Positions 1 to 64,000 of a stretch of DNA of 64,000 bases are shown here, piece by piece; position 1 is the first letter of the stretch; the number at the start of each line of letters is the position of its first letter. Both the position numbers and the translations under genes were made by a program. Under the pieces are notes generated by a model. The model searched no databases, was not told the DNA's origin, and saw only the letters and a program-made list of their open reading frames with translations. The stretch is from Spirochaetota bacterium. Its GTDB lineage: Bacteria; Spirochaetota; JAAYUW01; JAOAHJ01. The DNA lies in NCBI GenBank assembly GCA_026415295.1, contig JAOAHJ010000023.1, positions 1 to 64,000 on the forward strand, read 5' to 3'.

Positions 1-942
1 TTTTATTATCTCAAGAAAAACATCATCAAAATCATCATTTAATATATTTAAAGATTTTATCTGTTTTTTATCCTCTTGTAATAAACCAAAAAAATAATAT
101 AAAATAGAATCATCATTAGTTGTTAAATATACCGAAAAATCACCATTATCAGAGATTTCAGTTCTAATAGAAAATTGGTTTTCTAATTTTGTTATTACTT
201 GATCCTTTAAAGGTTCAGAAAAAACAATTTTATAAATTTTTTTAATAAAATATTTCTTTAAGTTATCAACTGTATCCAAAATTAAAAGTTTGCCATTTTT
301 TATAACAGCAACTCTATCACACACATTTTCTATAAACTTCATATCATGTGAAGTAACTAAAATAAAATTATTTTTTTCTTTAATAATATTTTTTATCCAC
401 ACATACATTTCTCTACATGTTTCAACATCAAGCCCAAGAGTAGGCTCATCAAGAAGAACTATTTCAGGATCTGTAATAAAAGCACATGCAATAGCAACTT
501 TTTGTTGGTTCCCTTTTGAAAGTTTGCCTGCTTCAATAGTTAAATAATTCTTCAGATTCAAAGTTTCAACCAAAAAATCTATATTATTTTTTATCTGCTT
601 TTTCGAAAATCCTTTTAAACCAGCAAAATATATCATATTTTCAACAGGGGTTAATCTCCAAAATATATTTCTTGCACCTTCTAAAACTGCACCCATCATT
701 TCTTTAACTTTTATTCCATTTTTTTTATTATTATAACCTCTGATTAGTATTTCACCACTATCATATTCTATAATATTAGCAATAGACTTAACTGTAGTAG
801 TTTTCCCCGAACCATTAGGACCAAGAAGCCCAAGAATTTCTCCTTTATATCCATCAAATGAAATGTAATTTACTGCAACAATTTCTGTTTTTTTTGAATT
901 ATATTTTTTATAAAGATTTTTAACTTCTAAAAATTTTTCCAT
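1..942 (-). CDS. ABC transporter ATP-binding protein (3' end cut by window edge)
   Basis: The ATG at 942 has an AAGGAA ribosome site just upstream, and the frame stays open to base 1 (314 codons). Seen: Walker A GPNGSGKTT at residues 41-49, signature LSKGNQQKV near 137-146, Walker B EIVLLDEPT near 157-165 and an H-loop TSHD near 199. These order as one complete nucleotide-binding domain plus an accessory C-terminal region. Known: this is the layout of NatA/CcmA-like ATPases that pair with ABC-2 type permeases. Such proteins are about 310-330 residues, so only a few residues are probably missing. The permease would be expected further left, outside the window. The substrate cannot be told. Confidence 0.93.
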   Translation of the reverse strand, partial: MEKFLEVKNLYKKYNSKKTEIVAVNYISFDGYKGEILGLLGPNGSGKTTTVKSIANIIEYDSGEILIRGYNNKKNGIKVKEMMGAVLEGARNIFWRLTPVENMIYFAGLKGFSKKQIKNNIDFLVETLNLKNYLTIEAGKLSKGNQQKVAIACAFITDPEIVLLDEPTLGLDVETCREMYVWIKNIIKEKNNFILVTSHDMKFIENVCDRVAVIKNGKLLILDTVDNLKKYFIKKIYKIVFSEPLKDQVITKLENQFSIRTEISDNGDFSVYLTTNDDSILYYFFGLLQEDKKQIKSLNILNDDFDDVFLEIIK

Positions 943-1299
943 TTTTTAATTCCTTTAAAAATTCTTATTAAATCATAAATAATTTAATTTATTTATAAAA
1001 AATATTATAAATTACAAACAAAATAAAATAATATTGTTTAATTATAATATACTAAAAAATATATAAAAAATTATAATTATTTTAATTTTAAAAAAAAAGT
1101 ATTACTCGCTATTAAAGCAAGTAATACTCTTAAAATATTTTCATAATGATCTGTTTCTATATTTAAATATTTATTTCAAAAATATTTTAAGATATTTATA
1201 ATCTTCTATAAATAAAATTTTAGTGATAATTAAATTAATTAATAATCATATTTAGTTACTATATAATTATTTAAGATAATCATCAAAAATGTATTTTAA
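943..1299. other. AT-rich intergenic region with one terminator
   Basis: This stretch separates the kdd gene end from the ABC ATPase start, both on the minus strand. Apart from the hairpin listed at 1090-1128 it is low-complexity AT sequence. No open frame, RNA gene or clear -35/-10 pair was recognised, although the ABC ATPase gene must be transcribed from somewhere in it. Confidence 0.6.
1090..1128 (-). terminator. Rho-independent terminator after kdd
   Basis: Read on the minus strand, AGTATTACTTGC (1128-1117) pairs with GCGAGTAATACT (1109-1098) through a 12-bp stem with one G-U wobble and a loop of about 7 bases. An uninterrupted run of eight or nine T follows at once. The T run lies only on the minus-strand side, so it should stop transcription arriving from kdd, whose stop codon is about 170 bases upstream. 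Confidence 0.85.
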
Positions 1300-2340
1300 T
1301 TATTTATATTGCTCTTCAAATATTTTTCTTAAAATAGGAGATTCATAGAGAAGATTTAATGTAAAAGTAGCATGATCCTTAGCATAGCCATTGCCAATAA
1401 GCATATCAACATCTTTACCAACACCCTCTGCACCAAGTGCTGCTTTTGTAAAAGATGTAGCCATAGAGAAGAAGTAAATAATTCCTCTATCTTTAGTACA
1501 TAAAATTGAACCCATCTCTGTATTTTCAACATTAACACAATTAATAACAACATCACATAACTCGCCTGATGTTTCCTTTGAAACAGCTTCAAGCATATCA
1601 AGAGGATTGGTAGCATCAACCATCAAAACAGCATCATAGAATCCTGTTTCTTTTGCTCTTTTTGTGGAGCTTTCAGTATGAGTAATACCTATAACTTTTC
1701 CAGTAACTCCAGCTCTCTTTTTTGCTTCATAACCACACAATACTCCAGATTTTCCACCTGCACCTATAATCAAAACTTTATGACCTGGTTTAACTAATCT
1801 TGCTACTTGTGGAGCAGCACCTGCAACATCTAAAGCAGCTAAAGCTACAGATTGTGGTAAATCATCAGGTAATTTTGCCCATATGCCAGACTCAAATAAA
1901 ATAGCTTTGCCTTCTATATCAACCTGATCTTTCTCTTTATTTACTTTTAAAATTTTATCAATTTTGAGTGGAGTTAAAGAAAGTGATACAAGAGATGCTA
2001 TCTTATCACCTTCTTTCAAATCAATTTTACCTTTTAATTTTTCCCCTATTTTTTCAACAATGCCTATAAACATACCACCAGATCCAGTTACTGGATTGTG
2101 CTGCTTTCCTCTTTTGTTAACTGTATCAAGAATTATCTCAGCAATTTTATCTTCATCACCATTAGCTTGATTTTCTATCTGTGTAAATGAAGCTGAATCA
2201 ACATTTAAGGTTATAACTTTACATAAAATTTCATTGTCATAAACCATATCTACATTATTATCAATTTTCCATGCTGTTTGAGGAAGAACACCCTTTGGTT
2301 CTATAACCCTATGAGTTCCATATTTATTACCTGCTGGCAT
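1300..2340 (-). CDS. kdd: L-erythro-3,5-diaminohexanoate dehydrogenase
   Basis: 346 residues; ATG preceded by AAGGAG. Known: Kdd oxidatively deaminates L-erythro-3,5-diaminohexanoate to 5-amino-3-oxohexanoate with NAD(P)+ in the anaerobic lysine fermentation pathway (after KamA and KamDE, before Kce). Seen: the N-terminal block YGTHRVIEPKGVLPQ (7-21) that I recognise as typical of Kdd, and a Rossmann glycine motif GAGGKSG at 193-199 in an alcohol-dehydrogenase-like fold. No other lysine fermentation gene (kamA, kamD, kamE, kce, kal) is in the window. It has its own terminator and divergent upstream spacing, so it looks like a single-gene transcript. Confidence 0.88.
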   Translation of the reverse strand: MPAGNKYGTHRVIEPKGVLPQTAWKIDNNVDMVYDNEILCKVITLNVDSASFTQIENQANGDEDKIAEIILDTVNKRGKQHNPVTGSGGMFIGIVEKIGEKLKGKIDLKEGDKIASLVSLSLTPLKIDKILKVNKEKDQVDIEGKAILFESGIWAKLPDDLPQSVALAALDVAGAAPQVARLVKPGHKVLIIGAGGKSGVLCGYEAKKRAGVTGKVIGITHTESSTKRAKETGFYDAVLMVDATNPLDMLEAVSKETSGELCDVVINCVNVENTEMGSILCTKDRGIIYFFSMATSFTKAALGAEGVGKDVDMLIGNGYAKDHATFTLNLLYESPILRKIFEEQYK

Positions 2341-2747
2341 AAAATCTCCTTTTTAATTATTTTAATTTTTATTTTTTTTTGTAAATTTATGAAGATTTTT
2401 ATTTAACCTATTGATAACATTTTTTTTAATTTTTTCAATTTTTTTGAAATATATTTTGACAAAAAAGAAGTTATAATTATTCTTTAATTAAAACAACACT
2501 AAAATAGAATAAATAAAAAAAAAGTAAAATTTTAATTATTATTATAAAAAAATAAAATCATGAAAAGACTATTATAGAAAAATATTATGAAATTTATTGT
2601 ATATTAAATTAAAAATTGACAAAATTAATTTTATATATATATTTTTGACTGTATGTTTAATTTAATAATTGATTTACTAAATTTTTAAAATTAATATATT
2701 ATTTTTAGCTAATTGATTATTTTTAAAATCAATCAGAGGAGGAAAAT
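2341..2747. other. Divergent AT-rich intergenic region, kdd / accB
   Basis: About 400 bases between divergent kdd and accB. It must hold both promoters. A plausible accB promoter is listed at 2616-2643. For kdd I saw only weak minus-strand -10-like sequence near 2470 with poor spacing. No riboswitch-like GC-rich fold, hairpin terminator or small open frame with a good ribosome site was seen. Confidence 0.55.
2616..2643 (+). promoter_or_regulatory. Candidate sigma-70 promoter for the acc genes
   Basis: A perfect -35 TTGACA at 2616-2621 is followed after 16 bases by TATATT at 2638-2643. A start near 2650 would leave a leader of about 100 bases before accB. A second TTGACT lies at 2645-2650 but without a good -10. 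AT-richness makes chance matches to the -10 likely, so the -35 is the main support. Confidence 0.5.
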
Positions 2748-2750
2748 GTG
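2735..2750 (+). promoter_or_regulatory. Ribosome site and GTG start of accB
   Basis: AGAGGAGG at 2735-2742 sits five bases before a GTG codon at 2748. An ATG at 2746 overlaps it but is in another frame. The strong Shine-Dalgarno match and the reading frame select GTG as the accB start. Confidence 0.8.
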
Positions 2751-3254
2751 GAAGATAATTTATATAAAAATATAGCTAAAATAATGGAAAATTTTAGTAA
2801 TTTAAATATTGATTATCTTGAATATGAAGGTGAAAATTTTAAATTAAAATTAAAGAAAAATCCAGTAAAAATTGTTAATCAAAAATTTATAGAAGATCAA
2901 AGTTTTTTGGGTTCGGAAATTTCTAAAGATCAAGTCTCTCAACAAATAACAACTCAAAAAAATGGGCAACCAATAATTCCTGAACTCGATGAAAAAAATA
3001 TAGATAATAATTCAATTCATATTGTAAAATCTCCAATTATAGGAACATTTTACAGATCACCAGCACCAGATAAACCACCTTTTGTAGAAATTGGAAATAA
3101 AATAAAAAAAGGTGATATTTTATGTATCATTGAAGCTATGAAGGTTATGAATAAAATTGAATCAGAAGTTAATGGGGAAATAGTTGAAATACTTGTTGAA
3201 AATGGAAAACCAGTTGAATATGGAACTCCTTTATTTAAAATTAAAGTTTACTAA
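2748..3254 (+). CDS. accB: Biotin carboxyl carrier protein of acetyl-CoA carboxylase
   Basis: 168 residues with a GTG start. Known: AccB carries the carboxyl group on biotin between AccC and the AccDA carboxyltransferase in the first step of fatty acid synthesis. Seen: an N-terminal domain, a flexible Gln/Asn/Pro-containing linker (about 45-90), then the lipoyl/biotinyl domain with P-I-I-G-T-F and the biotinylation motif EAMKVM, whose Lys132 is the expected attachment site. Length is normal for the family. First gene of accB-accC-accD-accA; the biotin ligase BirA is not in the window. Confidence 0.95.
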
Positions 3255-3305
3255 CTAATTCTTAATCGATTAGTACTTTATTAATAAATAAATTAAAGGA
3301 GTTTT

Positions 3306-4655
3306 ATGTTTAACAAAATATTAATAGCAAATAGAGGAGAGATAGCTGTAAGGGTCATCAGAGCTTGCAAAGAGTTAGGAATAAAAACAGTTGCAGTTTA
3401 TTCTACTGCTGATCGGGATTCTTTACATGTTAAACTTGCTGATGAAAAAGTTTGTATTGGAGATGTATCACCAAAGTCAAGCTATTTAAATATTAATAAT
3501 ATAATCTCTGCAGCTTTACAAAAAGGTGCGGAAGCTATTCATCCTGGTTATGGATTTCTTTCAGAAAATCCTGAATTTGCTAGTATTTGTGAAGATGTTG
3601 GTATAAAATTTATTGGACCTAAAAGTGATGCAATAGAAAAATTAGGTAAAAAAGACCTTGCAAAAAAAATAATGATGGAACATGGTGTTCCTGTTGTACC
3701 TGGTCCTGCAAAAGGTATAACAGACCCAAATGAAGGACTTAAAATAGCAAAAGATATAGGGTTTCCAGTAGTTATTAAAGCAGTCAGTGGTGGTGGTGGA
3801 AGAGGTATAAGGTTTATATTTGATGAAAAAGATTTTGTACCTATTTTTCAAGAAGCTTCACATGAAGCAGATATATCTTTTAATGATCCATCACTTTATA
3901 TTGAGAAAATGATTCAAAATCCTAAACATATTGAATTTCAGATACTTGCAGATGAACATGGAAATTGTATTCATCTTGGAGAAAGAGACTGTTCGGCACA
4001 AAGAAGAAAACAAAAAATTATAGAAGAGACTCCTTCAACTGCTATTTCCAATGAACAAAGAAAATCTTTAGGTTCTAAAATAGTTAAAGCTTTATTAGAT
4101 ATAGGATATACTAATGCAGGAACTGTAGAATTTTTATATGAAAATGGTGAATTTTATTTCATGGAAGTTAATACAAGAATTCAAGTTGAACATCCTGTTA
4201 CTGAAGTTTCAACTGGAATAGATATAGTTAAAGAACAGATAAAAATTGCTGCTGGAGAAAAACTCAAAATTAAACAATCTGATATAAATTTAAACCTCAA
4301 TGCAATTGAATGCAGAATAAATGCTGAGGATCCTGATAGAAACTTTATGCCTTTTGCTGGCAAAATCGAAAATATTATTTTCCCGGGAGGTCATGGTGTA
4401 AGAGTTGACAGTGGAATATATCCAGGTTCTGTAATTTCACCATACTATGACTCTATGATTATGAAATTAATATGTTTTGGAGAATCAAGAGAAGTAGCTA
4501 TTGCAAAATCTATAAGAGCTTTACAGGAAATTTATATCGAAGGTATTAAATCAAACATAAGCTTTCTATTAAAAATATTAACTTCTGACAAATTTTTAAA
4601 AGGGGATTATACTATAAATTTTATAGAAAAAGAATTGTTAAAAACAAACAATTAA
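3306..4655 (+). CDS. accC: Biotin carboxylase subunit of acetyl-CoA carboxylase
   Basis: 449 residues, ATG with AAAGGAG upstream, 51 bases after accB. Known: AccC uses ATP and bicarbonate to carboxylate biotin on AccB. Seen: N-terminal biotin-carboxylase domain (FNKILIANRGEIAVRVIRA), the ATP-grasp glycine loop SGGGGRGIRF, the GERDCSAQRRKQK segment, the catalytic EVNTRIQVEHPVTE block and the C-terminal domain (NAIECRINAEDP). Length matches stand-alone AccC (about 445-450), with no fused carrier domain, in keeping with the separate accB before it. Confidence 0.97.
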   Translation: MFNKILIANRGEIAVRVIRACKELGIKTVAVYSTADRDSLHVKLADEKVCIGDVSPKSSYLNINNIISAALQKGAEAIHPGYGFLSENPEFASICEDVGIKFIGPKSDAIEKLGKKDLAKKIMMEHGVPVVPGPAKGITDPNEGLKIAKDIGFPVVIKAVSGGGGRGIRFIFDEKDFVPIFQEASHEADISFNDPSLYIEKMIQNPKHIEFQILADEHGNCIHLGERDCSAQRRKQKIIEETPSTAISNEQRKSLGSKIVKALLDIGYTNAGTVEFLYENGEFYFMEVNTRIQVEHPVTEVSTGIDIVKEQIKIAAGEKLKIKQSDINLNLNAIECRINAEDPDRNFMPFAGKIENIIFPGGHGVRVDSGIYPGSVISPYYDSMIMKLICFGESREVAIAKSIRALQEIYIEGIKSNISFLLKILTSDKFLKGDYTINFIEKELLKTNN

Positions 4656-4744
4656 TTTAAATATAAAATATTAAAAAATTATTAAAATTTAATAATATAA
4701 ACAATAAATTAAATTATATAAATTTTTAATTTAAGAGAGATATT

Positions 4745-5590
4745 ATGGCTAAATCAATAGAAAATTTTATTAAACAGATATTTGGAATAAAAACAAAAGA
4801 AACAAAACCAACTATACCAGATAATGTTTTTATTCAGTGTCCAGATTGCAAAAAAATGGTTTATAAAAAGAAAGTAGACAATAATTTAGGATTATGCCCA
4901 GAATGTGGTTTTCATTTCAAAATATCAGTAGAAGAATGGATAAATATACTATGTGATGAAGAAAGTTTTCAACCAATTTTTGACGATTTAAAATCTATTA
5001 ATATTTTGAATTTTCCAGAGTATACTGAAAAACTTAATTCACTTTATTCAAAAAAAATAAATGAAGGAATAACATGCGGTAAGGCAAAAATTGATGGAAT
5101 TAATGTTTTAATTGGAATTATGGATGCAGATTTTATTCTTGGATCTATGGGATCAGTAGTAGGAGAAAGAGTAACTCTTCTTTTTGAAAAGGGCATCTCC
5201 CTAAACCAACCTGTCATTATATTAACAAGATCAGGTGGTGCTAGAATGCAGGAAGGGGTTGTTTCATTAATGCAAATGGCAAAAACATCAGCTGCTATTA
5301 AAAAATTTTCCGACTCAGGAAACCTCTATATATCGATATTAACAGATCCTACAACAGGAGGGACTACAGCATCTTTTGCTATGCTTGCTGATATTATTCT
5401 CGCTGAACCTAAAGCTTTAATCGGATTTGCAGGACCAAGAGTAATAGAACAAACTATTAAACAAACTTTACCCCCAGGTTTTCAAACAGCAGAATTCTTG
5501 CTTGAAAAAGGTTTTGTAGATATGGTTGTTACAAGACCAAACATAAAAAATACTATTTCAAAAATATTAAAAATTCATAAATATAGATAA
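4745..5590 (+). CDS. accD: Acetyl-CoA carboxylase carboxyltransferase subunit beta
   Basis: 281 residues. Known: with AccA, it transfers the carboxyl from biotin to acetyl-CoA to make malonyl-CoA. Seen: the N-terminal four-cysteine zinc ribbon (C32, C35, C51, C54), then the crotonase-like core with GGARMQEG and the TTGGTTASFA oxyanion segment. Length and motifs are typical. It lies 89 bases downstream of accC and is preceded by AAGAGAGA as a moderate ribosome site. accD beside accA suggests coordinated subunit supply. Confidence 0.96.
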   Translation: MAKSIENFIKQIFGIKTKETKPTIPDNVFIQCPDCKKMVYKKKVDNNLGLCPECGFHFKISVEEWINILCDEESFQPIFDDLKSINILNFPEYTEKLNSLYSKKINEGITCGKAKIDGINVLIGIMDADFILGSMGSVVGERVTLLFEKGISLNQPVIILTRSGGARMQEGVVSLMQMAKTSAAIKKFSDSGNLYISILTDPTTGGTTASFAMLADIILAEPKALIGFAGPRVIEQTIKQTLPPGFQTAEFLLEKGFVDMVVTRPNIKNTISKILKIHKYR

Positions 5591-5728
5591 AACAGTTACA
5601 TAATTGAAACTATTTGAATTTCTGTAATATTAATAAAATATAAAAAATTAACATAAATATTAAAAATTTTAATAAAAAAATTAAAAATTATACTGATTAA
5701 ATAAATCATTAAACTTAAGGGTATTTTT

Positions 5729-6766
5729 ATGGATTCAATTAAAAACATAAAGAAAACAATAAATGAACTAAAAGAGATTGCAAAAAATCAAGGAATAGAT
5801 CTTTCAGAAGAGATTAATAATCTAGAAGAAAAACTAAAAACATTAAATAAATTAAATAGAGAGAAATTAATAAAAAATAAAGAAAAAATTTCACCATGGC
5901 AAAGAGTTCAAATAGCAAGAAAACTTGAAAGGCCAAAACCACAAGACTATATTAACTTTTTAGTAAAAAATTTTACTGAATTTCATGGAGATAGATATTT
6001 TGGTGATGATAAAGCTATAATTGGAGGAATAGGATTTTTAAGAGATATTTCAATCACTGCTATTGGAACATTTAGGGGTAAAAATTTAAAAGAAAATATG
6101 GATTGCAATTTTGGAATGCCTCACCCAGAAGGATACAGAAAATCATTAAGATTAGCTAAACAAGCTGAAAAATTTAAAAGACCTGTTCTTTTTTTTATTG
6201 ATACCCCTGGAGCTTACTGTGGAATAGAAGCTGAAGAAAGAGGAATAGCTGAAGCTATAGCAAAAAATTTATATGAATTCTCTACATTTAAAGTTCCAAT
6301 TATATCAATAATAACAGGCGAAGGTGGTTCAGGGGGAGCCCTTGCTTTAGCTGTATCAAATCAATTGTACATGATGGAAAATGCAGTTTTTTCTGTTATA
6401 TCCCCTGAAGGTTGTGCATCTATTTTATTTAAAGATGCATCCAAAGCAGATATTGCATCTCAATCCTTAAAACTCACATCATATGATCTTTATGAATTAG
6501 GAATTATAGATAAAATAATAGAAGAATCAGATAATTTTGAAAATAATCCAGAAACTACTTTCAAAAAATTGGAAGAAACAATTTACAATGATTTGCTTGA
6601 ATTAATGCTCCTTGAACCATCTCAATTAATAAATCAGAGGTATGAAAAATATAGAAAAATTGGATTTTTTGAAAAATTCGAAACTCCCCTTAGAGAACAT
6701 AATGGTTTAAAAGAAAAGAAACAAAGTTTAACAAGAGAAATAGGAAGATTTTTTGGATTTAAGTAA
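5729..6766 (+). CDS. accA: Acetyl-CoA carboxylase carboxyltransferase subunit alpha
   Basis: 345 residues, somewhat longer than E. coli AccA (319). Seen: N-terminal coiled region, ERPKPQDYI and FHGDR blocks, then GMPHPEGYRK, the DTPGAYCG motif, the GEGGSGGALA turn and VISPEGCASIL, all hallmarks of AccA. Extra length is at the C-terminus (about 315-345, lysine-rich). It follows accD after 138 AT-rich bases without an obvious terminator. Its last 8 bases overlap the convergent TVP38-like gene, so transcription from both sides meets here. Confidence 0.96.
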   Translation: MDSIKNIKKTINELKEIAKNQGIDLSEEINNLEEKLKTLNKLNREKLIKNKEKISPWQRVQIARKLERPKPQDYINFLVKNFTEFHGDRYFGDDKAIIGGIGFLRDISITAIGTFRGKNLKENMDCNFGMPHPEGYRKSLRLAKQAEKFKRPVLFFIDTPGAYCGIEAEERGIAEAIAKNLYEFSTFKVPIISIITGEGGSGGALALAVSNQLYMMENAVFSVISPEGCASILFKDASKADIASQSLKLTSYDLYELGIIDKIIEESDNFENNPETTFKKLEETIYNDLLELMLLEPSQLINQRYEKYRKIGFFEKFETPLREHNGLKEKKQSLTREIGRFFGFK

Positions 6767-7442
6767 TTTTTTTTTGTTTTATTAATAACTTCTTCACAAC
6801 TTTATCAAAAAAATAGTATATAACAAAAAAAACAGCTATTATAATCATTATTTTATACATTAAAATTTTAATAAAGTTAGGTTCATTTATATGTATAAAA
6901 ATTGATCCAACATAAGCATAAAAAATAGCTTGCCCTATTGCACCAAAAACAGTAGTTAAAAAGAAATCTTTAATTTTAATACTTGATAAAGATGAAACGA
7001 TATTTAAAGAATTATAGGGTGTAATAAAAAACAATCTAGCCCAAAATATATAAAATGCACCATTTTTGTTTATTTGGTTCATAATATAATTAAATAATTT
7101 TATCTTTTCTTTTATTTTATCAAAAAATTCTTTCAAAACAAATCTTGCAAATGAAAATGCAACCATAATATTAATAACAGATCCGATATACGCTATTAAT
7201 GAACCTAAAACAATTCCATATAAAAAACCAGATATAATAGAAAATTGCGCAATAGGAATAAAAATAAAACCTGAAAAGAAATATAAACAGATTATTATTA
7301 TAAAAGAAATCAATTTTTTATCTTTTATTAAATAAATCTTAGAAATCAAAAAATTTAAATCTATTAAATTATATTTTTTTATTAAATATAAGATAAACAA
7401 AATAACTGAAAAAACTATCAGAAAAATAAAATGCTTTTTCAT
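6759..7442 (-). CDS. TVP38/TMEM64-type (DedA-related) membrane protein
   Basis: 227 residues, strongly hydrophobic, with an N-terminal membrane segment (about 4-20) and at least four more. Seen: a central segment with PIAQFSIISGFLYG and GSVINIMVAFSFARF, the pattern of the SNARE-associated/VTT domain. Known: this superfamily includes lipid scramblase-like proteins in bacteria and eukaryotes; specific substrates are rarely known. It overlaps accA tail to tail and sits 33 bases downstream of greA on the same strand, so it could be the last gene of the greA transcript. Function beyond family level is inference. Confidence 0.75.
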   Translation of the reverse strand: MKKHFIFLIVFSVILFILYLIKKYNLIDLNFLISKIYLIKDKKLISFIIIICLYFFSGFIFIPIAQFSIISGFLYGIVLGSLIAYIGSVINIMVAFSFARFVLKEFFDKIKEKIKLFNYIMNQINKNGAFYIFWARLFFITPYNSLNIVSSLSSIKIKDFFLTTVFGAIGQAIFYAYVGSIFIHINEPNFIKILMYKIMIIIAVFFVIYYFFDKVVKKLLIKQKKIT

Positions 7443-7475
7443 TTAATAATAAATTTTTAACCTTAATCTTATTTA

Positions 7476-10211
7476 TTATTTATATTTATCAATTTTAACA
7501 ACTTTATATTTCTTTCTATCCTGTTCATTTATAAATGTTTCATTAATTTTTTTATTTAGTAAAGATTGACCTAAAGCAGTTTCATAAGAAATAATATTTT
7601 TAGATAAGTCCACATCCCATTTGCCCAGAATAGTATAAACAATCTCTTTATTTTCATCTAAATTTAAAAGAGTAACTTTTGTTCCAATAGAAATCTTAGA
7701 AGTATCTATATTATTAAAATCTATTTCTCTCGCTTTATTCAAATCTTCTTGTATTGTCGCTGCTTCTTCATTCAATTCTTGTAATCTTTCCCTCGCTGCT
7801 ATATATTCTGCATTTTCTCTTAAATCACCTTTCTCTTTAGCTTGCATCATTTCGTTATTTGTTCTTGGAATTTCAACTTGAATAAGATTTTGCAAGTATC
7901 TTTGTTTCTCAATTATAGATTCTCTTGTAACGAAAAAGATATTTTCCTTTTCTTCCTTTTCTTCTTCTAGCCCAAGTTCTTTAATATATTCTGTAAAATA
8001 CTTAGATAAAATAATTTTAAACTCTACTATATGCTCTGCTTTCATATCTTTAATTCTAAAGAATAATTTAGGAATCTTTTTTAATGTATCAATATTCTTT
8101 TTTTCAGTATATATTTTTTCAAGTTCTCCATCTTTAAATAAAATTTCAATTATAGAATTATATATCTTTCTATTTGCAACTGTATTTATCTTTTGAATTA
8201 AAGCTTTGTTAATATTATCAAGTAAATTTACAAGAAGAAGGATAATTTCCTCTTTATTTATATCAAAACCAACTGATAAATCTTTAAAAAATAAATTCTT
8301 ACAATACCATATAAATAAATCTGGATTTTCTCTATAATTTTTTAAAACATCTTTTATTATTTCATTGATAGCTGATTTCTCTTCCTTAAAAATTAAGAAG
8401 TTTAATGCATATTTTGAACCATATTTTTTAAGATAATTTATAAAAATATTCTTCCAATCAGAAACATATCTGTAAATATTGTCTAAATAGATCTTTTCAA
8501 GATAAGGATCAGAAATACTAAAATAAAATTTATTATTAGCTTTTAATTGTTCAAACAATTCTTCAATAGAAAAAGGAAAATTTATATTCAAATCTGGATA
8601 CATTTTTTTTAAATCTTTAAGTATTAAATATGCAATAACAAAATTTTGTGATACTTCTAAATCTGCACTTATTAATTTATTTAAATAACCTATCATAAAA
8701 GAAAAATTTTCAGAATTTAAGTCCCCACCACTATCAATAAATTTTTTGAGCACTTTTGCTTTATCAAATATATCTGATGTTGATTTAAACTCTTCCAATA
8801 TAGAATCTTCAAAAGAAACAGGTTTATCTCTTAAAAAATATTCATTGTTTTTATCAAAAGATTTTGTAAATAATGGGTCATTTTTTAATATTTCTTTTGC
8901 TCTTTCCCATAAACTATTCCAGTTTTTTTCTTCTATGATATTATTCTTAATTAGATATTTTTTAATATCTTGAGAAGTACCTTTCCCTCCAATTGATTTT
9001 AGTGTTCTTTTAATAACCTCTCCAGGGTTATTTTTAATTAATTCATTGAGCTCATTCTCTTTCACCTTCTTCATAACTGAAAGATCATCTGAAGGAAGAA
9101 TAACTAAAGATTTTATAGCCATATCTATATCCATTTGATGATCCTTCTTTATATCAAAATCTATAACTAAAAAATTATTTTTAATATCTTTAATATATCC
9201 AACACCAAGTTTTGAATGAAAAACAAAATTGCTTTTGTCAAAAGAGATATATTTCTCAAATATTTCAATTGCATCATAAAGATTTTTCCAAGTTTGATTT
9301 AATTGGCTCTTTTTTAAGCAATCTTCAAAATTGGAGTTATTAGTATAAATATTTCTATATGCATTAATAATCTTTTGCCTTAATTCAGTAGCTTTTATAT
9401 CTTTAAATTTTTGTGGTATATATTTATAAATAGTCTTAATAGTTTTTATAATAATGTCCCAGTTTTTTCCCTCTTCTGCTTTTAATATTAACCCTTCTCC
9501 TAATTTTAAAGCAAGACCACTGCCAATATTGATTATATTATTATTATTAGTAATAGTCATAGAGCCTATTTTTTCTAGATAATCAAAAAGAAAATCATTA
9601 TTTTTTTGACTACTCAATTCTACAATTTTATTCCAATAAGTTTCTATTTCCGATATATTTTTATTTTTTATAAAATATTCAAGAATTTTCCTGTAATAAT
9701 AAATAGATTTTTCAATTATTTGTTTATCTTCAAAGTACTTTGCTAGCCTTCTTGTAGTTTTTATCTCTGAATAATCAAGTTTAGCAAGCTTTTCAAGATA
9801 AGGAATAATTTTATCTTCACTTTCTTTTTCCAACTCAAGTATATTTATATATTCAGTTAGAAGATTTTTTGATGATCCATATTCTAAAAATTTTTCACAT
9901 AAAAATTTAGCAATATTATTTTTTTTATTTTCTTTAAATATTGAAATTAATTTTTCACAATTAGAAAAGTCATTAAATCCAGTTTTTAGATATAATATTT
10001 GAGATATATATAAAGAAATAATAGAATTTGGAAAAACTTTTAGAGAATTTTCACAAATATCCATAGCTTCATCAAGCTTATCTTCTTTTATAATTCTATC
10101 AATTAAATCATCATACTTTAAAAAAGTATTTGTTGTTATTTCAGAAATTGAAGTTCTAGCCCATTTTTCTTGTTTTATCAAATCACTCAAATTTTCTAAA
10201 ACATTAACCAT
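7476..10211 (-). CDS. greA: Giant GreA transcription elongation factor with long N-terminal repeat region
   Basis: 911 residues; ATG with AGGAG upstream. Seen: the last 155 residues (about 757-911) are a GreA module, with the coiled coil carrying GDLRENAEY (795-803; the Asp and Glu that act in RNA cleavage are present) and an FKBP-like C-terminal domain. The first 750 residues are helical and TPR-like, with a middle segment (GVGYIKDI... LPSDDLSV... GGKGTSQDIKK). Known: GreA rescues backtracked RNA polymerase by stimulating transcript cleavage. Ordinary GreA is about 158 residues; Borrelia and Treponema have versions near 900 residues. It is 12 bases downstream of the TPR gene at 10224 and probably co-transcribed. 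Confidence 0.9.
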   Translation of the reverse strand: MVNVLENLSDLIKQEKWARTSISEITTNTFLKYDDLIDRIIKEDKLDEAMDICENSLKVFPNSIISLYISQILYLKTGFNDFSNCEKLISIFKENKKNNIAKFLCEKFLEYGSSKNLLTEYINILELEKESEDKIIPYLEKLAKLDYSEIKTTRRLAKYFEDKQIIEKSIYYYRKILEYFIKNKNISEIETYWNKIVELSSQKNNDFLFDYLEKIGSMTITNNNNIINIGSGLALKLGEGLILKAEEGKNWDIIIKTIKTIYKYIPQKFKDIKATELRQKIINAYRNIYTNNSNFEDCLKKSQLNQTWKNLYDAIEIFEKYISFDKSNFVFHSKLGVGYIKDIKNNFLVIDFDIKKDHQMDIDMAIKSLVILPSDDLSVMKKVKENELNELIKNNPGEVIKRTLKSIGGKGTSQDIKKYLIKNNIIEEKNWNSLWERAKEILKNDPLFTKSFDKNNEYFLRDKPVSFEDSILEEFKSTSDIFDKAKVLKKFIDSGGDLNSENFSFMIGYLNKLISADLEVSQNFVIAYLILKDLKKMYPDLNINFPFSIEELFEQLKANNKFYFSISDPYLEKIYLDNIYRYVSDWKNIFINYLKKYGSKYALNFLIFKEEKSAINEIIKDVLKNYRENPDLFIWYCKNLFFKDLSVGFDINKEEIILLLVNLLDNINKALIQKINTVANRKIYNSIIEILFKDGELEKIYTEKKNIDTLKKIPKLFFRIKDMKAEHIVEFKIILSKYFTEYIKELGLEEEKEEKENIFFVTRESIIEKQRYLQNLIQVEIPRTNNEMMQAKEKGDLRENAEYIAARERLQELNEEAATIQEDLNKAREIDFNNIDTSKISIGTKVTLLNLDENKEIVYTILGKWDVDLSKNIISYETALGQSLLNKKINETFINEQDRKKYKVVKIDKYK

Positions 10212-10223
10212 TTTTTGCTCCTG

Positions 10224-11153
10224 TTAACTAAAAATAGCTTTAATTTTATCATATATTATAGAATCTATATTTTTTATTTTATTAAAATATTGGTCTACTT
10301 TATTTAAATCATTTTCCTGGTAAATATAATACTCAATTAAAATTATATAGTTTTTAATTAAAAATGATTTTACTATATCATTTTGCTTTTGATCATCATA
10401 AAAATATCTTTCTAATGATACAATATTACTTTTTATTTTCTCAATTTCTTCCTTTTTCATTTCTCTTATTAAGTTAAAAAAACCATCAATATAACCATAA
10501 ACTGGAATCCAATAATTAACAGCATGCTCTGGGATTTTATCTTTTACTATTTTGTCAATAATTTCAAATATTTTATCACACGAAATATCATCTAACTGTA
10601 AATTGTAATAATTTTCAAAAAAAAATAGCTCTTTAAAAAGTAATTTTGAATAATTAAGTTCACCCTTTAAATAATAAACATCAGCAAGATATAATAAAAC
10701 TTGGGGGTCATGATTTAAGCTATATGTGTATTTTAAGATTTTAATAGCTTCATCAAAGTTTCCAAGTTCTTTATAACATATATATATCTTTATTAAAAGA
10801 TCTATATTATTATCCCTAAACTCTCCCTCCTCTCTAGCTTTTAGAAAAGATTCAAGAGCTGATTTATGTACATAATAAGAAACAGACTCAAACTCAACAA
10901 GTTTTAATACATTACATTTATCAATATATGAACAAAAATTTTTCCACTCTTTTAATAAATATAATCCTTTTTCATATGGATCCTTTATTTTATTAATATA
11001 ATCCGTTCTATTTATCCAATATTTAATGATCTTATGTTGTACAACAATATTCTCAAAATTATTTTCTTCTTTTATAATTGCATCTATAAGATTATAAGCC
11101 TCTCTAAAATTACCATCTCTCAAATATTCATTTATTATTTTACTATCAGACAT
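10224..11153 (-). CDS. TPR-repeat protein upstream of greA, function unknown
   Basis: 309 residues, no signal peptide or membrane segment, so probably cytoplasmic. Seen: helical repeats, clearest around 130-180 where NFDEAIKILKYTYSLNHDP and a following YLADVYYLKGELNYSK look like two TPR units; the N-terminus (NFREAYNLIDAIIKEE) looks like another. I do not recognise a named family. The 12-base gap to greA suggests one operon, and both proteins share a repeat-helix character, so a role as partner of the GreA N-terminal region is possible but only inferred. The ATG has no clear ribosome site. Confidence 0.6.
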   Translation of the reverse strand: MSDSKIINEYLRDGNFREAYNLIDAIIKEENNFENIVVQHKIIKYWINRTDYINKIKDPYEKGLYLLKEWKNFCSYIDKCNVLKLVEFESVSYYVHKSALESFLKAREEGEFRDNNIDLLIKIYICYKELGNFDEAIKILKYTYSLNHDPQVLLYLADVYYLKGELNYSKLLFKELFFFENYYNLQLDDISCDKIFEIIDKIVKDKIPEHAVNYWIPVYGYIDGFFNLIREMKKEEIEKIKSNIVSLERYFYDDQKQNDIVKSFLIKNYIILIEYYIYQENDLNKVDQYFNKIKNIDSIIYDKIKAIFS

Positions 11154-11193
11154 CTTAAACTAATAGATAAAATTTTTACAAAAAGAAAATAAA

Positions 11194-12045
11194 CTAATTT
11201 TTAATTTTGTCAATAATTATAATTATTCTTGATTCATAAAAAATATTCAAATTTTCTGGATTTCCTATCAACATTTCAATTGATTTATTTGATAAAATAA
11301 GATCAGTGTTATTTATTCCATAAGAATCTAGGGCACTTATAAAAAAGGGATTTTCTCCTATTAATTCAATAAAATTTTTCAATGCTTTATGATCATATAT
11401 ATATGTAATGTAACCAAATTTAGTTATAAAATTCCATTTAACATTATCAAAACTAAAAAATACTTCCCTATCTTCATTTAATAGCTTCGATTTTAATGAA
11501 GGTTTTAAATTATAACCTCTTGCATCTATAACAAGGCCTGTAAATTTTGTTGTATGAATAAAGCTACTCTTATTCCTTATTTGAACAAAATAATCTCTCT
11601 TTAAGTTTAATGCTTCGTAAATAGAATAATCTTTTAATAAAAAAGGAAGTTGAAAATTTACTGCTCTATAATCATCTTTAGAAATGATATTAGATTTTTT
11701 AGAATAATGAACATATTTATTTATATTTATCTGTAAGTCAGGGTCAATTTTTATCAAATCCAATATATTATATCTTGAATCATATATTTGATAAACAATT
11801 AAATTAAATAAATTCTTAAATCCTTCTTCTATGGCTTTCTGGGTTGTTATTAATTCATTTGATGCAAAATTCAAAATATTTTTATCAAAGTAAGCTGCGC
11901 CTGTTGATTCGTAATATTTATATGTCCAATTTATATTACCATTTTTTGATTCCTCAATAACTTCATAATTTTCAAATCCAACTATACTATTAAATATAAT
12001 TATGCTTAGTAACAATATTTTTAGTAAATATATTTTAATTCTCAT
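11194..12045 (-). CDS. Secreted protein with an LPP20/FlgO-like segment
   Basis: 283 residues from the ATG at 12045. A longer frame begins with TTG at 12066, but the ATG places a signal peptide (MRIKIYLLKILLLSIIIF) at the very start, so I prefer it. Seen: after the signal, a mid-protein GLVIDARG block followed by PSLKSKLLNEDREVFF. I associate this block with periplasmic or outer-membrane-linked proteins of the LPP20/FlgO/FlgP type. Seven other residues before the ATG add only charged sequence. Next gene downstream is the TPR protein (40-base gap). Function unknown; the family link is a recognition from memory. Confidence 0.55.
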   Translation of the reverse strand: MRIKIYLLKILLLSIIIFNSIVGFENYEVIEESKNGNINWTYKYYESTGAAYFDKNILNFASNELITTQKAIEEGFKNLFNLIVYQIYDSRYNILDLIKIDPDLQININKYVHYSKKSNIISKDDYRAVNFQLPFLLKDYSIYEALNLKRDYFVQIRNKSSFIHTTKFTGLVIDARGYNLKPSLKSKLLNEDREVFFSFDNVKWNFITKFGYITYIYDHKALKNFIELIGENPFFISALDSYGINNTDLILSNKSIEMLIGNPENLNIFYESRIIIIIDKIKN

Positions 12046-12159
12046 AACTACTTTAATTTTCGACAAATATTTAAAAATAAAAGTTTTAATAAATAGAAAA
12101 GAGAATTATTTTTAAAAATATTTTTATTTTATTACCATAATAGTAATTTAATTTATTTA

Positions 12160-12187
12160 TTGACTAATTTTATTATAAATATATTAT
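12160..12187 (+). promoter_or_regulatory. Candidate sigma-70 promoter for the phosphoglycerate dehydrogenase gene
   Basis: TTGACT at 12160-12165 and TATTAT at 12182-12187 are separated by 16 bases. A start near 12194 gives a short leader containing the ribosome site AGGGGG at 12205-12210 before the ATG at 12218. Both boxes differ from consensus at one position each. Confidence 0.6.
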
Positions 12188-12217
12188 TTATATGTAATAT
12201 TATTAGGGGGACAATAT

Positions 12218-13138
12218 ATGAAAAAAATTTTATTAGCAACTGAAAAACCTTTTGCTAAAGTTGCAGTAGATACTATTAAGGATATTTTTAAAAAGGCTAA
12301 TTATGAATTAATACTTTTAGAAAATTATAAATCTAAAGAAGAATTTCTTAAAGATGTAGAAAATGTTGATGGATTAATTGTAAGAAGTGATATTGTTGAT
12401 AAAGAGGTAATAGAAAAAGCTAGAAACCTTAAAATAATTATCAGAGCAGGGGCAGGTTACGATAATATAGACCTTTCTGAAGCAACATCTAAAAATATAA
12501 TAGTTATGAATACTCCTGGCCAGAATTCTAATGCTGTTGCTGAACTTGTTTTCGGACTTTTAATAACTTTAATAAGAAAAAAATATTCAGGAAAATCAGG
12601 ATTCGAACTTAGAGGTAAAAATATTGGAATACATGCTTATGGAAATGTTGGTAAATATGTAAATTTAATTGCTAAAGGTTTTGGAATGAAAGTTTACGCA
12701 TTTGATCCATTCGCTGATGAGAATAAAATGAAAGAAGATGGAGTTATTAAAGTTAACAATGCTCAAGATTTATATAAAAATTGTTCAATTATCTCTCTCC
12801 ATTTACCCAAAACAAAAGAAACTATTAAATCAATTAACTATGATTTATTTAAATTAATGCCAGAAAATGCTGTTTTAATAAACACTGCTAGAACTGAAAT
12901 AATTAATGAAGATGATTTAATAAAAATTATGGAAGAAAGAAAAGATTTCTATTATGGAGCTGATGTTGAACCAGAAAAAAAACAAATATTCTTAGAAAAA
13001 TTTGGTGATAGAGTTTTATTCACTGAAAAAAAAATGGGAGCACAAACAGAAGAAGCAAATATTAATGCTGGAATAGCTGCAGCAAATCAAATGGTTGATT
13101 ACTTTGAAAAAGGAATTACAAAATTTAAAGTTAATTAA
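12218..13138 (+). CDS. serA: Short D-3-phosphoglycerate dehydrogenase, lysine-type active site
   Basis: 306 residues, AGGGGG ribosome site. Known: SerA oxidises 3-phosphoglycerate to 3-phosphohydroxypyruvate, the first step of serine synthesis. Seen: substrate domain (VDGLIVRSDIVD, RAGAGYDNID), NAD domain with GIHAYGNVGK (first glycine of the usual GxGxxG is Ala), catalytic Arg in INTAR and Glu in ADVEPE. The usual PHxGxxT catalytic His is Lys272 (KKMGAQT). No ACT or ASB regulatory domain. Known: short enzymes with Lys at this place occur in the Entamoeba/Bacteroides type, so the change need not mean loss of activity. Other 2-hydroxyacid dehydrogenase substrates remain possible. Confidence 0.8.
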   Translation: MKKILLATEKPFAKVAVDTIKDIFKKANYELILLENYKSKEEFLKDVENVDGLIVRSDIVDKEVIEKARNLKIIIRAGAGYDNIDLSEATSKNIIVMNTPGQNSNAVAELVFGLLITLIRKKYSGKSGFELRGKNIGIHAYGNVGKYVNLIAKGFGMKVYAFDPFADENKMKEDGVIKVNNAQDLYKNCSIISLHLPKTKETIKSINYDLFKLMPENAVLINTARTEIINEDDLIKIMEERKDFYYGADVEPEKKQIFLEKFGDRVLFTEKKMGAQTEEANINAGIAAANQMVDYFEKGITKFKVN

Positions 13139-13201
13139 AAACTCAATTAATAAATACGATACTTAAATATAAATATAATTTATCAATTTTGTTTTTATTT
13201 A

Positions 13202-13588
13202 ATGAAAATTAAATTTAAATTTATTTTTATCTTAATTTTAATTCTTTTACCTTTATTATTTTTCAGTTTGTTTTTATTAAAAATTAATTTAAATGAAATT
13301 TTTTATAAAAATATTAATAATAACAATAACAATTTAGATAATATTTTTATTTATAATGAAAAAGATTATGAAGATTATATAAACTATAAAAAACAAGATA
13401 ATTTTAAAACCCTTCTTAATATTGATAAATTTAATATTTATATTATTAAATGGGGAGATACACTTCTAAAAATTAAAAGGAAATTTAAACTTTCAAATAG
13501 TGAATATAAAAAACTAATAGAAATAAATAATATAAAAAATGAAAATTTAATAATTTCTGGACAGAAACTTAAAATACCACAAAAATAA
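13202..13588 (+). CDS. Membrane-anchored LysM-domain protein
   Basis: 128 residues. Seen: an uncleaved-looking N-terminal membrane segment (about 6-28), an Asn-rich stretch (NINNNNNN) as spacer, then one LysM domain at about 79-126 (YIIKWGDTLLKIKRKF ... LIISGQKLKIP). Known: LysM binds N-acetylglucosamine polymers, mostly peptidoglycan. It lies 63 bases after serA on the same strand. No catalytic domain is attached, so it may tether something to the cell wall or act as an accessory to an amidase encoded elsewhere. No clear ribosome site was seen before the ATG. Confidence 0.75.
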   Translation: MKIKFKFIFILILILLPLLFFSLFLLKINLNEIFYKNINNNNNNLDNIFIYNEKDYEDYINYKKQDNFKTLLNIDKFNIYIIKWGDTLLKIKRKFKLSNSEYKKLIEINNIKNENLIISGQKLKIPQK

Positions 13589-13629
13589 ATTCAAATCATT
13601 AATTTATTTAAATAAATTCTAAAATCTTC

Positions 13630-14613
13630 TCATTCTATAAACGAACATATATATGATTCAAAAATATTCTTTATCAATTCATCATAATATATTCTTTTTA
13701 AATAATTTATATAAATAAGAAAAGATAAAAGCTTATACATCCTATTTAAACCAAAACTATTTATTTTTTCTATATCATATTTTATTCTAAATCTATTATA
13801 ATTAATACCAATCTTATTAAGATATTCAATTAAGTTCTCTTCTTTATTTCTCTCTTTTATAATAAATTCCCCGACAACTATTAATCTTTTTACATCATTA
13901 ATCAGATAGTAAAATAAATTATAAAAACCATCTATATTAGATGCAATATTAAAATATAAATTAAAAAATTGGACTTTTTTTTTCTTGTAAAGAAAATCAA
14001 CTAATTGATAAATATAAATTTCTCCAGATAAATAAAGAAATTTATTTATTATATCTTTAGTTACACTTCTTATGTTATTTTCCAAACAATATATTTTTAT
14101 ATTTTGTAATATGACACCTAATTCAACTGTATAATTTATAAAAAAAGTTAATATATATTCTACATTTTCATTTTCAATAAATAAATTATTTCTTTTAAAG
14201 TATCCTGATATTAATGAATTTAAATTTATATACTTAGGATATATTATATAAATAATATTTTTATCATTAACAATATCCTCATTGGTAAAATTTTCAGTAA
14301 AAAATATAAATTTATAATCATCCTCTACTTTATTTATAAGACTCAATATTTTCCTATCAGGGTTACCTTTAATAAAAAATATTTTTTTTAATTCAAATAT
14401 GTTTGTGCCAATTATTTTTTTGTCAAATTCTTTTTCAAATTCTTTCATATTGTTTTCTCTTAATATTTCAAACTCACCAGCAACCACTAAGTTTTCAATA
14501 ATACAATTTTCTATAAAATTTGATGAATTCTCTTTAAAGTCATTAAAGATAATTATTTTAGAATTTTTAATAAGTTCTTTTTTTTCTATAAATAACTGTT
14601 CTTCAACTATCAT
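13630..14613 (-). CDS. holA: Divergent DNA polymerase III delta subunit candidate
   Basis: 327 residues. Seen: no clear signature motif, but the three-part layout resembles HolA. It has an N-terminal region with alternating strands (IIFNDF, IIENLVVAGEF, FIFFTENF), then a helical block (VELGVILQNIKIYCLENNIRSVTK and IYIYQLVDFLYKKKK) matching the usual delta domain II, then an all-helical C-terminus with conserved-looking LINDVKRLIVV. Known: delta opens the beta clamp within the clamp loader and is highly divergent in sequence. It is last in the minus-strand run, 23 bases after the NtrC-like gene. An unrelated AAA+-like fold protein is the main alternative. Confidence 0.5.
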   Translation of the reverse strand: MIVEEQLFIEKKELIKNSKIIIFNDFKENSSNFIENCIIENLVVAGEFEILRENNMKEFEKEFDKKIIGTNIFELKKIFFIKGNPDRKILSLINKVEDDYKFIFFTENFTNEDIVNDKNIIYIIYPKYINLNSLISGYFKRNNLFIENENVEYILTFFINYTVELGVILQNIKIYCLENNIRSVTKDIINKFLYLSGEIYIYQLVDFLYKKKKVQFFNLYFNIASNIDGFYNLFYYLINDVKRLIVVGEFIIKERNKEENLIEYLNKIGINYNRFRIKYDIEKINSFGLNRMYKLLSFLIYINYLKRIYYDELIKNIFESYICSFIE

Positions 14614-14636
14614 AATTGAATTTTTTACTCCATTTT

Positions 14637-16025
14637 TTAATTGCTTTCCTCTTTTTCTATTTTAATATCAAGAATTTTGGCTTTTTTATATAAGCCAGTT
14701 CTATCTATTCCAAGTGATTTAGCAGCTAAAGAAACATTTCCATTAAACTTTTTTAACCTAGCAATAATAACCTTTCTCTCAATTTCTTTTTTTATTTCCT
14801 CAAGTGATTTTTCTGATTCTATTAAATCATCTATATCCACTATTTTATTGTTTCCTATTAAGCTCTTTACAAGAAAGACATCTACAATTTTAGATGTAGA
14901 AAAAATATTTACCCTCTCTATAAAATTTTTAAGTTCTCTAATATTTCCTGGCCAGTTATAATTTAATATAATATCTAATGCATCTTTTGAAAAATTTTCA
15001 AATCTTAATTCTCCTTTTTCCTTTAATTTATTTAAAAAATAATCTATAATTAATTTTATATCCTTTTTTCTTTCCCTTAATGGTGGTAAATAAATTGGAA
15101 TAACATTTAATCTATAGAAAAGATCTTCCCTAAAATTTCCATTTTTAATCTCTTTTTCAAGATCTTTATTAGTAGCAGAAATTATTCTTACATCAACCTC
15201 TATAGTTTCAAGTCCACCTATTCTTGCAAATCTTCCATCTTGGATAACTCTTAATAGTTTAACTTGGGTATCTAAACTCATGTCCCCGATTTCATCAAGA
15301 AAAAGAGTCCCTTTATCTGCCATTTCGAACTTTCCAATTTTCCTTTCATAAGCATTAGTAAAACTTCCTTTCTCATATCCAAATAATTCAGATTCTATTA
15401 AAGTAGGTGGTATTGCTGCACAATTAATCTCAACAAAATTCTTATCAAATCTATCAGAATTTAAATGAATGAGCCTTGCAACAAGCTCTTTCCCAGTACC
15501 ATTCTCTCCAAATATAATTACTTTTGAATCTGATTTAGCAACTATTTTAATTAATTCCTTTATTTTAATTATTGATTCATCTTCACCTATAAATTCATCA
15601 GGTAAAAATTTCTCCTCTTTTAACTTCTTGTAATCTTCTTTTAAACTTTTGAAATTTAAAACTTTATTTACTGTTGTAATTATATGATCATAATTTAGTG
15701 GTTTACTAATAAAATCAAAAGCGCCTAATTTTATAGCTTTTATAGCATTATCAATTGTTGCTTGTCCAGTTATAATTACCACTTCAATTTCTGGATACTT
15801 ATTTTTGATTTCTTTAAGAATATCAAGTCCATTCTCGTTTTTAAGAAATATATCTAAAAAAATAATACCAATTTTATGCAAAGAAATTAACTTCTCAAGC
15901 TCTGAATAATTTTTAGCAACGCAACAATTATATCCATCTGTATTTAAGATTTCATATAGCAAATTCCTGATATCTGGTTCATCGTCAACTATAGCAATAT
16001 AGAAATCACCTTTAAACTTTTTCAT
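14637..16025 (-). CDS. NtrC-family sigma-54-dependent response regulator
   Basis: 462 residues. Seen in order: a receiver domain with acidic pair D14/D15 and phospho-acceptor D58 (FLDIF), a central AAA+ domain with Walker A GENGTGKE (173-180) and Walker B LFLDEIGD (241-248), and a Fis-type C-terminal helix-turn-helix (NVSLAAKSLGIDRTGLYKK). The sigma-54-contacting GAFTGA loop reads GSFTNA (220-225). Known: these proteins hydrolyse ATP to open sigma-54 promoter complexes. The cognate kinase gene ends 6 bases before it, and rpoN lies about 5 kb upstream in the same gene run. Target genes are unknown. Confidence 0.93.
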   Translation of the reverse strand: MKKFKGDFYIAIVDDEPDIRNLLYEILNTDGYNCCVAKNYSELEKLISLHKIGIIFLDIFLKNENGLDILKEIKNKYPEIEVVIITGQATIDNAIKAIKLGAFDFISKPLNYDHIITTVNKVLNFKSLKEDYKKLKEEKFLPDEFIGEDESIIKIKELIKIVAKSDSKVIIFGENGTGKELVARLIHLNSDRFDKNFVEINCAAIPPTLIESELFGYEKGSFTNAYERKIGKFEMADKGTLFLDEIGDMSLDTQVKLLRVIQDGRFARIGGLETIEVDVRIISATNKDLEKEIKNGNFREDLFYRLNVIPIYLPPLRERKKDIKLIIDYFLNKLKEKGELRFENFSKDALDIILNYNWPGNIRELKNFIERVNIFSTSKIVDVFLVKSLIGNNKIVDIDDLIESEKSLEEIKKEIERKVIIARLKKFNGNVSLAAKSLGIDRTGLYKKAKILDIKIEKEESN

Positions 16026-16031
16026 AGAAAA

Positions 16032-17738
16032 TTAACTCATTACTCCAAGATCTATTTTAAAATGAACACCAATTTTTCTATCATAAACAATTTCAATATT
16101 ATAGCCATATTTACTTAATATAGATTTAATTATAGATAGACCAAGACCCGTTCCATTATCTTTTGTAGTATAAAAAGGTTCAAAAACTATATTTGAAATC
16201 TCTTTTGGAATTCCAGGTCCATTATCATAGTAATTAATAACTAATTTATTATTTTCTTCATTAATTTCTATCTCAATTTCTAAGCTTTTTCTTTTAGCTT
16301 CTATTGAATTTATTATTAAATTAGAAAAAATTGAATTTAAACTTTGTCTATTTATAAATATTTTAATTTCATTTTTATCATTAATTTTATTTTTTAATAA
16401 TATTTTAACATCTTCTGATTCCCATTTGTTTATTAAATCCTGAAAAAACTGAATCAATTCAATTTCTTCATTTTCTCCAGTTTCTAAATTTTCTATAAAA
16501 TATAACTTTTCAGAAATCTGTTTAATTTGATTTAAATGGTTTAAAGCAACTTTTATCTTTTCTTCAAGATAAGATTTAAATTCATCATTATATGGATATT
16601 TTTTTAATATTAGTTGTAAAGAAAGAGTTATTGGTGTTAGAGGATTTTTTATTTCATGTGCTATTTTATGTGTTATTTTTTTAAATGATTCATATTGACT
16701 TTTATAAATTGAAAGAGTTTTTTGTCTTAAAAGTTCTTTTTGCATTGAATTAAAGCTTTCTATTAAATAATAGATTTCATCTTTTGATTTTTTAGTTTCA
16801 ATAAGTTTAAACTCTTCATATGTAAGATTTTCAAAACCTTTCAATAAAAGATTTAGTGGTTTGTTAAATTTATTAACATAATTTATAGCAATAAATATTT
16901 GAATAAATATTAAAGGCATAAATATTGAAATATATATTAATATGTGAGCTAAAGGAGAATAAAGAAAATTATTATACTCTTTCTTGAAATTTGTATTTAA
17001 ATTGAAAAAAAGACTATTTAACTTATATAAATCTTGATTAACAGGATGGAATACAATTACTATATCTTTATAAAGTGAGAGAATCAAAAAATTGTTTTCA
17101 AGCTCTATTAAATAAAAATTAAATTCAAGATCATTTTTCAATTTCAAATAGTTTTCAAATATATAATTTTTTGTATTCTCATCTAATAAATTTAAAATTA
17201 TTACATCTTTATTTTTAATAAAAATTAAGTTTTTAAAATTAATTCTTGAATTATTAATAATATATTTTTTCAAAAGCAATAAATTTTTAGAACCAATTTC
17301 ATTTTTATATATAAACTCAAAGATATTTTTTATTTCTTCTTTATCTTTATTGATGAATTCATTCAAATTATAATTTATTTTTTCTATATTTGAATTAATA
17401 TTATAAAAATTATTTCTCTTTTCTTTATTAAAATTATAAAAAAAGTTAAAAGATGTAAAAATTATAAAAGTTATAACAAGATTTATTAAAATATAATTTA
17501 AAATTCTAAATTTAATCAAATTACCAAAAATTCTTTTTTTATATAAAATAAAACCCTTTATGTAAAAAGTTACTAGATATGAAAAAATTACACTTTCTAT
17601 AACTAAAAATGAATAGGTAATATAACTTTTCAAATATATAAATCTTGAAAATCTTTTAATTAAATAAAAAAGAAAAACAAAAGTAATTAAACTTACAAAT
17701 AAAAATAAAATTTGAAAAATAATGTTATTTTTGTTCAT
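16032..17738 (-). CDS. Membrane sensor histidine kinase (NtrY/NtrB-like)
   Basis: 568 residues. Seen: three membrane segments in the first 100 residues (about 7-27, 41-63, 80-100), an extracytoplasmic region of about 160 residues, another membrane segment (263-286), a HAMP-like linker, then the phospho-acceptor box AHEIKNPLTP with His361. The ATP-binding N, G1 and G2 boxes follow (NLIINSIEA, YDNGPGIP, GTGLGLSI). The HEIKNPLTP form is typical of NtrY-like kinases. It overlaps the upstream DUF4390-like gene by 14 bases and is followed by its likely partner regulator after 6. The sensed signal is unknown; proximity to envelope genes suggests an envelope cue, by inference only. Confidence 0.92.
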   Translation of the reverse strand: MNKNNIIFQILFLFVSLITFVFLFYLIKRFSRFIYLKSYITYSFLVIESVIFSYLVTFYIKGFILYKKRIFGNLIKFRILNYILINLVITFIIFTSFNFFYNFNKEKRNNFYNINSNIEKINYNLNEFINKDKEEIKNIFEFIYKNEIGSKNLLLLKKYIINNSRINFKNLIFIKNKDVIILNLLDENTKNYIFENYLKLKNDLEFNFYLIELENNFLILSLYKDIVIVFHPVNQDLYKLNSLFFNLNTNFKKEYNNFLYSPLAHILIYISIFMPLIFIQIFIAINYVNKFNKPLNLLLKGFENLTYEEFKLIETKKSKDEIYYLIESFNSMQKELLRQKTLSIYKSQYESFKKITHKIAHEIKNPLTPITLSLQLILKKYPYNDEFKSYLEEKIKVALNHLNQIKQISEKLYFIENLETGENEEIELIQFFQDLINKWESEDVKILLKNKINDKNEIKIFINRQSLNSIFSNLIINSIEAKRKSLEIEIEINEENNKLVINYYDNGPGIPKEISNIVFEPFYTTKDNGTGLGLSIIKSILSKYGYNIEIVYDRKIGVHFKIDLGVMS

Positions 17739-18276
17739 ATGAAATAATGTTACTGATTAAATTATCAACCTTTATACTATAAATATTTACAAAAATTAAA
17801 ATAATAGAAAATGGTGGTAGAAGTTTTATTGTATCAAAAGAAAAATAAAACTTCACATAATAACTTCCATGTTCTTTTAAGAGAAAAATATTATCTATTT
17901 TTAACCTAAAGATATATTCTTCAACCTTTTCAAAAGATTCAAAATAAATCATACTATTTTTATTATAAAGTTTAAGTTTATTATTCTCATAAGCTAAATT
18001 AAAATTTAATGAATATTTAGTAATATATACATCTCCTAATGAAAAACCTTCTGATTTTTTAAATAGTGCAAAATCATATAAAACATTTGCTTCATATCCA
18101 TTAATTATTAAATTCCTAATTTCATTGTTAATTTTTTTATTTAAATAAACTTCACAATTTAGCTTATCTTTATTTAAAAGAATTTTAATAAAATCATTAT
18201 CCCCAAATATATCAATAAAAAAAATCGTAGAAATTAAGAAGAATAAAAATTGTAAAAAAATTAATTTTTTTTTCAT
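17725..18276 (-). CDS. DUF4390-like exported protein
   Basis: 183 residues from the ATG at 18276. The open frame extends to a TTG at 18339, but that would overlap the upstream gene and bury the signal sequence, so the ATG giving MKKKLIFLQFLFFLIST is preferred. Seen: signal peptide or anchor at 1-22, then a strand-rich body with a C-terminal YYVKFYFSFDTIKLLPPFSIILIF resembling DUF4390. Known: DUF4390 genes are often found beside NtrY-type kinases; the function is not established. It overlaps the kinase gene by 14 bases, which suggests translational coupling. Confidence 0.65.
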   Translation of the reverse strand: MKKKLIFLQFLFFLISTIFFIDIFGDNDFIKILLNKDKLNCEVYLNKKINNEIRNLIINGYEANVLYDFALFKKSEGFSLGDVYITKYSLNFNLAYENNKLKLYNKNSMIYFESFEKVEEYIFRLKIDNIFLLKEHGSYYVKFYFSFDTIKLLPPFSIILIFVNIYSIKVDNLISNIISYEQK

Positions 18277-18307
18277 CAAAATTTTAATATAAACAATTAT
18301 TTTAATA

Positions 18308-18324
18308 CCCTTAAAATCTAAGGG
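18308..18324. repeat. Small perfect hairpin between two envelope genes
   Basis: CCCTTA (18308-18313) and TAAGGG (18319-18324) form a perfect 6-bp stem around a 5-base loop. It overlaps the stop codon of the DUF5683-like gene and lies about 30 bases before the next ATG on the minus strand. No T run follows, so it is unlikely to be a strong terminator. It could be an RNA-stability or weak attenuation element. Confidence 0.4.
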
Positions 18325-19201
18325 AAAAACCCAAACCAAAAAAATTGTTATATAAAATTGGGAATAAAGAAAAACTATAAAAATTATTTACATAGGTTTC
18401 ATTTTTAGAATTTATTTCTTTAGCTTTGTTATAAGCAAATATAGAAGAAAAAACCCTTTTACCAATATCAATGGTTAAATAAGAAATTATTACAATCTTA
18501 GTTTGTAAACTTAAATCATTAAAATTAATGTTTTCGATATTATTTAAAAGATCCAATGGTTTTTCAGCATTTGGAAATTGTGAAACAAGAATTCCAAAAA
18601 GATAAACTTTTTGCAAAAAATCAATCATTACAAAAATTGAACCTAAAAAATAATCTTTAACAAAAAATTGTCCGCTTCCTGGATAAAGCCAAGACATAAG
18701 TCCAGCAAAAAAAGGAGAAACAGAGATTTCTTTACCATAATCAATATTATTTTTCAAATTATAATTATACGCTGTAAAAGCTGAATCTATAATATTAAAA
18801 ATCCTAAATCCAATCCATAAAATCCCTAAAAGACCAACATCTTGTACTCTATTAAAATCAAAACCCTTCAAATCAGTAAAACCAAAAAGATTAAAGCCTA
18901 TAATTTGGTTCACAGATACCTTAAAAGAAGCTATCTTAGAAATAATGTAACCTAGAAGAAAAGTATCAATAGAGTAATAAACAAATCCTTTTATAAAAGA
19001 TTCTGAATAAATAAGACCAAGACCAGGCATATACCAAGAAAGTAAAGCAGCAACTAATGGATCTTTTCTTTCTACATTTATATTATCATAATTATTTTGA
19101 CTATAACATTCTATTCCTCTCAAATTTTGAGCATTTATACTATAACAAAAAAAAGATAAAATGATAAATATAAAAATAAAATAAAACAACTTTTTCTTCA
19201 T
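18311..19201 (-). CDS. Exported membrane protein with two DUF5683-like repeats
   Basis: 296 residues, N-terminal signal peptide (about 1-24, ending near SINA). Seen: two similar blocks, one at about 48-85 (PLVAALLSWYMPGLGLIY) and one at about 162-200 (PFFAGLMSWLYPGSGQFF), each a P..A...SW..PG.G pattern followed by a hydrophobic segment. This pattern is what I associate with DUF5683 proteins. The duplication suggests an internal repeat of a small membrane hairpin. It sits 3 bases after the HPr gene. No function is known to me. Aromatic-rich C-terminus ending in Arg-Phe is compatible with an outer-membrane location, but this is weak. Confidence 0.6.
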   Translation of the reverse strand: MKKKLFYFIFIFIILSFFCYSINAQNLRGIECYSQNNYDNINVERKDPLVAALLSWYMPGLGLIYSESFIKGFVYYSIDTFLLGYIISKIASFKVSVNQIIGFNLFGFTDLKGFDFNRVQDVGLLGILWIGFRIFNIIDSAFTAYNYNLKNNIDYGKEISVSPFFAGLMSWLYPGSGQFFVKDYFLGSIFVMIDFLQKVYLFGILVSQFPNAEKPLDLLNNIENINFNDLSLQTKIVIISYLTIDIGKRVFSSIFAYNKAKEINSKNETYVNNFYSFSLFPILYNNFFGLGFSLRF

Positions 19202-19204
19202 TTT

Positions 19205-19468
19205 TCAATCCTGAAAGTTATTTTCAACAAATTTATATAAACTTTCAACTGCTTCCTCTTCATCTTCTCCTTCAGCTTTTATAGTAATTTTAGTTCCATA
19301 AGTTAATCCCAGCATCATAATACTCATTATTGATTTCGCATCAACTTCTATATTATCTTTAATAATTTTTATTTTAGATGAAAAACTGTTGGCTTTTTCA
19401 ACAAACATGGCAGCAGGTCTAGCATGAACGCCATCTTCAATTTTTATAATTAAATCTTTTTCAACCAT
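19205..19468 (-). CDS. ptsH: HPr phosphocarrier protein
   Basis: 87 residues; GAGG ribosome site. Seen: the active-site block GVHARPA with His15 and the regulatory block DAKSIMSIMMLG with Ser46. Known: His15 is phosphorylated by Enzyme I in the phosphotransferase system, and Ser46 by HPr kinase. Both sites are kept here, and the hprK gene lies directly upstream (142-base gap). No Enzyme I or Enzyme II gene is in the window. It may act mainly as a regulatory protein, as argued for other spirochaetes; that is inference here. Confidence 0.95.
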   Translation of the reverse strand: MVEKDLIIKIEDGVHARPAAMFVEKANSFSSKIKIIKDNIEVDAKSIMSIMMLGLTYGTKITIKAEGEDEEEAVESLYKFVENNFQD

Positions 19469-19610
19469 AAAAACCTCAAATAATTTTTATAAAAATAAAT
19501 TTAAAAAATACAGTTTAAAATTAACAACTTAATAAATTATATAAATTATTATAATAATATCAACAAATTTTAAGTAAAAATTATTTTACTAAAATAATTT
19601 TAAAAATAAT

Positions 19611-20570
19611 TTAATTTAAACTATCAAAAGAATTTTCAACCTGTTTTTCCTTTTTTAGAAAATCTTTCAATTTTTTATTCATTTCCTTAGCTGAATCAAT
19701 GCCCAACTTTTTTAGCCTAAAATTCATTGCTGCTGTTTCTATTATAGTTGGAATATTTCTACCAGGTCTAATTGGCAATATAATATAAGGTATTGTAATA
19801 CCAAGAATTTGAGTTGTATTTTCAACAAGACCAGTTCTATCATAAGCCTTGCTTTTCTGCCACTCCTCAAGATGAACTTGTAATTCAACTCTTTTTTTAT
19901 CTCTAACTACACCTATTCCATAAAGTCTTGAAATATCTATAATGCCCACTCCTCTTATTTCCATATAATGTGGGGCAATTTTTGATCCATAACCAAAAAG
20001 AAAATTACCAGACATTCTTTTTATTGTAACAAGATCATCAACTATTAATCTGTGGCCTCTATGAATTAATTCTAAAGTTGTTTCTGATTTCCCTATTCCA
20101 GAATTTCCTGTAATCAAGATACCAACACCAAAAACCTCAATAAAATCACCATGAATGACGGCTAATGGTGCAAATTTATCCTCTAAATAGATCATTAAAA
20201 ATTTTTTAATTTCAATTTCATTTATATTTGTTTTTATAACGCAAATATTGTTAGTTTTACAAATATCTATAAAAATTTTAGATGGTTGATTATCATCAGT
20301 AAAAATAATTAAAGAAATATTTTTGTTATTTAAAAAATTAATATTTGAATCTTTCTTCTTTTGCAAATATAAAAACTCTATTTTACCAAATAAAATAATA
20401 GAGTTTGGAATAAACCCTTCTGAAAAATTTTCCATTAAAGGAATAGGTGACAAAATATTTTCATTATCAATATAATTGTTAAGCCCTACAGAATCAGTCA
20501 AAACCGTTATATCATTGCCTTTTAGCCTAGTATAAAAGTCAACTAAAATATCTTTAATATAAAGCTTCAT
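19611..20570 (-). CDS. hprK: HPr kinase/phosphorylase
   Basis: 319 residues, standard length. Seen: N-terminal domain, then His140 in the VIHGDF motif, Walker A GNSGIGKS (155-162), the VDD motif near 177-179, and the C-terminal signature MEIRGVGIIDI. Known: HprK phosphorylates HPr on Ser46 in response to ATP and glycolytic intermediates and reverses the reaction with phosphate. It lies between hpf and ptsH. The arrangement rpoN-hpf-hprK-ptsH is common outside Firmicutes and links carbon status with sigma-54 genes. Confidence 0.95.
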   Translation of the reverse strand: MKLYIKDILVDFYTRLKGNDITVLTDSVGLNNYIDNENILSPIPLMENFSEGFIPNSIILFGKIEFLYLQKKKDSNINFLNNKNISLIIFTDDNQPSKIFIDICKTNNICVIKTNINEIEIKKFLMIYLEDKFAPLAVIHGDFIEVFGVGILITGNSGIGKSETTLELIHRGHRLIVDDLVTIKRMSGNFLFGYGSKIAPHYMEIRGVGIIDISRLYGIGVVRDKKRVELQVHLEEWQKSKAYDRTGLVENTTQILGITIPYIILPIRPGRNIPTIIETAAMNFRLKKLGIDSAKEMNKKLKDFLKKEKQVENSFDSLN

Positions 20571-20608
20571 TTTTATAAAATAATAAAATTAAAAATATTT
20601 TATATTAA

Positions 20609-21364
20609 TTAAATAAGGCAAATATTATACTTTTCACTGTTTTTAGTTAAAAATACCAACTTACCTGAGTCTTTATCAATAAATAATGAATAAATATTTT
20701 TATCTATTTTATCAATCTCTTCTAAAATATTACTCTCTTTAATCTCTTCTTCTTTTTCTTCTAACTTTATAATATTTTTTTCTTTTTTATAAACTTTTTT
20801 AACTAGTTTATTAGCTATATTTCTTTTTTCATAAACTAGATAATGATTTTCTTTTTTTATAGCTAAATTTACCAATAAATCATCAGTTTCAAGGTTTTCA
20901 TAATTATAAAATACAATAAAATTTTTTTCTTTTTCTTTATCAAGTAGAAAAAGTGCATCATCAATAGCTAGTGGTTTCTTATATAGGGCATTTAAGTCAA
21001 CTATTTCAAATTTTTCAAAATCATTTACAAAATTTTTCTGTTTTAATTCTAAAACTTTTGAAGACTCTGCTTCTTTATGATTTGTAATTTTATCTTTATA
21101 TTTATTAACATTCTTTTCTATTCTATCTATAACATCATCTATTGCTTTATACATATCAGAATCTTCACCTGTAAAACAAACTGTTTTCCCTTTTCTAAAA
21201 TCTATAACAACTTCAACTTGGTTTATGTATTTGTCAATAGAAAAATAAACATCAATAAAATTAATAAGATCTTCATATTTTGTAATTCTATCAATTCTTT
21301 TTTCAAAATAAGTTTTTAATTCTTCAGTAATTGTTAAATTTTTTGCATTATAATTAATAGTCAT
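20609..21364 (-). CDS. hpf: Long-form ribosome hibernation promoting factor
   Basis: 251 residues with a strong AAGGAGGG ribosome site. Seen: an N-terminal S30AE/YfiA domain (1-95; INYNAKNLTITEELKTYFEKRI, VEVVIDFRKG) and a C-terminal domain beginning near 130 (KPLAIDDALFLLDKEKEKNFIVFYNYE) that matches the long-HPF dimerisation domain. The C-terminus is longer and more charged than usual (Glu/Lys-rich stretch near 195-220). Known: long HPF dimerises 70S ribosomes into inactive 100S particles in starvation. Placement beside rpoN is a conserved arrangement. Confidence 0.9.
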   Translation of the reverse strand: MTINYNAKNLTITEELKTYFEKRIDRITKYEDLINFIDVYFSIDKYINQVEVVIDFRKGKTVCFTGEDSDMYKAIDDVIDRIEKNVNKYKDKITNHKEAESSKVLELKQKNFVNDFEKFEIVDLNALYKKPLAIDDALFLLDKEKEKNFIVFYNYENLETDDLLVNLAIKKENHYLVYEKRNIANKLVKKVYKKEKNIIKLEEKEEEIKESNILEEIDKIDKNIYSLFIDKDSGKLVFLTKNSEKYNICLI

Positions 21365-21390
21365 AGTCCCTCCTTAAATTATCAGTTTTT

Positions 21391-22758
21391 TTATTTTTTT
21401 ATCTTTCTTAAGTTAGCAGGTAAAATGCCTAACTCACTTCTATATTTTGACACTGTCCTTCTTGCTATATTTAACCCTTTTTCTTTTAACTTTTGAGATA
21501 TCTCAATATCTGATAATGGTCTCTCCCCTTCATTCTCTATAATATTTTTAATATTTTCAATAATATCTTTTTTTGAATATTCTATGGAATTCTTATTCTT
21601 TTTATTCTTAACAGTTTGAAAGAAAAATTTTAATGGAAATATTCCAAAATCAGTTTGTATATATTTGTTAGATACAATCCTACTTAATGTAGAGTAGGAT
21701 ACTCCTATTTTATCAGCAAATTCCTTCTGAGAAATCATTTTAATATATTTAATACCTTTTTTTAAAAATTCTTGTTGATACAATACAAAGTATTCTATAA
21801 AATTCTTTATTATTTCTTCCCGCAAATTAATAGAGTTTTTTATATTCTCATATTCTTTATACTTGTCCTTTAACTCTTCATTAAATACAAAAGATTTTAA
21901 TTTATCATAATTATGATTTTTTAATTTAAAATAGGAATTAATTTTAATATTGAAATCACTACCATCATAATTAACAACTATATCAGGCACAATATAATTG
22001 GAGTTTATTCCTTTAAACTCACTTAATACATCAAGATCTACAATATTTTTTAAATTTTCTATAATGTTGTTAATAAAATCTTTTGTGTATCCCTTTTTTT
22101 CAAGAACTGACAATCTTAAATTAATAAAATCATCCCAATTTTCATTGATAAAATCATAGTAAATATCTGATAGAGAATCTCCTTTTAAGTGTATTTGCAC
22201 AAGAAATAATTCTTTCAAATTTAATGAACCTATTCCTTTATTTTCAATAGTCTGTAAAACCATTCTTAAATTTTCAAATTTAAATTTATCTATTTCAAGG
22301 TCATTAATTATTTCTTTTTCTTTTTTAATAAATATCCCATAACTATTTAAATAAAATAAAAAAGAAATTATTATATTTTTATCATCATTATCAATTTCAA
22401 AATAATTAAGATAATCTTCTATCTTATCAATAATCGTTTCCTCATTTTTCAATAAATCTTCAATAATATCTGTAGTCGAAATCTCTTTCCTTTTATTACT
22501 ATATTTAGCTTTAATAAACTCAAATTCCTCAAAATTTATCTCATCTAAATTTTCCTTTTCTCTATTTTTTTTTAAATCTTCATATAATAAATTTTTATTT
22601 TCAAGTACTTCAATAAAAGGATTTTCTTCCTCCTTCTCTTTTAAAAATTGATACAATTCAATATTATTTAAATTCAGAATATTCATAGAGAGAACAAGAG
22701 AAGGAGATAAAATAAGTTTATTTTCTAAATTTTGATTTAAATTTATCTTTTTTTCCAT
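21391..22758 (-). CDS. rpoN: RNA polymerase sigma-54 factor
   Basis: 455 residues. Seen: region I at the N-terminus (LSPSLVLSMNILNLNNIELYQFLKEKEEENPFIE), a highly acidic region II, the core-binding region, a helix-turn-helix (SQKEFADKIGVSYSTLSRIVSNKY) and the RpoN box ARRTVSKYRS near the C-terminus (consensus ARRTVAKYRE). Known: sigma-54 recognises -24/-12 promoters and needs an AAA+ activator; one is encoded at 14637-16025. It lies between lptB and hpf. I did not find a convincing -24/-12 promoter inside the window. Confidence 0.96.
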   Translation of the reverse strand: MEKKINLNQNLENKLILSPSLVLSMNILNLNNIELYQFLKEKEEENPFIEVLENKNLLYEDLKKNREKENLDEINFEEFEFIKAKYSNKRKEISTTDIIEDLLKNEETIIDKIEDYLNYFEIDNDDKNIIISFLFYLNSYGIFIKKEKEIINDLEIDKFKFENLRMVLQTIENKGIGSLNLKELFLVQIHLKGDSLSDIYYDFINENWDDFINLRLSVLEKKGYTKDFINNIIENLKNIVDLDVLSEFKGINSNYIVPDIVVNYDGSDFNIKINSYFKLKNHNYDKLKSFVFNEELKDKYKEYENIKNSINLREEIIKNFIEYFVLYQQEFLKKGIKYIKMISQKEFADKIGVSYSTLSRIVSNKYIQTDFGIFPLKFFFQTVKNKKNKNSIEYSKKDIIENIKNIIENEGERPLSDIEISQKLKEKGLNIARRTVSKYRSELGILPANLRKIKK

Positions 22759-22777
22759 TTTCTAATTATTAAAAAAA

Positions 22778-23500
22778 TTATATATAAAAATCCTCACCCA
22801 GATAAAATTTTCTTGCATCTTCATTATTTATTAAAAAAGTTGAATCACCTTCTATAAGAATTTTGCCTCTATATATAATATAACCTCTATCTACAATTTT
22901 TAAAGTTTCTCTAACATTATGATCTGTTATTAAAATACCAATATTTTTATCTCTAATTCTTTTAATTATTTCCTGTATATCTTTAACAGATATTGGGTCA
23001 ACTCCTGCAAAAGGTTCATCAAGAAGTATAAAAGAAGGCTCATTTATTAAAGATCTAGCTATTTCAACTCTTCTCTTTTCACCACCAGATAAATTTTCTC
23101 CTAATTGTTTCGCAAGATATTTAATATTAAACTCTTCAAGTAGTTTGTCTTTAATGTACATCATTTCTTTTTTTGAAAGTTTTTTCAACTCCAAAATAGA
23201 TAAAAGATTATCCTCTACAGTCATTTTTCTAAATATTGAAGTAGTCTGCGGTAAATATCCGATACCAAGTCTTGCTCTTTTATACATTGGATATCTAGAT
23301 ACATTTATTCCATTGATATAAATTTGTCCACTGTCTGGTTTTAAAAAACCAACTATCATATAAAATGTCGTAGATTTCCCAGCTCCATTAGGTCCCAGGA
23401 GCCCGACAATTTCACCTTTATTAATTTCAATAGAAATATCATCAACCGCTTGTTTATTCCCAAATTTTTTATAAAGATTTTTTGCTTCTATTTTGTTCAT
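22778..23500 (-). CDS. lptB: LPS export ABC transporter ATP-binding protein
   Basis: 240 residues, the usual LptB length. Seen: Walker A GPNGAGKST (about 35-43), Q-loop in YLPQTTSIF, signature LSGGEKRRVEIARSL, Walker B SFILLDEPFAGVDP and H-loop ITDHNVRETL. The combination FAGVDP and DHNVRETL is typical of LptB. Known: LptB powers LptFG to move lipopolysaccharide from the inner membrane to the LptC-A-D bridge. Adjacent to rpoN and the LptC/A-like gene, as in many Gram-negative bacteria. lptF and lptG are not in the window. Confidence 0.94.
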   Translation of the reverse strand: MNKIEAKNLYKKFGNKQAVDDISIEINKGEIVGLLGPNGAGKSTTFYMIVGFLKPDSGQIYINGINVSRYPMYKRARLGIGYLPQTTSIFRKMTVEDNLLSILELKKLSKKEMMYIKDKLLEEFNIKYLAKQLGENLSGGEKRRVEIARSLINEPSFILLDEPFAGVDPISVKDIQEIIKRIRDKNIGILITDHNVRETLKIVDRGYIIYRGKILIEGDSTFLINNEDARKFYLGEDFYI

Positions 23501-23617
23501 ATAAATGAAATTATTTTATAATAATATATTCTTATAAAAAATATTATAAAAATTAAATAATTCAAATTTCATAATCAAAAATTTATCAAAAAAATTATTT
23601 AATTTTATCTTTGACTT

Positions 23618-24649
23618 TTAATCACTTTTAAATTTAAGAACTTCAAGACTTATAGGATTAAATTCAATAAAAATATATTTCTTTTTTTCATAATAATTTT
23701 TTTTACTATTGAAAATAAAATCAACATTACCATTTCTTACCACAATTTTATAGGTAGAGTTTTTACAAAATAAATCAAATATTTCTGAATCAATTTTAAT
23801 ATAATATTTCTCATTAAAAAAATCAAATTTAGTATTCTCTGAACGAATATTCATTTTATTGTTATCAATATAAAAGCTCATTTTTTGACCTGAAATAAAA
23901 TTATTATCAAAAACAATTTTGGAATTATATTCTGAATTTATATAAAAACTATTATTGAATTCTATAAAAGCTTTATTTGAAATAAATACAATTTTCTTAT
24001 AAAAATTTAAAAAAGAAAATTTATTTTTCGCTTCCTTAAACCTTTCATTAAAATAAAGAGTAATAATTGAATCATCATTAATAAATATTTTTTTTGATAA
24101 AAAATTAAAAAATAATTCCTTTCCTTTTATTTCAAAATCTTCAATAAACCTAGCTATAAAATCAGTGAAATATATATTTTTATTTTTAAAATCATATATA
24201 ATTTTATCTAATTCAGCAAAAAAATTATTTTCATAATCTAAAATTAAAACCTTTTTTATACCATAAAGTATTGTTGATGTTTTATAATTTTCAATTAATA
24301 ATTTATCTCCTTTAATAAAAATAGATTCTTTTTCTTGATAATAATCTTTATAAAATAAAATATAACCTTCCTCAACAATCAAATCATCTTTAATAATTTT
24401 AATTTTTCCTTCAAGTATAATTTTTTTAAAATATTTATTTGAAAATGAAAAAATGTTAGTTTCTTTAAATTTTTCTTTTTTTTCATAAAACCTTATTTTT
24501 TCTTCTATATTTATTTTCTTTTTGTAGTTATAACTTGAAAAATAATAATTATAAGAAAAAATACAACCAAAAATAAAAATAAAAAATATTATAAAAATAA
24601 AAAAAAACTTCTTTAAGTAAATAAAATCAAATTTTATAAATTTAATCAT
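23618..24649 (-). CDS. LptC/LptA-like LPS transport protein, divergent
   Basis: 343 residues. Seen: one N-terminal membrane anchor (about 12-34), then a long strand-rich, Phe/Asn/Lys-rich body with repeated short beta motifs (IKIIKDDLIVEEGYILFY, IFIKGDKLLIENY, KIIYDFKNKNIYFTD) as expected for the LptC/OstA beta-jellyroll. It starts with an ATGA overlap with kdsD and precedes lptB. Known: LptC is about 190 and LptA about 180 residues. The length of this protein and the lack of a second gene fit one protein carrying both modules. This rests on position and fold pattern, since sequence similarity is weak. Confidence 0.65.
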   Translation of the reverse strand: MIKFIKFDFIYLKKFFFIFIIFFIFIFGCIFSYNYYFSSYNYKKKINIEEKIRFYEKKEKFKETNIFSFSNKYFKKIILEGKIKIIKDDLIVEEGYILFYKDYYQEKESIFIKGDKLLIENYKTSTILYGIKKVLILDYENNFFAELDKIIYDFKNKNIYFTDFIARFIEDFEIKGKELFFNFLSKKIFINDDSIITLYFNERFKEAKNKFSFLNFYKKIVFISNKAFIEFNNSFYINSEYNSKIVFDNNFISGQKMSFYIDNNKMNIRSENTKFDFFNEKYYIKIDSEIFDLFCKNSTYKIVVRNGNVDFIFNSKKNYYEKKKYIFIEFNPISLEVLKFKSD

Positions 24650-25653
24650 ATAACTTTTCCTTTCAAAATATCGTGAAAATGAATAACTCCTATTATATTA
24701 TTGTTTTCATCTTCAACAAGTAAAAATGAATACTTATTTTCCATTTTCTGTAAAGCTTCAAAAGCAAAACTATCATGTTTTATCCTCTTTGGTTCCCTTA
24801 TCATTATTTCATAGCACCTTTTATTAACTAAATCTGGATACTTCAATAATAACCTTTTCAAATCACCATCAGCCAATATTCCAGTTATATTGTTATTTTT
24901 ATCTTTAAATAAACAAACACCTCTACTACCTAATGAACTAAAATTAACCATTTGATCAAGAGCTTTTATTACAATTTCATTTTCATCAACAACAGCAAGA
25001 TCAGATATGTCTGTCATTAAATCTTTTACTTTTTTTAATTTTTTCCCCAATGAACCTGCAGGATGAAATATTGCAAACTTTTCTGGAGTAAAGTTCTTTG
25101 CTTTCATTAAAGCTACAGCAATAGCATCTCCTAATACCAGAGTTAAAGTAGTTGAAGTTGTTGGAGCAAGATTCATTGGACATACTTCACATTCAGAAGG
25201 AATTAATAAAGTAATATCAGCTATTTTTGATAATGATGATTCTTTATTTTCAGTAACTGCAATTATAGGCACACCTATTCTTTTAGGATATGGAAGAATT
25301 GCTAATAATTCTTCCGTCTCTCCAGATTTACTTATTGCAATAATTAGGTCTTCTTCCATTACTACACCTATATCTCCATGAACCCCTTCAGCAGGATTTA
25401 AATAAAAAGCTGGAGTTCCAGTAGAAGAAAGAGTTGCTGCAATTTTACCACCAATATGACCAGATTTACCAACTCCTGTTATTATTAATTTTCCAGAACA
25501 ATTTATAATTAATTCTAGCGCTTTTAAAAAGTTTTCATCAATATAATTAACAAGTTTTGCAACTGCTTCTCCTTCTTTTTTAACTGCTTCCTTAGCAATA
25601 TTAAGAATCTCTTCTCTATTATAATTCAAATCTATTAATTTATCTTTATACAT
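24646..25653 (-). CDS. kdsD: Arabinose-5-phosphate isomerase
   Basis: 335 residues. Seen: SIS domain (about 45-180; VGKSGHIGGKIAATLSSTG, AISKSGETEE, GVHGDIGV) followed by two CBS domains (about 210-265 and 275-330). This SIS-CBS-CBS order defines KdsD/KpsF. Known: it converts ribulose 5-phosphate to arabinose 5-phosphate, the substrate of KdsA, in Kdo synthesis. It is 48 bases downstream of kdsA, and its TGA overlaps the ATG of the next gene by 4 bases, indicating translational coupling. Confidence 0.95.
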   Translation of the reverse strand: MYKDKLIDLNYNREEILNIAKEAVKKEGEAVAKLVNYIDENFLKALELIINCSGKLIITGVGKSGHIGGKIAATLSSTGTPAFYLNPAEGVHGDIGVVMEEDLIIAISKSGETEELLAILPYPKRIGVPIIAVTENKESSLSKIADITLLIPSECEVCPMNLAPTTSTTLTLVLGDAIAVALMKAKNFTPEKFAIFHPAGSLGKKLKKVKDLMTDISDLAVVDENEIVIKALDQMVNFSSLGSRGVCLFKDKNNNITGILADGDLKRLLLKYPDLVNKRCYEIMIREPKRIKHDSFAFEALQKMENKYSFLLVEDENNNIIGVIHFHDILKGKVI

Positions 25654-25701
25654 AAAATGCCTCTTATTATTTTCAAAAATAAAAATTTATCAAAGTAAGC
25701 A

Positions 25702-26538
25702 TTAAAATATCTCTTTTCTAACAAACTCCCCTAATTTTATTAATTTAGGAATTAACTTCTCAAGGTCATCTAATAAAATTAAATTAGAAGAATCTGATTT
25801 TGATTCTTTTCTAGAAAAGTGTGTCTCGAAAAATAATAAATCCACATAAGAAGCAACTCCAGCATAGGATAGATTATCAATATATTCAGGTTCCCCCCCT
25901 GAACTTTTCGCCATTCCTGGTAATTGACAGGAATGTGTAACATCTAAACAAAGTGGAGCAAACTTTTTATATATAGGGAAATATTTAAAATCATTTACCA
26001 ATCTATTATATCCAAAAAAAGTGCCTCTATCTGTTATGAAAAAATTATTATTTTGAGCCTCTAAAACTTTATTAACAACGTGTTCCATTTCAAAAGGTGA
26101 TAAAAATTGAGCTTTTTTTAAATTTAATACCTTACCAGTGATTGCAGCACTATAAACCAAATCAGTTTGTCTTATAAGAAAAGCCGGAATTTGAATCACA
26201 TCAACAACTTCAGATACTATTTTTGCTTGATAAGACTCATGTATATCTGTTAAAACTGGAATATTAAACTCTTCCTTAACCTTTTTTAATATATTAATAC
26301 CTTTCTCTAATCCAACACCACGAAAGGAATTATAAGAAGTTCTATTTGCTTTATCAAAAGAAGCTTTAAAAATAAAATTAAAATGGTATTTATCAGATAA
26401 TTCTTTTAATTTTTCAGCAATTTTTAATGGTACTATTTCATTTTCAATAACGCATGGACCTAATATAAATGCTAAAGGATTATCACCTCCTATTCTGAAA
26501 TAACTACCAATATTAATTTCTCTAGATTTAATTATCAT
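25702..26538 (-). CDS. kdsA: 3-deoxy-8-phosphooctulonate synthase
   Basis: 278 residues, AAGGT ribosome site. Seen: the TIM-barrel blocks FILGPCVIE, FKASFDKANRTS, SFRGVG, VLTDIHE, IQIPAFLIRQTDL, ITDRGTFFGYN and DVTHSCQLPG that mark KdsA rather than DAHP synthase. Cys and Asp/His positions of metal-type KdsA look present, but I cannot assign metal dependence by eye. Known: it condenses phosphoenolpyruvate with arabinose 5-phosphate to give Kdo 8-phosphate. KdsC and KdsB are not in the window. Confidence 0.97.
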   Translation of the reverse strand: MIIKSREINIGSYFRIGGDNPLAFILGPCVIENEIVPLKIAEKLKELSDKYHFNFIFKASFDKANRTSYNSFRGVGLEKGINILKKVKEEFNIPVLTDIHESYQAKIVSEVVDVIQIPAFLIRQTDLVYSAAITGKVLNLKKAQFLSPFEMEHVVNKVLEAQNNNFFITDRGTFFGYNRLVNDFKYFPIYKKFAPLCLDVTHSCQLPGMAKSSGGEPEYIDNLSYAGVASYVDLLFFETHFSRKESKSDSSNLILLDDLEKLIPKLIKLGEFVRKEIF

Positions 26539-26569
26539 AAATTAACCTTTTTGTTTAATTAATTATTTT

Positions 26570-28189
26570 TTAATTATTGTATTTGTTTTTTTTATATTTC
26601 AAACCTTCTTCAATAAGATTTTTAAATAAAGGATGTGGATCAAAAGGTTTAGATTTAAATTCCGGGTGAAATTGAACTCCTATACCAAAAGGATGATCAG
26701 GCCATTCTACAACCTCAACAAGATCCAATTCCTCATTAACTCCAGATATTATTAACCCATTTTCTTGCAATAATTTTCTATACTCATTATTAAATTCATA
26801 TCTATGTCTATGTCTTTCATATATAATTTCTGAATTATATACTTCATATACTTTACTATTTTTAGCTAATCTACATGAATAAGCTCCTAATCTCATTGTA
26901 CCACCAAGATTCTTAACATTTTTTTGTTCTTCCATTAAGCATATCACTTTATTTTTTCCATTTGTTTCAAACTCTTCAGAATTAGCATCTTTAATATTAG
27001 CAACATTTCTTGAATATTCTATTGTCATGCATTGCATTCCAAGACATATCCCTAAAAAAGGAATCCTATTTTCTCTTGCTAATTTAATTATCTTTATTTT
27101 TCCTTCTATCCCTCTAGATCCAAAACCTCCTGGAACTATAATTGCATCTGCCTCTCTTTTAATATGATCCAAAATTTCAATATTTGTTTCAACATCTTCA
27201 GTATCTATTTTATGGATTTTAATCTTTGTTTTATTTTTTAAACCAGCATGTTTAATAGCCTCGTAAATAGATTTATAAGCATCATTTAAATTAACATATT
27301 TACCACAAAGAAAAAGATTTATTGATTCCTTTGAGTCTTTTATAGACTTAGAAATTTCTTCCCATTTTGATAAATTTATACTTTTTGGTTCAATATTAAA
27401 TTTTTCAAGTATTTTAACATCAATTCCTTGATTGTAATATATAAGAGGTAGTTCATAAATATTATCAACATCAGGTGCTTCAAAAACATCATTAAAATCA
27501 ACAGAACAAAAAAGAGATATTTTCTTTTTCATTTCTTTTGTAAGTTTACCAGAAATTCTTGTTAATATAATATCTGGAACTATTCCTATTTGTCTTAATA
27601 TACCTACAGAATGTTGTGTAGGTTTTGTCTTATATTCACCAGCAACTTCTATTTTAGGTATTAATGTTAAGTGGATAAATAATACATCTTTTTTTCGAGA
27701 AAGAAAAAATTCTCTAGCTGCTTCAAGAAATGGTACTGATTCTATATCCCCTACAGTACCACCAATTTCAACTATATGAAAATCAGGCTTTTCCTTTTCA
27801 TTTAATTCTTCAATCATTAACTGGATCTCATCGGTAACATGTGGAATAACTTGTACTGTCTTTCCAAGATATTCACCTTTTCTTTCTTTTTCAATTACAG
27901 ATTTATAAACTTTCCCTGCTGTAATTGAATTTAAACTGGATAAAACCATATTTGTAAACCTAGAATAATTTCCAAGATCAAGGTCTGTCTCAGCACCATC
28001 ATCGGTTACATAGACTTCTCCATGCTGAAAAGGTGACATGGTCCCAGCATCAACGTTTAAATATGGATCTATTTTCTGTAAAACTATTCTATAACCTCTA
28101 CATTCAAGCAATGAAGCAATAACCGATGAAGCTATGCCCTTTCCTAAAGAAGAACATACTCCACCTGTAATAAAAATAAATTTTCGCAT
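26570..28189 (-). CDS. pyrG: CTP synthase
   Basis: 539 residues, normal length. Seen: N-terminal synthetase domain (FITGGVCSSLGKGI, QKIDPYLNVDAGTM, HGEVYVTDDGAETDLDLG) and C-terminal class-I glutamine amidotransferase domain with the nucleophile in GICLGMQ and the HPEF catalytic His-Glu. Known: it makes CTP from UTP, ATP and glutamine. Sitting between heptose and Kdo genes suggests supply of CTP for CMP-Kdo, a pyrG-kdsA linkage seen in many Gram-negative genomes. Gap to kdsA is 31 bases. Confidence 0.97.
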   Translation of the reverse strand: MRKFIFITGGVCSSLGKGIASSVIASLLECRGYRIVLQKIDPYLNVDAGTMSPFQHGEVYVTDDGAETDLDLGNYSRFTNMVLSSLNSITAGKVYKSVIEKERKGEYLGKTVQVIPHVTDEIQLMIEELNEKEKPDFHIVEIGGTVGDIESVPFLEAAREFFLSRKKDVLFIHLTLIPKIEVAGEYKTKPTQHSVGILRQIGIVPDIILTRISGKLTKEMKKKISLFCSVDFNDVFEAPDVDNIYELPLIYYNQGIDVKILEKFNIEPKSINLSKWEEISKSIKDSKESINLFLCGKYVNLNDAYKSIYEAIKHAGLKNKTKIKIHKIDTEDVETNIEILDHIKREADAIIVPGGFGSRGIEGKIKIIKLARENRIPFLGICLGMQCMTIEYSRNVANIKDANSEEFETNGKNKVICLMEEQKNVKNLGGTMRLGAYSCRLAKNSKVYEVYNSEIIYERHRHRYEFNNEYRKLLQENGLIISGVNEELDLVEVVEWPDHPFGIGVQFHPEFKSKPFDPHPLFKNLIEEGLKYKKNKYNN

Positions 28190-28227
28190 AAGTATATACC
28201 TGCTTTTTTATATGTTTTTAAATAAAA

Positions 28228-28716
28228 TTATTTGCTCATTTTTTTAATTATATTAGTCGTTGAATAACCATTAATATAAGGAATAATCTTTAATTCTATT
28301 CCCATTTTATTTAATATGTCATATTCTATAAGATCTTCAGGTTTATAGTCACCACCTTTTACATGTATATTGGGTTTTATAATTCTTATAGTTTCAACTG
28401 GATCATTTTCTTCAAACCATGTAACAAAATCTACAAAAAAAATTGATGCTAAGATAAACATTCTATCTTCAATAGCATTAATAGGTCTGTTGCTTCCTTT
28501 CAATTTTCTTACTGATAAATCACTATTTAATGCTACAACTAAAATATCACCAAATTTTTTACATTCTGATAATAAAATTAAATGCCCTTTATGCAAAATA
28601 TCGAAACATCCATTTGTAAAAACTACCTTTTTGCCGTTATATTTTTCTTTTAGCAATAAAGCTAATTTTTCTCTTTCAAATATTTTTGAATTTATTCCAT
28701 TAATTAAATCATTCAT
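28228..28716 (-). CDS. rfaE2: D-glycero-beta-D-manno-heptose 1-phosphate adenylyltransferase
   Basis: 162 residues. Seen: a single nucleotidyltransferase domain with the FTNGCFDILHKGH motif (33-45), SDLSVRKLKG and the ISTT-like YSTTNIIKK ending. This is the stand-alone C-terminal module of HldE (also called RfaE2 or HldC). Known: it activates heptose 1-phosphate with ATP in ADP-heptose synthesis for the LPS inner core. The kinase module is absent from this protein and window. First gene of the long minus-strand run, 38 bases before pyrG. No good ribosome site was seen. Confidence 0.9.
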   Translation of the reverse strand: MNDLINGINSKIFEREKLALLLKEKYNGKKVVFTNGCFDILHKGHLILLSECKKFGDILVVALNSDLSVRKLKGSNRPINAIEDRMFILASIFFVDFVTWFEENDPVETIRIIKPNIHVKGGDYKPEDLIEYDILNKMGIELKIIPYINGYSTTNIIKKMSK

Positions 28717-28848
28717 AAATAAAAATTAACAAATAATATAATTTTGTCAAAAGTAGAAGACTACAAATTAAACAAATTAAATTATTAATAATCTATTAAT
28801 ATTTGATTTTTCTTTTGTTAAAACTATATTTATATAAAGGAGTATTTT

Positions 28849-30006
28849 ATGCAAAAGAAAAAAATCTTAATGCTTTATGTTTTAGCAGGTGAAGGACACC
28901 TTGCAATATGTAAATCAATAAGAGATGCACTTAATACTTATTATATTAATGAATTTGATATTAGAATAGAAGATGCAATTCCTCCAAAAAATAAATTGTT
29001 AAAATTTATCTCTGAAGATACCTACCAATTTTTATCTTCTTATGCAACTCCCATCTACGGTTTTATTTATTATTTCTCACATTTAAATTTAATAAACAAT
29101 ATAAATGTATCTATGATTTCAAAACAATTAAAAAATTATATTTCAGAATTAATAAAAGAATTTAATCCTAATCTAATTATTGTATCTCACCCTCTTATAA
29201 TCCAAGCAGTTTATGAAGCATGTAAGTTAGTAAATTTAAATATTCCTATAATTAATACAGTTTTAGATTTAAAACCAGGTCCATGGTACTTTAATAATAA
29301 AAATGTAATTTCAATGGTGCCTAATAATGAAATAAAAGAATTAGCCATCAAAAAATATAAAATACCAGAAACAAATATTGTAGTTATACCTCCACCACTA
29401 AAAAAAGGATTTTATGAAGTATGGTCTAAAGAAGAGAGAAAAATCCATAAAGAAAAATTAGGATTTAGAGGCGATAAAAAGCTTGTTTTACTTGCAGGAG
29501 GTGGAGTTGGTTTGCCTTACGGAGAATTCGTATTCAAAGAAATATTGAAAATTGATGCAGACATTGATATAGCTCTTGTCTGTGGAAGAAATAATATTTT
29601 AAAAAAAATTGCAGAAAAACTTTACAAAATATTCAATAAAATACCTGAAAGAGTTGTAAAAATATATGGATTTATTGATTTTATGCCAGAACTCATGCAT
29701 TGCTCAGAACTTGTAATAACAAAAGCTGGATACTCAGGTATATTTGAAGCTCTTACATTAAGAAAACCTCTAATTATTTCTTATTACATTCTCGGACAAG
29801 AATCAGGAAATGCTGAGTTTATTAAAAAACATAAGGTTGGATATATTATAAAAAGTGCAAAAAAAATTGCTCAAAAAACTAAAGAAATCTTAACAAATGA
29901 AAATTTAGAATTAATGTTAAGGGAAAATATAATAAAACTAAATTTAGAAAACGGCTATGAAAAAATTGCTAACCTTGTTAAAAAACTAATCGAAAATAAA
30001 ATATAA
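28849..30006 (+). CDS. MGDG-synthase/UgtP-like glycosyltransferase
   Basis: 385 residues, AAGGAG ribosome site. Seen: the N-terminal GT-B domain opening (ILMLYVLAGEGHLAICKSIRDAL, the GxGH-type start) and a C-terminal nucleotide-sugar domain with VLLAGGGVGLP and ITKAGYSGIFEALTLRKPLII then GQESGNAEFI. Known: GT28/MGDG-synthase relatives transfer Glc or Gal from UDP-sugars to diacylglycerol. Inferred product is a membrane glycolipid, but other lipid or carrier acceptors are possible. It pairs with the next gene on the plus strand, both flanked by minus-strand genes. Confidence 0.8.
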   Translation: MQKKKILMLYVLAGEGHLAICKSIRDALNTYYINEFDIRIEDAIPPKNKLLKFISEDTYQFLSSYATPIYGFIYYFSHLNLINNINVSMISKQLKNYISELIKEFNPNLIIVSHPLIIQAVYEACKLVNLNIPIINTVLDLKPGPWYFNNKNVISMVPNNEIKELAIKKYKIPETNIVVIPPPLKKGFYEVWSKEERKIHKEKLGFRGDKKLVLLAGGGVGLPYGEFVFKEILKIDADIDIALVCGRNNILKKIAEKLYKIFNKIPERVVKIYGFIDFMPELMHCSELVITKAGYSGIFEALTLRKPLIISYYILGQESGNAEFIKKHKVGYIIKSAKKIAQKTKEILTNENLELMLRENIIKLNLENGYEKIANLVKKLIENKI

Positions 30007-30141
30007 AATTTTCAATTTAATTTTAATATAAATAAATTTCTTATATATTAATCTTAAATATATTTTAAGTAATTTTTAAATAAATTATAAGCAAAAAATT
30101 AAATTAAAATTAATCAAAAGGAATATAAAAAAGGAGATCAG

Positions 30142-31458
30142 ATGGATAAAGATTTAAAAGCATGGATAATTTCAGTTGAAATGGGACTTGGACATAAAAG
30201 AGCTGTTTATCCATTAAAATATCTTGCAAATGAAAAAATACTTCTTCTTGGAGAAGATGAAACATCAAACTTATCAGAAAAAAAATTATGGACAAGGCTA
30301 AGAAATACTTATGAATCTTTATCAAGAATTAAAAGCTTACCTTTAATTGGTGAATTTTTATTTAAAATAATTGATAAAGCTCAAGAGATCCCTACAAGAT
30401 TTCAATACAAAAATTTAACAGCTCCAACTGTTCAACTTGAATTTATTTATAATTTTTTAAAAAAAGGGCTTGGTAAAACATTAATGGATAAAATAAAAAG
30501 CTACCCACTACCAATTATAAGTTCTTACCCTATCGCTGCTTTAATTGCTGATTATTATCACTATCCAGTAAATTATTGCATTATTTGTGATGCTGAAATT
30601 TCAAGAGTATGGGTAGCTAAAGACCCTTATAAGAGCAAAATTAGATATTTTGCTCCTTGTGGAAATGCTGTTAGAAGATTAAAAAGTTATGGAGTTCCTG
30701 ATGATAGAATCTTTTTAACTGGATTTCCATTTCCAAAAGAATTATTAGGTAATAAAGAATTAAATATATTAAAATACGATGTTGCTCAAAGACTTCACTA
30801 TTTAGACCCAAAAAACAGGTTTTTCCCTTTACATGAAAAAGAACTTGAACATTTTTTAGGAGTAGATAATTTAAAGTTTGAAAGAAAAAGAAAACTTTCA
30901 ATATCATTCTGCATTGGTGGTGCTGGTGCTCAAGCAGATATTGCTGAGAAAGCATTAAAAAGCCTTAAAGAAAAAATAAATAATGGTGAGCTAAATTTTA
31001 ATATAGTTGTTGGAAAGAGAAAAAATTTATATGAACATTTTAAAAACTATATAAATGAATTAAAAATTGATCCCGAGGGTACTTATATATTATACGGAGA
31101 AAGTGATGATGATTATTTTTCTAAGTTTTCTCAACTAATTAGAGTTACTGACATCTTATGGACAAAACCTTCTGAATTATCATTTTATGCTGGCCTTGGA
31201 TTACCTATATTAATAGCACCAATTATAGGTTCTCAAGAATATTATAACAGAAAATGGTTACTCGAAATTCAAGCAGGCATTTTGCAAGATGACCCAGAAT
31301 TTACTCACATATGGTTGTTTGAACTTCTAGAGGATGGGAGATTTGCAGAAGCTGCTTGGGATGGTTTTTTAAAAGCTAGAAAATACGGAACATATAAAAT
31401 AGAAGAAATAATTGAAACAGGTACAATGATTAGAGAAACAAATGTTTTAAAAAGATAA
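30142..31458 (+). CDS. Uncharacterised GT-B-like protein
   Basis: 438 residues, ATG with AAGGAG upstream. Seen: SVEMGLGHKRAVYPL near the start recalls the GxGH loop of MurG/UgtP-like enzymes. A central CDAEISRVWVAKDP and an FCIGGAGAQADIAEKAL segment near 260-275 look like the nucleotide-sugar half. KPSELSFYAGLGLPILIAP then GSQEYYNRKWL (about 345-380) parallels the EA..GLP...P..GQE...A..L signature. An extra C-terminal tail of about 60 residues follows. Not assigned to a named family by me. It lies 135 bases after the GT28-like gene, so the two may act in one glycolipid pathway. Confidence 0.65.
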   Translation: MDKDLKAWIISVEMGLGHKRAVYPLKYLANEKILLLGEDETSNLSEKKLWTRLRNTYESLSRIKSLPLIGEFLFKIIDKAQEIPTRFQYKNLTAPTVQLEFIYNFLKKGLGKTLMDKIKSYPLPIISSYPIAALIADYYHYPVNYCIICDAEISRVWVAKDPYKSKIRYFAPCGNAVRRLKSYGVPDDRIFLTGFPFPKELLGNKELNILKYDVAQRLHYLDPKNRFFPLHEKELEHFLGVDNLKFERKRKLSISFCIGGAGAQADIAEKALKSLKEKINNGELNFNIVVGKRKNLYEHFKNYINELKIDPEGTYILYGESDDDYFSKFSQLIRVTDILWTKPSELSFYAGLGLPILIAPIIGSQEYYNRKWLLEIQAGILQDDPEFTHIWLFELLEDGRFAEAAWDGFLKARKYGTYKIEEIIETGTMIRETNVLKR

Positions 31459-31485
31459 AGAATTTACTAAAATAATAAAAAAAAT

Positions 31486-31959
31486 TTATATTTTATTCTG
31501 TAACTCCTTTGAATAAGCATCAAGTATTCCATTAATAAATTTATAAGCATTTTTATTTGAATAAGCTTTGGAAATTTCTATAGCTTCATCTATAATAATT
31601 TTATGCTTCAATTTTTTATCTTCCATCATTTGATAAATTGAAAATTCTAGTATTATTTTATCTATTAAATCTATTTGATCAAAAATTCTTTTTGAAAATT
31701 TTTTAATAATATTATCTATTGCTTCTTTATTTCTAATTACACCATAATATAACATTTTAGAGTATTGAAAAATAAAATCATTATAACTTTTCTTTACCCA
31801 TTTAAAACTCCCTATTTCATCAACAAGCTCAGGTAAAAAATAATATTGATAAAGAGCTTTTAAAACAAGAATCCTAGAGATTCTTCTATCAGGAATAATT
31901 ATTTTATTTTCTTCTAAATTTTCTTTAATTTTTTCAAAATCAATTTCATTTTTATCCAT
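31486..31959 (-). CDS. nusB: Transcription antitermination factor NusB
   Basis: 157 residues. Seen: all-helical protein with RRISRILVLKALYQYYF at the start of the NusB fold, IDEAIEISKAYSNKNAYKFINGILDAYSKEL at the C-terminus, the classic NusB ending. Known: with NusE/S10 it binds boxA RNA for rRNA antitermination. The N-terminal 25 residues are extra compared with E. coli NusB (139). It lies 60 bases downstream of the SurA-like gene and converges with the GT-B-like gene; no terminator was recognised in the 27-base gap. Confidence 0.9.
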   Translation of the reverse strand: MDKNEIDFEKIKENLEENKIIIPDRRISRILVLKALYQYYFLPELVDEIGSFKWVKKSYNDFIFQYSKMLYYGVIRNKEAIDNIIKKFSKRIFDQIDLIDKIILEFSIYQMMEDKKLKHKIIIDEAIEISKAYSNKNAYKFINGILDAYSKELQNKI

Positions 31960-32019
31960 AATTAAATATTTGTAAATTAATCTTCATATTTTAAATATTC
32001 ATGGTTAATTTTCATAATA

Positions 32020-33006
32020 TTATTGATCAATAACATCTCTTCTGTACCATATTATAATAGCTTCCTCTTTAAGTTTCTTGATAACATTTTCATAAGTTTT
32101 CTGCATATTTTCTTGCTCAAGATAATTATAAATTTTACTCTTAACATCTTCTAATGGAATAAAATCAATTTTATCTTTGCTAAAGAGATAAACAAGATAA
32201 TAATCTTTTTCATAAATAAATACATCTGATAAATTATCAGGTAAAATAAAAATAAATTTTGATATAAACTCTTTAATTTCAATCTCAGGATAAATATTTT
32301 TTAATTCATCATTTATAACAATTTTATATTTTTCAGCAATTTTTTTTATAAGCTCTTTAATAGCTTTAATATTTGCTTTATTATACAATTTTTTATCTGA
32401 CTCAATTAAATTTTTTATCTCTAATAAGGCTTTTTTAGCGTTTATCATATCCTGTAATTTATAATTTTCTGGAAGAACGGTCTTAACTAATAGGATATTA
32501 TATTTATATGTTCCTTTATATTTATCCTTATTTTTCTCATAAAAACTTTTAACTTCTTCATTTGTTGGTTTTGGGGAAATTTTATTTATATATTCAAAAA
32601 AGAATCTATATTTTATAAAACCAAATTTTCTTTCTTCAAAAAATTCTTCATATGAGTCATAACCCATATATTTAAGTTGGTTAACAAATTGTTCTTTAGT
32701 CATATTATTATCTTTTAAAATTCTTTTTATATCATTTTCTACCTCTTCATTCTTAACTGATATACCAATTTCAGAAGCCTTTTGTTTAATTAGTATCTCA
32801 TCGATCATTTCATTAATAACATCTATTTTTTTAAACTGAGGAATCTGTCCTTGTTTATAATAATAATACATTCTATCATATTTTTTTATAAATTTTAACC
32901 ATGTAATAGGTTCAGAATTAACAGTTAATATTATAAAATCAACAGTCGATGAAAGTAATAAAATTAAAAACAGAGAAACAAACAAAATTTTTAATATTTT
33001 TTTCAT
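32020..33006 (-). CDS. SurA/PpiC-like exported chaperone
   Basis: 328 residues, GAGG ribosome site. Seen: signal peptide (MKKILKILFVSLFLILLLSS), then a SurA N-terminal domain (VNSEPITWLKFIKKY, INEMIDEILIKQKASEIGI, VENDIKRIL... EFFEERKF) and a following region (about 170-300) in the position of a parvulin prolyl isomerase domain, but without clear catalytic motifs. Known: SurA-type proteins escort outer-membrane proteins through the periplasm. The isomerase domain may be degenerate and chaperone-only, which fits an organism with an outer membrane. Confidence 0.78.
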   Translation of the reverse strand: MKKILKILFVSLFLILLLSSTVDFIILTVNSEPITWLKFIKKYDRMYYYYKQGQIPQFKKIDVINEMIDEILIKQKASEIGISVKNEEVENDIKRILKDNNMTKEQFVNQLKYMGYDSYEEFFEERKFGFIKYRFFFEYINKISPKPTNEEVKSFYEKNKDKYKGTYKYNILLVKTVLPENYKLQDMINAKKALLEIKNLIESDKKLYNKANIKAIKELIKKIAEKYKIVINDELKNIYPEIEIKEFISKFIFILPDNLSDVFIYEKDYYLVYLFSKDKIDFIPLEDVKSKIYNYLEQENMQKTYENVIKKLKEEAIIIWYRRDVIDQ

Positions 33007-33051
33007 AATTACCTCATAAATTTTTTTAAATATTTTTCAAAACTTAATTTT

Positions 33052-33858
33052 CTAATTTGTGTAATCCCCAATAACTATTTTTTCATAACCATAATTTTTA
33101 TTTAAAATTAATTTTTCCATTAAATTGAAACATCCACTATCATCAGAAAAATAAATTTTAACATTTCCTCTTATATTTGAGTTATTAAAGTAATTATTTT
33201 TTTCTAAAAAATTAAAAACTATCCTTGAAGTGCTTTGAGATGAGTCCACTATTTTAACTTTCCCTTCAAAATAATTCTCTATTTTTCTTTTTATGATTGG
33301 ATAATGTGTACATCCTAAAATTAATACATCAACTTGATTTTTTAGTTCACATAAATATTGGTCTATTACAATATCCATTACTTTATTATTTATCCAACCT
33401 TCCTCTATTAAAGGTACAAAAAGAGGTGTTGCTTTTTGTATAACATTAATATTCTTATTTTTACTATTAATTATTTCTTTATATTTATTTGAATTTACAG
33501 TAGCTTTAGTCCCAATAACACCAATACTTTTAGCAAAGCTAAAACTTAAAGCTTCTTCAACTGCTGGTTCAATAACTCCAATTATAGGTATATTGAATAT
33601 GGATTTTAAATAATCTAAAGCTATAGCTGTTGAAGTATTACATGCAACAACAAGAAGTTTTATTCCTTTTTCTATTAAAAAAGCCGTATTCCTAAAGGAA
33701 AACTTCTTTATTGCTTCAGAAGATTTTGAACCATAAGGCAAATGTGCAATATCTCCAAAATAGATAAAGTTTTCATTAGGTAATAATTTTATAAGCTCAG
33801 AAAGAACTGTTAGCCCACCAACTCCAGAATCAAATACTCCTATAGATAAATTTTCCAT
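33052..33858 (-). CDS. murI: Glutamate racemase
   Basis: 268 residues from the ATG at 33858; a TTG one codon earlier also opens the frame but adds nothing. Seen: IGVFDSGVGGLTVL near the N-terminus, the first catalytic Cys in VVACNTSTA, second catalytic Cys in LGCTHYP. Known: MurI makes D-glutamate for peptidoglycan. Two-cysteine racemase chemistry is intact. 45 bases separate it from the SurA-like gene, so co-transcription is plausible. Confidence 0.96.
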   Translation of the reverse strand: MENLSIGVFDSGVGGLTVLSELIKLLPNENFIYFGDIAHLPYGSKSSEAIKKFSFRNTAFLIEKGIKLLVVACNTSTAIALDYLKSIFNIPIIGVIEPAVEEALSFSFAKSIGVIGTKATVNSNKYKEIINSKNKNINVIQKATPLFVPLIEEGWINNKVMDIVIDQYLCELKNQVDVLILGCTHYPIIKRKIENYFEGKVKIVDSSQSTSRIVFNFLEKNNYFNNSNIRGNVKIYFSDDSGCFNLMEKLILNKNYGYEKIVIGDYTN

Positions 33859-33944
33859 CAAAAAAACATTATAAAATTAAACTATTTTGTCAAATTAAAA
33901 GTTATAAAAAATAAAATATTTAATAAAACTGTTTTTATAAATAA

Positions 33945-34322
33945 TTATTCTTCCAACTCCATTGTTGAAACTATATTAACCCCTGAACCTTCAAAATTTT
34001 CTAAAATTATCTGTCCTTCTTTAATTGGAACCTTTAAATTAAGAGAGTATAAAGTATTTAATAGTCTGTCTATATATTTTTTTTCTATAGGTCTATTAGT
34101 TTTTACTGAAACTCTATTTTGGAATTTTGAATTTATCTTACAAGTTGCTGTTACTACTCTTTTAGGCATTAAGATTTCTTCTGTTCCATATATAATACCT
34201 CTTGAACATTTATTCCCTATAATATTTATATCTTCACTGTTCAAATCAGTCTTATTATCTGGAAAAGATATTTTTAATCTACAACCTAAAGGGCATGAAA
34301 TACACACAATCTCCTTTTCCAT
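33945..34322 (-). CDS. DUF1667 four-cysteine protein of the GlpA-like cluster
   Basis: 125 residues with AAGGAG ribosome site. Seen: C7-x2-C10-x3-C14 in CISCPLGC and a fourth Cys39 in GNKCSRG, an arrangement suited to an iron-sulfur cluster or zinc. The remaining sequence (VSVKTNRPIEKKYIDRLLNTLYSL) matches the DUF1667 pattern. Known: DUF1667 genes recur as third member beside a GlpA-like dehydrogenase and an NAD/FAD oxidoreductase, for example in Thermotoga beside glycerol kinase. The same trio is present here in the same order. Role in electron transfer is inferred. Confidence 0.82.
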   Translation of the reverse strand: MEKEIVCISCPLGCRLKISFPDNKTDLNSEDINIIGNKCSRGIIYGTEEILMPKRVVTATCKINSKFQNRVSVKTNRPIEKKYIDRLLNTLYSLNLKVPIKEGQIILENFEGSGVNIVSTMELEE

Positions 34323-34349
34323 AAGTTCTCCTTATATTTAAAATATATT

Positions 34350-35621
34350 TTATTCTAATCTAAATTCTAAATTGTTCTCATCATAGTTATAATTATTTAA
34401 TACTGTAATCAAATCTTCACTCTTTATTTTTACATTTATCATTTCTGAAGGCTGAACATGGTTTAATTTAATAGTTTTAATAATGTTTCCATTCAGTTTT
34501 ATTTCTAAATTAGCTCCATTTTTCACAACCATTGATCTCATATAAAAGTTATTATCAACTAATGGATCAAATTTATTGGGGCAAACATATCTTATATTAG
34601 ATCCAGCATAAACAGGAAACTGTTTTTTCCCTTTTAATTCTCCTTTTAAATATTTGCAAACTGATTCGCCTGTCTTAATTCCCTCATAAGCAACATAATC
34701 AACTAAATCATGGACATGTAAAACATTGCCGCATGAAAATATACCATCAATATTAGTCATTTGGTACGCATCTACAAAAGGACCATTAGTATCAGGATTT
34801 ATCAAAACTCCACATTTTTTTGATAATTCATTTTCCGGAATAAGTCCAACTGATAATAAAAGAGTATCACATTCAATATGAAATGTTTTTTCCTCAATAT
34901 ATTTACCATTTTCAAGAGGAGTAACATCAACACCTGTTACTCTATCCTTACCGTATATTTTGGAAACAACATGTGATAAGTACAAAGGTATATTAAAGTC
35001 GTGTAAACATTGAACAATATTTCTTGTTAATCCTGAAGGGTATGGTTGTATTTCAATTACAGCTTTAACTTTACATCCACTCCATGTTAATCTTCTAGCC
35101 ATAATTAATCCAATATCCCCAGAACCTACAATTACAAACTCATTACCTGGAATATATCCATCAATATTAATTAGTCTCTGGGCTAAACCAGCTGTATATA
35201 CACCAGCTGGTCTAGACCCAGGAGTACCAATGTTTCCTCTATTTCTTTCTCTACAACCCATTGCCAATACAACTGCTTTACTACTGAATCTTAATACCCC
35301 ATGTAATTTAGAATAACAACTTAAAATCTTATAGTTATTTTCTACTTCTATATTTGTCACAGTAGTTTGAAGATAATAATCTATGTTTTCAAATTTTTTA
35401 ATATCTTTTATAAATCTTAAAGCAAACTCAGGACCTGTAAGCTCTTCTTTAAAATAGTGAAGCCCAAAACCATTATGAATGCATTGATTTAATATTCCTC
35501 CTAATCTTTCTTCCCTCTCAACAATAGCAATCTTAAAATTTTCCTTTGCAATAGCATAAACTGCTGATAAACCTGCTGCCCCTCCTCCAATTACAACAAC
35601 ATCATAATTTTTTTCTTTCAT
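34350..35621 (-). CDS. NAD(P)/FAD-dependent oxidoreductase of the GlpA-like cluster
   Basis: 423 residues, GAGG ribosome site. Seen: N-terminal FAD motif VVVIGGGAAGLSAVYAIA, a conserved-looking Cys in GGILNQCIHNGFG, second dinucleotide motif EFVIVGSGDIGLIMARRL, and a late FAD block IDGIFSCGNVLHVHDLVDYVA. Known: relatives in DUF1667 clusters accept electrons from the GlpA-like subunit and pass them on. It lies 27 bases before the DUF1667 gene and 108 after the GlpA-like gene. Overall reaction is probably glycerol 3-phosphate oxidation or a related alpha-hydroxy substrate. Confidence 0.85.
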   Translation of the reverse strand: MKEKNYDVVVIGGGAAGLSAVYAIAKENFKIAIVEREERLGGILNQCIHNGFGLHYFKEELTGPEFALRFIKDIKKFENIDYYLQTTVTNIEVENNYKILSCYSKLHGVLRFSSKAVVLAMGCRERNRGNIGTPGSRPAGVYTAGLAQRLINIDGYIPGNEFVIVGSGDIGLIMARRLTWSGCKVKAVIEIQPYPSGLTRNIVQCLHDFNIPLYLSHVVSKIYGKDRVTGVDVTPLENGKYIEEKTFHIECDTLLLSVGLIPENELSKKCGVLINPDTNGPFVDAYQMTNIDGIFSCGNVLHVHDLVDYVAYEGIKTGESVCKYLKGELKGKKQFPVYAGSNIRYVCPNKFDPLVDNNFYMRSMVVKNGANLEIKLNGNIIKTIKLNHVQPSEMINVKIKSEDLITVLNNYNYDENNLEFRLE

Positions 35622-35729
35622 ATTTACCTCTTAATTTTTATGTGAAAATCATTTTTATTCTAATTAATTATTATTATAAAAAATTTTAACATTAATTAAT
35701 ATATATACAAATAAATAAAAATATTTATT

Positions 35730-37163
35730 TTAAAGTTTTTTGAATATAAGTCTTGAATCTCCTCCTCTTTTTGTTATTTGAGTTAGATCCATTTTTGTTT
35801 CTTCACTAATAATCTTTAATATTTTATAAGAACAAAAACCTCCCTGACATCTTCCCATGCCAGCCCTTGTATAAAATTTTATTCCATCCAATGTAATATG
35901 CCCTTTTCTAATTGCTTCCCTAATTTCAGCTTCAGAAACTTGCTCACATCTACAAACTATATTTGCAAAAGTAGGATCATTTTTATAAAGCATATCAACC
36001 TCAAAATCTTTTAAGAATCTAACTTTAGGAAAATCATCAATAAAAGGATCCCAATCTTTTTTTTCAGTGAGTTTAATATCCTTTTCTTTCAGTAAATCTT
36101 TAACATAATTTGCTATAGCAGGTGAAGCTGTTAAACCAGGTGATTGAATTCCAGCAACCTGCAAAAAATTTGGTGCTTTTTGTGACCATTTAATAAAAAA
36201 ATCATTTGAGTCTAAAGCAGGTCTATTTCCTGCAAAAGATGTAATTATATCTTTTTCAGAAATTTGTGAAATAATTTTTTTGGTTAAATAAAGAATTTTT
36301 GTTAAATTTTCTCTATTAGTTGAAACATCTTCTTTATCATCTACATCTTCTGCTGTAGGACCTAAAAGACAAGTTCCCTCAACAGTAGGTATAACAAGTA
36401 TTCCTTTTGATACAGAAGTAGGAACTGGAAATATAACTTTTGATGGGATATAATTAGCACTCTTGTCTATTAAAAAATATTCCCCTTTTCTTGCTTTAAT
36501 CTTAAAATCTTCACCACTAAAAATATTTGAAATCTCATCAGCAAATAAACCTGCAGCATTAATTACAAATTTTGCTTTAATAACTTTACCATCTTTAGAA
36601 AAAATTGAATATATATTATTTGAAAAATTCGCTTTAGAAACATAAAAATCAGTATAAATTTCAACTCCATTTTTCTTTGCTGATTCAATTAATGAAAAAA
36701 CAAATCTATAAGGTTCTATTATTCCACCAGTTGGTGCATATAAGCCACCAATAACTTCTGTTCCTAATTTAGGCTCAAGTTGTAGTATTCTATTTCTATT
36801 ACAAAGTTCCAATCCTATAACTCCATTTTCTATTCCCTGATCATATAATTGATAACAAGATTTCATTTCTTCCTCTGTAAAAGCTACAACTAGGATACCA
36901 CATCTTCTAAAAGGGAAATGTAATTCCTTTTGAAGTCTATCAAACATTAGATTTCCTTCTATTTCTAATTTAGCTTTTAAATATTTTGGAGAATGGTGAA
37001 ACCCTGCATGAATAATTCCAGAATTAGCTTTCGATACACCAAAAGAAACATCAGCCTCTTTTTCAAGAACACAAATACTTAAATCATAGGATGATAATTT
37101 TCTTGCTATATTTGCTCCAACAACTCCAGCACCAATAATAGCAATATCATATACATCTTTCAT
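35730..37163 (-). CDS. GlpA-like FAD-dependent dehydrogenase with BFD [2Fe-2S] domain
   Basis: 477 residues, GAGG ribosome site. Seen: FAD-binding IIGAGVVGANIARKLS (9-24), a DAO-type domain to about 380, and a C-terminal BFD-like domain with C404, C406, C439 and C444 (CRC ... GRCQGGFC) expected to hold a [2Fe-2S] cluster. Known: this layout is that of anaerobic glycerol-3-phosphate dehydrogenase GlpA and close relatives. GlpK and GlpF are not in the window, so glycerol 3-phosphate is likely but not proven as substrate; 2-hydroxyglutarate-type dehydrogenases share the DAO fold. Confidence 0.85.
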   Translation of the reverse strand: MKDVYDIAIIGAGVVGANIARKLSSYDLSICVLEKEADVSFGVSKANSGIIHAGFHHSPKYLKAKLEIEGNLMFDRLQKELHFPFRRCGILVVAFTEEEMKSCYQLYDQGIENGVIGLELCNRNRILQLEPKLGTEVIGGLYAPTGGIIEPYRFVFSLIESAKKNGVEIYTDFYVSKANFSNNIYSIFSKDGKVIKAKFVINAAGLFADEISNIFSGEDFKIKARKGEYFLIDKSANYIPSKVIFPVPTSVSKGILVIPTVEGTCLLGPTAEDVDDKEDVSTNRENLTKILYLTKKIISQISEKDIITSFAGNRPALDSNDFFIKWSQKAPNFLQVAGIQSPGLTASPAIANYVKDLLKEKDIKLTEKKDWDPFIDDFPKVRFLKDFEVDMLYKNDPTFANIVCRCEQVSEAEIREAIRKGHITLDGIKFYTRAGMGRCQGGFCSYKILKIISEETKMDLTQITKRGGDSRLIFKKL

Positions 37164-37358
37164 AATAACCTCTTTTGTTTTTACTAATTTAACAAAATAA
37201 ATTTTTCTTTTAATTAAATTTTATTATTATTTTATTTTAACTTATTTAATCTTGTATTTACTTATATATACCAATTTCCTAACAAAAAATAAAATTTAAA
37301 AAATTTTAAAAATACTATTTATATATCAATATATAAAAAATCTCTTTATAGATATCAG

Positions 37359-38666
37359 TTATAAAAGATGTTTTAATAAAAATACTATACTTATTATTAA
37401 TGTAACTGGTGATATCTCTTTGTATTTCCCTTTAATTAATTTTATTAACACATATGAAATAATTCCAAAAATTAATCCCTCAGCAATACTATAAGTCAAA
37501 GGCATCATTAACAAAGTTAAAAAAGCAGGTATACCAACCTCATAATCATTAAAATTTATCTCTTTAATTGAGCTTATCATAAAAAAACCAACTATGATAA
37601 GTGCAGGAGCAGTTGCAGATGGTGGAATTATCAAAAATAAAGGAGATAAAAATAATGAAATAAAAAATAAGATTGCTACAGTTAATGAAGTTAAACCAGT
37701 TTTACCTCCTTCTGCAATTCCTGCAGCACTTTCAATATATGAAGTTACAGTGGAAGTACCAAAAATAGCACCAACAGTTGTTCCAATAGCATCTGAAAGT
37801 AATGCTTTCTTTACATTATATATATTTCCATTTTTATCCATTAATCCAGCTTCTGAAGCTAATCCAGAAAGTGTCCCAACGGTATCAAAAACATCAACAA
37901 ATAAAAAAGTAAAAAATACTACAAAAAAATCTAAAGTAAAAATTTTATTAAATTCAAAATTAAAAAATAATGGAGGGGCTGGAATAGAGAAGAATTTAAA
38001 ATCTGAATTAATTACAGTAAGTTTCAATGGTATACCAATTAAAGTTGTAATAATTATACCCAATAGTAATGCTCCTTTAATTTTTATCGTTATTAAAATA
38101 ATAGTTATGACCAAACCTATAATCGTTAGTAAAGCAGGGCCATTTGAAATATCCCCAATAGTTTGTACAATATTAAAAACATTACCATCTTTTGGCAAAA
38201 TAAAAGTAACTATTCCTGAATTCTTTAACCCAATATATGCAATAAACAATCCTATACCACATGCCGCTGCTTTTTTTATTTCAATAGGAATTGATTTTAT
38301 AATAGATTCTCTAAAATTAATCAAAGATAATAAAATAAAAAAAATTCCTTCGAGAAATACTGCAGTTAAAGCTAACTGCCATGAATATCCCATTCCAATA
38401 ACAACTGTAAATGCAAAAAATGCATTAAGCCCCATTCCAGGTGCTAAAGCAACTGGTAACTTAGCATACAAAGCCATAAATAAAGTTGCTATTGCTGATG
38501 ATATACAAGTTGCTGTAAATACTGAACCTGAATTCATCCCTGCATTAGATAATATTGATGGGTTAACAGCTAATATATAAGCCATAGTCATAAAAGTAGT
38601 AATTCCTGCAAGAATCTCTGTCTTTAAATTTGTACCTTTTTCTTTTAAACCAAATATTTTTACCAT
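37359..38666 (-). CDS. NCS2-family purine (guanine/hypoxanthine or adenine) permease
   Basis: 435 residues, GAGG ribosome site, about 12-14 hydrophobic segments. Seen: TFMTMAYILAVNPSIL near the N-terminus, GLNAFFAFTV and the central DVFDTVGTL and SAAGIAEGGKTGLTSL blocks, all typical of the AzgA-like branch of the NCS2 family (PbuG/PbuO, GhxP, PurP). Known: proton-coupled uptake of purine bases. The upstream 205-base region was checked for a purine riboswitch; no such fold was seen. Its downstream neighbour is the GlpA-like gene after 195 bases. Confidence 0.92.
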   Translation of the reverse strand: MVKIFGLKEKGTNLKTEILAGITTFMTMAYILAVNPSILSNAGMNSGSVFTATCISSAIATLFMALYAKLPVALAPGMGLNAFFAFTVVIGMGYSWQLALTAVFLEGIFFILLSLINFRESIIKSIPIEIKKAAACGIGLFIAYIGLKNSGIVTFILPKDGNVFNIVQTIGDISNGPALLTIIGLVITIILITIKIKGALLLGIIITTLIGIPLKLTVINSDFKFFSIPAPPLFFNFEFNKIFTLDFFVVFFTFLFVDVFDTVGTLSGLASEAGLMDKNGNIYNVKKALLSDAIGTTVGAIFGTSTVTSYIESAAGIAEGGKTGLTSLTVAILFFISLFLSPLFLIIPPSATAPALIIVGFFMISSIKEINFNDYEVGIPAFLTLLMMPLTYSIAEGLIFGIISYVLIKLIKGKYKEISPVTLIISIVFLLKHLL

Positions 38667-38871
38667 AAAAACCTCAATTTTTATTATAGAATAATTATTT
38701 TTCTTTCTCAGATTTTATTAATAATTTTTTTTTTTTATTTTTCAATATAATTTTTTTTTAATTTAAGATTAACTATAAATTATAATCAAATTTTCTATTT
38801 TTAATTTTTAAAAATTTTATTTTTATGATAAGATTATTTTGATATAAAAAAAAATGGAGTTATAAATATAT

Positions 38872-41800
38872 ATGATAACTACTCCTTTTATTCACCTACA
38901 TAATCATACTGAATTTTCTCTACTTGATGGTGCTTGTAAAGTTAAAAAACTTGTTAAAAAAACTATTGATTTTGGCATGCCTGGAGTAGCAATTACTGAT
39001 CATGGTAATATTTTTGGAGCTATAAAATTCTACGAAGAATGTAAATCAGTTGGAATTAAACCTATAATTGGTCAAGAGTTTTACATTTCAGAAAATTCAA
39101 GGTTTGACAAATCAAAAGACAATAAAACATTTCATTTAGTATTAATTGCATTAGATAAAGAAGGGTATAAAAATTTAATTAAGTTATCATCTTTAGCTTA
39201 TATTGAAGGATTTTATAAAAAACCTAGAATAGATATAGAATTACTTAAAAAATATAATAAAGGTCTTATATGCTTAACTGCTTGTCTATTAGGTGAAGTA
39301 CCTTATTATGCTAAAATTGCTTATGAAAATAAAAATTATGAGAACAAATTAAAAAATGTAATTTCAAAATATCTAGATATATTTGGTAATGAAAGATTTT
39401 TTCTCGAATTAATGGACCATGGTATTGAAGACCAAATAAAAATAGGAAAAAAGTTTTTGGAAATTTCTGAAATATATGGTCTAAATATGGTTATAACAAA
39501 TGATAATCATTTTATTTCCAAAGAAGAATCTTCTTTTCATGATTTAATGCTTGCTGTACAAACTCAAGATAATATAAATAACAAAGATAGATTTAAATTT
39601 GAATCTGATCAGATGTATTTTAAATCTTATGAAGAGATGAAAAACATATTTAATTTCTTACCAGATAATGTTAAAAATGAAGCATTTAAAAATACTATAA
39701 AAATCTTTGAAATGGTTAATTTGGAACTTGAATTTGGCAAATATTTTCTTCCAGATTTCAAAGTTCCGGAAAATTTATCACAAAAAGAGTATTTAAGAAA
39801 AATTGCTGAAGATGGGCTCAAAAAAAAATATAAAGAGATAACTGATGAAATAAGAAATAGATTTGAATACGAATTTTCTGTTATTGAAAAGATGGGATTT
39901 ATTGGCTATTTTTTAATAGTTTGGGATATTATCAAATGGTCAAAAGATCATGGTATTCTTGTTGGACCAGGTAGAGGATCTGCTGGAGGATCAATATTAG
40001 CCTATGCTTTAGATATTACTGATATAGATCCAATAAAATACAATCTCTTATTTGAAAGATTCTTAAATCCAGATAGAATTTCTATGCCAGATATTGATAT
40101 TGATATTCAAGATACTAAAAGAGACAAAGTTATTCAACATCTTAAAGATTTATATGGAGAAAATCATGTTTGCAATATAAACGCATTAAATAAACTTAAA
40201 GCTAAAAATGCTATAAGAGATGCAGCGAGAGCTCTTGGGTATTCTGCAGAAGAATCACTATATATTACAAAATTGATGGGTGATGATGATTTATCTACAG
40301 AATATGAATTAAATGAACAATTTAGAAATTATATTGATAAAGATGAAAAAAATAAAAATCTATTTGAAAATGCTAAGTTTTTAGAAAATCAATATAGGCA
40401 AACATCACTTCATGCAGCTGGCGTAGTAATAACTCCAGATGAAATTACTGAATTAATACCAGTATATGTTTCATCCCAAGAACAAAAAATAATCGCAAGT
40501 CAATATGATAAAGATGATCTTGAAAAACTTGGTTTTCTAAAAATGGATATATTAGGGCTGGGGAATCTAACTATTATAGAAGAAACAATTAAAAATATAA
40601 AAATAAACAAAAATAAAAATATTGTTTTATCTGAAATAAATTTAAATGATGAAAAAACATTTAATTTATTAAAAGAAGGAAATACAATCGGTGTTTTCCA
40701 GTTTGAATCAACAGGAATGATTAAACTACTTAAAAAGCTGAAACCAGATTCAATTGAAGATATAAGTGTTGCTTTAGCTTTATATAGACCTGGTCCTATA
40801 AAATCAGGTTATCTTGATATGTATATAGAAAGAAAACATGATAAAAGTAAAATTGAATATCCATTTGAATCATTAAAAAGTGTTCTTCAAGAAACATACG
40901 GAATTCTTGTTTATCAAGAACAAATAATGAAAACTGCTATGATTCTTTCAGGCTTCACTGGAGGGCAAGCAGATATTCTTAGAAAGGCTATTGGTAAAAA
41001 ACAGGGAACTTTAATAGAAAAATTAAAAAAAGATTTTATTGAAGGTGCTGTAAAAAATGGGTATTTAAGAGATAAAGTTGAAAAATTGTATAATGATATA
41101 GAAAATTTTGCAAGTTACTGTTTCAACAAATCACATTCAGTTGCGTATGCTCATATAAGCTATATTACAGCTTACCTAAAAGCAAACTACCCATTAGAAT
41201 ATATGACAGCAATACTTAATTATAACCTTGGAATTAAAATCGAAGATTTTAAAATTTATTTAGAAGATACAAAATTGCAAAATATTAAGATCCTAGAACC
41301 AGATATAAATAAATCTGATATAATTTTCAAAATAGAAGGTAAAAACATTAGATACGGACTATCTGCAATAAAAGGTGTGGGAGAGGCTGTAGCACAATAT
41401 ATAATAGAAGAAAGAGAAAAAAATGGTTTATACAAAAATTTTATTGATTTTATAAAAAGAGTCAATAAATCGAAAGTAAATAAAAAAGTACTTGAAACGC
41501 TTATTTCAATTGGTTCCTTTGATTTTTGTAACATAAGGAGAGAAATTTTACTTGAAATTCTTCCAGAAATTCTTGAATATTTTGAAAAAAATGAATCAGA
41601 AAAAAATGATCTCTTTACCAGCATTGACATAAATAAAGATGAAATATTTTTTAAGAATTTAGTTAATAGTTATAAAAATAAAGTAAAATTATGGGACCAA
41701 CAAAAGTTTTTTGAAATACAACTTGAATATTTAGGTGACTTCATTACAATTTCACCTTTTGACAATTATTTGAGAGAAATCTTTTATTATAATTCATATG

Positions 41801-42336
41801 AAATTGATGAATTAATATATGATGAAAATTATAACAATAAAAAAATTCAAATGATAGGCTATATAGAAAAAATCCAGAGAAAAAAAAATAAAGATAATAA
41901 AGAATTTTTTATAGTTTTTGTTAATTTTTATTTTTTTAAAACAAATATTTTTGTATTCCAAAATGGAGATAATAGCACTTACAACAAAATTAAAGAATTA
42001 GAAAAAGAAAATGATTATTCATTATGGAACTTTGAAATTAATATAAAAAGAATTCCAGAAAGAAAAGAAGCTATGCTTATTTTATCAAACATTCATGATA
42101 AAGATTCAATTATAAAAGCCCCATTAAAAAAAATAAAAATATTAATTGATAAAAATTTTGAAGAAATGGATATTAAAAAAATCAAAACTATTATAAAAGA
42201 AAACCCAGGAAAAACAGAAGTTTATTTAAAAGTAGAAAACGAAATTGGAATATTAAAATTGAATAATAGCTTTGATGATTCAAAAATAAGTTTATTTGAA
42301 AACATTAAATCAATCAAAGAACTCATTAAAAGTTAG
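38872..42336 (+). CDS. dnaE: DNA polymerase III subunit alpha
   Basis: 1154 residues, near the E. coli length (1160). Seen: PHP domain with HLHNHTEFSLLDG (6-18), the palm catalytic aspartates in MPDIDIDI, GRGSAGGS, the fingers block ALYRPGPI and the HxH-like FNKSHSVAYA, then a C-terminal OB/tau-binding region that is more divergent and lysine-rich. Known: the replicative polymerase; DnaE1 type, no exonuclease domain. The ribosome site TGGAG is 13 bases before the ATG. It converges with dnaA, whose stop is 13 bases beyond its own. Confidence 0.97.
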   Translation: MITTPFIHLHNHTEFSLLDGACKVKKLVKKTIDFGMPGVAITDHGNIFGAIKFYEECKSVGIKPIIGQEFYISENSRFDKSKDNKTFHLVLIALDKEGYKNLIKLSSLAYIEGFYKKPRIDIELLKKYNKGLICLTACLLGEVPYYAKIAYENKNYENKLKNVISKYLDIFGNERFFLELMDHGIEDQIKIGKKFLEISEIYGLNMVITNDNHFISKEESSFHDLMLAVQTQDNINNKDRFKFESDQMYFKSYEEMKNIFNFLPDNVKNEAFKNTIKIFEMVNLELEFGKYFLPDFKVPENLSQKEYLRKIAEDGLKKKYKEITDEIRNRFEYEFSVIEKMGFIGYFLIVWDIIKWSKDHGILVGPGRGSAGGSILAYALDITDIDPIKYNLLFERFLNPDRISMPDIDIDIQDTKRDKVIQHLKDLYGENHVCNINALNKLKAKNAIRDAARALGYSAEESLYITKLMGDDDLSTEYELNEQFRNYIDKDEKNKNLFENAKFLENQYRQTSLHAAGVVITPDEITELIPVYVSSQEQKIIASQYDKDDLEKLGFLKMDILGLGNLTIIEETIKNIKINKNKNIVLSEINLNDEKTFNLLKEGNTIGVFQFESTGMIKLLKKLKPDSIEDISVALALYRPGPIKSGYLDMYIERKHDKSKIEYPFESLKSVLQETYGILVYQEQIMKTAMILSGFTGGQADILRKAIGKKQGTLIEKLKKDFIEGAVKNGYLRDKVEKLYNDIENFASYCFNKSHSVAYAHISYITAYLKANYPLEYMTAILNYNLGIKIEDFKIYLEDTKLQNIKILEPDINKSDIIFKIEGKNIRYGLSAIKGVGEAVAQYIIEEREKNGLYKNFIDFIKRVNKSKVNKKVLETLISIGSFDFCNIRREILLEILPEILEYFEKNESEKNDLFTSIDINKDEIFFKNLVNSYKNKVKLWDQQKFFEIQLEYLGDFITISPFDNYLREIFYYNSYEIDELIYDENYNNKKIQMIGYIEKIQRKKNKDNKEFFIVFVNFYFFKTNIFVFQNGDNSTYNKIKELEKENDYSLWNFEINIKRIPERKEAMLILSNIHDKDSIIKAPLKKIKILIDKNFEEMDIKKIKTIIKENPGKTEVYLKVENEIGILKLNNSFDDSKISLFENIKSIKELIKS

Positions 42337-42349
42337 CTCTTATAAAAAA

Positions 42350-43804
42350 TCAACTTAATAGCTCTTTTTTTATAGTCTCCACAGTTATCCTTAAAACACT
42401 ATCCTCTTTTATAAGTGAATCTATTTTAGAATAAGCATGTAAAATAGTTGAGTGATCTTTTCCTCCAAAAGAAAGGCCAATTTCAGTAGTAGAGTAATTT
42501 GTAAGTTCTCTCGCTAAATACATTGCTACATTCCTTGCTAAAGCAATAGATTGATTTCTTTTTTTAGATTTAATATCAACAGTCGAAACTTTGAATGATT
42601 CTGCAACTTTTCTTATAATATCATCTATAACTATAACTTTTTTATCATCAACATATTTGAGTTGATCTTTTAATATTTCAGAAGCTTTTTCTGGGTTTAT
42701 TTCTGATGTATCAACTGCAAAAATATCACAGTATGCAATTATTTTTATAAGTGCAGATTCTAAATCCCTTATAGAACTTTTAACATTTTTAGCAATATAG
42801 TGTATCAGTTCATTTGAAAATTTTCTTCCTTCAATTGATGCTTTTTTGTTAAGAATAGCTACTCTTGTTTCAAAATCTGGTGATACAATTTTTACAGTTA
42901 ACCCCCATTCCATTCTATTTCTGACCCTTTCTTCAAAATCTTGCAAATCTTTAGGTGGTCTATCACATGTAAATACCATCTGTTTTCCAGCTTGATGAAG
43001 AATATTGAAAGTATGAAAAAATTCTTCCATAGAAGCATCTTTCTTTTCTAAAAATTGAATATCATCTAGTAGTAAAATATCAGCTTTTCTATATTTCAAT
43101 CTAAAAAATTCCATCTGCTTATTTTGTAAAGAATAGATAAATTCATTAACAAATTGATCTACAGGTATATAAACCACTTTCAAATCAGGAAAATGTTCTA
43201 TAATATAATGTGCAATTGCTTGTAATATATGGGTTTTCCCCAAACCAACAGAACCATAAATAAATAAAGGATTAAAATTCTGACCTGGAAATTTTGCAAC
43301 TCTTAATGCAGCTGCAGCACAAAATTTATTATTATTTCCAATAACAAAATTATCAAAGGTATATTTTGGATTTAAGTGAAATGCTTGATTATAATTTAAT
43401 ATAGATTCTCTATCATTCTTTTTATTATTATCTTCCTTTACTCCAATCTCATTAATTAAATTTTTCACTTTTTCATCTAAATTTTTACCTAAATTATTTT
43501 CTTTTAAATTGATATTAATTTTTTCTTTTAAATCAGAGCTAACTTTTTTTTCTTTTACTTGTAATTTAATTTTTGGATCTTTATTAATTATCTCCTTCAA
43601 ATTTTCATAAAAACAAATAAAGAATTCTTTTTCAAATTTATCCTTCGAAATAATGGAAGGAAAATATAAAATAAATTCCTCACCATTTTTTTCAAATTCT
43701 ATATTATTAAACCAAACATTATAAGAAAACTCATCGATTATGTTCTTTGAAATCATATAATTAATCAAATCTGAAAAAATTTTATCCTTTACCATCTCTG
43801 ACAT
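42350..43804 (-). CDS. dnaA: Chromosomal replication initiator protein DnaA
   Basis: 484 residues from the ATG at 43804. The frame runs back to a GTG at 43819, but then the AAGGA ribosome site would be coding, so the ATG is preferred. Seen: domain I (about 5-85), a Lys/Asn-rich linker, the AAA+ domain starting YTFDNFVIGNNNKF with Walker A GSVGLGKTH and Walker B LLLDDIQF, and a C-terminal DNA-binding domain with GGKDHSTILHAYSKI, the helix-turn-helix signature that reads DnaA boxes. Known: opens oriC and loads helicase. No dnaN, recF or gyrB follows. Confidence 0.97.
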   Translation of the reverse strand: MSEMVKDKIFSDLINYMISKNIIDEFSYNVWFNNIEFEKNGEEFILYFPSIISKDKFEKEFFICFYENLKEIINKDPKIKLQVKEKKVSSDLKEKININLKENNLGKNLDEKVKNLINEIGVKEDNNKKNDRESILNYNQAFHLNPKYTFDNFVIGNNNKFCAAAALRVAKFPGQNFNPLFIYGSVGLGKTHILQAIAHYIIEHFPDLKVVYIPVDQFVNEFIYSLQNKQMEFFRLKYRKADILLLDDIQFLEKKDASMEEFFHTFNILHQAGKQMVFTCDRPPKDLQDFEERVRNRMEWGLTVKIVSPDFETRVAILNKKASIEGRKFSNELIHYIAKNVKSSIRDLESALIKIIAYCDIFAVDTSEINPEKASEILKDQLKYVDDKKVIVIDDIIRKVAESFKVSTVDIKSKKRNQSIALARNVAMYLARELTNYSTTEIGLSFGGKDHSTILHAYSKIDSLIKEDSVLRITVETIKKELLS

Positions 43805-43822
43805 AAAAAATTCCTTCACAAG

Positions 43823-43831
43823 TTATTCACA
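43823..43831 (+). promoter_or_regulatory. DnaA box 1
   Basis: TTATTCACA is an exact match to the TTATNCACA consensus. It lies 19 bases upstream of the preferred dnaA ATG, overlapping the leader of the dnaA message, where bound DnaA could block transcription. Confidence 0.75.
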
Positions 43832-43965
43832 ATTAAAATTTTTAAAATTATAAAATTTTATAAATTTAAATTATAATATTTTATACAATCCTTAAATATC
43901 AATAATTTAAGGAATTCAAAAAAATAAAAAATAATAAATCTTTATTGATTATATAAACTAATAAT

Positions 43966-43985
43966 TTATTCACATTTTATTCACA
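43966..43985 (+). promoter_or_regulatory. Tandem DnaA boxes 2 and 3
   Basis: Two TTATTCACA boxes at 43966-43974 and 43977-43985 in direct orientation, starting 11 bases apart, or about one helical turn. Such phased tandem boxes favour cooperative DnaA binding on one face of the helix. Weaker look-alikes (TTATACATT near 43995, TTATACAAT near 43881) flank them. Confidence 0.75.
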
Positions 43986-44170
43986 TTTTACTTTTTATAC
44001 ATTGTTTAAATATTATATTATATTTAAAAAATTTGTCTATAAAATTTATTTAAGAATTATTTAAAATAAATTAAATTACTATTTGCAATTATAAAGATTT
44101 ATTAAAATATATTGAAAAATATTAAGTTTTCCAGAATTTATAATTCTATAATATAATAAATGCAATTTAA

Positions 44171-45616
44171 CTAATTAAATTCTTCATAAAACATTTTATA
44201 AAAACTAAATGTTTCATATAAATCTGCTTTAGAAATAATTTCAAACGGAGCATGCATTCCTAGAACTGGAACACCAGCATCAATAGTTGAAATTCCAAAA
44301 AAAGATATATATTTTGCTACAGTGCCACCACCACCTTCATCAACCTTTCCTAAAGTTGCATATTGCCATAAAATATTATTTTTATTCAATAAATTTCTTA
44401 ACTTTGCAAAAAACTCAGGATCTGCATCGTTTGATGCACTTTTACCTCCTGAACCAGTATATTTAAGCAAAGATACCCCATGAGACAAATAAGGAGTATT
44501 TTGTTGATCAAAAACAGATTTATATAATGGATCAAAGGCTGCTGAAACATCTGAAGAAATGCAATAAGATTTTCTTAATGCTTTGCTTATACTGTATGGT
44601 GAATCTTTTTTAAATACCTTTGCCAATATAGAATAAAGATGGTATAAAATCATAGAATCAGCACCAGTCATACCACTGGAGCCGATCTCTTCCTTATCAA
44701 GTAACAAAGCTATTGATATTTTTTTAACTTTATTTGATTCGATTAAAGACTTACAAGCAAGATATGAACAAACTCTATCATCATGCCCATAACCACCTAT
44801 TAAACTTCTGTCAAACCCGACATCATAAGCTTTTAGAGCTGGAACAACTTCTATTTCAGCAGATATAAAATCCTCTTCTTTAATACCATAATCTTTATTT
44901 AATTTTTCAAGTATATTTAATTTTACTTTTTCTTTAATCTTTTTATCTTTTATTGGAATATTGCCAGCAATTAGTATTAAATTTTCTCCTTCTATACCAT
45001 TTAGTAATTTTTTTTCACCTTGAACCTTTTGTGCTAAATGTGGAAGAAGATCAGATATTACAAAAACAGGATCATTTTCTTTTTCACCAATAGTAATTTC
45101 TACAGATTTACCATTCTCTAAAAATACTATTCCATGCAAAGCAAGTGGAATATTTAACCATTGGTATTTTTTAATACCTCCATAATAATGAGTTCTCAAT
45201 AAAGCAAGTTCACTATCTTCATATAAAGGATTCTGTTTAAGATCAAGTCTTGGAACATCATTGTGTGCAGCTATTATATTTAACCCATTTTCAAAGTCCT
45301 CTTCCCCTACTCTTCCTATTATTAAAGCTTTATTTATAATATTTAAATAAAAACCATCTCCTTTTTTTAGTTGGATATTCTCATCTTCAATGTTAATGTA
45401 AGATTTTTTTTTCAAAATATTTAGAAAATAGTTAACCACCTCTCGTTCAGTTTTACATTCAGAAAGAAATCTTTTATAATCTTCTGAAAGTTCAAAAGCT
45501 TTTTTTATTTCTACATCTTCTTTAACTTCCCAAAAATTTTTAGATTTATAAGACAATTCCTCATTAAGTTTTTCATAATAAGATTTTTCCTCATTTTTAG
45601 TTTCTTTATTATTCAT
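44171..45616 (-). CDS. M18-family aminopeptidase
   Basis: 481 residues, GAGGAG ribosome site. Seen: AAHNDVPRLDLKQNPLYED, the M18 form of the first zinc-ligand block (His and Asp), GYGHDDRVCSYLA with the bridging Asp, DKEEIGSSGMTGADS with the catalytic Glu pair, SSDVSAAFDP and a late LGMHAPFEIISKADL with the terminal His. Known: M18 enzymes are dodecameric di-zinc aminopeptidases, often preferring acidic N-terminal residues. They take part in peptide turnover in the cytoplasm. It is the gene next to the candidate oriC. Confidence 0.93.
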   Translation of the reverse strand: MNNKETKNEEKSYYEKLNEELSYKSKNFWEVKEDVEIKKAFELSEDYKRFLSECKTEREVVNYFLNILKKKSYINIEDENIQLKKGDGFYLNIINKALIIGRVGEEDFENGLNIIAAHNDVPRLDLKQNPLYEDSELALLRTHYYGGIKKYQWLNIPLALHGIVFLENGKSVEITIGEKENDPVFVISDLLPHLAQKVQGEKKLLNGIEGENLILIAGNIPIKDKKIKEKVKLNILEKLNKDYGIKEEDFISAEIEVVPALKAYDVGFDRSLIGGYGHDDRVCSYLACKSLIESNKVKKISIALLLDKEEIGSSGMTGADSMILYHLYSILAKVFKKDSPYSISKALRKSYCISSDVSAAFDPLYKSVFDQQNTPYLSHGVSLLKYTGSGGKSASNDADPEFFAKLRNLLNKNNILWQYATLGKVDEGGGGTVAKYISFFGISTIDAGVPVLGMHAPFEIISKADLYETFSFYKMFYEEFN

Positions 45617-45669
45617 AAAATTATTCTCCTCTAAAATTTTTTATATGTTAAATCTTTTATTAAAAATTA

Positions 45670-46851
45670 TTAATTTATTATTCCAAGAAGTTTTGCTCCT
45701 TTTTCAAAAACATCCAAAGCATAATCTATCTGCTCTTTTGTATGAGTTGCTATATAAGATGTCCTAATGATACATTGATTTGGTTGAACAGCTGGAGGTA
45801 AAACAGGATTTACAAACAGGTTATTGTCTGCAAGATATCGCCAAAACTTTAAGGTTAAATCTCTATCTCCAACTTTAATCGGTATTATTGGAGTAATAGA
45901 GTTTCCAATATCAAATCCTCTTTTCAAAAAACCTTCTCTAGCATAATTTGTAATATCCCATAAATTTTTAATTCTTTCAGGTTCTCTTATCATTATATCA
46001 AGAGCTTTTGATGCAGCTGCAACAAGTGCTGGTGCAAGTGAAGCAGAAAATATAAAAGGTCTTGAAGTATGCCTTATATAATCAATAACTTTTCTATCAC
46101 CAGCAATGAAACCACCTTGAGAAGCAAGAGATTTTGAAAATGTACCCATAATTATGTCAACTTTATCAGTTAAACCAAAATGAGCAGCAGTCCCTCTTCC
46201 TTGAGGTCCCAAAACACCAATGGAATGAGCATCATCCACCATAATTCTAGCATTATATTCTTGACAAATTTCAACCAACTGTGGAAGTGGTACAATGTCT
46301 CCATCCATTGAATAAACTCCATCAACTACAACCATCTTTGGTTCATCTTTAATTGATTTAAGAATTCTTGCAAGATCATCCATATCATTGTGTTTGAATT
46401 TCAATACCTTAGCAAACCCTAGTCTTGCTCCTTCAATTATTGAGGCATGATCAAGCTTATCAAGAATTATATAATCTCTTCTACCGGCTAAAGCTGAAAT
46501 ACAACCTTGATTTGCAAAAAAACCTGTAGAATAAATTATGCAATCTTCTTTACCAACAAATGCAGCAAGTTTTTTTTCTAATTCTTCATGTATATCAAGA
46601 GTTCCATTTAAAAACCTTGAACCTGCACATCCAGTTCCATGTTCTTCTATAGCTTTAATAGATGCTTCTTTAACCTCTGGATGCGATGTTAAACCAAGAT
46701 AAGAATTTGATCCAAGCATTAAAACTTCTTTACCATCAATTATAACAACTGTATCATTTTTTGAATGATGTGCTCTAAAATAAGGATATATATTAAGTTG
46801 CTTTGCAATATCTGGATCATTATAAGCATAGCATTTTTCAAAAATGTCCAT
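45670..46851 (-). CDS. Alpha-oxoamine synthase, serine palmitoyltransferase-like
   Basis: 393 residues, strong AGGAGG ribosome site. Seen: PLP lysine K240 in GTFSKSLASQGGF, the cofactor Asp-His in DDAHSIGVLG, CAGSRFLNGTLDIHEELE and a late FVNPVLPPAV. Known family members: 2-amino-3-ketobutyrate CoA ligase (Kbl), BioF, HemA and serine palmitoyltransferase (Spt). The N-terminal IYPYFR block, KFKHNDMDDL and NPVLPPA strongly recall the Bacteroides-type Spt from memory, more than Kbl or BioF. Spt condenses serine with palmitoyl-CoA in sphingolipid synthesis. Kbl remains possible; no tdh or bio gene is adjacent. Confidence 0.75.
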   Translation of the reverse strand: MDIFEKCYAYNDPDIAKQLNIYPYFRAHHSKNDTVVIIDGKEVLMLGSNSYLGLTSHPEVKEASIKAIEEHGTGCAGSRFLNGTLDIHEELEKKLAAFVGKEDCIIYSTGFFANQGCISALAGRRDYIILDKLDHASIIEGARLGFAKVLKFKHNDMDDLARILKSIKDEPKMVVVDGVYSMDGDIVPLPQLVEICQEYNARIMVDDAHSIGVLGPQGRGTAAHFGLTDKVDIIMGTFSKSLASQGGFIAGDRKVIDYIRHTSRPFIFSASLAPALVAAASKALDIMIREPERIKNLWDITNYAREGFLKRGFDIGNSITPIIPIKVGDRDLTLKFWRYLADNNLFVNPVLPPAVQPNQCIIRTSYIATHTKEQIDYALDVFEKGAKLLGIIN

Positions 46852-46971
46852 AAAGCCTCCTAAAAACTAAAGTGGTGAAAGATCATTAACAACATTTGAA
46901 ATTGTACAAATATAAAAAAAGTTACTATCGAAATTTTATTTGTCAAATATTTTATTCTTTATATTAAACAG

Positions 46972-47670
46972 TCAGTTAAATATAAAATTGTTATCAATAA
47001 ATGATTTGATTTTTTTAAGAAATGAAAAAACATTTTTATTTCTTACAAGAAAAAACGAAATAAATCCAAAATTTTTGCACTCTTCAAGAGCATCTATATC
47101 ACCTTCAAAAGCAATGATTTTATCAGGTGTTAAATTATCTAATCTTATTTTTTCATTTAAATAGTACCAAAATTGAGGATCAGCTTTTGATATTTTGAAA
47201 TCGGATGAAGTTAATAATTTAATATTATTTTTATAGAAATTTTTATAAACCTTTTCTTGAAGATATTTATCTATTTTTTCTTTGTGTAAATTATCAAAAT
47301 TTCCCAAAAAATAGATTATCTCTAATTTGCCAAAGGAATTCAAGAACTCAACTAAACTATCCATATAATTTTCATTTATTTTTAAAATATCAATATAACA
47401 ATTTATAATCTGATCCCTTTTTTTAAAATATTTTTCATTTAATCCAAAACTTATATAATTTAATGATTGAAGAAAAAAATTATCAAAATTGTATCTACCT
47501 ATTAAAAAATGATAATATGAATCAGAAAATAAATATTCAACAATTGTTTCTTTTTTAACTTTACTTAAATCTTCAATACAATTAAAAAATTTTTCCCATT
47601 CAAATTCTATAAATGGATAATTTAAATCAAATATTATAGAATTTATTCTTAATTTATTTAAATAAGACAT
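46972..47670 (-). CDS. Degenerate HAD-like protein
   Basis: 232 residues. Seen: a HAD-type start SIIFDLNYPF, in which motif I keeps Asp15 but has Asn17 where the acid-base Asp of DxD should be, a helical cap region (about 30-130) and a C-terminal SKADPQFWYYLNEKIRLDNLTPDKIIAFEGD that matches the usual KPDPxIF...P...xFVGD segment. Known: HAD phosphatases need both motif I aspartates. Loss of one suggests weak or absent phosphatase activity, or a non-phosphatase member. It stands alone between rpiB and the Spt-like gene; substrate unknown. Confidence 0.65.
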   Translation of the reverse strand: MSYLNKLRINSIIFDLNYPFIEFEWEKFFNCIEDLSKVKKETIVEYLFSDSYYHFLIGRYNFDNFFLQSLNYISFGLNEKYFKKRDQIINCYIDILKINENYMDSLVEFLNSFGKLEIIYFLGNFDNLHKEKIDKYLQEKVYKNFYKNNIKLLTSSDFKISKADPQFWYYLNEKIRLDNLTPDKIIAFEGDIDALEECKNFGFISFFLVRNKNVFSFLKKIKSFIDNNFIFN

Positions 47671-47775
47671 ATTTAAAAAATTAGATATATAATATATTAG
47701 TTAAAAACTTTTTATATAATTTTTTAAAAATATTAATTAATTTATTTAAATTATTTCAAACAAAAATTTTAAATT

Positions 47776-48213
47776 CTATAAATTTTCAAGTTTATTTATT
47801 TTTTCAATTCTTGTTTTATGTCTATCACCTTCAAAGTTCGAATTTAAAAATGCATCAATCATTTTTGCAACAATATTTATATCCATAGTTCTACCACCGA
47901 AGCATATAATATTTGCATCATTATGTTTTTTTGCAAGTTCAGCCACCTGCTCATTATACAATAAAGCAGCTCTTATGCCTTTAATTTTATTTGCAGCAAT
48001 ACATATCCCTATTCCTGTTCCACATATTAAAATCCCAATGTTATCTTTACCTTTTAAAACCTCTCTCGCTACTTTCTCAGCTATGTCTGGATAATCAACT
48101 CTATTTTCAGAATATACACCTAGATCAGCAAATTTCAAATTTTTAGATAAAAGAAAATTTTTTATATCTTCCTTTAACTTAAACCCAGCATGATCAGAGC
48201 CTATAAAAATCAT
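47776..48213 (-). CDS. rpiB: Ribose-5-phosphate isomerase B
   Basis: 145 residues. Seen: IFIGSDHAGFKLKE at the start, the catalytic Cys in GILICGTGIGICIAANKIKGIRAAL, and HNDANIICFGGRT with the catalytic loop. These match RpiB/LacAB family proteins. Known: it interconverts ribose 5-phosphate and ribulose 5-phosphate, the latter being the substrate of KdsD. Allose or galactose 6-phosphate isomerases share the fold, but length and motifs favour RpiB. It is 58 bases downstream of the phosphohexomutase gene. Confidence 0.94.
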   Translation of the reverse strand: MIFIGSDHAGFKLKEDIKNFLLSKNLKFADLGVYSENRVDYPDIAEKVAREVLKGKDNIGILICGTGIGICIAANKIKGIRAALLYNEQVAELAKKHNDANIICFGGRTMDINIVAKMIDAFLNSNFEGDRHKTRIEKINKLENL

Positions 48214-48271
48214 AATACCTCAACATTTTTATTAATTTTTCTTATATATTTATAATAATTAAGATTCTTTC

Positions 48272-49642
48272 CTAACTAAAATAATAATCTATCTTTTGAG
48301 AAAGCTCATCAACCAATTCTTTTTCACCTTCAATTATTACTCTTAAAATCGGTTCTGTATTCGATTCCCTAACATGAATAAAACCATCTTTCAAGTTAAA
48401 TCTTGTTCCATCTAATTTATTTATATCTTTTATATATTCCCCAAAGTTCAAATAGATCATTCTTTCAAATCTTTCCATATGAAAATTTTCTTTTGAGTAT
48501 TTTTTCTTTATCATCTTAATATTTTTAAATTTATCATACAATCTATAAAGATAATCTCTATCTTTAGCTAAAAATTCTAAAATAAAAGATGTTGCAACTA
48601 AAGAGTCCCTTGAATTAGATACATTAAAATATATTACTCCTCCATTTCCCTCACCACCAAATTTAATATTATTTTCAATCATTTTTTTTGTAACATTTAT
48701 TTCTCCAACTTTAGAAAATAGTACATTTTGTCCTGCTTTATCAGCAAGTTTTTTAATCATATTTGAAGTTGATAAATTAATAACAATATCACTTTTCTCT
48801 TTCTTTAGATAATAAGCATATGAAAAAAGAAGCACAAATTCTTCTGATATAATTTCTCCATCCTTTAATAGAACTGCAACTCTATCACCATCAGGATCAT
48901 ACACAAAACCTATATCATAATCTTTGCCTTTCATAAATTCTGATAAATATTTCATAGTATTTACATTAGGTTCAGGTTCTCTTTCAAATGCTTTTTCTGG
49001 ATTATTAAAAATAGAATCGAAGGAAACTCCAAACCTATTTAATAATTCTGGAATTGCAAAAATAGTTGTACCATTACAAAAATCACATGCAACTTTAAGT
49101 TTAGCTTTTCTTATAGAATCAACATCAAAATTATTTTCTATTTTATCAATATGGGCTTTAATTATAGAATCAATTTTATTATAATTACCAAATTTATCTA
49201 AATAAGAATAGCCATTTTGGATAATTTCTCTCTCTTTTTCAGAAATATAAACTTTAAATTTTTCAATATCATTTTCATCAAGAAAATATCCACCTTTTTT
49301 TATAAGTTTTAATGCATTATATTGAATAGGGTTATGAGAGGCAGTTATCATTATTCCACAATCAATATTCATATCCTTTACTCCAAATAAAAGAGAAGGA
49401 GTAGGTATAACGCCAAAATCAAATATATCAACACCTTTAGACAAAATTATAGATTTAATAAATTCTTTATATATAATTGAAGATGGTCTTGTATCTATTC
49501 CAATAGCAATTTTATTTGGATTCATAAATTCAATAAATGAATTAACCAAATCAAATAATATTTCAGGATTTAAATCTTCACCAATTAGACCTCTATATCC
49601 TGAAACATTTATTTTTTGAATAATTTTATCTAATGATTTCAA
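48272..49642 (-). CDS. Phosphohexomutase (phosphomannomutase/phosphoglucosamine mutase family)
   Basis: 456 residues. It opens with TTG, supported by GGGAGGA seven bases upstream. Seen: catalytic Ser in IMITASHNPIQYNA, the magnesium loop FVYDPDGDRVAV, the sugar loop GGEGNGGVIYF and the phosphate loop RESNTEPILRVIIEG. Known: these enzymes shift phosphate between C1 and C6 of glucose, mannose or glucosamine. GEGNGG matches the Glm/Pmm side; a GlmU-like gene is in the window, so GlmM is possible, but substrate cannot be set by eye. Confidence 0.88.
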   Translation of the reverse strand: MKSLDKIIQKINVSGYRGLIGEDLNPEILFDLVNSFIEFMNPNKIAIGIDTRPSSIIYKEFIKSIILSKGVDIFDFGVIPTPSLLFGVKDMNIDCGIMITASHNPIQYNALKLIKKGGYFLDENDIEKFKVYISEKEREIIQNGYSYLDKFGNYNKIDSIIKAHIDKIENNFDVDSIRKAKLKVACDFCNGTTIFAIPELLNRFGVSFDSIFNNPEKAFEREPEPNVNTMKYLSEFMKGKDYDIGFVYDPDGDRVAVLLKDGEIISEEFVLLFSYAYYLKKEKSDIVINLSTSNMIKKLADKAGQNVLFSKVGEINVTKKMIENNIKFGGEGNGGVIYFNVSNSRDSLVATSFILEFLAKDRDYLYRLYDKFKNIKMIKKKYSKENFHMERFERMIYLNFGEYIKDINKLDGTRFNLKDGFIHVRESNTEPILRVIIEGEKELVDELSQKIDYYFS

Positions 49643-49731
49643 ATATGTCCTCCCAAAAAATATTAATTCCCTTTTATAATTTTAATTCTTACTATATTGT
49701 TATTTATTTTTCATTTTTATTTTACTATATA

Positions 49732-51726
49732 TTATTTCTTTTCTTCTTTCTTTACAGATTTTTTAGATGATTTTTTTCTTTTGTTTTCTTTTTCTTTTTG
49801 TTTAGCATTTTTTTCAATTCCTTCATATTCAACTATAATATTTTTTTTACCATCATCATCAATTAATTTTCCATTATAAAAATCTTCATCACTTTTAAAA
49901 CTTGGTTTTTCTAAACCAACAAGTTCATATATTTGGTCTGCTGTTAAAGATTCTTTTTCTAATAAACTATTTGCAATTTTATCGAGTTTATCTTTGTTTT
50001 CAATTATTAATTTTTTAGTCTTTTCATAACATTGAGTAACTATTTTTTTTATCTCTTCATCTATTAATTTAGCTGTATTATCTGAATAATTTTTTTCTTT
50101 AATAAGATCTTTACCTAAAAAAACATCTTCTTTAGACTCTCCGAATTGAATAGGTCCTAGTGATGACATTCCCCATTTACAAACCATATCATGAGCAATT
50201 TTTGTTGCCCTTTCCAAATCATTTTCAGCACCAGTAAATGTTTCATTAAAAATAAGTTCCTCTGCAACTCTTCCTCCAAGAAAAGAGCAAATTGTATCTA
50301 TATAAAAAGATCTTGAATAGTGATGTCTATCATCAACAGGCAAATTCCAAGTAATACCTAATGCCATCCCTCTTGGAACAATTGTAACTTTATGTAAAGG
50401 ATCTAAATTTTTAAGCAAAAGATGCATAAGAGCATGTCCTGCTTCATGATATGCTGTAATTTTTTTCTCTTTATAACCTATAACAAGAGATTTTCTTTCA
50501 GGTCCTAAAAATACTTTATCTCTTGCTTCTTGAATTACCTCATTATTGATTTTTGATAAATTTTTTCTTGCTGCAAGAATAGCTGCCTCATTTACAATAT
50601 TAGCAAGATCAGCACCAGACATACCAATAGTAGCTCTTGCTAACTCCCATAGATCAACATCTTTATCAAGTGGTACTTTTTTTGTATGAATTTTTAATAT
50701 CTCATACCTTCCCTTAACATCAGGTCTATCAACAACAACTCTCCTATCAAATCTTCCTGGTCTCAATAAAGCATTGTCTAAAATGTCTGGCCTATTTGTA
50801 GCTGCTAAAACAATTACGGAATCAGTAGACTCAAATCCATCCATTTCTACAAGTAATTGGTTTAATGTTTGTTCTCTTTCATCATGCCCTCCGCCTAGTC
50901 CTGCTCCTCTAGACCTACCAACAGCATCAAGCTCATCAATAAAAATAATTGAAGGAGCATTTGATTTAGCTTGCATAAAAAGATCTCTGACCCTAGCAGC
51001 TCCAACACCAACAAACATTTCAACAAAATCTGATCCTGAAATTGAAAAAAATGGAACTCCAGCTTCACCAGCAACTGCTTTTGCAAGTAAAGTCTTACCA
51101 CATCCTGGAGGACCAACTAGCAATATACCTCTTGGGATTTTAGCTCCTAAAGCTTGAAACTTTTGAGGTTTTTTAAGATACTCTACAACCTCAACAAGTT
51201 CTTGTTTAGCTTCTTCAACTCCTGCAACATCATTGAAAGTTACATTTGTATTTGTTATTTTTCTAGCTCTTGCTCTTGCAAAATTGAATGCTTGATTATT
51301 TGCTCCTCTTATCTGTCTATTAAACATATTAAAAATAAGTATTAAAAAAATAATAGAGGAACCTATTAAAAAGATAGTATACCAGAAACCTGAGGAATCT
51401 TTTACTTCTGATCCCTTAATTACTTCAACCCCAGAACTTCTTATTCTATTTAGCAAATCTGGATCGACATAAGGAATATATGTTTTATATCTATAATTAG
51501 AAGTTTTTGATATACAAAATATCCAATTTCCCCTTATTTCAACTTCTTTAATTTGATTATTCTCAAGATAACTTAAAAACTCTGAATAAGGGATATCTAC
51601 ATAATTTGTAATAGTTGTTTTTGAAAGATTAAAAAAAATAAAAATAAAAGCAGCAAGTAAAAGTATAATAAAAATAATCTGTCCAACTTTATTTTTGTTT
51701 TCCTCATTACTATTAAAATCACCCAT
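49732..51726 (-). CDS. ftsH: ATP-dependent zinc metalloprotease FtsH
   Basis: 664 residues. Seen: membrane segments at about 14-34 and 108-128, a periplasmic loop between, AAA+ module with Walker A GPPGCGKT and Walker [15 protein letters not shown] region with [21 protein letters not shown], zinc site HEAGH and downstream Asp in the [15 protein letters not shown] helix. The C-terminus is a lysine/glutamate-rich tail. Known: hexameric membrane protease for quality control. Its start overlaps the tilS stop by 8 bases, so it is translationally coupled. Confidence 0.97.
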
Positions 51727-53191
51727 AAAAATTAATCCCTTCTTTTATATCAATTTTTATAACAAATTTTGTTTTATTATCTACATAAAATTTCTTAGAG
51801 AGAAAATACCTCTTATTAAAGTAGAAACCTACTATCTCTTCTTTTATTACATTTTCTTTTTTATTTAACTCTTTATTTTTTTTAATATCTTTATTTTTAT
51901 CTAATTTCTTAATTACTAGAACAAATTTTCTTAAAAACCATGGTATTTTAAACTCATTAAAAATCTTTTTTAACTTCTTTTTTTTATCAAAATCATAAAA
52001 TATATAATCACCTTCTCTCCATAAATCAACAACCAATATACCATTTACCTTTTCTTTATCAATAAAAAATGAATCTTTTAAATTTAATATTTCTTTGCTA
52101 TCAATTTTTTCTTCCTTATAATATAAATAATAATAAAAAAATTCATTTTCTCCAAGATTTAAATTTTTACAATAATTAGGAATAGAGTTTAACAATTTTA
52201 AGTAAAACATTCTTTCATAAAAATAAATATTACCTAAGGAGTAAAATATTATTATTTTTTTATCAGAATAAACAATTTTTTTACCTATATTTTTATTTTT
52301 CAAATAATTACTGAGTAATTTTTCAATTGAGTCTATAATACTTCTTGTTACACTCTCTTTATCCCTTTTATTTTTAATAATGTTAATTATTAAAAAGTAA
52401 AACTCTATTTTCTCAAGTCTAATTAATTCATCAATTTCAATAAAACTTCTATTTTTAATTAGCTCAATTTTACTACTCAATTTTTTAATAAAATATTGAT
52501 TAACCTCTTCAACTATATCAACAAAATTTGAAATATGAATTTTGTAATTTTTAAATCTATCACCTATATTTTTAAGCAAAACATTCCTAATATAATTTCT
52601 TTCATAATTAATATCAAAATTTGTTTTATCCTCAAAATAAAAAATTTTATTGTCTTCCAAATATCTATAAATCTCTTTTTTTTCAATATTATAAAAAGGT
52701 CTTATAATTTTATCATCTCTTATCTTTTTTATTCCAGTTATTCCATTAAGACCAGTTCCTTTGAATAATCTCATTAAAACTGTTTCACATTGATCATCCA
52801 AATGATGCGCAGTAAATAGATAATCTATATTAAAAATTCTCATAAAATCAAATATGTTTTCATATCTAACTTTTCTTCCTATCATTTCAAGAGATTCGTT
52901 AGAATTTATTTTATATTTTTTACAATCAAATCTTAATATTAGATAATTTATTTTTAAGTTATCAAGTAAATTTTTAATATAAAGTTCTTCTTGTAAACTT
53001 TCTTCTCTAATAAGATGGTTCAAATGAAAAACAGAAATTTCAAAATTAATTTCTTTCTTTAGTTCTAAAAGACAAAAAAAAAGAGCTGTTGAATCAGCTC
53101 CTCCAGAAAAAGAAACACCTATATTTTTATTCTTTATATCTATTTTAATGTTAGTCAAGTTCTGGTAAAGTAGGTTCTTTAGAAAGCTCAT
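51719..53191 (-). CDS. tilS: tRNA(Ile)-lysidine synthetase
   Basis: 490 residues. Seen: PP-loop [11 protein letters not shown] (29-39), [37 protein letters not shown] and [11 protein letters not shown], the N-terminal blocks of TilS; the C-terminal domain is divergent. Known: it modifies the C34 of tRNA-Ile(CAU) to lysidine so that AUA is read as isoleucine, which is vital in such an AT-rich genome. It overlaps pth by 41 bases upstream and ftsH by 8 downstream. A tilS-ftsH pairing is known in many bacteria. Confidence 0.95.
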
Positions 53192-53804
53192 CTTTAATTA
53201 TTGGTTTAACCCTTATTAAGTTTTTAACTGCTTCTTCATAACCATTTAATATAAAACCTTTAATAACCTCAAAAGCATTTTTAAAAATAATATTTTCAAG
53301 CAAGTATTGCTCAACAAGAGTAAAATCTCCTAGGACATATTTAATAATCTCTTCTCTGTCAGTAATTTCATTCCCATCTTTATCCTTAGGTCTTCCAATT
53401 CCAATTCTTAGCCTTGCAAATTTATCTCGCCCTAATAATTGTTGAACTGATCTTACTCCATTATGTCCTGCATCAGATCCACTATTTTTTAATCTAATGT
53501 CTCCAAAATCAAGATCAAGATCATCATAAACCACTATTAATTCGTCTTCTTTAACTTTCATAAAAGCAGACATGAAAAGAATAGCTTCCCCTGAATTATT
53601 CATAAAAGTTAACGGTTTAACTAGTGTAACTTCTTTAGAATTATATGTAAAACTTAAATAATCACATTTCTTTTTTTTTGTAATAAAATCAGATACTTGT
53701 AATCCAAACCTCTTTGCAATATAATCTATAAAAGAAAAACCAACATTATGTCTATTTTTCTTATATATTTCACCAGGATTACCTAATCCCGCAATAAGTA
53801 TCAT
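53151..53804 (-). CDS. pth: Peptidyl-tRNA hydrolase
   Basis: 217 residues, GAGG ribosome site. Seen: AGLGNPGEIYKKNRHNVGF with the catalytic His, KPLTFMNNSGEA and VYDDLDLDFGDIRLKNSGSDAGHNGVRS, all hallmarks of bacterial Pth. Its C-terminus is about 25 residues longer than E. coli Pth (194). Known: it recycles peptidyl-tRNA dropped by ribosomes. The extended tail is what creates the 41-base overlap with tilS; both frames look real. It follows rplY by 35 bases. Confidence 0.96.
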   Translation of the reverse strand: MILIAGLGNPGEIYKKNRHNVGFSFIDYIAKRFGLQVSDFITKKKKCDYLSFTYNSKEVTLVKPLTFMNNSGEAILFMSAFMKVKEDELIVVYDDLDLDFGDIRLKNSGSDAGHNGVRSVQQLLGRDKFARLRIGIGRPKDKDGNEITDREEIIKYVLGDFTLVEQYLLENIIFKNAFEVIKGFILNGYEEAVKNLIRVKPIIKDELSKEPTLPELD

Positions 53805-53839
53805 AGCCTCTTTCTTTTAATTTAATAAAGAATAAAATA

Positions 53840-54472
53840 CTAGTCAAATATTTCAGCAGCTTTAGCAACTTCTTCTGCAGAAGGACCTTCTGTAGTAGTT
53901 ATTGTCTCTTCAACATGACCCTTAATTACAAAAATAACTTCATCTTTAGGTGATAATATCTTTATATTCTCAGGTAGTTTTAAATCATATACATGCATTT
54001 TTTTACCAATATTAAAATTATCCATATTAATAGTAATAGATTCTGGTATATCAGAGATCAAGCCTTCAATTTCAATATGATGCATAAATTTTTCAACTAT
54101 ACCTCCTGCTTTTTCCCCTGCAGAAACACCTTCATAAATAATAGGAACAGAAACTTTTACACTGTGCTTTGTTGAAATTTTATAAAAATCAACATGATAC
54201 AATCGTGATTTTAATGTATTATATTCAAAATCTTTTATTAAAACATCATATTCTTTATTTTCCATTTTAACTTTAATCTTATGATTTTCGCCAAACTCTT
54301 TTAAGATTTTTACTAAATCATTTTCTTTCGCAACTCCATAAACATTGTCTTTAATATCTGGACCATATATCACAAAAGGAGTATAACCTTGCATTCTAAA
54401 TTTTCTTAGTTGCGATTTTTTTGATATCTCTCTTTTTTTTGCATCTAAAACTGTGACTTCTTTGTTTTTCAT
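53840..54472 (-). CDS. rplY: 50S ribosomal protein L25 (Ctc family)
   Basis: 210 residues, AGGAGA ribosome site. Seen: N-terminal L25 5S-rRNA-binding domain (about 1-95, KSQLRKFRMQGYTPFVIYGPD, SRLYHVDFYKI) and a C-terminal beta TL5/Ctc domain (about 97-190, VSVPIIYEGVSAGEKAGGIVE, LISDIPESITINM, VYDLKLPENIKIL). Long-form L25 is usual outside Gammaproteobacteria. Known: it binds 5S rRNA in the central protuberance. It lies between tRNA-Gln and pth; rplY-pth pairs are widespread. The C-terminus is short and lacks a long acidic tail. Confidence 0.95.
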   Translation of the reverse strand: MKNKEVTVLDAKKREISKKSQLRKFRMQGYTPFVIYGPDIKDNVYGVAKENDLVKILKEFGENHKIKVKMENKEYDVLIKDFEYNTLKSRLYHVDFYKISTKHSVKVSVPIIYEGVSAGEKAGGIVEKFMHHIEIEGLISDIPESITINMDNFNIGKKMHVYDLKLPENIKILSPKDEVIFVIKGHVEETITTTEGPSAEEVAKAAEIFD

Positions 54473-54613
54473 CTTAATTCTCCTAGAAAATAAAATTAGA
54501 TTTTATACCCTTAAAATTTTATATTATAAATATAAAGTTTTTCAATAGATAGATATAAAAATTCTAAATTTAGATAAATATAAATATATTTTTAATTATT
54601 TTTAACTTTGAAT

Positions 54614-54685
54614 CTGGGGAGGTAGGATTCGAACCTACGAATGCCAGAGCCAAAATCTGGTGACTTGCCACTTGTCGACTCCCCA
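54614..54685 (-). tRNA. tRNA-Gln (anticodon TTG)
   Basis: 72 bases on the minus strand. The 7-bp acceptor stem pairs TGGGGAG (54685-54679) with CTCCCCA, and the discriminator base is G. The T arm has GTTCGAAT in its loop with a 5-bp stem. The anticodon loop contains TTTTGGC, giving anticodon TTG for CAA/CAG. CCA is not encoded. U1-A72 and discriminator G fit bacterial tRNA-Gln. It lies between spoVG and rplY. Confidence 0.96.
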
Positions 54686-54719
54686 TCTTCAATTATAAAA
54701 CAATTCAAAAAATTATACT

Positions 54720-54971
54720 TTAACTATTGTCATATGCTTCAGATATAGCATTAGTTAAAAATTCTCTAAATTCATTTACAGTTGGATGTGCTACATCTTT
54801 ATATTCACCTTTAGAGGTTCTTCTTCTTGGCATTACTATCTTTCTACCTTTATCTGTGTCATATAATGCAATATTGTGCACTACAAAACAGTTATCAAAA
54901 GTAACAGAAACATAACCTAATAATCTGTTCCTTCCATTTACTTTAGTTACTTTAATGTTAGTGATCTCCAT
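54720..54971 (-). CDS. spoVG: SpoVG-family RNA/DNA-binding regulator
   Basis: 83 residues from the ATG at 54971, which has AAGGAG upstream. The frame extends to an ATG at 55022 inside ispE, but the ribosome site and family alignment (start MEITNIKV) favour the shorter protein. Seen: the SpoVG core with ALYDTDKGRKIVMPRRRTSKGEYKD condensed as ALYDTDKGRKIVMPRR and DVAHPTVNEFRE. Known: SpoVG acts in Bacillus and Borrelia as a nucleic-acid-binding regulator. It ends 34 bases before tRNA-Gln. Confidence 0.96.
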   Translation of the reverse strand: MEITNIKVTKVNGRNRLLGYVSVTFDNCFVVHNIALYDTDKGRKIVMPRRRTSKGEYKDVAHPTVNEFREFLTNAISEAYDNS

Positions 54972-54987
54972 TTTAGCTCCTTGAAAT

Positions 54988-55899
54988 TTAGTATTTGGTA
55001 AATATTTTAACCTTAAAAACATTATTCCTTTTATCTATATTTTCAAGAGTATCAATTTCGATATCAGGACTTTTAATTATATTTATAAAAGAAGATCCTG
55101 ATCCACTTAGGATACTCTTTAAAACACCTTTAACATCTAAAGAATAATGTTCCAAGGTTATATTAAAAAGTTTTAAAAAAATTGTTTCAAAATCATTATA
55201 TAATTCTTTCACATATCTATAATCATATTTTATTAAATTTTTCAAGATTTTTTTTTGATTTTTTATATTTTTTAAAAAAATTTCTTTTATTTTATTTTCA
55301 TTTAAATTAGCTCTTTCTTTATCAAGTTCATTGTACATAAGAGATGTTCTTGAAAAAATATTATTATTTAATATAATAAAGTAATATTTAAGGGGAAAAT
55401 TTTTAATTATTTTAATTTTGTCACCAAATCTTGATATTATTGCTGGTCTGTTAAATAGAAAAAAAGGAACATCAGAGCCAATTTTTAGTAAAAAATTCTT
55501 ATTCTTTAATTTTTTCATATTTATATAAGAAAAATAATTTAATATTTTTAAATATGTAAAAGCATTAGAAGAGGCCCCTCCAAGACCACCTCCAATGGGT
55601 ATGTTTTTAATTATTTTAATACTCAATTTGGGTTTAATATTTAATAATTTATTTATTTTTTCTATGATGCAATTTTCAACACTTATTTTTTCACCACTAC
55701 TGGAATAATAGATTATATTAAAAAAATCTGATTTCTCAACATAAAAAGTATCAAAAAGATCAATAGGTATAAATAAAGAGTAAATTTTATGAAGTTTTTT
55801 ATCTTTTACATATGGACCTATAATTAGAAATAAATTTATTTTTGCGTTAGAATACCATACATAAGTATTAAAAATTTTATTATCATATTTTATGAGCAT
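54988..55899 (-). CDS. ispE: 4-diphosphocytidyl-2-C-methyl-D-erythritol kinase
   Basis: 303 residues. Seen: N-terminal AKINLFLIIG, the GHMP kinase phosphate loop PIGGGLGGASSNAFTYL, DVPFFL and the GSGSSF motif near the C-terminus. Known: IspE phosphorylates CDP-methylerythritol in the MEP isoprenoid pathway. It is diverged at the C-terminus but keeps all core blocks. spoVG starts 16 bases after its stop; ispE-spoVG adjacency is common (as in Bacillus). Other MEP genes are not in the window. Confidence 0.94.
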   Translation of the reverse strand: MLIKYDNKIFNTYVWYSNAKINLFLIIGPYVKDKKLHKIYSLFIPIDLFDTFYVEKSDFFNIIYYSSSGEKISVENCIIEKINKLLNIKPKLSIKIIKNIPIGGGLGGASSNAFTYLKILNYFSYINMKKLKNKNFLLKIGSDVPFFLFNRPAIISRFGDKIKIIKNFPLKYYFIILNNNIFSRTSLMYNELDKERANLNENKIKEIFLKNIKNQKKILKNLIKYDYRYVKELYNDFETIFLKLFNITLEHYSLDVKGVLKSILSGSGSSFINIIKSPDIEIDTLENIDKRNNVFKVKIFTKY

Positions 55900-56083
55900 T
55901 TTTTTTAATTATACCTACTTATTATTAAAAATAATAATATTTAATCAATTTATCAATATATTTTTAAGAAGCCTTTTAATGATTAATTTAATTATTAATA
56001 GATCAATAATTTAAAATTATTATAAACTTTATTAATTAACTTTGCATTTGAAAAACTACTAAAAAATTTTTCCATCTATTATT

Positions 56084-57169
56084 CTATTTTTCAAATATCA
56101 AATTTTTAATTGTATTATAATATTTTTTCTCACCATTTTCGTTCCATATTAATAAAGCTTCTATTTTATTTTTATTTATAAAGTCAATAGCATGGATTTT
56201 ACCCATTGCAAATATTGCTGTTGATAAAATATCCGCATCTAAACAATCTCCAAAAACAATTGTAACTGAAGCCAAATCAGAATCAGGGACTCCTGTAAAA
56301 GGATTTAATATATGAAAATATCTTTTCCCATCATAATAAAAAAACCTTTCATAATTACCAGAAGTAACTATACTTTTGTTAGTAATCTCATCAATTGCAA
56401 ATATTCTATTTTCTAAAAATGGGTCATTTATTCCTATTTTCCAAATTTTTTTACCATCTGAGGAAGCCCTAATATCTCCTCCACAGTTTATTAAAAAATT
56501 ATCATAATTTTTTTCCTTTAATTCCCTGAAAATTAAATCAATTAAAAAACCTTTCAAACTTCCACCAAAATTTAAAAAAGCATCACCTTTTATTGATATT
56601 TTGTCAACATCTAATATAATCTTTGACAAACTAATTTTTCTTACCTCTTCTATTAATTTATCTTTACTTGGTGGAATTGAATTAGGTTCAAAATTATTAT
56701 ATAAAAGTGTAAGATTCCCTATAAAAGGATTAAAATAACCATAAGTCTTATCCATGTAATCAATATTTTTTTTAAAAAAATAAAAAATATGATTTTTTAT
56801 ATCATTTGAAATTTTAAAAAATTCATCATCTTCTTCAACCAAATTAGAAAACCTTTTTTTAAATTCACTTTCAAGAAGGCTAATTGTTATTGCTTTATTT
56901 TTATTCAAATAAGTTAAGATTGAATCATCTTTATAAAAATCAAGTAAATCTGCTATTTTTTCAATTTTTTTAAGAATTATTGAAATATCTTCAGATACTT
57001 CTTTTTCTCTTTTTTTACTTAATATCTTTATATTTAAATATGTTGAAAATTTTATAAAATCAAAACTATATAAATTTTTCCTTATTAAATTAGAAAAAGA
57101 AAGAAAGCATAAAAAAAATATTAATAAAAAACCTATTAAAATTATTAAAATTTTCAATTTATTTTTCAT
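56084..57169 (-). CDS. apbE: ApbE-family FAD:protein FMN transferase
   Basis: 361 residues. Seen: N-terminal membrane anchor (about 7-26) with no lipobox Cys recognised, then the ApbE domain with FGGSLKGFLIDLI, FLINCGGDIRASSDGKKIWKIGI, SIVTSGNYERFF, HILNPFTGVPDSDLASVTI and DADILSTAIFAMG. Known: it attaches FMN to Thr residues in exported or membrane proteins such as RnfG/RnfD and NqrB/C. Targets are not in the window, but their presence is hinted at by an anaerobic lifestyle. 184 bases separate it from ispE. Confidence 0.92.
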   Translation of the reverse strand: MKNKLKILIILIGFLLIFFLCFLSFSNLIRKNLYSFDFIKFSTYLNIKILSKKREKEVSEDISIILKKIEKIADLLDFYKDDSILTYLNKNKAITISLLESEFKKRFSNLVEEDDEFFKISNDIKNHIFYFFKKNIDYMDKTYGYFNPFIGNLTLLYNNFEPNSIPPSKDKLIEEVRKISLSKIILDVDKISIKGDAFLNFGGSLKGFLIDLIFRELKEKNYDNFLINCGGDIRASSDGKKIWKIGINDPFLENRIFAIDEITNKSIVTSGNYERFFYYDGKRYFHILNPFTGVPDSDLASVTIVFGDCLDADILSTAIFAMGKIHAIDFINKNKIEALLIWNENGEKKYYNTIKNLIFEK

Positions 57170-57228
57170 ATTATTTTTTAGCTCATAAAATTTTTTTATC
57201 TCATATCTTTTAATTTCTTCAATAATAT

Positions 57229-57870
57229 CTAACTTTTTCTATTTTTACTAAATTCACATCCACAATATTTTTGCCTATAAAGGTTTAATGCTTTAGATAT
57301 CTTTATAGACTTATTATACCAATTGTTTTCTGAAAAATTTTTATCTAAAAAATAAAAATTTAAATCTAATAATTTATTAAACTCTTCAATTTTATTACTA
57401 AATACTTTTTTAATTTTTTCAAAATTCTTATATTTAGAGATTGAAAGAGTTGTACTTATATAAGATTTTGAATAATAGAATTCAGATAAAATTTCATCTT
57501 TACAAAAATTATTAATAGAGTTTGTAAGTAACTTTTTACGAAATAAATAGTTTTGTTCAATTATATTTAATACAATTAAAATCCTATATTGAAAACACAA
57601 TTCACATCTAAATCCACCTTCTTGTTCAGATTCATATCCTTTTATAGAATTAAGCCATTTATTGTGTTCATATTCTTTTATAAAATAATTTTTAATATTA
57701 TAAAGTTCAACTACTTTTAAGAAATTTTCTTTCCTTAACAAAAATTCATTTTGAGTATCTATGTTATCACCTTGAAATATAAAGAAAATTGAAAAATATT
57801 TTCTTATTTGTGGATAAACCCCTACTAAACATGGGCCACAACAAACATCTAAAATTATTTTATTTATCAT
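57229..57870 (-). CDS. queH: Epoxyqueuosine reductase QueH
   Basis: 213 residues. Seen: LDVCCGPCLVG (C10, C11, C14), GGFRCELCF (C89, C92) and YCGCEFSKN at the C-terminus (C203, C205), which together give the QueH (former DUF208) cysteine set for a [4Fe-4S] cluster and metal site. Known: it reduces epoxyqueuosine to queuosine, the last step of tRNA wobble modification in organisms lacking QueG. It follows the CheY-like gene by 3 bases. Its substrates include tRNA-Asn, Asp, His and Tyr, not tRNA-Gln. Confidence 0.93.
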   Translation of the reverse strand: MINKIILDVCCGPCLVGVYPQIRKYFSIFFIFQGDNIDTQNEFLLRKENFLKVVELYNIKNYFIKEYEHNKWLNSIKGYESEQEGGFRCELCFQYRILIVLNIIEQNYLFRKKLLTNSINNFCKDEILSEFYYSKSYISTTLSISKYKNFEKIKKVFSNKIEEFNKLLDLNFYFLDKNFSENNWYNKSIKISKALNLYRQKYCGCEFSKNRKS

Positions 57871-57873
57871 TTA

Positions 57874-58248
57874 TCACTTTATATAATTTTTTATTTTTTC
57901 TACCACTTTCTCTATTTTAAATGGCTTTACTATAAAGTCTTTCGCTCCCATTTTTAATGCTTTTAATACATCTTCTTTCTGATTTCTTGCAGAAATCATC
58001 AAGATATTAGCATTCTGAGCAAATGGATTTGTAGCCAATTTTTCTAAAACTTCAAACCCATCCATTTCTGGCATCATAATGTCTAAAAGTATAACATCTG
58101 GTTTATCTATATTGCCATTTTCATTTAAATATTTAAGTAATTCATAACCAGAAGAAAATTCTCGAACTATATATCCCTGTTCTTCAAGCCCCATTTGTAA
58201 TAACCTTCTTATATACATCTGATCGTCTACTACAAATACTTTTGCCAT
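57874..58248 (-). CDS. Stand-alone CheY-like response regulator
   Basis: 124 residues from the ATG at 58248 (GAAGGGG ribosome site); the frame reaches back to 58278 but that would overlap the upstream stop. Seen: acidic pair DD at 7-8 (VVDDQ), phospho-acceptor Asp near 53 (ILLDIMMPEMDG), Ser in MISARN, Lys in IVKPF. No output domain. Known: such single receivers act by protein contact, in chemotaxis or phosphorelays. No kinase is adjacent; it sits between the GlmU-like gene (1-base gap) and queH, in an otherwise metabolic cluster. Confidence 0.93.
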   Translation of the reverse strand: MAKVFVVDDQMYIRRLLQMGLEEQGYIVREFSSGYELLKYLNENGNIDKPDVILLDIMMPEMDGFEVLEKLATNPFAQNANILMISARNQKEDVLKALKMGAKDFIVKPFKIEKVVEKIKNYIK

Positions 58249-58249
58249 A

Positions 58250-58978
58250 TTACACCCCTTCAAGCAATTTTTCAGCAAAACTTAAATCTTCTATCGAATT
58301 TATACCAATAAACTCTTTTTCATTTTCACTAATTAAAGCATCAACCTTTTTGCCTTTTTCTAAAGCAATCTTTACAAGATCTGTTAAATAATATTCTTTT
58401 TGATTATTATCATTTTTTATCTCTTTTAATAAACTTAAAGTATCTGATTTGTATATTCCTATTCCAGTATTTACTTCTCTGATTTTTAACTGGTCCTCAT
58501 CAGCATCTTTTACTTCTATAATTTTTTTTATTTTTCCTTGATCATCCCTAATTATTCTACCAAAAGAAGATGGTAAATTAACTATTGTAGAAAGTATAGT
58601 AATATCATTTTTATTTTTACTATGATAGTCTATTAAATTTAGTATTGTATTTTTCCTTATAAATGGCATATCACCCATCAAAACAAGTATATCTTCATTG
58701 ATATTTTTATAATATTCCTCTGCCATTCTTACAGCATGACCTGTTCCTAATTGCTCCTTTTGCAAAACATAAGTATATTTATCACCTAAAAAATTTATTA
58801 CCTTTTCCCACATAAATCCTACAACTATAATAATATCTCTTTTTTCAACAAAATCAATTTCTTTAATAACATAGTCAATTAAAGGTCTCCCCTTTAGCTC
58901 TCTTAAAACTTTTGGCAAATTAAATTCTTCTGAATGTAACCTTTTACCTTTACCAGCTGCTAATATTATAATTTTCAT
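58250..58978 (-). CDS. GlmU-like N-acetylglucosamine-1-phosphate uridylyltransferase (single-domain)
   Basis: 242 residues, AGGGG ribosome site. Seen: nucleotide-binding LAAGKGKRL (6-14), LPKVLRELKGRPLIDYV, QLGTGHAV, VLMGDMPFI, FGRIIRD and IREVNTGIGIY, matching the uridylyltransferase half of GlmU. Known: bifunctional GlmU (about 450 residues) adds a left-handed helix acetyltransferase; here it is absent. The acetylation step would have to be done by another protein or the substrate could be a different sugar phosphate. Ends 1 base before the CheY-like start. Confidence 0.85.
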   Translation of the reverse strand: MKIIILAAGKGKRLHSEEFNLPKVLRELKGRPLIDYVIKEIDFVEKRDIIIVVGFMWEKVINFLGDKYTYVLQKEQLGTGHAVRMAEEYYKNINEDILVLMGDMPFIRKNTILNLIDYHSKNKNDITILSTIVNLPSSFGRIIRDDQGKIKKIIEVKDADEDQLKIREVNTGIGIYKSDTLSLLKEIKNDNNQKEYYLTDLVKIALEKGKKVDALISENEKEFIGINSIEDLSFAEKLLEGV

Positions 58979-58993
58979 TCTAACCCCTATTTT

Positions 58994-59917
58994 TTAATAT
59001 TTTGAAAATAAATACTTATATAACTCAAAATTATTCTCAAATGTTCTTCTTAATCTATTAATGCCAAATACCATACCATTTATATAAATTTCAAGATGAA
59101 GGTGAGGCCTTACTCCCATATATTCAACTCCTGTATTTCCCATGTAGCCTACAATATCTCCAACCTTAACCTTATCTCCAATTTTTATATTCTCATTAAC
59201 CTTATTTAAATGAGCATAAATAAATAGAATTGAACCATTAATAATATAAACTTGATTACCCCTAAAAAAGTCAAGATAAATATCATCAGTATAATTATTT
59301 TCAGCAGTAATCTTTCTATATATTTCAAATTTAAATCTATCAGAATAAGCTTCATAATCTTTTTTTATATTAACTATAATCCCTGGATATACCACTTTAA
59401 CTGGTTCATTTATAGTAGCTATAGAACCATCTTCTCTATCTGAAAAATCAAACCCCCTATGAATACCATGCCTATAGTATCTTGGAGCTCCTGGATATAT
59501 TGCACTGTCGTATCTAAAAGTGTAATTTTTAATCGGTTCCCCAAACTTAATATTTTGAAAAAATGATGGTGGAATTTCCCATTCAAAAAAAGTATAAATG
59601 TTCTTAGCAAATTCTCCTTTTAATTTAATATTGGCTTTAATCCTTGGATAAATATTTAATATTTCATTTTTATTTAATTTTAAAGTCTTAAGAATCCCTC
59701 CTATATTTTCAATATCAAGCTCTTTATTTAAATCAAGAAGCATATTAAAATTATAATTAATTCCTTTAATATTTAAATTTAAAATTCTATTTGGTTCATT
59801 TAATTTTAATAATAAAGCCTCACTTTTTATTTTAGTTAAATAAAAAGATAAAATTAGAAAAAAAATGGAAAAAATAAGTATAAATATCGTAAATATTTTT
59901 TCTTTATCAAAAAACAT
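58994..59917 (-). CDS. M23-family (LytM) metallopeptidase, membrane-anchored
   Basis: 307 residues from the ATG at 59917; the frame opens at a TTG at 59938, less likely. Seen: N-terminal membrane anchor (about 6-27), a middle strand-rich region, then the LytM domain with HRGFDFSD (first zinc His and Asp), VYIINGSILFIYAHLNKV and HLHLEIYING (late zinc His). GDIVGYMGNTG precedes it. Known: M23 enzymes cut peptide cross-links in peptidoglycan; zinc residues all look present, so it is probably active rather than an EnvC-like activator. 15 bases before the GlmU-like gene. Confidence 0.9.
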   Translation of the reverse strand: MFFDKEKIFTIFILIFSIFFLILSFYLTKIKSEALLLKLNEPNRILNLNIKGINYNFNMLLDLNKELDIENIGGILKTLKLNKNEILNIYPRIKANIKLKGEFAKNIYTFFEWEIPPSFFQNIKFGEPIKNYTFRYDSAIYPGAPRYYRHGIHRGFDFSDREDGSIATINEPVKVVYPGIIVNIKKDYEAYSDRFKFEIYRKITAENNYTDDIYLDFFRGNQVYIINGSILFIYAHLNKVNENIKIGDKVKVGDIVGYMGNTGVEYMGVRPHLHLEIYINGMVFGINRLRRTFENNFELYKYLFSKY

Positions 59918-59959
59918 AAAAATCAATATCTGAGTCAAATTTTTGAAACTTTATAACAT

Positions 59960-61153
59960 TTAATTAATTAAACTTAAAAAATCTTTTATTCTCTTAATAC
60001 CCTCTGTTATAGTTTCCAGCTTATAAGAATATGAAAGTCTCATACATTCAGAATCTCCAAAAGCTGAACCTGGGACTAAAGCAACTTTAAATTCATTTAA
60101 TAAAATATTGTAAAAATCATTATCATTTTTAATTTGTTGATCTTTATATGATTTACCAAATGTTTTAGAAATATTCATAAAAATATAAAAGGCACCATTT
60201 GGCTTTACAATCTCAATATATTTATTATCTTTTAGTTCATTTAGAATATAATCTCTTCTCTTTTCAAAAGTAGTCCTCAAAGTTTCATAAAAAGAACTAC
60301 CTAAAGAAAATGCTTTCAATGCAGCATATTGAGAAATTGATGAGGTGTGAGAAGTCATATTAGCTTGTATTTTTTTCATTATATCACTTATTTTTTTAGG
60401 AGCAGCTGAATAACCCACTCTCCAACCAGTCATTGCAAAAGATTTTGAAAAACCATTAATTACAATAGTTTTTTCCCATATCTCTTTTGATAGAGAAGCA
60501 ATAGATATATGTTTCATATTATCATAAATTAGTTTTTCGTAAATCTCATCTGAAATAATATAAATGTTATTCTCTAAACAAAATTTTGCTATTTCCTTTA
60601 ATTCATCTAAATTATATACTGCACCTGTTGGATTTGAAGGTGAATTTAAAATTAATACTTTACAATTTTTATTGTAACTTTTTTTTAATATTTCATAATT
60701 TATTTTATAATTAGTTTCTTTTGTTGTTTTTATAATGTTTGGTTTCCCCCCACATATTTCTACCATTGCAATGTAAGATACCCAATATGGAGAAGGGATC
60801 ATAACTTCAGCTTTATTATCTATTAAAGCTAAAAGTGCATTTGCTATATTTTGCTTTGCTCCACACCCAACAATAATTTCATCTGGATTATATGTTAAGT
60901 TATTATCTAATTTTAATTTTTCTACAATTTTTTCTCTTAATTCAGATATTCCTGCAACATTTGTATAATGAGTATAGTTGTTATAAATAGCTTCTATTGC
61001 AGCTTGGTTAATAGGTTCAGGTGTATCAAAATCTGGTTCACCTGCAACAAATGGAATAACATCTATCCCTTTCCTTCTAAGTTGCATTACATCATTATTA
61101 ATTTTAAGTGTTTCTGAATCTGCAATTTCAGCTCTTTGAGCAAATTCATTCAT
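59960..61153 (-). CDS. Class I/II aspartate-type aminotransferase
   Basis: 397 residues, AGGAG ribosome site. Seen: an N-terminal VIPFVAGEPDFDTPEPI, NSPSNPTGAVY, PLP lysine in GFSKSFAMTGWRVGY, and late LSYSY with the conserved Arg before it (CMRLSYSY). These mark the AspC/AspB (1-beta/gamma) subgroup. Known: transaminates aspartate or related acids with 2-oxoglutarate; prephenate or aromatic substrates are also found in this group. It is 42 bases before the M23 gene and 165 after the other aminotransferase. Confidence 0.9.
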   Translation of the reverse strand: MNEFAQRAEIADSETLKINNDVMQLRRKGIDVIPFVAGEPDFDTPEPINQAAIEAIYNNYTHYTNVAGISELREKIVEKLKLDNNLTYNPDEIIVGCGAKQNIANALLALIDNKAEVMIPSPYWVSYIAMVEICGGKPNIIKTTKETNYKINYEILKKSYNKNCKVLILNSPSNPTGAVYNLDELKEIAKFCLENNIYIISDEIYEKLIYDNMKHISIASLSKEIWEKTIVINGFSKSFAMTGWRVGYSAAPKKISDIMKKIQANMTSHTSSISQYAALKAFSLGSSFYETLRTTFEKRRDYILNELKDNKYIEIVKPNGAFYIFMNISKTFGKSYKDQQIKNDNDFYNILLNEFKVALVPGSAFGDSECMRLSYSYKLETITEGIKRIKDFLSLIN

Positions 61154-61318
61154 AAAAAACTCCTAAAAATGATTATTTGTTTTATTTTATTAATAAGATT
61201 AATCTTTCGTTTTTATATTTATTTTTATACTATTTTTTAAATTTATTCTAAATTTTTTATATTTATTCTAAATTATATTTCCTCAATTTATGCAATTTTA
61301 TTGTGACTATTTTAACAT

Positions 61319-62539
61319 CTATTTTATAGAATCTTTAATAACTTTAGATAGTCTTTTAACTCCTTCTTCAATTTGATCAAATGAAGGATAAGAAAAATTC
61401 ATCCTAAAATGATTCTTCTCTGGATATTCAGGATAGAAAGCGGAACCAATAACATAAGCAACATTATTTTCTATAGCCTTATAAAATAATTCATCACAAT
61501 CAATATAATCAGGAAGAGTCATCCACAAAAATAAACCACCTTCAGGCTTAGTCCATTTAACTTCTTCAATACCCCCTAGATATTTATCAAGTATTTCAAG
61601 CATAAACTTTCTTTTTTTTGAATATATTTCTATATTTTTTCTTATCCTTTCCTCAAGAAGACCTTCTTTAATATAAGCTGCAGCAATTGCTTGATTAAAA
61701 GGAGGAGTACATAAATCCATAGCTTGTTTAGCAATAATAACTTTATTTATTACTTCTTCAGGAGCAACTATCCATCCTAATCTTAATCCCGGGCAAAAGA
61801 TTTTAGAAAAAGTATAAAGAGAAATAACCCTTTTCCCGCCATCAAGTTCATATAGTGTTGGTAATGTAACTCCTTCATATCTTAATTCTCTATAAGGAAG
61901 ATCTTCTATAATTAAAAAATCATATTTATTTGCAAGCTCAACAATTTTTTTTCTTTTCTCAAGGGATGTTGTAACTCCTGCTGGATTCTGAAAGTCAGGT
62001 ATTGTATAAAAGAATTTTATTCTTTCAGCTCTTTTATTATAAAGTGTATCAAGTGTTTCTTCCAATTCTTTAATACATATACCATCATCTTCAAGAGTAA
62101 CTCCAATAATATTAGCCTTGTATGAATTAAAAGCACTTAATCCTCCAAGATAAGATGGCCTTTCTGTAATAATTTTATCACCTGGATCAATAAATATTTT
62201 TCCTACTATATCTAATGCTTGTTGAGATGCAGAAACTACAAGTAAATTATTAACAGTTAATGGCATTTTCATCTGCTTGCTAATTCTTTCTGTTAATAAT
62301 TTTCTAAGTTCACCGTATCCTTCAGTTGCTCCATATTGTAAAATTTTAGCTCCCTCTCTCTCTATTAACTTATTTATGATAGGGATAAGATCATTTACTG
62401 GAAAAGTTTCTGGGGCTGGTAATCCACCTGCAAAAGAAATAATTTCAGGTTTTTCTGTTAACTTTAGAAGTTCTCTAATAACAGATTTCTTCATTATCTT
62501 CGAAACAGATGAAAAAAATTCATCATAATTAAAGCCCAT
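61319..62539 (-). CDS. PLP-dependent aminotransferase, 2-aminoadipate/MocR-like group
   Basis: 406 residues, AAGGAG ribosome site. Seen: ISFAGGLPAPETFP near the N-terminus, LQYGATEGYGELR, PDFQNPAGVTTS, PLP Lys in YTFSKIFCPGLRLGW and a late MNFSYPS. The subgroup is the one of LysN/ARO8/MocR-type (class I fold subgroup with the LQY..T.G...LR motif), without an N-terminal helix-turn-helix. Known substrates include 2-aminoadipate, leucine and aromatic amino acids. Its nearness to kdd is not meaningful (60 kb). Stop is 3 bases... from the transglycosylase end upstream. Confidence 0.88.
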   Translation of the reverse strand: MGFNYDEFFSSVSKIMKKSVIRELLKLTEKPEIISFAGGLPAPETFPVNDLIPIINKLIEREGAKILQYGATEGYGELRKLLTERISKQMKMPLTVNNLLVVSASQQALDIVGKIFIDPGDKIITERPSYLGGLSAFNSYKANIIGVTLEDDGICIKELEETLDTLYNKRAERIKFFYTIPDFQNPAGVTTSLEKRKKIVELANKYDFLIIEDLPYRELRYEGVTLPTLYELDGGKRVISLYTFSKIFCPGLRLGWIVAPEEVINKVIIAKQAMDLCTPPFNQAIAAAYIKEGLLEERIRKNIEIYSKKRKFMLEILDKYLGGIEEVKWTKPEGGLFLWMTLPDYIDCDELFYKAIENNVAYVIGSAFYPEYPEKNHFRMNFSYPSFDQIEEGVKRLSKVIKDSIK

Positions 62540-62542
62540 AAG

Positions 62543-63577
62543 TTACTCCTTAATAGATTTTTTTAAAAAACTCTTAAGTCCTAAATTAATGTTTCTGCTT
62601 GCCAATTTAAAGATATTTTTCTCGTTTAAGCTTCTTTTTGGGAAATAAACAGAAATTAATTCAAAGTTTGAAAAAAAGTTAGACTCTCTTTGAATCTCTG
62701 AGTTTATAATAGAATATTCTAAGACCAAAGTAGTCCCCTCAGGTATATAATAAGATTTTAAATGTGGATTAAACTCTTTTATATATTCTATTATTTTAAT
62801 ATTATTTTTCAACTCTTTTTTTAAATCCAAAAATTTTTTTGATTTGTAAACAACATATAAACTATCAGATTCTACAATTGATTCTATTAACTTTGAATTA
62901 TTTCTTGCCCACATAATCAATCCATAAAATTTTGGAACATACTCTTTTGTTTCTTTAGGAATAAAATTTTTATCAGCTAACTCCCAAAAATTTTTACTAT
63001 TACCAGTTTTTATAGCAACATTTAATCTACCATGCCCACAATTATATGCTGCTAAAGCAAGATCTAAGTTCCCTTTATAATAATTATACAAATATTTAAA
63101 ATGTTTTGTAAACCCATAAGTCGAAGAAATTAAATTTTTTCTTTCATCAATATATTGATTGTTATTCAAACCTAGCAAAAGTCCAGTATATTCCATAAAT
63201 TGCCACAAACCTGAAGCTCTAGCAGAGCTTAAAGCATGAGATTTAAATTCTGATTCAATGTATGATAAATATATAAACTCAGAAGAAAAACCTCTATCTA
63301 CTAAAATATCAGAAACTATATTATAATAAATGCTAAAACTTTTTAACCTTTTAATAAAATATTCTTTATATTCATTTTCAAATTTTTTATAATATTTTCT
63401 AATTTCATTATTATTTTCATCAAAATTTATTTTTATAAAAGTATCATTTTTATAATCATAATTAAAATTCAGCAAATTGAAATAATCATGGGATTTATTT
63501 ATATAATAAACATAGTATAATGTAATTATAAGTAGAAGTATTAAAAACAAAAGAAAAAATACCTTTATTTTTCTCAT
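62543..63577 (-). CDS. Membrane-anchored lytic transglycosylase (SLT domain)
   Basis: 344 residues, AAGGA ribosome site. Seen: an N-terminal membrane segment (about 5-25), then the SLT fold with the catalytic Glu in YIESEFKSHALS, SARASGLWQFM, and LALAAYNCGHGRLNVAI with the late KEYVPKFYGL. These match family 1D (MltD-like) lytic transglycosylases. The C-terminus (about 255-344) is where MltD has LysM repeats, but only a weak LysM-like pattern is left here. Known: cuts glycan strands to 1,6-anhydroMurNAc ends. Its stop is 3 bases before the next aminotransferase start. Confidence 0.9.
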   Translation of the reverse strand: MRKIKVFFLLFLILLLIITLYYVYYINKSHDYFNLLNFNYDYKNDTFIKINFDENNNEIRKYYKKFENEYKEYFIKRLKSFSIYYNIVSDILVDRGFSSEFIYLSYIESEFKSHALSSARASGLWQFMEYTGLLLGLNNNQYIDERKNLISSTYGFTKHFKYLYNYYKGNLDLALAAYNCGHGRLNVAIKTGNSKNFWELADKNFIPKETKEYVPKFYGLIMWARNNSKLIESIVESDSLYVVYKSKKFLDLKKELKNNIKIIEYIKEFNPHLKSYYIPEGTTLVLEYSIINSEIQRESNFFSNFELISVYFPKRSLNEKNIFKLASRNINLGLKSFLKKSIKE

Positions 63578-63617
63578 CTTAATCCTTTTTTTTTTAATTT
63601 GACAAACTTATTAATTA

Positions 63618-63645
63618 TTGCAATTATTTTTTTTTTAAATATAAT
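63618..63645 (+). promoter_or_regulatory. Candidate sigma-70 promoter for the MEMO gene
   Basis: TATAAT at 63640-63645 (perfect) lies 16 bases after TTGCAA at 63618-63623. A further TTGACA at 63599-63604 is upstream without a good -10. A start near 63652 would give a leader of about 64 bases to the ATG at 63716. Confidence 0.5.
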
Positions 63646-63715
63646 TTAATCAAAATATTAATAAATAATAATTTAAAATTAATAACTAATTTATATTTGC
63701 TTAATTGGAGGTAAA

Positions 63716-64000
63716 ATGGATATAAGAAATATGAAACTTGAAAGTGGATGGTATCCAAAAGATAGTATTTCCATTAAAGAAAAATTTAAACAACTTGAAT
63801 TAAATTATAAAAAATTAAAATTTGATTTTAAAGAAAAAAATAAAAATATAAACCTTTCTATTCTTCCTCATGCTGGATGGTTCTTCACTGAAGATTTAAT
63901 ATTTAATAATTTAAAATTAATTTCTGAACTAAATCCACAAATTGATGTTATAATTATAATTGGTGGACACCAAGATGATATGGGGGTTCCCATAATCTTA
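63716..64000 (+). CDS. MEMO-family protein, N-terminal part (AmmeMemoRadiSam system protein B)
   Basis: Partial: ATG at 63716 with GGAGG four bases upstream, open to the window edge (95 codons). Seen: SGWYPKD, the PHAGWFFTE block with a conserved His, and VIIIIGGHQDDMGVP, both characteristic of MEMO family proteins. Known: MEMO proteins share the fold of extradiol dioxygenases and often occur with an AMMECR1 protein and a radical-SAM enzyme (AmmeMemoRadiSam). The partner genes, if present, lie beyond the right edge. Full length would be about 270-300 residues. Confidence 0.88.
   Translation, partial: MDIRNMKLESGWYPKDSISIKEKFKQLELNYKKLKFDFKEKNKNINLSILPHAGWFFTEDLIFNNLKLISELNPQIDVIIIIGGHQDDMGVPIIL

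Follow-up and report, generated by a model that had tools for sequence, protein, structure and literature searches.

Promoters of dnaA, the gene of the chromosomal replication initiator, are known to be autoregulated. In E. coli, autorepression by DnaA acting via the boxes in the dnaA promoter has been established (PMC5835720). At the same time, according to the Ori-Finder data, only 342 of 568 chromosomes have an oriC that both adjoins dnaA and lies close to the skew switch, and in Bradyrhizobiaceae oriC is located next to gidA (PMC2275245). Origins away from dnaA are thus common, and the case described here is ordinary in kind.

Three relatives of the studied genome from the same order (G001–G003) retain the canonical arrangement, with rpmH and dnaA-dnaN-recF-gyrBA kept together. 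In G001, yidC-yidD-rnpA-rpmH is found on the left and dnaA-dnaN-recF-gyrB-gyrA on the right, and mnmG-parS-rsmG-parA-parB lies about 10–12 kb from the dnaA block. Within the phylum, dnaN adjoins dnaA in at least 16 of 27 dnaA loci, as judged from the 1.5 kb of flank examined. The studied genome harbors the same genes as the canonical rpmH-dnaA-dnaN-recF-gyrB origin, but the block is broken: dnaA is alone on contig C23 at 44 kb; rpmH-rnpA-yidD-yidC-jag-mnmE is found on the same contig at 109.5–114.7 kb; dnaN-recF-DUF721-gyrB-gyrA, together with a helicase gene, occupies the end of contig C39; mnmG-parAB resides on contig C8. That this lineage, represented by one genome of its family, lost the old arrangement is the simpler reading of this breakup.

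The window (64,000 nucleotides) corresponds to bases 1–64000 of C23 (216,860 bp) in an assembly of 2,096,775 bp and 39 contigs that is 96% complete. Its dnaA gene (minus strand, TIGR00362, 474 bits; Pfam Bac_DnaA and Bac_DnaA_C) was called at 42350–43819 as an ORF with a GTG start; the ATG at 43804, preceded by GAAGGAA, is the likelier start. The encoded protein is 58–60% identical to DnaA from the three same-order genomes, and a DnaA search of the contig collection returned matches from distant genomes only. The place of rpmH upstream of dnaA is taken by a gene of M18 aminopeptidase (44171–45616, minus strand; NF002600, 647 bits). Unlike the canonical origin, the gene calls in the window reveal no divergent gene upstream of dnaA, and none of dnaN, rpmH and gyrB is near dnaA in this genome. 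The largely uniform gene orientation noticed in the original prediction was borne out: to the right of 44 kb, every one of the main ORFs (19) is encoded by the minus strand, and those to the left are mixed, mainly minus. The gene of the DNA polymerase III alpha subunit, dnaE, is situated tail to tail with dnaA (38872–42336, plus strand). Elsewhere in the window, a 911-aa protein (7476–10211, minus strand) matches GreA/GreB in its final 150 residues; its long N-terminal extension has no match in Pfam.

The dnaA upstream region (43805–44170) is extremely AT-rich (10.7% G+C, 89% AT); a lower G+C content was found in only 0.3% of 400-bp windows across 1.35 Mb of the genome. It carries three exact plus-strand matches to the DnaA box TTATTCACA, at 43823–43831, 43966–43974 and 43977–43985, all inside 163 bp. 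The starts of the latter two are 11 bases, i.e., one helical turn, apart, and the first lies in what is presumably the leader, 19 bases 5′ of the dnaA ATG. A degenerate box, TCCTTCACA (43812–43820, plus strand), has two mismatches, overlaps the region of the ribosome-binding site and is weak alone; it starts 11 bases before the box at 43823 and pairs with it, so the boxes form two 11-bp-spaced pairs. Two putative promoters point towards dnaA, each upstream of DnaA boxes: distal P1 (TAGACA-16-TATAAT, 44012–44039, minus strand, 11/12 match), 27 bases before the tandem boxes, and proximal P2 (TTGATA-18-TATTAT, 43873–43902, minus strand, 10/12 match), upstream of the box at 43823. Promoter-like matches as such are not above chance in this region (9 vs. 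6.4 expected from shuffles). The −35 element of P2 is overlapped by a perfect inverted repeat, TCCTTAAAT-ATCAATA-ATTTAAGGA (43889–43913), with 9-bp arms and a 7-base loop. No terminator features were seen in this repeat, which possibly functions as an operator. The boxes, the inverted repeat and the AT-richness were all correctly read in the original prediction. The region also contains a 21-nt direct repeat (86%), TTTTATACAnTnnTTAAATAT, at 43879–43899 and 43993–44013, 114 bp apart; TTTTATACA is present in both copies.

Overall, this region is very probably an autoregulated dnaA promoter away from the origin, with replication starting on C8 at about 39.7–40.2 kb. The original prediction had left the choice between an origin with unusual gene orientation and boxes that only autoregulate dnaA; the latter option appears to be the better supported one, as it agrees with the remaining evidence and with the known behavior of dnaA promoters. 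DnaA boxes are indeed found in the promoter and leader of dnaA. The suggested mechanism would involve DnaA binding to the TTATTCACA sites upstream of its own gene, two of them one helical turn apart, and the bound protein would block or occlude one or two promoters, thereby repressing dnaA transcription. The box just ahead of the start codon and the tandem pair shortly past P1 would suit repression by leader-bound DnaA. Initiation would take place instead in a 463-bp AT-rich region of C8 with two convergent boxes. The locus resembles the E. coli dnaA promoter in that boxes lie between and downstream of the promoters and dnaA is not beside oriC; it differs in having three perfect boxes that all point the same way, including a pair spaced by 11 bp, and in that binding and repression are predicted here.

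Alternatively, the boxes might chiefly serve to titrate or reactivate DnaA, as a datA- or DARS-like site, the regulation of dnaA being secondary. In favor of this unlikely explanation, similar 11-bp box pairs occur away from dnaA. On contig C6, an AT-rich stretch flanked by genes for a SPOR-domain protein and a Kdo transferase, next to priA, harbors two TTATTCACA sites 160 bp apart (C6:51557 and 51717; L179:4316 and 4476), both of which are preceded at 11 bases by an imperfect box; the stretches read there contained no strand switch. In two relatives, clusters of DnaA boxes are situated directly upstream of rlmH (L128:1226–1363 in G001 and L132:1320–1455 in G002), at a distance from dnaA of ~16 kb and ~9 kb, respectively, and the G001 cluster is not at the strand switch of that genome. 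Still, known titration loci carry more boxes, and the placement of the boxes within the promoter and leader of dnaA, one of them close to the start codon, indicates regulation. In 1.65 Mb of sequence, the 11-base spacing was counted 9 times (the dnaA pair being counted twice) vs. ~2 for other spacings, an excess that is suggestive only. Tentatively, two 11-bp box pairs ~130–160 bp apart might constitute a DnaA-responsive module that recurs in this order (at dnaA, on C6 and at rlmH in two relatives), although the odds are against it. If real, such a module would tie the DnaA level to several genes or act as a near-origin titration site.

Another alternative is that the dnaA upstream region is a functional oriC, recently relocated together with dnaA, to which gene orientation and skew have yet to adapt. 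It has the densest cluster of perfect boxes found (three vs. two in the C8 region) in an AT-rich stretch beside dnaA, as expected of an oriC. An origin would, however, demand opposite skew signs on its two sides. The plain GC skew is misleading in this regard, since it largely tracks gene orientation in this genome (it is negative across nearly all of C23). Hence, G and C were counted at four-fold degenerate third positions in the coding-strand sense, tallied separately for each gene strand and scored as a likelihood ratio, in contig stretches amounting to 1.35 Mb of the 2.10 Mb. The four-fold skew of the majority-strand genes of a contig was ~0 to +0.12 vs. ~−0.37 in the other-strand genes; this contrast reflects the replication strand irrespective of gene direction. 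In G001, used as the positive control, the method revealed one switch on a 222-kb contig, at 50.3–56.3 kb, within ~8 kb of dnaA (47.6–49.0 kb). In G003, no switch was obtained for the canonical dnaA locus (G003:C14:1–39722), where the contrast was weak and the contig short; codon bias in gyrB and its neighbors may mask the switch. The G002 contig was too short for this test.

On C23, the minus strand leads with one sign from 0 to ~208 kb, dnaA included. The summed log-likelihood ratio is −42.9 to the left of the dnaA upstream region and −148.6 to the right of it; of the latter sum, −38.6 comes from just the first 46 kb. From this asymmetry, replication does not start at the dnaA upstream region, and the option of an origin there with unusual gene orientation is not upheld. 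There is no switch at the rpmH cluster at 109.5 kb of C23 either, and C31, C3, C38 and C39 were rejected as sites of the origin by the corrected skew in their readable portions; the apparent switches of C3 and C31 in the plain GC skew were gone after the gene-strand correction. The other contigs, read at both ends and, for most of the larger ones, in the middle, are nearly all single-sign. Beyond the window, a short origin-type sign change is present in the last 8.7 kb of C23 (C23:208303–216684; 5 of 5000 permutations), where minus-strand genes (cmk, pseudouridine synthase, GTPase and others) carry lagging-strand composition at 208–217 kb; a local inversion or a join made in the assembly may account for it.

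The true origin appears to be on C8, beside mnmG-rsmG-parA-parB. This contig displays a single origin-type switch from minus to plus, with the best split at 39.2 kb and a 2-unit support interval of 36.9–42.8 kb; none of 5000 permutations of gene order was as good. The support interval includes the candidate oriC, an intergenic stretch of 463 bp (C8:39733–40195; 10.4% G+C, 90% AT) with two perfect convergent TTATTCACA boxes, at C8:39804 (plus strand) and C8:39887 (minus strand); two such boxes were reached in 2 of 2000 shuffles. The stretch is flanked by a flavin-reductase-like gene (minus strand) and hppA (plus strand), followed by mnmG, rsmG, parA and parB (C8:42802–46993). Between mnmG and rsmG, at C8:44680, lies a parS-like site with one mismatch to TGTTNCACGTGNAACA, and no other site in the genome matches this well; a parS-like site occupies the matching position, the mnmG/rsmG junction, in G001 (61,537) and G003 (about 11,785). 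The strand switch and the AT-rich intergenic boxes coincide here with parA, parB and the genome's best parS-like site, the latter three all within ~7 kb of the candidate oriC. Similar to the gidA/mnmG origins of E. coli and Bradyrhizobiaceae, the candidate is in AT-rich intergenic DNA near mnmG; in contrast to them, it is separated from mnmG by hppA and has only two perfect boxes. The original prediction had named a skew minimum with a box cluster elsewhere, for example by dnaN or gyrB, as evidence against an origin at dnaA; elsewhere, albeit on C8, two DnaA boxes were indeed found together with a strand switch, and dnaN-recF-gyrB-gyrA on C39 is without a switch.

Since compositional skew records past replication, a very recent relocation of the origin to dnaA would leave no trace in it. 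Nevertheless, the uniform strand asymmetry over more than 200 kb around dnaA, the better candidate on C8 with its switch, parAB, parS-like site and boxes, and the setting of dnaA, lacking a divergent gene and the neighborhood of dnaN, rpmH and gyrB, together make a functional oriC at dnaA quite improbable. As to chance matches in AT-rich DNA, this explanation is highly implausible: the window-wide count of TTATNCACA is indeed near that in shuffles (5 vs. 3.5), but the cluster upstream of dnaA is far above chance, since three or more TTATTCACA boxes appeared in 0 of 2000 dinucleotide shuffles of 43805–44170 (mean 0.017), and, apart from the boxes at 43966 and 43977, no two TTATNCACA sites in the 2,096,775-bp assembly lie within 30 bp of each other, whichever of the three arrangements is considered.

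The case cautions that the origin should not be put at dnaA by default, and the strand-corrected skew test is usable on unordered metagenome contigs. The ancestral origin block of this lineage is found in four pieces: the origin signature seems to have stayed with mnmG-parS-parAB, and dnaA likely moved off carrying its box-rich promoter.
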